Shown: positions 1 through 37,511 of the stretch, in pieces
How the letters are laid out: every line of letters starts with the position of its first letter
How positions within the stretch are numbered: position 1 is the first letter of the stretch
Source: Deltaproteobacteria bacterium
GTDB taxonomy: Bacteria > SAR324 > NAC60-12
Direction of reading: 5' to 3'
Assembly: GCA_002685535.1 (NCBI GenBank)
Contig: NYXK01000119.1
Coordinates: 53,590 to 91,100, forward strand
DNA: 37,511 bases
The notes under the pieces: generated by a model
Told to the model about the DNA's origin: nothing
The model's database searches: none
The model's input: only the letters and a program-made list of their open reading frames with translations
Position numbers and translations under genes: made by a program

Positions 1-2158
1 CATGACATCGAGATTGATGTCACGCACAGCTATTTCAGCAGTTGCCGATGGCTTGAAACTGGCGTTGCGAAGTGCCATGACAACACCGGCTGAGTTCTTG
101 GCGAAGCCTTGAAGCTCAATTCCACGCCCAGTCTCGTGCTGGAATGCGGAATTTCCGCTTTCCTGGATGAGACGTTGGTCTTCACACGAATTGGAGAGGA
201 GGAACTTTTGGATCCTTTCCAAGCATCCAGTAGCCATCCCAATCATAGGCAGTGTTTGGAGAAACTCTTCGGCAGGAGATGTAAGGAGTGATATGATCGA
301 CAACGAGGAGAATGTCTCACTAGTGGAAAGACTCTCAGATCCCCTCAGAGATGCTTGAATTGCAAAGATCACGAAAGTCACCATTGGTCCTACAGTCGTA
401 GGCAGGAAAGCTGGGTACTGTTAACGATGTCTTGTCAATGTGAGGGGATACATACACAATATCATGCGCCACATCCCCATGACTCTGAACTTTTTCGAAA
501 GATTGAGCTCTCTGACTCTCTGGTTCTGGAGCGTAGTAGATAGAACACCCGAAAGCCCCATCATCTTCACGCTTTTCATGGAGCCTAACATTGAAGATGT
601 CATCCCGACACGAGTCTGGACAGCTGCGATCCAGTCTCTCTGCCTCGGACCGATGAGTCTTGTAACTTGGCCAGCGCACGCAGTTGAGACTACCCTCGTA
701 AGCATCAATACCGAACATTAGGCATGGCAGAATAACTCACTGACGACAATGATGATGGGAGCAACGCAAACCCATCCGAGATTCCTGCTGAGCAGATACA
801 GCCCAACCGCGAGCTCGATAATTTGTGCCCATACTTGGCAAAGAGCATCCAAGCTGAAGGCAAGTTGATCGATGTCGCTGCTCATATGGGTCAAAGCTGC
901 ATCTTTATCATCCAAATTGGCGTGCTGCTTCAGTGTCTTCGAGAAGATGAGAGATGCCACAGCCCCCCTGAACCCGACCAATACTCGATTGACTGCATGT
1001 TGGTAGTGGGTAGTGGATATCTGGAATCTTTAATTAAACACAAAACAAGTATTGCCCCCGCTGAACAGTACTCACAGCGATTCCAAGATATATAAGTACA
1101 GCCGCACCAATCAGTCCATATCCGTCGTTCTGGTTCCGACTCTTGGACGGTTCAGAAACGAAATTGATAGCCGAGCTGATCAAAAACGGCTGGGAATAAT
1201 TGAAGCCAATCAAACAAAGGCGTGGGAAGATGACTGAGAGGAAAAGCCATCTCAAACAGTGCAAAATCGAAAAAGCAAGTCTAGAATTTCCGCGAGTGTG
1301 GTCTGGATTTCATGTCAGCTACTAATTCTTCCGAAAGAAAGATGAGGGTACTCACATCTATCCCAAGACTTCTGCATGCGATTTCGAAGGGGTTCAGTCA
1401 GAAGCGAGGCATCAGTTTGAAAGAGATCATCCAAAGTGAGGAGCCTCCGGAACCCAGTCGCAAGAATCGGATTAATCCACCAGAAAACACTTCTGTTAAA
1501 GATCCCTCCCGTAGTCTCTGGTGAGTAGGCATTGTACGGAGCTCTCAAGTAACGGCGTTTGCTTCGACTTTCCAAGATGAGAAGAATGGCTTTGACGGCC
1601 ACGCTCGTCGTGAACAGGCCGAGAATTCCCGGGTCGTCATGGCGAAGGTACAGAGTTCTGGCTTGAACGGCATCGAAGATGAGTGTTGAGAGGAGATAGA
1701 TGCTGATTATGAGCGATGGTCGAACTGCTCGGCTATCTTCGAGACCAGAAAGAAGGAGAATTGCGATGGCGGCTGCGAATGACAAAGCTGACGACGGTAG
1801 CGTGGCTCGAGTCACGCGATTTGATGTCCAGAGGACGAGAAGGGCGAGCTGGATTCCGATGAGCGATAGACACAAGACCTATATACATTAGCCTAGCAAC
1901 AGGATCCCGTGTTGTTGGTCTTACTGTTTTGATGGAGCGATTTCGCGAGATCCGTGTCTTGGTGTTGGAGCGCAGAAGGGTGACGATGCGGGGAGGGGCG
2001 AACAGGAGCAGGATCGCAGCAGGACCAATCGAGAAGATGGTCTGCTCAAAAGTCAGCGTGAAGTCGAAGTCGGAACGACAGCCCTGGGCGATTGGACCGA
2101 AAGCGTTGTCATTTGATGGCTGGCATAGGGATGTCTCGAAGTCGCTTTGGTTCATCAC
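1..2158 (-). CDS. ABCC-type (MRP-like) ABC multidrug transporter, 5' part, truncated by window edge
   Basis: Full-size ABCC exporters pump conjugates, drugs or metabolites across the plasma or vacuolar membrane using ATP. Six exons read 2158-1925, 1878-1356, 1302-1076, 1020-741, 689-456 and 410-1, giving 636 in-frame residues; introns are 45-55 bp. The N-terminus (SDFETSLCQPSNDNAFGP, then GCRSDFDFT) matches the start of fungal ABCC proteins. Five hydrophobic segments follow (TMD0). The linker motif FWWINPILATGFRRLLTLDD and the TMD1 motif GPRQRDWIAAVQTRVGMTSS are also typical. The frame leaves the window at VRDINLDVM, about ten residues before the expected Walker A of NBD1, so NBD1, TMD2 and NBD2 lie outside. 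ATG 2158 was chosen because the frame starts with the family's N-terminal motif and a TATA-like stretch sits about 40 bp upstream. The family call is firm; the substrate cannot be read. Confidence 0.9.
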
Positions 2159-2190
2159 GCCGAACGCACCAGACGAGGAGTCGAGCGCAG

Positions 2191-2210
2191 ATTTTACTTT
2201 ATATTTATTC
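2191..2210 (-). promoter_or_regulatory. TATA-like element of the ABC transporter gene
   Basis: On the minus strand an AT-rich run reading AAATATAAAGTAAA lies about 40-50 bp upstream of ATG 2158, a usual place for a fungal core promoter. The assignment rests on sequence and position only. Confidence 0.35.
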
Positions 2211-3853
2211 GCGAGATGCGATGGACTTTCAATTCTTTACGTTATATTCTAATTTGCAGATGCAGCAATTCCTGTCCGTGGACAAAAGATTGTCAAATCT
2301 CGTGGAAATGGCAAGATGGAAAGAGAGAAGAATTCTTGGGAGGGGAGACTGGGTAAATATACCGTGAGACGCTAAGGTTTCACTGAGCGGCACAGGATAC
2401 GGGCTTCTTGGCACATACGGGGTATCTAACCAGCTGCCTAAATGGGATAGCAAAGCGAGATGTAACGCTGCAAGTCTGCACAGTCTCGATCTGAACACCT
2501 GATTCATTTGTTCGATATGAGCCTTGAGTTTTGAAACCTCAAACAGTCATTTTGGTTCTTGTTCGTGAAAACGAATGAGTAGTACCTTACAGGTTTCTCT
2601 TTCTGTCCTTCGGCACATCGATGCACAGCACAATGAGTGCCATACAGTATCCAATAGTTCCATTATCTCCAGGGTAACGACACTGACGGAAGCACCACAC
2701 CAGGATTCCCCATGGATGGGTGCTTTTTAAGCAAATTGGTGATTTTCTCGTGTAAATAGTTATAACCACAGAACTTCATCTCGTCCTCAAGGTTGGTATC
2801 AAGGCTCCATATCACATTATCTACGGGCCTTACAGCGAAGTGTAACGTCGGGTGCTTCAACCGTTCAAGCGTAGTACCATTCTCTTTTGACGCCCGATAT
2901 CAATATTTGGATTCGGGTGGGACTAAGCGAGCAAGAAAAGGGAGACCCGCCCCTCATATTTCCCTCCTGGAATGCTTTTATCTACAATGCGAGGCCGACT
3001 CATAAGGCCTGAAGATTAGTGGACAAGCTTGAACAGTTATTAGGCTTGCTCAAGTGTGAATTCCGAAGCCAGTGAGTGGACTTTGATCAGGCATGTCTGA
3101 ATCTGAGTGGGAGCATCCCGGTGACCAGGCTGCCGGGTCACCGAATGAAAATTAGAGCTGGTCGTGGAGACAGACTTTAGTATCGCTTGTCAATACGTGA
3201 GATGCTGTTAGTCATACTGAAGACCCCGTAGTAGATATTATTTCCAGATCTTGAGACATTTCGCCAAGATTCTACCCAACCAAATACGACCTTACAGACC
3301 GTCAGATGAAGGAGATTGAACGAGCAAGACACAGAACGAATTTTCGTCACAAGCAAAAGAAGAGATCAAATGCCAAAGATAAGATAAGATCCTGCAGAGA
3401 ACACGCAGCGAAGGAAAAGGAAGCATCTTGACCCCTGGCCAAAGGCGGGCCGAGGCATGCAAACATCAGCTGATTTTACCCTTCCGATCATGCCCGAGAT
3501 CCACCCTTCTCAAACGTGATTAAAGACATCCAAAATCTTTCTCTGTCATTTATTTTCTGTTCTCCTTTCGTACATTGTTCAAAAGGACATGCGTCGACGG
3601 CTTCGAAAGTAATTATCAGGTGTGCTGGCTTGAGTGAACGCGAAGGACAGTTATTCGAGAGGAGACTTGCTTTAATCCGGATTTGCCTTGTTGTCCTTTC
3701 TTGAGACTTTTCTGAACCGGTACGCCACCATACTCCCATTCTTAGGTAAAGCTCGTGTGACTGAGAATTTACAGCAAAACTTCACACAAGGAGAAGAAAT
3801 CCGCGTGATTGTATACTATCCTCATCTACACCACCGCATCAGCAACCATCAAA
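2211..3853. other. Intergenic region without a recognisable gene
   Basis: This 1.6-kb stretch lies between the divergent ABC transporter and the small membrane-protein gene. Its open frames are short, lack Kozak-like ATGs and conserved motifs, and do not splice into anything longer. It should hold both promoters. I saw no repeat, RNA gene or transposon remnant. Confidence 0.5.
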
Positions 3854-4072
3854 ATGGCAATCGTCGCTCGCCGATTCTCCATCACCAACTTCTTTATCGC
3901 CACTTCAGCCCTGGCATTCCAAGTCTTCGTGCTGTATCCTTGGCATCAACAGCTCGACGATGATTTCGCGTCCCTGAAGAAGGAGCATCTGAGTCTGGTG
4001 CAGGAGCTGAAAACCGCAAGAATGAGCGATATGTCGGAGATCAAAGAGGCTATCAAGGCTATCAAGAAATAG
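3854..4072 (+). CDS. 72-aa single-pass membrane protein with C-terminal coiled coil, function unknown
   Basis: The short frame starts at ATG 3854 in a good fungal context (ATCAAAATGGC) and ends at TAG 4070-4072. It begins with a basic patch (MAIVARRFS), continues with a hydrophobic segment of about 20 residues (near 10-30, ending LYPWH), and ends in a charged heptad-like helix (DDDFASLKKEHLSLVQEL to the end). This layout is common in small mitochondrial inner-membrane proteins of fungi, but I cannot name the family. No intron is needed. An upstream in-frame non-ATG extension was ignored. The mitochondrial idea is inference from the basic N-terminus followed by one membrane segment. Confidence 0.6.
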   Translation: MAIVARRFSITNFFIATSALAFQVFVLYPWHQQLDDDFASLKKEHLSLVQELKTARMSDMSEIKEAIKAIKK

Positions 4073-4938
4073 ACTGTACTGTACGGACTACCAAAAGATC
4101 GGGAAATGCATGAGACGGTACATGAGAATGGGAGGCGATGCCATTCGCAAAACTGAGGATGAGAAGAGCCCCGAGCGGCTAATTTGAGGGCATTGGAGTA
4201 TGAGAATGACTTGGTAATCTGCGAAAGAGATTTGTAGGATGTATTTGTGGTCAATTTGAGCGATTAGCTATGTTTGCATTCTGGGGACCGAAGAATGGGG
4301 AATATATAGATAGACGAGCGTGGGTTCAAGCCACAGGCAAAATCAATGGACATAATACTGTACAGGAGCTCATGACCGGGCAGTCGGAAATTAATTGAAC
4401 GGCAAATATCAATTCAACGGCAAATACAAGGGGTATTTCTTAGACTTGCTGCCAGGAGAGTCGATTTCTGGACCCTTCGTATGGCGGGGAAAGGACAACT
4501 GCTGACTCAGCGACTGCCAGTACGTCTGGGTTCGCGCTGGTCAAACTTCTTTCCTTTCATGTTGCTGCTCAGCTCCACAAGGATAAATTCCGCCTACAGA
4601 GCGCCACTAGGATGCGGTCCTCGCGGATTTTGCGCCGATGTTGGATGTTGGGTTGCAGTGCTGATCATATCATGATCCCTTGATGGATGAGATGACATTC
4701 TTGGATGCTTGGTACCTTAGCAGAAGGTAAGATCTTGTCAGCTGTGCCGCGATTTGACAATGGTACGAGCCGAGACTGGACCTTCGAACGAGATGCCTTC
4801 CCGATATGCTCGGGCTCTATCACAAATCGCGACGAGTAATGCAGCCAAGTATTTGAGCTCTCGTTCCTTATAAGAATATAACACGAGGGCTGTATACTTG
4901 GGCGGATCTCTTCATCGTTCTCCTTTTCCATTCTCGCA
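4073..4938. other. Intergenic region, promoter side of the FMO gene
   Basis: No supported gene is present. The right end carries a TATAAG element at 4869-4874, about 65 bp upstream of the FMO start codon, followed by a pyrimidine-rich leader just before the ATG. The short frames here show no domain or codon pattern. Confidence 0.5.
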
Positions 4939-6805
4939 ATGTCTCAAGCCTCCCTCCTCCCCTCGCCGGAGAGATGCAATGTCATCATCATCGGTGCAGG
5001 CATATATGGTCTCGTTGCAGCGAAGACATATCTTCAGATCAATCCTGATATCAATTTGACCATTCTTGATGCCGATACCTCAGTTGGTGGGGTGTGGAGT
5101 GCATCTCGCGTATACGCCGGTCTAGTCACAGATCTTCCTTCTCCAGCGTTTGAACTTTCGGACTTGCAAATGTCAGAGGAATTTGGCATGTCAAAATGGG
5201 CAGATATCCGAGGAGACGTAATGCACGAATACCTAGAACGATATGCCAAGAAATTCGACATCATTCGCAGGGTCCAGTTCAGGACCGAGGTGTTGAATGT
5301 AGAGAGGTCGGGGAACGAGTGGGAGTTGTTTACGAAAGTGGCTGCAGAAGAATCTGACACTGTGAGAGAGAAGACCATGACATGCGACAAGCTGCTTGTT
5401 GCCACGGGTTTGAATTCGAGACCGAAAATGCCTGACATCGACATTTCTGCCTTCAATGGAATTGCAATCCACTCCAAAGACCTCCACAAACGATATGCAG
5501 ATATCACGTCCGAATCAATTCACTCTGTTGTCGTAGTCGGAGGTAACAAGTCAGCAATCGAGGCTGCCAGCGCCTGTGCCAGAGCTGGCAAAACAGTTCA
5601 TTGGGTCATCCGAGAAGACGGCGCTGGTGCAGGTATGCTGATGAACGCGAAGCTTGCGAGTGGCAAGTCAGCACCAGAAATCTCACTGTGTCGAGTGTTC
5701 GAGTATCAAAGCCCTACCCTGTATGGTTACAGAGGATGGTGGGATCGTTTCTGCTTGAGCGGCAAGAACAAGCTGGGGACAATCATTTTCAATGGCTTCT
5801 GGAAGAAGCTCACGGCGCAAGGGCTGGGTGACAGATACAAGAAGAGCGAAAATGGAAGATTGCTCGAACCTACAGTTCCCAAGTGAGTGTGCCAATTAAA
5901 GGGCGGCAGCAACGTGTTGACCTTCTTTTAGCATATTCTGGAGTCCGACTGGCCTCTCAGTGGCGCATAGGAACGATCTTGATTTCTTCGAACTTCTCAA
6001 TGAAGACAAGGATATCAAAGTCTCTCGAACCTCGATAGTTTCTGTCAAGGAGAGATCGTTCAAGCTCAGCAACGGCACCCAAGTCGATGCAGATGCGGTA
6101 ATCTTTGCCACTGGGTGGGAAGGAGAAGGCATCCCGTTCTTCAACGACGCCATGAAGTCAAAGCTCGGTCTGCCGGTACCCAAGTCGACCTTAACGACTT
6201 CAGAAGCTACCTACTGGGACCAATTAGATGCCCAAGCCGACAAAGAGATCATGGATTTGTACCCAATCTTCGCGACAGCTCCAAAGACACCTATCCGTGA
6301 GCGACCAAACACGCAATTCCGTCTCTTTCGTACCATCATCCCTCCAAAGCTTGCAGCCCAAGGAGATCGCAGCATTGTATTTCTTGGTCAGCTTGCAAAC
6401 ACACAGCATAGCTTCTTTGCTGGCACTAGTACCCTGTGGGCTATTGCTTATCTTGAAGGTCTACTGCCCGATGCGACGCTAGGCACCAAGGAAGATATGG
6501 ACAGGAAGGTCGCATTGGAGAATGCATTTATGATGAGGAGATATCCTGGCCGTAAGAATATTCCTTGGTGTGTGTTGGAAATTCGGGATTGGATGGATAT
6601 CATGCTGAAGGAGCTGGGCGTGAGAACGGATCGTGGCCGGGTTGCTTGGAAGAGAAATCCAAACAGGGGATTTGGATGGTGGGGTTGGAAGGCTTGGTTT
6701 CATGAGTGGTTTGTGGCTTATGAGCCTGTGATGTACAAGGGAATTGTGGATGAGTTCTTGGAAGTGGTGAAGGTTGAGACAGGTGAAGGTCCGAAAGCAT
6801 TTTAG
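4939..6805 (+). CDS. Flavin-containing monooxygenase-like FAD/NAD(P)H protein
   Basis: Two exons (4939-5882, 5932-6805) joined by a 49-bp intron (GTGAGT...TTTTAG) encode 605 aa. The FAD fold is at the N-terminus: GAGIYG at residues 19-24, a flavin-side GGVW at 50-53, and an ATG motif (LLVATGLNSRP) near 155. A second dinucleotide fold has GGNKSA at 201-206, the place where FMOs bind NADPH. A second FATGW motif sits near residue 368. Proteins of this type insert one oxygen into soft nucleophiles (N, S) or act as Baeyer-Villiger-like enzymes. About 600 aa is the usual length for fungal members of this group. The substrate is unknown. The next gene downstream, on the same strand, is another FAD enzyme. 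Confidence 0.88.
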
Positions 6806-7428
6806 ACTGGAAACATCAAAGGCATTTCGGGGCAGGGACTTCACGATTGAGAGAAGACAACCCGGGAACGAGTGAAAATCAGAGCGCCGGCAAAAGTCTT
6901 CAATGCCTTATCTGACATGCCCTCAGGCACTTCGCATTTAGTCAACTGCAACATTCTCTTTCTAGCGACCAGTCTCATGTCATTCCAAACTGACATTGGG
7001 TTGATATGGGTAGCGAATTGAAAGCGGGAAACAAGTGGTGAAGTTCTGAATTTCCTTACTAAAGATCGTCCCAAAGCCACCAGCCTAGAATCGGAGCATT
7101 CTAGCAACAGCCATACACCACACGTTTCATCCGTGCTTCCGTTTGATCGATCAATATAATCATGTCACATCTAAGATATGCTTCTTTAGAAAGCTTGCCC
7201 CGCGGCCAAATATCACGTGTACTCTCCCGGAGCTCCGAATTCTCGGAGCAGCCTACGACTTCACTCCCATCTTTGAGCTCCGAAAGCTTGATCATGACAT
7301 ACATTTAGCCAGTCCAATACAAAGCTTATCTATCATCCATTTCAGAAATCGCCCATTGCATCTCATCTCATCCTATTTCATCTCATACCCAAGCTCACAA
7401 ATTGCAGAGATTCAAGAGACGAGAGAAC
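6806..7428. other. Intergenic region between two FAD-enzyme genes
   Basis: This holds the FMO 3' region and the promoter of the DAO-type gene. The last 100 bp before ATG 7429 are rich in CAT/CTC runs, typical of a fungal leader. No gene is supported. Confidence 0.45.
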
Positions 7429-8933
7429 ATGACAGGCACCAAGCTCCTTCCCGGCCAAGCCAGCCTACCAACTCCCAATTCCACAAACTCATTCTGGCAT
7501 AGCCAACCTTCCAAAATCCTACTTGGATATCGAACAACCGAGTCTTTGCCTACTGAAGCAGATCTGGTGATTGTCGGGAGTGGACTATCTGGAACCTCTG
7601 CAGCCCATTTCTTGCGTGAGGATGAAGCTGGGAAGAATTTGAAGGTGGTGATGTTAGAGGCGAGAGAAGCATGTTGGGGTGCAACTGGACGGGTAAGTCC
7701 ACTACCATTTCTTCCGCGACACAAAGAAACAATTCGAGCGATATATTCACGAAGTCATCATAGAATGGAGGCCACTGCCAACCCTTCATATACGGCAACC
7801 CGCCAGATGTTGGCGCCTTTGAGATGCGCAACTACCAGCACATCAAAACCTTCATTGCTACCAACAACATCCCTTGTGACTGGCGAACTCTCCGCGTTGC
7901 TCACGCTTACATGGACTCCGCTATGTTCCAACGCTCCCTGGCTATTTTCCAAAGCTTTTTGAAAGAAGACCCCTCATACTCAGACCTCGTGTCTGTCATC
8001 ACGCCAGAATCAAGTAACCCATCGTTGGCTGATCTGAGGATCCCAACCGCCGCGGGAGCATTCTTACAAAAGCACGCTGCGAGCGTATGGCCGTACAAGC
8101 TCGTCGCATGGATGCTCGAGCGTCTGCTCGACACCAACGAAAACGGAGCATTAAACTTCAACCTCCAAACTAACACCGCCGTAACCCACCTCCAAAAGTC
8201 ATCCGACGGATCCTGGATCGTCCATACTCCACGCGGCATGATAGCCGCCAAGAAAGTGCTCCTGACCACCAACGCATATACTTCGCATCTCCTCCCCGAA
8301 TTCAGCGATCTCATCGTGCCCGTCAGAGGAGAGATGAGCAGTCTGATCCCACCACCTACCATGAAGCCCGGCAATGATGAAAACCCGCCATTCGAGATCT
8401 CCTACGGTTTCATCGGGAATGGGAGGCAGAATAGACATCAAGATGACTATCTGATCCAGCGCCCTTACTCCAAGGATAACAGCACAGGTGGCGAACTCAT
8501 GTTTGGCGGCGGACGCTCGTACGCTGCGAAAGCGGGATTGGGCGTGTCAGACGATTCGTCGATCGATGAACCGTCCGCTGAGTATCTGCGCAGGGAGATC
8601 ACGGTGGTTGTTGACATCAAGAGTGAGGAGAAGGAGTTGAAAGCTAGTTATGAGTGGAGTGGGATCATGGGGTATTCGCGGGACGATCGGCCATGGGTGG
8701 GGGAGCTGACGGAGGAGTTAGGACTTGGTGGGGGAAAGGGATTGTTTGTTTGCGCGGGCTTCACGGGGCATGGAATGCCGAATACGTGTTTGAGTGGGAA
8801 GGCGGCTGTGGATTTGATGCTGGGGAAGAAGAGTGAGGAGGTGGATTTGCCGGAGTCGTATTGTTTGAGTAAGGAGAGGTTGGTCAAGGCGAGAGTGTTG
8901 GATGAGGTGCACATTGTGGATGCCAAGGGATAA
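7429..8933 (+). CDS. FAD-dependent oxidoreductase, DAO (D-amino acid/glycine oxidase) fold
   Basis: Exons 7429-7692 and 7764-8933 (71-bp intron, GTAAGT...CATAG) encode 477 aa. The FAD-binding motif VGSGLSG starts at residue 49 and is followed by an acidic strand end (VVMLEARE) and the GATGRNGGHC segment that spans the splice junction, a hallmark of fungal DAO-family oxidases. The C-terminal FAD-closing motif (GLFVCAGFTGHGMPN) is intact. Such enzymes oxidise amines or amino acids and release hydrogen peroxide. ATG 7429 was chosen over an upstream in-frame TTG. There is no signal peptide and no clear C-terminal SKL, so location is open. It lies in tandem with the FMO, 623 bp downstream, too far for an overlapping unit but possibly co-regulated. 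Confidence 0.87.
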
Positions 8934-9069
8934 ATTCTAGATGCTTGAACTTAGGATAGAACGTTTAGTGTACTTTAGTAGCTGGATTCGAAAGTCTACC
9001 CTCGGCCATGTCTAACGGCCACAGGAGGCTCGGCCACTAAGATCATATCCATGACATTGTTTCTTATGC

Positions 9070-10925
9070 CTAACGAGTTCTGAACATCTCATAATCCGCG
9101 ATCTTACTCTGAATAAGATCCGCACAAAACGGCCACGAGAAATCTAATCTTCCCGGCGGCCTTCCCCTACTCGTCCCCTTGATCTTCTTCGCAAATGTCG
9201 CACCATCAAGCCAAATCTCCTTCGCATCTTCTCCTTCAAATGCCTCATTTTCGACCACTTTCGCACTCTTCTTCACAAGAATATCCTCATCCTGATAAAG
9301 GAAAGTCATTCGTGACATCCAAATCGCTCGTTCTTTTGGACGCATTGGATCGCTTGGAAGCCGTCTGTAGAAGACGCCTTTCTCGGGAAGCGAACCAAGT
9401 CCACCGTCGAAATTGGAGATCCAGGCATGGACGTCGCAAGTGTGTAGGCGGGGAAGGGCGTGAAATATTGCGGGACTCATGGTGCAGATAGGGTCGAAGT
9501 CTTCATCTTCATCGCAACATACATCGTTCCCATTGATCTCGATGTAGAGCTCTAGCAGGGACGGTGGAAGAGCTTTGATAAATGCTAAGATCTTCTGCGA
9601 TCATATCAGTCCACGTGTCAGAATGTCGCCATATCGAAGATAGTACTCACAGGTCTGTATTCATCGAATTGAGGCCTACCATCGTCGCCGAATGGCCCAC
9701 CAGAAATATCTTCATCTCCAACTTGCAAGAACTTAAGATTCTTCCAAGCCTTGAAAACCTCACCCGTCTCTTTTGAAAAATGCCCCCCCATATTCATGAT
9801 TGAGAATTTCTCAATCTTAGCTGTAGCTGGGCTCGTCGTCAGCGCCCGAAGAGCCTCCATGCTTCCCAATTTAGAGCCCGAGCCAAGTCCCAAGTCGTTG
9901 CCCAGTACATTCAATTCTCGCAAATTTGGCACCAAAGAGCAGACCTTCAAGATAAAGTCCAGACCTTCTCTAGTCCAGGCGTGAGCACCTCCTGGAATGG
10001 TGATTGATTCTAAGCAATGCCCGTACCGCCCCACGACATCTAGGATGAATGTTCTGATCTCCTCATTGCCTGCATGGAAATGAACACGATTCATAATGAA
10101 CCCAAAGCGCCGGAGCTTGGACAGCCTGGCTTCCGTTTGCTCTAACAGCGCATTGTACTCCGCCATCAACTCGGGAGGGACTACAGTGTCTCTTTCAGGT
10201 GGTATAGAATTTGTGTTGGCGAGCTCGATATTGAAGACTTCCATATCCGGGCAGGTAGCTTCGACTACTTTGAGCAGGAGGCGGAGCTCGACAAACATAT
10301 CCGGCAGCTTATCAGCATAATATGTATATTGTGTTGCGGACTTTTTCCAATGGAGTTTCCTGAGCGAGGTTTTCTCATTCTTCCATATGTGTTTGCTTGG
10401 TGTGAATCCATCTAGCGATAAGTCGGTCAATTCCGGATATAATGGCAGCGTTGTGACGACCTGAACGGCGAGGGGATTGAAATTGAAGAGCGCTTTAGAG
10501 AGGCAGGTCATATTCTTAGCAGCACCGAGCAGTAGATTTTCATCTATCTCGGTTCTTTGATGCGTAGACAGTCTAGGACGACGGGGTTCCGGATCAGTCA
10601 CGAATGTCCTGACCTGTGCGCCTGACTTTGGATTCCTGTTGATGTTCAGACTCTTATAGGCAAGAGATTTATGTGCAAGAATCACTTACTCAGCAATAGA
10701 TTGCATAAGACGAAGTTGTCTCCGCTCTGTCTTTTCGTTCACCTCAGTATCTTGATCATGGTCATACTGCAGGTTGATGTCCCGATAAATGGCTGGCGTC
10801 GCAGCATCCCAAAACAACTGACATGCCCGGCTACAATTGAGGAGATCTTTGCGATCCGTATCACGATCGGGTAAGTACGATACGATATCCTGAATGATTT
10901 CTCTGGGAAGTCTCTTGATGGCCAT
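9070..10925 (-). CDS. F-box protein with leucine-rich C-terminal region
   Basis: Three exons (10925-10690, 10635-9651, 9594-9070), with introns of 54 and 56 bp, encode 581 aa. Residues 1-50 form an F-box (LPREIIQDIVSYLP, then LLNCSRACQLFWDAATPAIY and RDINL), the part that binds Skp1 in SCF ubiquitin ligases. The rest has spaced leucine-rich strands (LPELTDLSLDG-like, FRDLR-like and VPNLRELNVLGNDLG) that fit an irregular leucine-rich repeat used to choose substrates. The stop is at 9070. The gene converges with the DAO-type gene, 136 bp from its stop. This is a large, fast-changing fungal family; the target cannot be told. A TATATAA element sits about 46 bp upstream of the ATG on the coding strand. 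Confidence 0.85.
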
Positions 10926-10969
10926 CGTGCTGGTTTGATGGTGATGATGGATGAGAAGTTGTACGTGGG

Positions 10970-10980
10970 ATTTATATAAA
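10970..10980 (-). promoter_or_regulatory. TATA box of the F-box gene
   Basis: TTTATATAAA (10971-10980) is a near-consensus TATA element about 46 bp upstream of ATG 10925 on the minus strand. The spacing leaves a very short leader. Confidence 0.45.
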
Positions 10981-12765
10981 CATGAAGGTTTGATACGGAA
11001 GTGCTGTGCCGTCCGTGGTTCCAGGACGATGTCTTGGCGTATTTTAGCGACATGCTGCCTGGAACATCCCTATTCTTAGCGATCGATGCCTGGACCTTGC
11101 CCCTGAATATGAACAGGAGGGCTAAGCGAGAAGCAGGGTAGTCAATATCAACTTCACATCTAGTTTAGCAGTGGGTAAAGAGCTGCATTATTCTTGGCGA
11201 TTTGGAGACCGAATCATGATGAAGTGGAAAAGAAATAAAATCAACCAGATGTTGCAAATTCCTTCCAGATGGATGCCAAAAGTGGATCAGAATCACGTGT
11301 CAGTGCACAGAAAGACGGCCACGGAGTTTTAGAACATCCACAAGGTACAAGATGAATGCCTGAGGCCATTAAGAATTATTGAGATCAAATACGAATTCTC
11401 AATGTGCTGGCCACTCTTTTATGCATGTCTGCAGATTGAGAGGTGAATATCCCTTGCTTCCGAGTGTCGATGTAAGTCTATCTCAGAGAAAACCTTACGT
11501 TCAGTAGCGAGAAGGAAGCCAATAGACATACCTAACCTATCTGGATCCTATCAATGGCACTAGATACTGTCTTGGTCCAGTGACCTTGAAATGGATCATG
11601 TTAAATAAAGATTTTGACCTCGCTTAGCAGGTGTTGTTATTTGGAGTTACGCTGGAATATGTGACTGCTGGAGAAACTGAACAAATCACAACAAACTACA
11701 AAGTGACGACAGGACTCTTTGACACGATTCACTTTGCAAATTCATGATCCTTATATGCAGATTGAACCCATAAGGTCTGCAACTGAGTGTCATTGATAGG
11801 TGGGAATTATCCACTGTCCATCACTCGCCATCTCAAGTCAATTGCAAGAAAACAGGTGGTGAACTGACACCACATACCGATCTTGAGTTTGAATCAATTG
11901 CAAACTGGATCAAAATCTACAACTACTGGTACCTGCTTTTATGTAAGAGCGGCACACAAGCCCTCCCATCGAGATCGGATGCGTTCGCCAGGGGTTCAGC
12001 CCTCCTTATATCCATTCCTCTTTGTTCGATTTGTGGTGAGTAACACAACACTTGAAATTAATTGAAACTGAGGTGACTTGAAACTTGAGTCCATTTTATC
12101 CACGACTATAAGTTATTAGGCCGCTATATCAGGAAGTTCTCTTTTGCACATAAGACATCAGAAGCTGCGAGTGTACCGATATAATGGTCAGTTCTGTATA
12201 CCCGATATGATCTCAGGATCGAGCACTGAGACATCAAGAGTGTATAGAAACATGCCGAAATTTCTCCTTCTCCAGAACATTCCAGATGGCGTGAGTTTCG
12301 GTCTTAATACCATAAATCATGCAACCTTGTTATCGTTGTCAAGTGTCCTGCCGCTGTCGCGCCCACTCGCGTCTCCAAGTTCCTACAGGATGCTACTATT
12401 CTTCTTAAGCCTACAAACACTACAGAGGACACCAAAGAGGCAGAATAATGACAACTGTAGACATGGAAGTCATAGCAATTGTTCTGTGATGCGAAGCAAA
12501 GGAAATGAGCTTCCACCAACGAGCGGCTCAGCCTTAGGTTATCAACGTGCCATGGACTTTTCTTCATGAGGACCCAGCTCAGCGAGGCGAAGTGCCTTTC
12601 TGTATTCAGCACTGGCCTCAGATGTCAGGAAGCATGCGAGTGAATTATCCTTTCCTTAAAGAGATGGCAAATTAGCAACCTGTCTCATGGAAAAATTATC
12701 GAGCGCGACAGAGTGACTTTCAGTCTCCAAGCGTGTAGGCAAAACATGTATTCCCCTTCCAGAAT
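10981..12765. other. Gene-poor intergenic region
   Basis: About 1.8 kb with no supported gene. Frames of 60-140 aa occur but have no motif and no consistent splice partners. The sequence is mildly AT-rich, with scattered CAATTG motifs. I saw no long direct or inverted repeats. Confidence 0.45.
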
Positions 12766-12815
12766 CCAGAGGTCTATATAACCAACTGACTGTCCCAAGT
12801 GCTCTCACGCCTGAC

Positions 12816-13068
12816 ATGGAAAGTGTGAAAGGAAGCGTCTGTCACGAAGATAGAATACGAAGGCTGATCTATGTAGGGCAAGTCATTGCTCTGGAATATT
12901 CGATTCGAGTCTTCTTCCCATCGTCAGTTGAGACGGAGACGTAAGTCTAATGCAGTATCGTTGCCGGAATTCATCGGTGCTGCCAGCTTTAGTCCGGCTG
13001 TCAAAGTATGGATGTTCTATCCTGCTAGACTTTTGACTTCTTGGAGGGCGGATGTATTCTCCAAATAG
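12816..13068 (+). CDS. Weak candidate small gene, 66 aa, two exons
   Basis: A TATA element (CTATATAA, 12774-12781) is followed 35 bp later by ATG 12816 and an open frame of 41 codons that runs into a strong donor (GTAAGT at 12941). Splicing to the AG at 12991-12992 removes 52 bp and keeps a frame to TAG 13066-13068, giving 66 aa with no known motif. The 5' leader would be very short. This could be chance: the only support is TATA, ATG and a phase-consistent intron in a gene-poor stretch. Confidence 0.2.
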
Positions 13069-13337
13069 CGCCAGAGAACATCTACCGAACAAGACGCATT
13101 GAAGCCGTTGAAGAGAAATTGGCGCCGCAAATACCTTCAAATATATCCCTCCACATCTCCCTCTTTCTGCTCGCCTCGATATTCAGTCTGGGCCTGAATC
13201 CAGTGGGATGCGAAGTGGTGGTATTTATATGCCCCAGCTACCCTTGTTCTTCACACTTCACTCTCCAGACTGTTAGGACAATGAAAAGGAAGAGAAGTAG
13301 CGTGAGCTGTATTGGACATTATCACTACCTCAATATT

Positions 13338-15209
13338 TCAAACATTATTTACCGGCACGTTCTTCGCCCTATAATCCAACCACTTCGGCAGCGTCCTCCT
13401 GAAATCCTTCGTCTCCTCACCACCACTCAACTGAACATCCTCAATCGCACTCGCCCACTTCAACATCGTCCCCTCACTCCACGCCAACCCCATCAATCCC
13501 AATCCAAACGGCATTCCCGTCTCACTATTGATCCCCGCGGGCAGAGTAATCAGCGGATACCCCGCCTGAGCAGCCACATTCGTCACCTGGCCAAGATCGC
13601 TAGGAACAAGAAGGACATCCACCGGGTTCCCGGAATTGTACAACGCGGCATCGATCCCATCTTCGCGGGTAGCGCGATGCATGAAAGAGAGCGCTTGCCA
13701 GTACGTTTCATCCATAACACCACCACTCTGCAAAGAAGCATTGAAACCATCTTGCCCACCAGCAAAAGCGGGATGGACATCCGGGAGTCCGCCTTCTGTC
13801 CCGACATTGTCGATATTGTACTGCATGATATCTTCCAGTGAGCGGATATCCGTGTTATTAAGTTCAGATAGATAGGCGCGAATGTCGTTATAGAAATCGA
13901 CTTTCACGACTGTGTACTCTGATTCATTGGGGTAGCCGCGCGTGCTGCCGAAATCCCAGTCCCAGCCTTCGGGGTTGATAATCTTCTCGCGGGAGGGGAG
14001 TTCGGTGCCGTTTATTATGGTGGCGCCATGGGATTCGATGAGGGAGATTAGGGAGAGGAGAGTGGTTTGCTGTTCGGCGGAAGAGTATTGCCAGAAAGTG
14101 AGCCAGGGGAGACCGAAGACGGCGCCTTTGAGGGAGGATTTGGAGGTTAGGTACTGGGTGTAGCCATTTGAAGGGGCTTTTTGAATTAGTGTGTAGTTGT
14201 CGCGGGTGTCTTGGCCGTAGATTCCGTCGAGGCAGTATGTTGCATCACGAACCGTTCTGGCGAGGCATCCGACGGTATCCTGATTGTGACATTCGGGAAT
14301 GACGCTACATTGTTAGCTATCATTTCCGATGGGAGGATTGAACTTACCCAGCTCGAGAAGTCAAGCCAACAGTAGGCTTGATTCCAACCAAAGCATTTCG
14401 CTCGGCTGGACTGATCACCGATCCGTCTGTCTCGGTACCCAATGAAAACATTCCTATATTGGCAGCTACAGCACCTCCACTACCAGAACTGCTCCCACCC
14501 GGGTTCGTAGTCAGGTTGTAAGGCGACCGAGCTTGGCCACCTCTCGCCGAATATCCTTCCGAATATGAGTTCGTCCGCATATCTGCCCACTCACTGAGCG
14601 TTGCATGGCCCATCATAACAGCACCCGACTCTCTCAATCGCCGCACAACATGAGCATCTCTTGGAACGACAGAACCCAATAACATCCATGAACCAGCTGT
14701 TGTCTCCATCTTGTCTTTTGTGGCTATATTGTCTTTCACCAAGAACGGAATTCCATGAAGTGGGCCGCGAACATGCCCGTTCTTCCGTTCAAGGTCGAGC
14801 GAAGCTGCAATTTCGAGGATGTCGGGATTGAGCTCCATTATTGAACTTGGACTGTCAGATTTGCAATTGGCAAATGTTTATTAACTTACCGAATATATTC
14901 ATCAGTCTGCCATATCCTCTGTATGTAGCACATGACTATCTGAACGGAAGTCAACCTTCCTTGCGACAGAGCTTCCTGCATCTGGTCTATGGTAGCTTCT
15001 TCGAGCGTGAAGCCATTGCATGTCGGCATTGGGAACTGCCCACTACTCGCATTGACTCCATCTTGTAGGACAGGGAACTCGTAGGGATATGGCGAGTCCA
15101 GGGTTTGAGTACCCAGTATCTGGGTGGTATTGTATAGATGCCTACCGGCAGAGCTTCCAATGGCATTGAAAGCAACGCTAAGGGCGAGTAGTGCCCTACG
15201 AGACAACAT
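13338..15209 (-). CDS. Secreted amidase of the amidase-signature family
   Basis: Three exons (15209-14890, 14851-14348, 14304-13338) encode 596 aa; the introns are only 38 and 43 bp. The N-terminus (MLSRRALLALSVAFNAIGSS) is a signal peptide, and several NxT/NxS sites follow (for example NTT at 27-29), so export through the secretory pathway is likely. The Ser-cisSer-Lys triad can be placed: K146 in FLVKDNIAT, S227 in the GGSSSGSGG loop, and S251 in TDGSVISPA. The 24-residue spacing between the two serines is the same as in fatty-acid amide hydrolase. These enzymes hydrolyse carboxamides to acid and ammonia. ATG 15209 was chosen because it starts the signal peptide; an upstream in-frame ATG (15335) would hide it. 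The substrate is unknown. Confidence 0.9.
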
Positions 15210-15873
15210 CTTGTACAGACTGAAGGAAAGAAAGGGTAGAACGAGAGAGAGAAACTGAGAAGGAGGAATGTGAGCTTCTTCCGGATTATGCCTAGATAGC
15301 TCCCCGCTGTTGACATCGAGATAGCTGCATCCCACTACTGCAGGATCCTGTTATCAGCTCTCCAATAGAGTTTGCTGCGGGGCAGATTTGCGGATTTTTG
15401 GAGGATTGAGTAATTGTTCCTGATAAGAAACCGAGATCTGACGGCTGAATGAGCACTTGCTTGTTCTCAAGGGTTCCTGGAGAAGAGCTTAGACTGGGAT
15501 AAGGCTGGAAGGTGTCAAAGAGGCTCTTTCTATGCTCGAAGATAGATACAGTTCTTAGAGGCCTTATGTAAGTTTCATTGTAAACCATGCTCGATACCAT
15601 TACTGTGTAAATACCTTCCAACGGAATTGTAAACAATCAAGCGAAACAATATTTATTTCCATGGTACAAGCGGTAGACTTTCGTTTCGTGTGCTTGTGGT
15701 TGTTGAAACAGGAGCGAGGATGGTGGCGGTTCTGAGGTCTCGCGTCGCAGAAATGACCTCACTCGAGTCCCAGCCGGCTTTGACAAGCTGCGGTCAGCAC
15801 CAAAACATCTCCCTCCGCGTGAAATGTTCTCCAAAGGCTCTTCAACATCACAACTCCTCAAACAATCCTCAAG
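15210..15873. other. Divergent promoter region between amidase and DUF92 genes
   Basis: About 660 bp serve both divergent genes. A pyrimidine-rich, CAACATCACAACTCC-type leader precedes ATG 15874. No other gene is supported. Confidence 0.45.
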
Positions 15874-17116
15874 ATGAAGGCCTACATTGCAGTGCCAGTC
15901 ACACTGGCCATGGTAGTGCGCGCCTACTCGCACAAGTCGCTGACACCAGCTGGAATCGTCGCGGCAGTATTGACAGCTGCTGCGCACGCCGTGCATCCAT
16001 GGAGTCTGCCTTTCGCGCTTCTTATTGTGTTCTTCCTGGCTGGAACGAGAGTTACGAAGGTTTGTACAGCTTCTGGTATTGATTGGATTCTGCTGACTGG
16101 TGTAGGTCAAGCATGATATCAAGGCGAAGTTGACGATGTCTGCAACAGGCAGTTCGGGAGGTGAAGGAGCACGAACACATGTGCAAGGTAGGAGACGATG
16201 AATCTACAGAAGATGAACTCTGCTGATGATTGGTATAGTTCTAGCAAATTCCGGAGTTGCATCCATCCTAACCCTCCTCCATGCGTATCAACTATACAAA
16301 CGAAACGATGGTGTCCTACCTCGGAGCTCGACAGATTGCTATTCGTGGCCTGGAGATCTACTAGTGGTGGGAATCGTTGCGAACTATGCTGCTGTAGCAG
16401 CAGATACATTCAGTTCCGAGCTGGGCATATTATCGAAGAGCAAGCCTCGACTCATCACATCCTGGAATCTGCGAGAGGTGCCTCCAGGAACAAACGGTGG
16501 CGTCACATTACACGGACTCGCATCAGGTTTCTTGGGCTCATTGGTCATCGTTGCTGCTTCAGTGGCTTTAATTCCATTCTGCGGACCGAAAGTAGGAGGA
16601 TGGGGCTTGAATGCGAGGAATCGATTTGCTTTCGCCATGGCCATTTGGGGAGCATTGGGAAGCGTTCTGGACAGTCTACTTGGAGGGTGGCTACAGCAGA
16701 GCGTTGTTGATACGCGGACGGGACGAATCGTAGAAGGAGATGGAGGCAAGAAAGTGCTGATCTCGAAAGGCGGACCGAATAGCATGCATTACAAGAAACG
16801 GGCAGAGGTCAGAGCCAACGTACTGAATGAGGGCGAAGGGAAGGACGCGATTCTATCTCAAGATACGACCAATACCCAAGTCGAACACGAATTAGACCAG
16901 AAGATGGGCGGAATGGATAAATACGATGCGAAGAGGAAATGGCGGAAATCTAGCTTTGGAGACGAGAAACCAAGTCGTGTTGTGGAGTCTGGCACGATTG
17001 GTGTATTGGATAACAATGAGGTCAATTTCCTGATGGCTCTCACGATGAGCCTGGGTGCTATGGGCGTGGCGAGCTGGTTCTGGGATGTCCCATTTAGCAG
17101 CATTTTCTCGGCGTAA
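15874..17116 (+). CDS. DUF92/TMEM19-family integral membrane protein
   Basis: Three exons (15874-16059, 16106-16187, 16239-17116) encode 381 aa; the 46- and 51-bp introns each have a CTGAC/CTGAT branch site. The protein starts with hydrophobic helices (MKAYIAVPVTLAMVVRAYSH, then SLTPAGIVAAVLTAAAHAVH). It shows the family motifs GTRVTKVKHDIKAKL, VLANSGVASILTLLHAYQLY, a central AADTFSSELGILSKSKPRLI segment and GTNGGVTLHG. It ends with a further membrane helix (LMALTMSLGAMGVASWFWDV). DUF92 proteins are relatives of phytyl-phosphate-kinase-like polyprenol enzymes; the fungal TMEM19 branch has no settled function. The hydrophilic insert near residues 250-340 is common in fungal members. It diverges from the amidase and converges with the coiled-coil gene. 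Confidence 0.88.
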
Positions 17117-17430
17117 TGTGGGATCAGAATATATCATTTGCAAGCAAGATATGGATGAGGAAATATAAATCCTGAACTTGTTCTTCGTTTTGCCTAGATT
17201 TCATTGCTAACATAAATGACAGAAGATTGCCTAATCCCCACATCTCATCCTTCGCTGGCATCAGTATGCTACTCGCAATAAATCCTTCTCGTGTACTGTT
17301 ACTTTTATTATTGAGTCCTTTTGTGTTCCGTATGATAAAGCTTTGAATTCCGAACAGCAAATCTTACCAAATCTTCTTTTTTGAGATAATTGCATGAATG
17401 CATTCTGTAGACGTCGGCCGGTCGGTCGAA
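17117..17430. other. Convergent 3' region
   Basis: These 314 bp between two converging stop codons are AT-rich and likely hold both polyadenylation regions. No gene is seen. Confidence 0.4.
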
Positions 17431-20400
17431 CTACACCTCGATTGCCTCTTGTTCTTCCTCTGTTCCTAGGTCTTCATCTTCTTCTCCACCTATGATGTTT
17501 CCATCTACTTCTTGTCAGTATATATCCTCACGCTTCTCAGGAGGCACATACCATCGTCAAACTCCGGGAGGTCATTCATCTTATTCGTTGGCTTGACTTT
17601 CTGCAATTTGTGCGAGTCGGCCGTGCTCGCAGTTCCAGTGGATGAGGTTCTCCTCATTCCAGCCTGGGGAGCTCTCTTGCTTCCAATTTTGAATCTCATG
17701 CTATACCCATCCATTCGCTTCTCAACAAACCTATTTCGAACCCCATACCTGAGCCAGAGACTGAGCACCCTGCGATCAGCATCCGACTTTAGATATTTCT
17801 TCAACCCATGAGCTTTGTCTAGGTAGCCTTGAGAAATCTCGCTTTGGCCATGATAGAAGTTTGCTATGCCAGCCCACAGGAATGCTTGAGCTGATAAATC
17901 CGGATCGTCGACTTGTTCGGCCTTGTATATTGCATCATCAGCTACGCAGACTGCGGGTAGGGCGTCGTCTGGTTTCATTCCGCGAATGGCGCGAGATGCT
18001 ACCATATTTGCAAGACACTGCTCAACGCGGGCAATCTTCCATTGAAGCACTTGCTTGATGAACATTTTGGCAGCTTCTTTACCGTTGGGATTTCCTACAA
18101 CGATTAGTACATCTACCAGTCTTGATGATTTGCGGGAACTATAAACTTACGAACTTGCGTTTCCACTTCGCCTCTTTCGCGCACGAGAATCTCATAATTC
18201 TGAATCTCCTTTTCTTTCCGCTCAAGCTCCGCGCGCTTCTCAGCACTTATAACTTTCTTAGTTTTCTTCCTGGTGAGTTTAGCATCCTTTCTCGGCCTCT
18301 CATTCTCCTCGGGCCCCTCCATCTCCCTCCGCCTCCTTTCTCTCCTCTCTTTCTTTCCCTTCCTCTTATCCACCCTCTCCTTCGCCCTCTCCTCCAATAA
18401 TCCCATCCTCTCCTCCAACCTCTTCTTCTTCCCCAGCACCCTGCCATACTGCAAATTGATCAAATTCGCCTCCCGATAATAATACTCGACACTTCTATTC
18501 AACGTCTCGATTTCGCGCACCAACTCCTCAATCTTTGCATCCTTCTCATCAAACCTCGTGTACGGACTCGCTACTCGCCTATTCCTGGCCATCCTCACAT
18601 CCTCTTCCAGCCTCCTCACTTCATCGGTCAGTCGTACATTCTCCAGTTCTAAGAATCGCATCTGCTGGAAATTGCTTGAGATGCCAAGTTTGCTCAGCTC
18701 GGCGCCTTGTGAGTCGAGATCTTTGTTGATCTCGGTTACTCGTGCCCCGAGGCCGGCGATTCGTTCTCTCAGTGTGGCTGTTGGAGGGGGGTCGCTGGGT
18801 TTGCCTTGATCGCGGCAGTCCTGAAGGTCGGATTTGAGGGTGTTGATAGTGTCCTTCAAGAGTTTATTTTCGTCCTCGAGTTGCTTGATGTGGTCTTGCA
18901 AGACCTTCTTCTCATCCTCCAGTTTCTTGGTGAGAGCACTCTTCTGGCTCTCGCATTCCGCGGTCGAGATGCCATCTAGATTAACTACTGAGCTTCCTTG
19001 GGCAGATCTCTTCAGCTCCGCAATACGCTTCTCCAGCTCTTGCTTCTCGTTAGTTCGCTGCGAAGCCAGCTTGGCGATGATATCTGTCGCTCCCTGAGAA
19101 GCATCAGATTTACGCCTTGCAGTCTCGAGCTCTTCCTTGAGACGATCAACCTCGATCCTCAACTCCTCGCCCGCCGCTTCACGACTCACCGATTTGGCGT
19201 CCTCAGCTAGCACCTCATTCTCCCTTCTGAGACTCTCAATCACCGCTTGGAGCTCCTCTCTCTTGGTCTCTTCCTCCGCGGCATGCTTCCAGGCCTTCTC
19301 ATTCGACTCGGCGAGGTTCTTGATCTCGTCTTTAAGACGTGAAATTTCATCCTCCAGCTTCGAGACCGCGACTTCTTTCTGCGTTGTACATTCTTCCTGT
19401 GTGATTAAGCCTCTCGCGTTCTCATCGGTTCGCACTGCATCAAGTTCGTGCGTGAGCTCGGCGACATGATCCTCAAGACCCTTGATCTTCAACTCATACG
19501 CGCGATCCTTCTCTTCGCTTGATTTCTGGCAATCTTCCCGTGTCATGAGATTGTTTTCATTATACTCGTCCTGTCTGTCCTGGAGTGCTTGCTCTGCCTT
19601 GGAAAGGGCGAGGACTAAGGCGTCGAATTCGGCTTCCCTCTCGCCGTCTGGATGACAGAATGCAGGCCCGGGGACTGAACCTCGTGCTAACTCCATCCTC
19701 AACTCATAGATCTCCTCGTCCTTTCTCTCCACCAGCTCCTCCAAATCTCCCACTCTTCTCTTCTCATTCTCACAATCTCCCTCATCATCACCATCCACCT
19801 CTTTCTCCTTTCCCTTACCATACAACTCCGTCAACTCCCCTTTCATCCTCCCTAGTTCCTTCACAGCAGAGTTGTTTGCACGAGTCAATGCCTCGACCAG
19901 CGCGCGTAGACGCAGGATCTCTTCGGTGGTTTTGTGGGAAGGGTATTGTGCGTGTGCGAGGGCGGCGGAGATGGCGGAATGGGCGAGTTGGATGGAGGGG
20001 TTTGTGTTGGTGGCGGCGTGTTGGCGGAAGGTTAGGACTTCTGGAGGGAGGGGAATCTGGATGAGATGTCAGAAGGGCTATGGGGTGAGGATATAAGAAA
20101 GTCTTGGGGAGGAGGTGTAGAGCATATGTTATGTCTCCCTCATTTTGATGATAGCTGACACTGAGCCATATCTGTCTCTCAATGCTCTCAGTCCCAGACT
20201 TCAGGGTTAGGACTGAAGCTACTGGGCTTTTACCAGTCCAAAGACCATTGCAGACATGTTTCCCCGTCAAGCCTCTTATTCACCACATCTCAGTGCGGGA
20301 TCGAAGCAATATCTTGGGTCATCTTGAGTCCAGCAAAGCCGAAGCGAGACTTGACTTCAAATCTCTCCCCTCGCTTAATCCAGGGGTTCAGCTTTGGTCC

Positions 20401-22555
20401 GAAACAAACAAAGCGAGAGTTAGGACACAACTTCCAATCTCATGGCCGTTTCAACTCGACCACTGTCCAAGACCTTTCCAAGGAAATAGGGATGGTACAA
20501 ACGAAATCCCGAACTCACATCTGTCCTTGGCGCAAGACCACTTATCGAGGTCCTTACACCCAGACCCGAACTCCCAGCATCATGCGGCGCATCCGGCAGC
20601 ACAAAGGGAGCAACACCTGCACCAGCACCATGAGTATTGTCGTCACCTACAGTCCAGCTGCTTTGGCGTTCCACATTTCCGTCTCCTAGTCCTTGCTCCT
20701 CCTCATCGTCATCGCTCACACGCTCGACCAAACCAAACCTCTGCACAGCAACTCCAGTTCCAGCATCATCACCAGTAGTAGTAATATCACCTCCATCCCT
20801 AGCACCATTCCCCTCATTGACTCCACCCTCCCGGGTATCTCCTCTCCACACTAAATTGATCAAGTCAGCCCTCTCCCTCACCACTCTCTCCCCATCATAC
20901 TCCCTCCTCGGAACATCTATACCCTGCGGATGACTAAACATAGCTGGTGCCCTTTCTCCTTCTTTGATTATCGGTAGGCGCTCCTCGGGTGGTACGGCTG
21001 GTACGAAAGGGCTTTTGACTTGTTTGGGACTGCGGGGTGGGTTTAGTTCCGAGGATTGAGATTGAGATTGTGGTTGTGGGAGTGGCATGGGTCTCAATGG
21101 GGAGCGAGGTGATGATGCTGAGGATTCACTGGCCTGCGTGAATGCGGCCGTGGTGCGTTGTGGTGGTGAGGAGGGGAGCGTGGGCAGACTGGATGGGATG
21201 GGTGTTAGTGAGAATGGTGGCGGAGAGGACGTAGCAGCTGCTAGAGAGGCTCCCTCAGCATCTTGGGGTTTGATCGTGTCGGAATATCTGGATCCAGAGG
21301 GCTCGGTTTGACCTGGTGGTGTGACGGGAGTGTCTGCAGTCGTAGGTTCAGTTGAATCTGACGGCTTGTAGGGGACAGATGGCTCTGAGGCTGTGGATTG
21401 TTCATCTACACTGCTATCTTGCTCTCGGGCTTCTGGTGCTGTGGGTGTAGATGTCTCCTCCGCATCCTCGCCTGTAGCTGTAGTACCGAAAGGCGCAGAA
21501 GTCACAAGCGGAAAAGGAGGCATATTCGGCATATCAGCTGGCTGTCGACTAGGCGTCGTAGCCCCTGATCCAGTAGCTTTTCCCTTTCTCTTACGAACTC
21601 GCTTCTTCTTCGATTTGATGGTTGTATTCGAAGGCTCTCCTCCCGCGCCTGAAGCGCCGGATGCAGAATGATGTCCATCGTCATCATCATCGTCGTCGTT
21701 GCCGGCAGGAGAAATTCCTTGGCCTGGGCTCTGGCTGGGGAGGCTTGCCATACCGACGAAGAGTGGATCTTGAGGGCCGATGTAGTCATCGAATGGAGAC
21801 TTTACAGGAGTTGAGCCGAGAAGTGTGTCGAGATGGTAGATTGCTTGGTGGGGGACAAGACCTTCTCTCTCCCCCACATTACCCTCACTCACATCAACTT
21901 CTCCCTCGATCTTCAACTTCTGTGTCACAGCGTCTTTTTGTTTGTGGTGCCTTTCGTCGCTCTTGTTATGTGGTGCTTCAATCGAATTGAATCTTCCCGG
22001 GTACTTCCTTATTGCAGCTTTCAAGTAACCTGGAATGGCCTTTCCTTTCTCTTTGCCCGCCTCATTTTCATTGCAAATCTCTTCATCCAGAACTGCCTCC
22101 TCTGAAATCTCAATTTTGGTAAACGATGCACACGAATCATTTGACTGATGGTCTCGCTTCTTCGGAATACAAGGGGACTTCACTTGGAGGGGAGAGACCG
22201 CTTGAGCGTTGATAGTTTCGGAACCGGCACGCGGCTCAAGTGCCAATGACGTTTCATGAGACTGTGCAAAAGGCCGGACTAGGAAATATGCAAGCGTTTG
22301 ATACTGTAAATGGGTTGTTCTCGGTGGTGAGATTGGTGGAAGAGGGACGCCAGGTGATGGACCTGAGGGCGAGGTTGTGGCGAGGTGACTCGAGATGTGA
22401 GGACTTGTCGTTTTGTTAGGCAGTTTCCATGATTCGGTATCGATATCCATGCATTCTGCTTCTGGAGCAGTGTGATTTCCTGCGGTATCTACCGATACGA
22501 TGGGTCGATCTTCACAATGGCCCTCCTTCTCGCTTGGATGATAATTCCCCGCCAT
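17431..22555 (-). CDS. 1519-aa protein: disordered N-half, long coiled coil, helical C-terminal domain
   Basis: Four exons (22555-20519, 20056-18151, 18094-17552, 17504-17431) join to 4560 nt, exactly 1520 codons. The first 679 residues are low-complexity: Ser/Pro/Thr-rich with an Asp run (seven D near residue 285), a basic patch KSKKKRVRKRKGK and SQSQSQSS. Exon 2 is a near-continuous coiled coil (about residues 735-1300), ending in a Lys/Arg/Glu-rich part. Exon 3 has alpha-helical hairpins (QAFLWAGIANFYHGQSEI) that look TPR-like, and the tail is acidic (EEDEDLGTEEEQEAIEV). Such a protein could be a scaffold or cytoskeletal/nuclear tether; I recognise no named family. The first intron would be 462 bp, far longer than its neighbours. 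Both its ends are phase 0 with good sites (GAT|GTGAGT, ATCCAG|ATT). The alternative is two genes split in that gap. Confidence 0.75.
20057..20518 (-). other. Putative 462-bp intron of the coiled-coil gene, or a gap between two genes
   Basis: The donor GTGAGT directly follows the last well-composed codons of exon 1 (APRTD). Reading through would add about 33 odd residues before a stop at 20420. The acceptor ATCCAG starts the IPLPPEVLTF exon. No coding frame in between fits both sides. Confidence 0.5.
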
Positions 22556-23059
22556 GGCGGCTGACGTGGAAGAATTGCTCGGTACAGAAGCAGTCTATCT
22601 TGGCTCTATCCTGTGCTGGACAAGCGATATGTTTGAAATTGTCCAAAACTTAGATATTGTGATGCATATGGTATGGTTTATTCGTTGAAAAGAGGGATAT
22701 GGAATCTTCATGGTGGTTGGGGATGTTCTTTGTTGACACTAAGCGAAGATCAAGATACCGCATCCGGTGGGGTTCTCTTTCACCGTGCAGGGAAGTAGAC
22801 CTGATTGCGAATGCAGGGTATCTCAAAAAGAGACAAAGTTGCTCTGACGAAGGAAAAGATATGGTTGATTGGTTGATGCGGGAGAATTTCAGTGCGGGTG
22901 AAACTTTGGTCTCGGCTAACGTGTATTGATATTATGATTCGCTTCATGAAAATTTCGTAGATCCTTCTCTGGACCACAGTCTGCTGCCACGAGGTCCATG
23001 ATCATCACAGCGAAAGTCACCAATCCCTAAAAAAATACTTTACAGGAAACTCTCTGCTT
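22556..23059. other. Intergenic: promoter of the coiled-coil gene and 3' end of the zinc-finger gene
   Basis: About 500 bp with no supported coding frame and no repeat. Because both flanking genes are on the minus strand, it should contain the coiled-coil gene promoter and the zinc-finger terminator. Confidence 0.4.
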
Positions 23060-23646
23060 CTATGTGCGCCTGTTCATCTGATGCATGTTCCTCAAATGCC
23101 TCGTCAAATTCCACTCTCTAGCAAATGATTTCCCGTTTCCCACTACCAGTGGATACTCGCATTCGCCAATCGGACAATAATGGACTTGCTTCTCATGCAC
23201 ATCATTCACGTGTCGATTGAGGTGCGTGATGGTACCAAAGCCTCTATCGCACTGCTGGCACTGGTGCCGTTTGGTATGATATCGCTGATGCTTACTGTTG
23301 AGCATTGTATCAGCACGACTCAGGAAGAAACTACGGGGTGGAAAAGAGGAGTTACTTGCCGAAGAGCATTACTGGACGGAAAGCTTTTAAGACATGTTTG
23401 ATCCTCGCATTGGAATCCCTTTGCTGTGTTTTTCTTGCGCAGTACTGACGCAGTGGGCGTGCGTGCCTGTAACCCGCGGGACGGCCGAGTGGTAACAGAG
23501 TCGTCAATTAGTTGAGGAGAGCCGGAAGTAAGAGATCGGGTAGAACGTCGACGAAGGCGATTCAAAGATCCCAACAGTGTAGCTGACTTTCCTCTATGTA
23601 ACTCCTTCGGTCCCGGAGTTGAACTTCTTGGTGGTAAATGAGGCAA
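23060..23646 (-). CDS. C2H2 zinc-finger protein with three fingers; 5' end uncertain, likely fused to the ubiquitin-like part
   Basis: Exons 23646-23360 and 23294-23060 encode a basic, Ser/Arg-rich linker ([20 protein letters not shown]) followed by three C2H2 fingers. Finger 1 is CEDQTC...KHQRYH, finger 2 [20 protein letters not shown], and finger 3 CPIGEC...LTRHLRNMH. Finger 1 is complete only if a GC-AG intron (GCAAGT at 23359 to CAACAG at 23295, 65 bp) is removed: the joined codons read LRKHQ and give C-x4-C-x12-H-x3-H. No GT donor there gives this spacing. The frame is open up to 23703 but contains no ATG; its upstream end overlaps the second ubiquitin-like unit in the neighbouring frame. 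The fingers are probably DNA-binding, as is known for the family. A start codon is missing, so expression depends on how the upstream part is read. Confidence 0.6.
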
Positions 23647-23989
23647 GAATATCTTCGGCTTCTTCGATTCTGGCTTTAAGGTAGCGAATGGTGTCAGATG
23701 ATTCTAGCCGGACTGTGGTCTCTCTCCCGTCTGGAAGTTGGACTGTGACATCAAATCTCCCATCGCCACCACCGCGGAGTCGTCTGACCAGATGAAGAGT
23801 GCATTCTTTTTCGATGTTGTATTTTGCGAGACTTCGCCCGTCCTCGAGCTGTTGACCTGCAAACATGAGACTTTGTGCACCAGGTAGCTCCTCTCCCTTG
23901 ATGAAAAGCCCTTTTTTTTTCACACGATCGACAGGCTCGACTTCTAATGTGATCGCCCTGCTTGAGGGGGTTTTAACAAAAATCTACAT
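23594..23989 (-). pseudogene. Divergent ubiquitin unit plus half of a second ubiquitin-like unit; in-frame stop at codon 2
   Basis: The minus strand reads ATG TAG ATT TTT GTT AAA ACC from 23989: ubiquitin's MQIFVKT with Gln2 replaced by a stop. After that the frame is open to 23594. The first unit (23983-23768, 72 residues) includes [34 protein letters not shown] and RLRGG. A second unit follows at once ([20 protein letters not shown] then [16 protein letters not shown]), but it breaks off and continues in the +1 frame as the zinc-finger linker. Compared with ubiquitin, K11 is R, K48 is Q and I44 is M, while K6, K63 and RLRGG are kept; two residues are missing near K29-K33. The TAG could instead be the end of an intron (TGTAG|ATT), since many fungal ubiquitin genes have an intron near codon 2. 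I found no upstream exon with an ATG and a phase-0 consensus donor, so a broken gene is the simpler reading. Confidence 0.6.
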
Positions 23990-24423
23990 CTTAGACGAAG
24001 TGCAGATCGAGTTGACAAGAAATTCTGGCGACTTTGTTCAAAAAATACAATGTCCTGCGTGGAAGAGAGTACTCGTACAGCATCTGCGTTCTGGGGACAT
24101 TCTGATATACAGGCGAGGCTCTCGGGTAACGTGGAGGTGGTGAGGCCTCACAGTTCGCAGCTTGTGCACCCCGCGCCAGATCTTTCCAGCCACAATGTCG
24201 GGGCAACCATGGTGTGATTCGGAGGGGAGGCCTCACAGCCCAAGCCCCCACCAAAAGATGGCAATCGCTATGTGATACGAGCGCTACAAAGGAGTGGCCG
24301 GCTCAATACCGTGGCCAACGAATTATTTATCTTCTCAGCTGACGATTTCTAGCACCCCAGATCCTGCGCAGCTGAGCAGTGCTTGACCTTCTTGTTGAAA
24401 ACCACCTGTCCCGTGTATCGGCT
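23990..24423. other. Promoter-side region of the ubiquitin-like/zinc-finger locus
   Basis: No coding exon could be placed. The stretch holds only three other minus-strand ATGs (near 24083, 24101 and 24210), none with a good phase-0 donor, and a repeated GAGGCCTCACAG element. Confidence 0.4.
24140..24238. repeat. Two copies of GAGGCCTCACAG, one within a perfect 12-bp palindrome
   Basis: The 12-mer GAGGCCTCACAG occurs at 24142-24153 and 24227-24238, 85 bp apart in the same orientation. The first copy lies in the perfect palindrome GTGAGGCCTCAC (24140-24151), a shape expected for a dimeric DNA-binding protein. It lies upstream of the ubiquitin-like locus. A regulatory role is inference. Confidence 0.45.
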
Positions 24424-25140
24424 CTACCGATGTACACAAACATCAAAGCTCATTTTCCTCGCACTCGTAATCTTATCCACTGAAAGTAACCTTAATTCCT
24501 CCAAAATCTCCTTGCTTTCTTGCTCGTCAATATCACGCATGATAGATTCTAGCTGATGACCCCACGCCCTGATAGTCGCAGCTTTCGCAACCGCTAGCCT
24601 AGCCTCCTTCCACCTCTTCAGATTCATCAAACAATACGTGCGATACAGGTGGCATTTCGACACCGTATCCCACAGCTCGTATGCCGTTGCTCTGGCTAAA
24701 GAATCGTCGACCAGACTAAGTGCACGGTCGAAAAACTCGGAGTCTGAGGTTCCTGTCCCGTGAGCCATGAGTGCAACGACGCGGAGGAGATCGTTATTGA
24801 TGCGACAATGCTCGTCATTGTTGCTTTTGTTATTGTAGTACTTTGGTAGGCTTGGATCAGGCGTCAGGGTACAGGGGAACCTATTGATGGGGAATGGTAT
24901 GGCGGTTTCAGGTGGGTTAAATGGCGAATCCATAGAACGCGGAGGTGTTGACGCTGGCGTCAAGGTGCTGGTTCGTGGATCGGAGAAGATGGGCGAGTGC
25001 GGGGGTGTGTAGGTCTCGAGACGATTGGTTGAGTGAGAAGATTGTGGTGGTGTTAAGGGGAACATGGGGAAAGATGTTTTGCGTGTTATCTTGTTTCGTG
25101 GTGTTGAAGGGGGAGGTGTTCTAGTGGGTTCTGAATGCAT
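24424..25140 (-). CDS. Protein of unknown function: Pro/Ser/Thr-rich N-half, TPR-like helical C-half
   Basis: An intronless frame of 239 codons runs from ATG 25140 to TAG 24424 (238 aa). The first 100 residues are rich in TPP/SP motifs (TPPPSTP, TPPQSS, TPPHSP, STPP), typical of a disordered, possibly phosphorylated region. Residues about 115-215 are helical, with alternating paired helices (FFDRALSLVDDSLARATAYE, then HLYRTYCLMNLKRWKEARLA) that resemble a TPR repeat. An upstream TTG extension in the same frame was not used. I cannot name the family. The helical half is similar in style to the C-terminal domain of the coiled-coil gene at 17431-22555. Confidence 0.65.
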   Translation of the reverse strand: MHSEPTRTPPPSTPRNKITRKTSFPMFPLTPPQSSHSTNRLETYTPPHSPIFSDPRTSTLTPASTPPRSMDSPFNPPETAIPFPINRFPCTLTPDPSLPKYYNNKSNNDEHCRINNDLLRVVALMAHGTGTSDSEFFDRALSLVDDSLARATAYELWDTVSKCHLYRTYCLMNLKRWKEARLAVAKAATIRAWGHQLESIMRDIDEQESKEILEELRLLSVDKITSARKMSFDVCVHR

Positions 25141-25662
25141 GTTTCTGCCGACAGGTTTGACCTTCTTGATGTGAATTCTGACTGAGTCGACGTGTTGAGT
25201 ACAGCACGGGCTATTCAGTTTTGACTTCCGCTGACGAGTAGTGTTCTGAGACAATGGGTTGGGTGTGTCTTTGTATAAACATACAGAACAAACAGAGCCG
25301 ATATTCTGGCATCTATTAGCATTCTGAAGATTGAACTGGGCTGCCAAGAGTGCTCAAGAAGCTGCCTGCGGCCTATATACGTAGGGATGATTCAAAATTA
25401 TCCATAAAGGGATTATCGCAGCCCTTGAAAGAAGATGAGCCGACAAAATGAAACCGACTTACTTCCCTATGCAGTTATCAATCGGACTCCTGTGGGATTT
25501 TGGCTTCGAGAGAGCTATTGAGAGCGTGCGAACATGACAGAACTGAATATATGGGAAGCGTGACATGTGTATTAAGACAATTCCTAGACTTCCAGGAAGA
25601 TATCCACATTTCAGACATTCCAGTCTGAACCTACATGCCATAGCAACACAATCCTCCATCAG

Positions 25663-25686
25663 GCAAGCAAGCAAGCAAGCAAGCAA
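25663..25686 (+). repeat. (GCAA)6 microsatellite
   Basis: Six tandem GCAA units in noncoding sequence. Such a tract is prone to length change between strains. Confidence 0.85.
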
Positions 25687-26176
25687 TAAAGAGCCTTCAT
25701 CGCGCCGCGGCGGGGCCTTTATGACCTTCATTCAGCTTGAGGCATCGAACAAAGAAAAGATTGTGACAAGGCATAAGGGAACGATTGGACAAAGATGTTC
25801 AAACATTTGAAGCCATCGATACGCGATCGCGATCTAGCGACCGTTGTAAAGACAGATCTGCTGAAAGAGGAGGTGGCAAAGGGTGTTTGTTGGGTAATGT
25901 GACCGCGCCAAAATATTGATTCGATAGCGGCACCGCCACAAGTGCTGGATCAATACGAAGTGGCTAAAACATCGTATTGGTGCACATTCCCGGTTTCGAG
26001 CGACCCTTCTTTGCCTCGGTGGTAAAATTGGAGGTTGACTTCGATCAAGTGGTTTGTTTACGAACGATAAGAAGTTTGGGAAGAGATCAAAACCCATTTG
26101 CTAGGTACCGAAATTGAAGCGAAACCTTGCACATACGCTCGGCTGCGTAAATGTGAGGCTGGAAGCTTGACTAAGT

Positions 26177-26194
26177 TACCGGCACCAGCCGGTA
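26177..26194. repeat. Short perfect inverted repeat (TACCGGC-ACCA-GCCGGTA)
   Basis: A 7-bp stem with a 4-nt spacer lies about 570 bp upstream of the SDR start. It contains CCG/CGG triplets of the kind bound by Zn2Cys6 dimers, and a Zn2Cys6 gene lies just beyond the SDR. Binding is inference. Confidence 0.4.
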
Positions 26195-26762
26195 TTGATT
26201 TTGATCACGTTGCGTTTTTCGACCATCTGTGTCACGTAGGTAAGGACAAGTACAGTGCATTTCTTATCATCATGTCAACAATCTGAATAGTTGCTTACCG
26301 CATAGCTTTTCTAATCGACTAACGGTACGCTTCATTCGAACCTAAGAATCATATTCGTGGCGGAAACGAGCGGGGTCATGGGGTCAGTCATTGTCAGTCA
26401 CTATTATCTTGATTCCAAAGTCGCCATGATAGATGAATACGATCCGGAATGATAGCAGCAAGCATTACTTTCAGAATACTTCCGACTTTACATGCGTGGT
26501 GATCTAAGTTTCCCGGTAGCTCCGCATCGGGTCACATGAACGAGCCGATGCGCTAATCAGAAGAGGAAACCGAGTTGCCAAACGAATAAACACCAGTCCG
26601 ACGCTTGACTCATAAGTCCGATGTCAAATCTGCTACTGCATCCTCTGGGTAAGTTGATCGGAGGTGTTGTATAAGTATCCTTCATGGCTCTGATGGCAGA
26701 CTCAGCTTTCGCCACCTTTCTCTGAAGCTTTCAACTCGAACATTTCTCATAAGCTAATCACG

Positions 26763-27639
26763 ATGTCCGAAAACAGGAGAATCGTCTTCATCACGGGGGC
26801 CAACACAGGTCTCGGCCTTGAAATCGTCAAGGCATTGTATTCAAGCCCACACTCGTACGATATCATCGTTGGAAGTCGGCTCGTCAGCAATGGAGAAGCC
26901 GCCGTTGCATCTGTGCAACAGCGAACTCCATCTTCTTCCAGCAGCCTTAGCGTACTACAATTGGACCTTAGTTCGGACGAGTCCATTCATAACGCTGTCG
27001 AAAACATCAAATCAAAATTCGGCCGGCTGGATGTCTTGGTCAACAACGGCGGCGCAGGGTTCGATGGAGCCCTCAGAGATGGTCAACTGAGTATCAGAGA
27101 GGCGTGGAACCTGTCATGGGATGTCAACGTCGCCGGCACTCAAGTACTCACGAGCGAAGCAGTGCCACTGCTGCTCAACTCAATAGACCCACGCCTGATC
27201 TTCATCACAAGCGGTGCTTCTGCGCTCGCTTATACCGAGAGGTTTGATGCCCCAGCGCTGCAGCGTGTCAATGCATCGCCAGCACCAGGTTGGCCAAAGC
27301 CAAAGGAGATCAATCCCATCGAGGCATATCGGAACGCAAAGACTGGACTCAATATGATGATGAGGCAGTGGCATAGGATACTACTCAGTGATGGTGTGAA
27401 GGTCTGGGCTATATCTCCAGGATTTCTCGCAACTAATCTGGGGAATGTTGGGGTTGAACAGCTGAAAAGGGTGAGCAAAGAAAATAGACTATCGAAGAAC
27501 TGATCTTTTGACTAATGCTTGGCAGATGGGAGCGAGGGATCCTGCAGAGGGTGGCAGTTTTGTAAGAGGTGTCATCGAAGGGGGACAAGATTCGGAAGTT
27601 GGAAAGGTGGTTGGCCCTCACGGTGTCCAGCCTTGGTAG
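26763..27639 (+). CDS. Short-chain dehydrogenase/reductase (SDR), classical type
   Basis: Exons 26763-27470 and 27526-27639 (55-bp intron with CTAAT branch and GGCAG acceptor) encode 273 aa. The Rossmann motif TGANTGLG is at 11-18, NNGG (in place of NNAG) at 94-97, the catalytic Ser in ITSGAS at 150, and YxxxK at Y189/K193. The C-terminus (VVGPHGVQPW) is typical of a fungal SDR group. It is a cytosolic NAD(P)-dependent oxidoreductase with no signal peptide; the substrate is unknown. Reading past the donor gives only ten extra residues, so the spliced form is preferred. It is convergent with a Zn2Cys6 gene 161 bp away. Confidence 0.9.
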
Positions 27640-27800
27640 GATGGACGAACCGAATATTCAATCAATGCCATTAGACATACCGAGGACATCGAACGTCCGA
27701 CACTGTGCAGTCCATGGAGCAGATTGTCCACTCAGCAACCCATGATAACTGATGATGCAATGTACTGAAGCATACATATCGTTTCTCTTTCCGCAGCCAG

Positions 27801-29145
27801 CTAAGTTTTTGTTTGCGAAAGAAACGGCGCATTGTCCAAATGTTGCATCAGATCCTCCCAATAAAGCTCCTCAATGCCAGCGCGTTCGCCGAGTTGAAGT
27901 CCTTGAAGCCACATGCGCACTGCCTCGTAATCCCTCCTTACCCGCCGCTCACACCACCAGATCCCCTTGTATCGACACATCAGCCCCAGCCAGTACCCAA
28001 CCAGCCACATCGCCCTTGCATCTTTATTGTAGAGAAGCGTTCTCAATTCTCCATGTATTTTCAGCAGCAACACCCAATTGAAGAGTATCATCGACTGCGG
28101 CGGATGGATGCCCCGTAGAACTGCAAGCACGATCAAGGCTGGCCCAAAGATACCATTCTGCTTGGTAACATTTGACCCATAAACAGAGCGGTCACGATTC
28201 AGTTTGAATGCTCGAATCCAAGTCTCAGGAACAATATCCAGACGCCTATATCTGTGGATCTCCCTCCAACCCGCTCTCCCTTGACCAAACATGATGGGAT
28301 CTAAAAATGCCACCGCTTTGTCCGTGTACGCCGACAGAGAGATCGAGAGAGGTCTCAGCCCCGCCTGTAGAGCTAGCCATCCCAGCCGGCCTTCTTTAGA
28401 GCTGAAAACCCAGGATGATTTAGGATGATCTTCATCGCCGCGTTCTTGATGAGGCAGTGTGAAAGCAACCATGTTCAGCAACAACGCCGACAGTAGTAGT
28501 GCATTCGCTCCTTGCTGACCCAATGATTTACTTGGCGTTTCAAGGGCTGTCTGGAAGTCCTGAATGGCAAGAGATTGATAACGATGTTCTGCGATACGAT
28601 GCTGCAGTAACCCTGGAGACATATGCCGTAAGTGGCACGCAGTAATGGCAAGTAACGTATTGCGGACAAGCGAATTTGACTGTGAGAGCGAGACTAGCTC
28701 GTCACGACCCGGCAGCCGGAATATAGCATTCCAATTTGTACAGAAGTGATGCAGGAGTTGAAGACCAGGGGTTCCGTTCCTGGTCTTGGGATATAGAGTG
28801 ATTGAGCTGGCGGTAGAGATACTTGTAAGCGCGCTAGGCCCCCCGATGTTATCTTCATGCTCGCCTCCATTCGGCCTCTCATAGGAGTATGCACAAATCC
28901 TGCTGTTTCGACGACATCGTATGCATATTGGCTTGTACTCGTCACACTAATGTTACGTGAGTGTTAATGGTCCCAATGAGGATATACGAGCTGATACAGA
29001 CTTTGACCTTTTTCCTCTTGCAGGGAAGACAGCCAGATCTAGACTTCCTGTGTTGTCTCTGTTTCTTGTAATTACGGGTTTTCAAATCGGAGTTGCCGAA
29101 CGAGAGTACTTGAAATCCGGCTATTTTGTCCATATCCATGTCCAT
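27801..29145 (-). CDS. Zn2Cys6 transcription factor with fungal-specific C-terminal domain
   Basis: Exons 29145-29002 and 28946-27801 (55-bp intron, GTCTGT donor, ACATTAG acceptor) encode 429 aa. The intron splits the DNA-binding domain. Once joined, the cysteines are C39, C42, C49, C56, C59 and C66, the canonical C-x2-C-x6-C-x6-C-x2-C-x6-C, with the basic stretch KRKKVKCDEYKPIC. The downstream region (LLAITACHLRHMSPGLLQHR, then YQSLAIQDFQTAL) matches the fungal transcription-factor domain in which a helix pair precedes an acidic DLMQHLDNAP tail. This is a nuclear regulator, target unknown. Its position opposite the SDR suggests that gene as one possible target. Confidence 0.88.
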
Positions 29146-29507
29146 GATTAATTGGGAGAGGAAAGCGAGGTGACAAGAGTTTACACATCAACAACCCTCA
29201 AGGTTTTGTCGGGCGGCGGTAAAAGCCAGATTCACGGGTCTCGCTTGTGCTCGGTTTCCTGTTCGAGACTAGCGTTTGACTTCGGACCTAGAGTGTCAGA
29301 GCAGCATTGCAACCCCGGCAATGCCGACCATGAATGCTTCAGCCTTTGCTTGCAATCAATGGGCTTGATCATTGGATAACCACGCGCCGTCATCTTGAAA
29401 TGTAGGAGAGTCTAGTGATCTGAGTCCATGGCAAATTACCACAGACAAGTATGCTGAACATATTGATCAGCAACAAAGAAGCGTCATCTTGCAGTGTTAA
29501 CTGACAA
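29146..29507. other. Intergenic region between two Zn2Cys6 genes
   Basis: 360 bp with no supported gene; it is the promoter of the 27801-29145 factor and the 3' region of the next. Confidence 0.4.
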
Positions 29508-31130
29508 CTACATTCTTGCACTCTTTCTCGGTCTACTTGTCTCCCATAGATGTCTGCCAACCTCAAATCCACTATCATCGGCGATCTTGTTCATCATGCC
29601 TCCCAACCACGCCGATTCTCGACTTCCTGGACAATACACCTGGTAGGCCATCGCCAGAGGAAACAACAGGAAAAATGCTCCCGCATTGGCTCTCTCCTCT
29701 CCTAGCTGATACTCCACGCTTCTACAAATCTCCATTCCAATCTCCTGAATGTTCGGCGCAACACCAGGCGCGTACAAGGGACCGTAGACGATGTCGGCTG
29801 GCAAGTCAAGAGCAAGAGTCGAGGCGTCAAAGGAACTCCCTATTACCTGGTTTCCGAGTCTGTGAAGAAGGAGTAAGAGGGCATTGTAGAATGTGACTTC
29901 ATTCGCAATCGTCAGGTCCCTGAAGCGAAAGACGGTCGGGCGAATCTGCTCCTCTGGCGGATCTGACGATGGAATTTCATGCCATGAATCTGGATTCTGT
30001 CGGGCCCAGGATGCACGCCATTCGTATAAGGTTTTCAACTGATCAAGAATCTTTTGGGAGAGGACCAGACGTTGATAATCCTTATCGCAATCCGAAGCCA
30101 ACTTCTGCAAGCTCGCAGTGTCCTCCACGAGACCTGGAATGTCGCATAATTGGTCATGGAGATAGTGAAGGGAAGTCTTTGATTCTGGATCGAGTGACCA
30201 AGGTATGTTCTTCCAATCTGGGTGCTCGAGAAAGCAGCGTTTTCGTTGGATCAAACATTCTAAAGCAATGGTTACTCGATTTCCTTCGAGTAGGAACCGA
30301 TCCATTACCGATTGATGTCTCCAAGGTCCACGAAGCTCAATCAATCGTCCGACACCACCTGCATGCTTCATCCAGCCGTTGTGAGACCGGAAGGCAATAA
30401 GCTGCACGTGTTAGCACCCAGAAGCCTCACGGAACTGTGAAGAAAGCAACAAACCTCGTACAATTCTAGAGCCATTGCACTCTTTATCACAGAGATCGAC
30501 CAGGCCGTTTTACCGTCTTGAAGATCCCAATTCAAAGCGATAAGTGCCTGACCGTACAGTTTATGGCCTCGACTGGCGATCTCGTCTTGGCGGTGGATTC
30601 GGCCGAAATATAGGGCCCCGAGGGCTTGGACGCTTTTCTGCCCAGACATACTTGATATGTCTTTCGCATGTTCTTCCAGCCAAGGGAGGCAAACATGTCC
30701 CGACAGGAGGTGAGAAACTAAGAATGAGGTGCATATATCCTCCAAAAATGCACCCATGTTCAAGCCAGTATCGATTCTCGGGCGCTTCGTCGAAGCTGTG
30801 TGCTTAGCAGAGTGATAACTAGCTTCGGTAGGTTTCGGTAGTTTGGATATGCGGGAAGCAGATCTGATATTGACTGGTTTCGCACTTTTCTTCTTGACTT
30901 GTCTCTCTGTCCTTGCATTTTCATCTACAAATCTATGTTCAGGCACGTAACCATCACATAAGACCCTTGCTTTCTCGCAACGCTCACATAGAGGTTTTCT
31001 CTCATCGCATTTAACACGACGACGCTTGCACGTGCTACAGCCTAAGGAATGCATTTCAGGGGCCAGTTCTCAACACAAGGGGGACCTGAGACGTACCTCC
31101 AGATCGCCCACTTCCTTTCGCTCGAGCCAT
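29508..31130 (-). CDS. Second Zn2Cys6 transcription factor, with a short first exon
   Basis: Exons 31130-31097, 31041-30455 and 30401-29508 encode 504 aa. The tiny first exon (MARAKGSGRSG) joins through a 55-bp intron (GTACGT...TTCCTTAG) to GCSTCKRRRVKCDE, giving the usual basic lead-in before the cluster. Cysteines are at 13, 16, 23, 30, 33 and 40, all with canonical spacing. Starting instead at ATG 31054 would give a clumsy MHSLGCST start and put that ATG inside the intron. A second intron (53 bp, GTTTGT donor) lies at 30402-30454. The middle region (LYGQALIALNWDLQDGKTAW, then GWMKHAGGVGRLIELRGPW) is the fungal transcription-factor domain. It is nuclear; no target gene can be named. Confidence 0.85.
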
Positions 31131-31740
31131 GGTTCCCAAAGCGTCCGAAAAATTGCGAGCACGACATTATCTTATGTGCCAGCGGCAGTTGAGGATATCA
31201 TGTCGGAACGGGGCTGTCGTCAATAAGCGCTACGTTTGATCCCACGCTAGCTTCACTTCGGCTTTCCTAAAACCGGAGGTTTTCTGCGAGCTTACAATCG
31301 ATAAAGTGGGGCATCCGCAGCTGTCGGACTAGTAGTGCTGTACTTGGTAGGTACGGGAGCACTTTGCTACCATTTTAATCCGTCCATCGAATCAGATGTG
31401 CCGATAGATGGCCTATCATTGAAACTGTTTGGCCCAAGAACTAAGGGTTCAAGCAGGTCGAATCCGCTTATAAGCTTTCAGCTGTAGAGATTTTCTACAT
31501 TCCCATTGAGGTATGTATATTGCGAGGGAGGGACCACACAAGTATGTCAAGATGGGATACGAAAAATCTTAAATGAAAGCTCAAACCCGTACTTTTTCAA
31601 TCATTCCAGATTGTTTCCACAGCAAGCCACTGCATCTATTCTCGATGAAGTCCCACCAGACAGTAGATCTGGACCGTCACCAAGAGTGGTCGCCGTGAGA
31701 TTATCACCCTTCTGCTTCGATACCGACAAGTAATGAAGAT
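31131..31740. other. Divergent promoter region
   Basis: 610 bp between two divergent genes (Zn2Cys6 factor and unknown-function protein). No gene or repeat is seen. Confidence 0.4.
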
Positions 31741-32841
31741 ATGTTTTCGTCTCAGCAGCAGCCAGAGCAGTCATTCCCACCGCCATACCCAGAAGACGAT
31801 AGTCATTTCCATCACGCAAAGTTGTATGAGAGTCTCTCGGCCACACATGGCGTCCCCGAATCACCCTCTGGGCAGCCTAAACCCACCTCCGCAAACTATC
31901 CACAGTCCTCTGAGGACCTAGTACTCCTTCAAGCCCTAGCATTCACAAAGCAAGCTGGACGCATCCCATCTAACCTACCACCCATCCCCAAACCGATTGC
32001 GATCCCTCAAACCACTCCCGGCACAGGCGAATCCTTCTTGCGCGCCTACGCTCCCATTCTCCAGTCCAAAAACATCTCCCAAACAGACTTCATCGCCTTC
32101 ATCGACAACCTGAATGTGGTCGCCACCGCCAATCCGCCTCTCCAAGTCCTCGATCTCGCAGGAGGCCTCTTAGGAATGATCCCATACCACTGGGCCCAAC
32201 TCGCCGGAGGCCTAGTGCAAGCTTCTGCTAAAATCGGCGTCGCTGCTGTCTCGAAAGGCCGCACGGAGATTTACATGAGAGAAGTTAATAAACTGCTTTT
32301 CAATCCACGGGGATTGAAAGGCAGCATCGCGAGTAGTGCTGCTACGCGAGAGATCCTTCGAGTGCCGCCAGGCGTCTCCCAATTACAGCCGCTGTCTGAA
32401 GAGACACTTCATATGTCGATAGCGGAGAGAGCGTTCCAAGTCCTTGCGCCGTATGCAGCGAGTTTGGATCTCAATATTCCGGATCCTGCAGAGCAGACGA
32501 CTGTGCTGGCGAAGTTGAGCGCGAGACAAGTCGCGAGTAGGGAGAAGAGGAATCATGAGAAGCTGTTGAAGGCAAGGGAGAAACAAATTGAGAAGGAGGG
32601 GGAAAGGATGAGGAAGGAAGAGAAGAAACGGGAGAAAAGAGATGAGAAATGTGCCAAGAAGGATGAGAAGAGAGAGAATAAGGGGCGCAAGAAGAGGAAG
32701 GAGGTTGATTCTAGTGAGGATGAGGTCATGGCGCAGAGAGTGATTGTGTCTAAGGGACAGCGTGAAGATAACGAGGCGAAAAGGGATAAAGAGGCCAAGA
32801 AGGCGTCCAAGTTGCTATGGCTTGTCATTGAGAATATATAA
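31741..32841 (+). CDS. Conserved fungal protein of unknown function with charged C-terminal helix
   Basis: An intronless frame of 366 aa. The Pro/Gln/Ser-rich N-terminus (PEQSFPPPYPEDDSHFHH) is followed by a well-folded block: IPQTTPGTGESFLRAYAP, then FIAFIDNLNVVATANPPLQV, LDLAGGLLGMIPYHWAQLAG and SKGRTEIYMREVNKLLFNPR. I recall this block order from uncharacterised Pezizomycotina proteins. The last third is a Lys/Glu-rich helix (EKQIEKEGERMRKEEKKREK) that may coil or bind nucleic acid. The tail KLLWLVIENI closes the family pattern. No catalytic motif is visible, so no function is proposed. Confidence 0.82.
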   Translation: MFSSQQQPEQSFPPPYPEDDSHFHHAKLYESLSATHGVPESPSGQPKPTSANYPQSSEDLVLLQALAFTKQAGRIPSNLPPIPKPIAIPQTTPGTGESFLRAYAPILQSKNISQTDFIAFIDNLNVVATANPPLQVLDLAGGLLGMIPYHWAQLAGGLVQASAKIGVAAVSKGRTEIYMREVNKLLFNPRGLKGSIASSAATREILRVPPGVSQLQPLSEETLHMSIAERAFQVLAPYAASLDLNIPDPAEQTTVLAKLSARQVASREKRNHEKLLKAREKQIEKEGERMRKEEKKREKRDEKCAKKDEKRENKGRKKRKEVDSSEDEVMAQRVIVSKGQREDNEAKRDKEAKKASKLLWLVIENI

Positions 32842-33000
32842 ATTTAGGTTGTCCTCATGTGATGCTTTGCATCGATCTTTGGTGTTGTTTGGTCAAATAG
32901 ACCTACTTCACTGCTTTGCTAAGGTTCCATGCGTGAAGGATCTGGCAAAAGAACAGACTAATAGAATTTCCATATTCTGAGAAGAAGATCCGAAGTGATT

Positions 33001-33864
33001 TTACCACATTAGAATCGGGTAGCACTGAAAATTGTCGAGATAGAGTGGCATGACTTGTACGTACCACAGTCGCAAGGAAGCGTCCATTAACTCAGGCTTA
33101 TACAAGAACCCACCCATCATCTTCAAGAACGAAAGCTCGGTAACATTCCCAACAGTCTTCGTAACCTTCTCGCTCTCCACATAGGCCTCACTCTTCACAT
33201 GTGTATTCGACCAATACTCCTTACTCTCACAAGCATCAATAGTAAACAATCTCTTCGGCGCAGCAGGATCCGTATAGACACCACACAGCAAAGTCCCCGA
33301 CTCATTCTTCGCTGCCGAAACCACTTTCTCCAATGCCGATAGACCCTGATCAACCTTTCTATCTTGAAAGTTGGTGTGCCGAACGACGACATAGGGGTCT
33401 TTTGTCGTTGCGAGCTCAGGACGGATGGAAACGAGGTCTGGGGATGAGTCAAGGCTGTAGAATTCAGCTGGGCGGGAGTAGATGTTGGCGGAGTTGATCC
33501 AGTCGAACATTTCGACTACGGGCTTGCTGGATAGGTGGGAGTTGAAGGCGGCTTGGTCGGCATACCTGATTTCATTGCATGTCAATCTTTTACAATGTAA
33601 GAAGGATCTCTTCGAACTTGACTCACTTTTCAATGGAATACATCAATCTGTCGTTCGGCTCCTCGTTTGGAACAAAGAGGCCGAATTTCAGGACTCCAGG
33701 CTCATTCGCGAAAGCATTTTGAGAAACTCCTGTCATGAGTCCGAGTAACTCACAGCAGATGTTAGCCTGAACATTCCTCCCAAGATGCGATTGAGAGTGT
33801 CACAAACTTTGTCCCTAGTTGCTGTGTCTACACATAGAAGGCTCGCGAAAATGAGAAGCCTCAT
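33001..33864 (-). CDS. Tandem ABM-fold protein (antibiotic biosynthesis monooxygenase-like)
   Basis: Exons 33864-33808, 33748-33627 and 33565-33001, joined at phases 0 and 2, encode 247 aa. The first repeat (LLIFASLLCVDTATRDK, then NAFANEPGVLKFGLFVP and DRLMYSIEKYADQAAFNSHL) has the classic ABM order of strand, helix, strand and SKP-type helix. The second repeat (DPYVVVRHTNFQD, then SGTLLCGVYTDPAAPKRLFT and EYWSNTHVKS) repeats it, so one chain could form the dimer-like barrel that single ABM proteins make by pairing. Members without flavin or metal oxidise activated carbon or simply bind small molecules; activity here is unproven. The first acceptor (CTGTGAG) is the only one that restores the ABM pattern. 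The last 15 codons may instead be split by a small 40-bp intron. Confidence 0.78.
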
Positions 33865-35381
33865 GACGAAGTCTGAGCAAAAGTTGAGACGCGATCCTCA
33901 AATTGGGTTCTGAGTCAACAACAAATATGAGCGACTGCAAGACAATTTTTTGGAATTGCTGTTTGGGCTTTGATCTGCCAGAGATTCAAATGTGCCGTAA
34001 TGATCGGCTATTGCAGAAGTCATCCATATGGTTAAATGGCTGATCTGGTGAACGACTGGGTGAACTTCGCTCTCGCTTGTGGAAGAAAAGCATTATATCT
34101 ATGATGTATTCTGCCTACAAAGTACCAAGTTGCTGTCACAATCTCATGATCAACGGTAAAAAGAAATAGCAGAAGAGTATTGTAGAGGGGCCGTCATGTG
34201 ATATCAGGAGCCATCCTCGAGGAGCACATAAGTCGTTGGAGCATTTGGATACTCATGTAAAGCCTGGACATGTGTGAGCTCCGTTAATCAAAGCTAGTGG
34301 TCGTGGAAAGACGAAACCGTGTATTTTGATATTGTAGTCCGAACATCACTTGATGAAAGAACAGATCTAGATGCCCGGCAAGTTTCCGATTCCTCCCCGT
34401 CTCCACCACCAAACACTCAGATCCTCGCTGACAAACCTTCCTCCCATCGCACCCAAGTTCCTCGTCTCCCAAAACACTCACGACACACTCCCACTCACCG
34501 AACTCTCCTCACCAGGCGCGGTGCCGCACAACCGAGTTCCCATACAAAAATTAGGCGCCAAGCTATATCAACCCAGACATTCGTGCTCCGCCAAGGGGGT
34601 CCTGTACTGCTTTATTCGTGGGATTGCTACCCCCCACTAAGCCAAGGATTCTTGGTGGGGCGGTTCTTCAGCTGTTCAGGGATCTCTTGCAGATGCTGCT
34701 CATGCGGATGCAACAGCCACAGCATATCAAAGAGTTTCCCGATGACCGACAAGAGAACACAGAATGATGAGATCCGGAGAATGGAATGCTGAGGAATTAG
34801 CCAAGTCGGTGTTTGCCCTTGTGGATACACGTAATGCTTGCTTTTAGACAGCTAGAAGATTGAGCCACAGTCCTTTGGTGAGGGGTTATGGAAGGGTAGC
34901 TAAACACAAGTCTGTCCTGACAGTTGGACTAGTCATAGAGTTGCGGGCCTTCCCGCATATCAAAACTCATGGTCCGTCCCGGAGCGGCTGATCTTTCCAT
35001 CCATTCCATACAATACAACACAGATCCATGTTGATTTTGGCGGTTGTGAACATCCTGACGCTCATCCAAAATCGATCTGCTTCCATGCTTGCAGTTCCGA
35101 AACCGTGGTCCATGTGAAGCAACAAAGCTCGCAAAGGGAAGAAGAAAGAACTGAGCCATTTCATCTCATTCGGCTAGCATCTGACACGCACTGAGTGCCC
35201 AGTCTGCCGTGCATCTACCTGGCCCTTGTCATACCCAGATTATCCCTTGGCATTTCTCCCCTCCATTCACCATTTCCCAATCACTCATACATATCTGCAA
35301 TCTGTTCCTCTCCCTCCTCACGTACTCTTCCAAACCTTTCACCTTTTCAACAAATCAGACACACCAGCAAAGTATTCCATC
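33865..35381. other. Intergenic region, 1.5 kb
   Basis: No supported gene on either strand. The last 120 bp (about 35262-35355) are strongly pyrimidine-rich (TTCTCCCCTCC, CCTCTCCCTCCTCACG), a typical leader/core-promoter feature for a strongly expressed fungal gene, here upstream of the WW-domain gene. Confidence 0.45.
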
Positions 35382-36469
35382 ATGTCGTTCTTCAGTAAGA
35401 TGACCAAGGAGTTCGAAGGGATGATGAAGAAAGATGAGAAGAAAGACGAGTCTCCAGCCCCAACAGCTGAAGCCACAAGAGGTACGTTCTTTCTACCCCG
35501 CTATCTCAGCCCTGTCTGCACGCCACTGACGGCGTCACCACATAGGTTATGGCGATCAGCCACAGTACGGAGGCTACAATCAAGCACCGCCTCAACAAGG
35601 TTACGGAGGAGCACCAGCACCACCCTTCAACAGCCACCCCTCCTACAGCAGTCCCCCTCCAAACCAATACAGCCCAGCACCCAGCGGATACGGCGCTCCT
35701 CCCCCTCAACAATACGGCAGTCCAGCTCCAAGTCAATACGGCGCTCCTGCCCCAGCTCCCTACGGCAGTCCAGCTCCCCAACAGTACGGAACACCTGGTG
35801 GTCTTCCTCCTACCCCACAGGTTCCTCAAGGATGGCAAGCACTGTGGGATCCAGTCGGAAATCGCTGGGCGTACCTAGAGCAGTGGAACAGCAAAGTGAC
35901 CTGGACTGTCCCAACTGGCCCTTCATACCCTCAACAAGGCGGCTACGAGAGTCATGATGCCAGTCGTGGTGTAGGTGGATACGGTGATCACGGTGCGGGC
36001 GGATATCCAGGTGGTGCTCCTGGCGGCTATGGTGCTCCGGGAGGCTATCAGCAGGGAGGATATCAGGATCCAGCTAAGGCTAAGGATGATGCGAAGAAGA
36101 ATATGATGATGGGTGCGGCGGCTGGTGTGGCTGTTGGTGCTGTAGGAGGAGTTTTGGTTGCGAATGCTCTTGGTATGTATCAAACCCCTGCTGCCTATCG
36201 AACAAAATACGTCAGAACTACGTGAAGCTCTTTTTCTAGGTTCTAGAAAGGCTGCTAATGGGCATAATCTAGATGATGACGATGAACACCATGGAGGCCA
36301 GCAATACCAGAGCCAACAATACCAGAGCCAACCTCCTGGAATCGAGAGTGGCGAGCTGCCAGATGAGACTGCTTCCGGAAGCTCTGTTAGCAGTAGTGAT
36401 AGAGAGGAGGTCGAGGAGGCAAGACAGGAGTACGAGGAAGCTTATGAAGAAGCTTACGGATCTGACTGA
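35382..36469 (+). CDS. WW-domain protein with YG/PQ-rich linker, glycine-zipper helix and acidic tail
   Basis: Exons 35382-35481, 35546-36172 and 36240-36469 (introns 64 and 67 bp) encode 318 aa. A charged N-terminus (MTKEFEGMMKKDEKKDE) is followed by a Pro/Gln/Tyr/Gly repeat region (residues 34-123: QYGSPAPSQYGAPAPAPYGS). A WW domain follows, W130 to W153 with P156 (GWQALWDPVGNRWAY, then VTWTVP). Next is a GGY-rich stretch, a glycine zipper (MMMGAAAGVAVGAVGGVLVA) that could insert in or oligomerise at membranes, and a Glu/Ser-rich acidic tail. WW domains bind Pro-rich ligands and the protein carries such ligands itself, so self-association is possible. The CT-rich leader hints at strong expression. 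No named family. Confidence 0.85.
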
Positions 36470-37053
36470 CAGTGGTTTGGGAAGTGCGATGCTGTTCACG
36501 TTGAGGTTTACTAGATGCAATTGCTAGCGACGAATTCAAGCGAGATTTTCATGAAGCGGATAATTGGCTTGACTGCTCTTTATGCTGTGAAGAATTCTAT
36601 TTTTAGCGTAGGCCGTATAGATGGAATTGTGACGTGTTCTGTTCTGCAAAGTGAGCCCAGAAAGGAGAACTCGGGAGGAGCAATGAAGAGGGCGGGGTCA
36701 TGGTGCGGGGTAGCTTTGCCACATAACTAAGTCTTGGAACCTTAGTTGGTTTGTTTATGTCCTTTTTGATTGCACCTTTTCTGGTGCTTTACATCCAGAC
36801 TTTCACTTAACGTGCAAAAAATTTCAGGTGTAAGAAGATTCCATCTGCGAACGGACTCAACACCCCCACCGAACATACCGTCGCATCTTTCAATATGTTA
36901 AACCACTGTGGAAAAGTAAAGGATGGGAGAAGACACCGTTTTACGAAACTCTGTCCAACCTCGTCTGTATTGGTTGGCGTCTAGTTTTGATAGTATATCT
37001 GGTACCCAGCAACGACCAAGCTCCAGAGAACTCCTAGATGTCTACGCCCAGCT
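36470..37053. other. Convergent 3' region
   Basis: Nearly 600 bp between converging stop codons. No coding frame or RNA gene is seen. Confidence 0.4.
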
Positions 37054-37511
37054 TCACTGCTGTCCAACTCCCATTGCTGCTACGCATCGATTCATCACAT
37101 CCTCGTCGGTGCCCAGAGTGCATGGCCAATCGTCAGGTCCAATGAGGAAGGGAAGGATGAGAGGATCGCGGTTGATAGCCATCAATTGCGGAATCATCTT
37201 CACAGACAAAATTAGCACGCTATAATCCTAATCACTTCAGAAACCACTGAACCTAATCCAACATCCGAAACTCTTCCACAAAGTCAAGAAGTACAAGTGG
37301 AAGAAACTGGAAAGGCAACTCACAGCAGGGAAATACACCTCCCTCCACCTCTCCCTATCATAAGCCTCCGCACTCAACCTTAGCACCAACTCCAAAAACA
37401 CCACATCCGCACTCAACACAAACTTCCACATCAGATACCCCTGCATCTTCGCCCGCACCGCCCTCACTTGCTTATCTCCACCGTCACCTACTGCGTACAC
37501 CCATTTGCGAT
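37054..37511 (-). CDS. 3' part of an unknown gene, cut by the window edge
   Basis: Two exons (37511-37324 and 37197-37054) joined by a 126-bp intron (GCT|GTGAGT ... GTGAAG|ATG, phase 0) encode at least 110 C-terminal residues. They read KMQGYLMWKFVLSADVVFLE and LRLSAEAYDRERWREVYFP, then MAINRDPLILPFLIGPDDWP and a short tail to TGA 37056-37054. The composition and clean splice favour a real gene. I do not recognise the family, and the N-terminal part lies outside. Confidence 0.55.

What the first reader, a model, noticed from the sequence alone, without database searches (positions are those of the whole stretch)
23060..23989. Ubiquitin-like units apparently fused to a three-finger C2H2 protein
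The minus strand reads a ubiquitin-like unit ending in RLRGG, half of a second unit, then a basic linker and three C2H2 fingers, with no ATG for the finger part. Known ubiquitin fusions carry ribosomal proteins (S27a, L40); a ubiquitin-like/C2H2 fusion would be a new layout. If RLRGG were cut by a deubiquitinase, a half-ubiquitin/zinc-finger protein would be released. It could equally be a decaying ubiquitin fusion gene.
Basis: partly seen in the sequence, partly recalled or inferred. Interest (0 to 1): 0.75.

Follow-up and report, generated by a model that had tools for sequence, protein, structure and literature searches.

The report
Possible fungal ubiquitin/zinc-finger fusion relic
In a piece of fungal DNA that ended up in a bacterial genome bin, one and a half altered ubiquitin copies lie directly in front of a three-zinc-finger coding stretch, but no intact start and no ordinary splice was found to join them, so this looks more like a relic of a fused gene than a proven working fusion.

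Summary
The minus strand holds a ubiquitin-like unit ending in RLRGG (68.6 bits to Pfam ubiquitin), half of a second unit, and three C2H2 fingers. But the ubiquitin and first-finger parts are in different frames, joinable only by a frameshift or an intron with a very poor donor (GTTACA). In all, 72 in-frame GT..AG joins exist there, so joinability proves little. IFVKT is preceded by ATG-TAG: a lost MQ start or an intron end; I found no well-supported first exon. The ubiquitin fold looks damaged: helix 1 is missing from the model of unit 1, and unit 2 stops at residue 36. Yet the frame stays open for 129 codons; simulated neutral decay rarely kept even the 74 codons of one unit open. Pyrimidine-rich tracts precede each presumed exon. 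The DNA appears to be fungal contamination in a bacterial MAG; no fungal genome collection was available and no orthologue was found. My best reading is a chimeric, probably decaying ubiquitin/C2H2 fusion gene; a live fusion is not excluded. Ubiquitin fusions, some to zinc RING fingers, are known in algae (PMC6332867).

The parts
23768..23983 (-). Ubiquitin-like unit 1, IFVKT...RLRGG (72 aa; residues 3-76 with a net two-residue deletion after the helix 1 region)
   Evidence: Pfam ubiquitin 68.6 bits; own-genome profile hit 47.1 bits; alignment A2
23648..23749 (-). N-terminal half of a second ubiquitin-like unit (VTVQLPDG...EDI, residues 3-36)
   Evidence: 21.8 bits, profile 1-36; 17.8 bits, i-E 0.0022; 14 of 34 residues identical to the L051 ubiquitin, 7 of 8 core positions hydrophobic
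23984..23989 (-). ATG TAG directly before IFVKT: either a start whose second codon is a stop (usual is ATG CAG/CAA), or an intron acceptor ending in TAG
   Evidence: sequence; 76 of 80 ubiquitin loci kept from genome contigs have ATGCAA or ATGCAG here
23984..24078 (-). candidate 5' intron (donor GTACGAGT, acceptor TAG), T-rich near its end; out of phase with the adjoining ATG
   Evidence: inference
23467..23602 (-). candidate intron joining the ubiquitin frame to the finger frame, phase 0 to 0 (poor donor GTTACA, good acceptor TTACAG with CTAAT upstream)
   Evidence: inference
23360..23466 (-). exon with basic end of the linker and most of C2H2 finger 1
23295..23359 (-). 65-nt intron in finger 1: GC-AG form (GCAAGT..CAG) gives LRKHQRYH; an overlapping GT-AG form (23355-23291, GTAACT..AAG) gives LRQHQRYH
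23060..23294 (-). rest of finger 1, fingers 2 and 3, stop codon
   Evidence: Pfam zf-C2H2 on spliced letters 43.3 bits, 3 stretches
24424..25140 (-). upstream gene on the same strand, ATG at 25140, stop at 24424; no Pfam match; one possible donor of a 5' exon (GTACAT at 24435)

Best explanation
A ubiquitin-type tandem array of a filamentous fungus was broken in the middle of its second unit and joined to the exons of a three-finger C2H2 gene, making a chimeric gene of 1.5 diverged ubiquitin units plus fingers. In its present form the locus most likely no longer makes a full fusion protein: the start is lost or unrecognisable, helix 1 of the ubiquitin fold is damaged, and the junction lacks a proper splice donor. 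Shown: the parts, their order and frames, the missing start and the missing consensus junction. Inferred: the recombination, the single-gene history and the decay. If any product is made, the simplest is a finger protein whose ubiquitin half is only an N-terminal extension. RLRGG is kept, but the L8-I44-V70 patch and K48 (their roles in ubiquitin are recalled, not from a call) have become P8-M44-V70 and Q48, so I do not expect normal ubiquitin behaviour.
For: Half a unit abuts finger-side sequence with no gap. The locus is spaced as one gene: about 430 bp to the upstream stop at 24424 and about 500 bp to the next ORF's first ATG at 22555. No usable start for either part. Junction donor GTTACA scores -5.08 on my donor scale, a value that 72% of all GTs reach. 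Unit 1 modelled alone with 42 of the 80 fetched ubiquitins keeps strands but no helix 1 (best of five models mean pLDDT 75.7, two of five below 39; residues 24-26 below 50). The 129-aa ORF with 20 ubiquitins models poorly (43.8). No intact ubiquitin was modelled as a control.
Against: Simulated neutral decay of one ubiquitin unit (74 codons) to the same identity kept an open frame in 19% of 3000 runs counting stops only, 1.9% with one indel per 20 substitutions, 0.33% with one per ten and 0.03% with three per twenty. Core residues are better kept than others (12 of 14 against 31 of 58 identical, Fisher P 0.025; 3.6% of simulated runs kept as many), although the number of hydrophobic core positions, 13 of 14, is unremarkable (24% of runs). 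The finger cysteines and histidines are intact. So decay, if any, is recent, or the gene is alive with an unrecognised 5' exon.
Confidence: 0.42

Rival explanations
1. A working fusion gene: an upstream exon is spliced to TAG|ATT at 23983, the ubiquitin exon is spliced from 23602 to 23467, and the finger exons follow. The product is a UBL1-half UBL-C2H2 nuclear protein, possibly cut after RLRGG by a deubiquitinase.
For: The joins are phase-compatible and give one 240-aa open reading from I3 to the stop. T-rich/pyrimidine-rich tracts precede 23983, 23466 and 23294, as intron ends would. 2% of 136-nt coding tiles are as pyrimidine- and T-rich as 23602-23467. The linker scores like a non-coding frame. 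Open frame and conserved core residues.
Against: Donor GTTACA is very weak; 72 in-frame joins from 12 donors between 23890 and 23597 exist, two of them from this donor, so an in-frame join is expected by chance. 41 regex-picked canonical introns average only 0.50 pyrimidine, and the tracts at 24300-24200 and near 24120 are also pyrimidine-rich (0.55-0.58). No canonical one-intron start: phase-0 GT donors to 23983 are GTTGCC, GTCGCC or lie at the end of the upstream gene. Helix 1 missing in the model. No relative found.
Confidence: 0.25
2. Two unrelated neighbours: a dead ubiquitin fragment and a C2H2 gene whose first exon lies elsewhere (inside or upstream of the ubiquitin remnant).
For: Different reading frames. 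The finger frame is open for 79 codons before 23467; a first-order random model gives this in 4.5% of cases, though 12.5% of random points in the window show it too. The best-scoring acceptor of the region, 23669, lies inside the second ubiquitin unit.
Against: No canonical 5' exon for the finger gene either: the best-scoring of 125 single-intron models use introns of 422-496 nt. The linker has the codon scores of a non-coding frame (-0.03 to -0.07 per codon). Little room for a separate promoter.
Confidence: 0.23
3. Assembly or base-calling error created the stop before IFVKT and the frame change, and the real gene is intact.
For: The contig comes from a metagenome bin (inferred); a nine-A run lies in unit 1.
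Against: No N in the window. The altered helix and truncated second unit cannot be explained by one or two errors. The frame around the A run stays open.
Confidence: 0.07

Closest known systems
Ubiquitin fusions of Bigelowiella natans and Guillardia theta (PMC6332867; section 4 and passages seen)
   Same: Ubiquitin units beside unrelated partners, including 'zinc ring finger' partners with 1 or 2 ubiquitins; genes with 1.5 ubiquitin units occur; units within one gene may be non-identical
   Different: The zinc partner there is a RING-type domain, not three C2H2 fingers; those authors cite RNA-seq support; here frame and start are not intact; the organism is a fungus
Ubiquitin-IMP fusions of fungi (PMC6332867, passages)
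   Same: Ubiquitin fused to a non-ribosomal partner, reported in 63 of 88 fungal species examined
   Different: Partner is a membrane-protein family and in most fungi with it the ubiquitin lies inside it
Ubiquitin-S27a and ubiquitin-L40 (general knowledge)
   Same: N-terminal ubiquitin ending in RLRGG followed by another protein
   Different: Partner is not ribosomal; ubiquitin unit strongly diverged; 1.5 units
UBL gene at G000:C110 in the same assembly (L035:15097-16233, minus)
   Same: One full UBL (37.3 bits) followed by what may be the beginning of a second (weak: 11.0 bits, i-E 0.27)
   Different: Long N-terminal part, stop soon after, no fingers seen; only 21.9 bits to the window ORF

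Membership tests
Ubiquitin (PF00240) | Sequence match above the curated cut-off | tested here: met
   unit 1 with the ORF: 68.6 bits against 25.4; half unit 2 alone 21.8 bits, below it
Ubiquitin (PF00240) | Complete beta-grasp fold with helix 1 | tested here: not met
   Model of unit 1 has strands but no helix at residues 18-33, with lower confidence there; it still matches ubiquitin in the PDB (2znv_C, TM 0.80 by query); a prediction only, no control model
Ubiquitin (PF00240) | C-terminal RLRGG | tested here: met
   sequence
Ubiquitin fusion protein (Ub-extension) | One continuous (or consensus-spliced) reading frame from a start codon through ubiquitin into the partner | tested here: not met
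   frames differ, no well-supported start, no consensus donor at the junction
Ubiquitin fusion protein (Ub-extension) | Transcript covering both parts | not testable with these tools
   no RNA data
Ubiquitin fusion protein (Ub-extension) | Fusion conserved in relatives | tested here: inconclusive
   no relative in viral contigs, no fingers near the 80 of 426 genome-contig loci kept, none but the window's own in overlapping sets of 192, 41 and 52 prokaryote genomes, apart from ubiquitin units in one; no fungal collection was available
C2H2 zinc-finger protein | C2H2 fingers over the Pfam cut-off | tested here: met
   spliced letters 43.3 bits against 25.2, three stretches; unspliced fingers 2-3 alone 25.2 bits, just at the cut-off

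The most novel reading that the evidence does not exclude
A live fungal gene encodes a protein with 1.5 diverged ubiquitin units in front of three C2H2 fingers, spliced through non-consensus introns, so that a transcription factor carries, or is released from, a ubiquitin-like tag.
Probability: 0.2. Interest if true: 0.6.

Novelty: new variant of a known kind. Interest (0 to 1): 0.3.

Why it matters
If live, it would add a DNA-binding partner to the short list of ubiquitin fusions and offer a way in which a transcription factor could be made together with, or matured from, a ubiquitin-like part. If a relic, it shows how a ubiquitin array can be broken mid-unit and land in front of another gene, a plausible route by which such fusions arise.

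Tried and rejected
Second half of unit 2: by eye, frame 2 of 23640-23565 seemed to echo QLEDGR..ESTLHL, but a ubiquitin C-half profile scored that ORF -0.7 bits; rejected. RIP damage as the cause of the stop: the dinucleotide indices are ordinary (TA/AT 0.55 in the ubiquitin stretch, 0.58 in the window); rejected. Codon usage to choose frames: bias in this fungus is weak. The in-frame mean is about +0.05 against -0.07 off frame per codon; the ubiquitin ORF scored +0.068, the linker -0.03 to -0.07 by stretch, and the exon of fingers 2-3 -0.087 in its own frame. Synonymous-only sums were +0.74 for unit 1, -0.57 for half unit 2, -2.69 for the linker ORF and +1.63 for fingers 2-3 in their own frames, too small to decide. 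Splice-site ranking: too many alternatives (597 one- and two-intron 5' models; good acceptors also inside the ubiquitin region). The donor and acceptor weights were typed from recall of fungal consensus sites, not trained. A background check on this fungal DNA showed the clearest excess before a branch site for GTAAGT (38 of 187) and GTATGT (26 of 192), while GTTACA had 14 of 108 against 7 of 108 for the control. Paralogues of the fingers in the same assembly: best hit outside the locus E 0.048. Introns in other fungal ubiquitin genes: two searches (listings only) gave nothing that I could use. Literature: no fungal ubiquitin/C2H2 fusion appeared in the listings (open-licence papers; listings capped at 10-20). 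Of these works only PMC11354881 (passages) and, through it, PMC6332867 (passages and section 4) were opened. A remark in PMC11354881 about a 'zinc finger protein' fused to ubiquitin cites two papers; the one I opened calls it a zinc RING finger.

Full report
What the DNA is. The window is the last 37.5 kb of a 91.1-kb contig (G000:C123) of an assembly held as a prokaryote genome (7.28 Mb, 244 contigs, completeness 87.7%, contamination 4.35%). The gene content looks like that of a filamentous fungus: the assembly holds 38 Zn2Cys6 (PF00172) matches on 25 contigs, and none of the 14 control genomes of that search has one. The 16 same-genus genomes are 1.3-3.3 Mb, although some same-family genomes reach 9.7 Mb, so a large part of G000, probably several Mb, is fungal contamination (inference). 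The fungus could not be named.

What is there. On the minus strand, 23983-23597 is one open frame of 129 aa. It holds one ubiquitin-like unit (68.6 bits) ending in RLRGG and then 34 residues of a second unit (21.8 bits; i-E 0.0022 in about 430 kb of fungal six-frame translation). The frame ends at a TAG at 23596-23594. Finger 1 is in the frame of ORF 23703-23320, fingers 2-3 in the frame of ORF 23368-23060. A 65-nt intron inside finger 1 joins these, either as GC-AG (23359-23295, giving LRKHQRYH) or as an overlapping GT-AG with an AAG acceptor (23355-23291, giving LRQHQRYH). The spliced letters match zf-C2H2 three times (43.3 bits). Read by eye, the spacings are C-x4-C-x12-H-x3-H, C-x2-C-x12-H-x4-H and C-x4-C-x20-H-x4-H.

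Start. Before IFVKT stands ATG TAG. In 76 of the 80 ubiquitin loci kept from prokaryote contigs the two codons before IFVKT are ATG CAA or ATG CAG, so this may be a lost MQ start, one base away. But the stretch before it is T-rich (T up to 0.38 in 60-nt windows) and ends in TAG, so it may equally be an intron end. A good donor close upstream is GTACGAGT at 24078, preceded by ATGCT, which is out of phase. The phase-0 GT donors to 23983 are ATG|GTTGCC (24207), AAA|GTCGCC (24032) and several at the end of the upstream gene, e.g. GTACAT at 24435 with a 452-nt intron. One- and two-intron models number 597. None is convincing.

Junction. The ubiquitin frame and the finger frame can be joined by an intron 23602-23467: phase 0 to 0, acceptor TTACAG with CTAAT upstream, 240 aa open in all. 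This stretch is more pyrimidine- and T-rich (0.59 and 0.29) than its flanks and resembles the 65-nt intron (0.62 and 0.31); 2% of 136-nt coding tiles are as rich in both. The linker read in the finger frame has codon scores like a non-coding frame, which agrees with an intron. Against this, 41 canonical-looking introns picked by pattern from the same DNA average only 0.50 pyrimidine and 0.28 T, other stretches upstream of the ORF are also pyrimidine-rich, the donor GTTACA is poor, and 72 in-frame GT..AG joins from 12 donors exist between the two frames. A one-base frameshift would also join them. None of these is shown.

Is the ubiquitin part alive? Unit 1 keeps 43 of 72 aligned residues. Changes cluster in residues 20-42, with a net loss of two residues, while residues 43-76 stay close to ubiquitin (alignment A2). 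With 42 of the 80 fetched ubiquitins in the alignment, the best of five models of unit 1 (mean pLDDT 75.7; the other four 69.9, 68.7, 38.5, 38.1) lacks helix 1, although it still matches ubiquitin structures (TM up to 0.80). The whole ORF, with 20 ubiquitins, models badly (43.8). I ran no model of an intact ubiquitin as a control. On the other side, simulated neutral decay of one ubiquitin unit to the same identity kept an open frame in 19% of 3000 runs counting stops only, and in 1.9%, 0.33% and 0.03% with 0.05, 0.10 and 0.15 indels per substitution. Core positions (a list recalled, not from a call) are identical at 12 of 14 against 31 of 58 elsewhere (P 0.025; 3.6% of runs kept as many), but the count of hydrophobic core positions is not unusual (24% of runs). 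I take this to mean that selection acted through much of the divergence; either function was lost recently or it continues.

Relatives. No relative of the fingers or of the ubiquitin ORF was found in viral contigs. An alignment query of genome contigs gave 426 loci that encode a relative, of which the best 80 were kept; the 80 are near-normal ubiquitins, 51-59% identical to unit 1, and the fingers match nothing in them at E 1 or better. Among 192 relatives of G000 the only other match was a bacterial genome with ubiquitin units; searches of 41 order and 52 phylum genomes, which overlap with that set, found only the window itself. These collections hold fungal DNA only by contamination, so absence means little.

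What is known. PMC6332867 (section 4 and passages seen) lists 22 and 10 ubiquitin fusions in two algae, among them zinc RING-finger partners with one or two ubiquitins, and genes of 1.5 units; it reports ubiquitin-IMP fusions in 63 of 88 fungal species. A ubiquitin/C2H2 combination did not appear in the listings of my searches, which cover open-licence papers only.

Verdict. The two parts are real and adjacent; the fusion as a protein is not shown. My ranking: chimeric and probably decaying fusion gene 0.42, live fusion 0.25, unrelated neighbours 0.23, assembly error 0.07.

Noticed in passing
window 1-37511 (G000:C123:53590-91100): The window looks like filamentous-fungal DNA inside an assembly held as a prokaryote; G000 is 7.28 Mb while the 16 same-genus genomes are 1.3-3.3 Mb (some same-family ones are larger), and 25 of its 244 contigs carry Zn2Cys6 matches. 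The contamination estimate of 4.35% does not show it.
   Followed up: partly
L040-L119: Near-perfect ubiquitin preceded by a signal-peptide-like hydrophobic stretch (a simple count rule, not a signal-peptide program) in 64 of the 80 loci kept of 426, in records named Dyella, Sphingomonas, Rhodobacter, Conexibacter and rumen Clostridia among others; the open frame runs more than 150 aa from the start of ubiquitin in 64 of 80. Looks like widespread exported ubiquitin-domain proteins in Bacteria; one paper search (listing only) named none clearly.
   Followed up: partly
   Followed up: no
L035:15097-16233 (G000:C110): A 378-aa fungal open frame with a UBL (37.3 bits) followed by what may be the start of a second UBL (11.0 bits) and then a stop: perhaps another 1.5-unit arrangement.
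   Followed up: partly
window 23295-23359: Likely GC-AG intron (GCAAGT..CAG) inside a zinc finger.
   Followed up: partly
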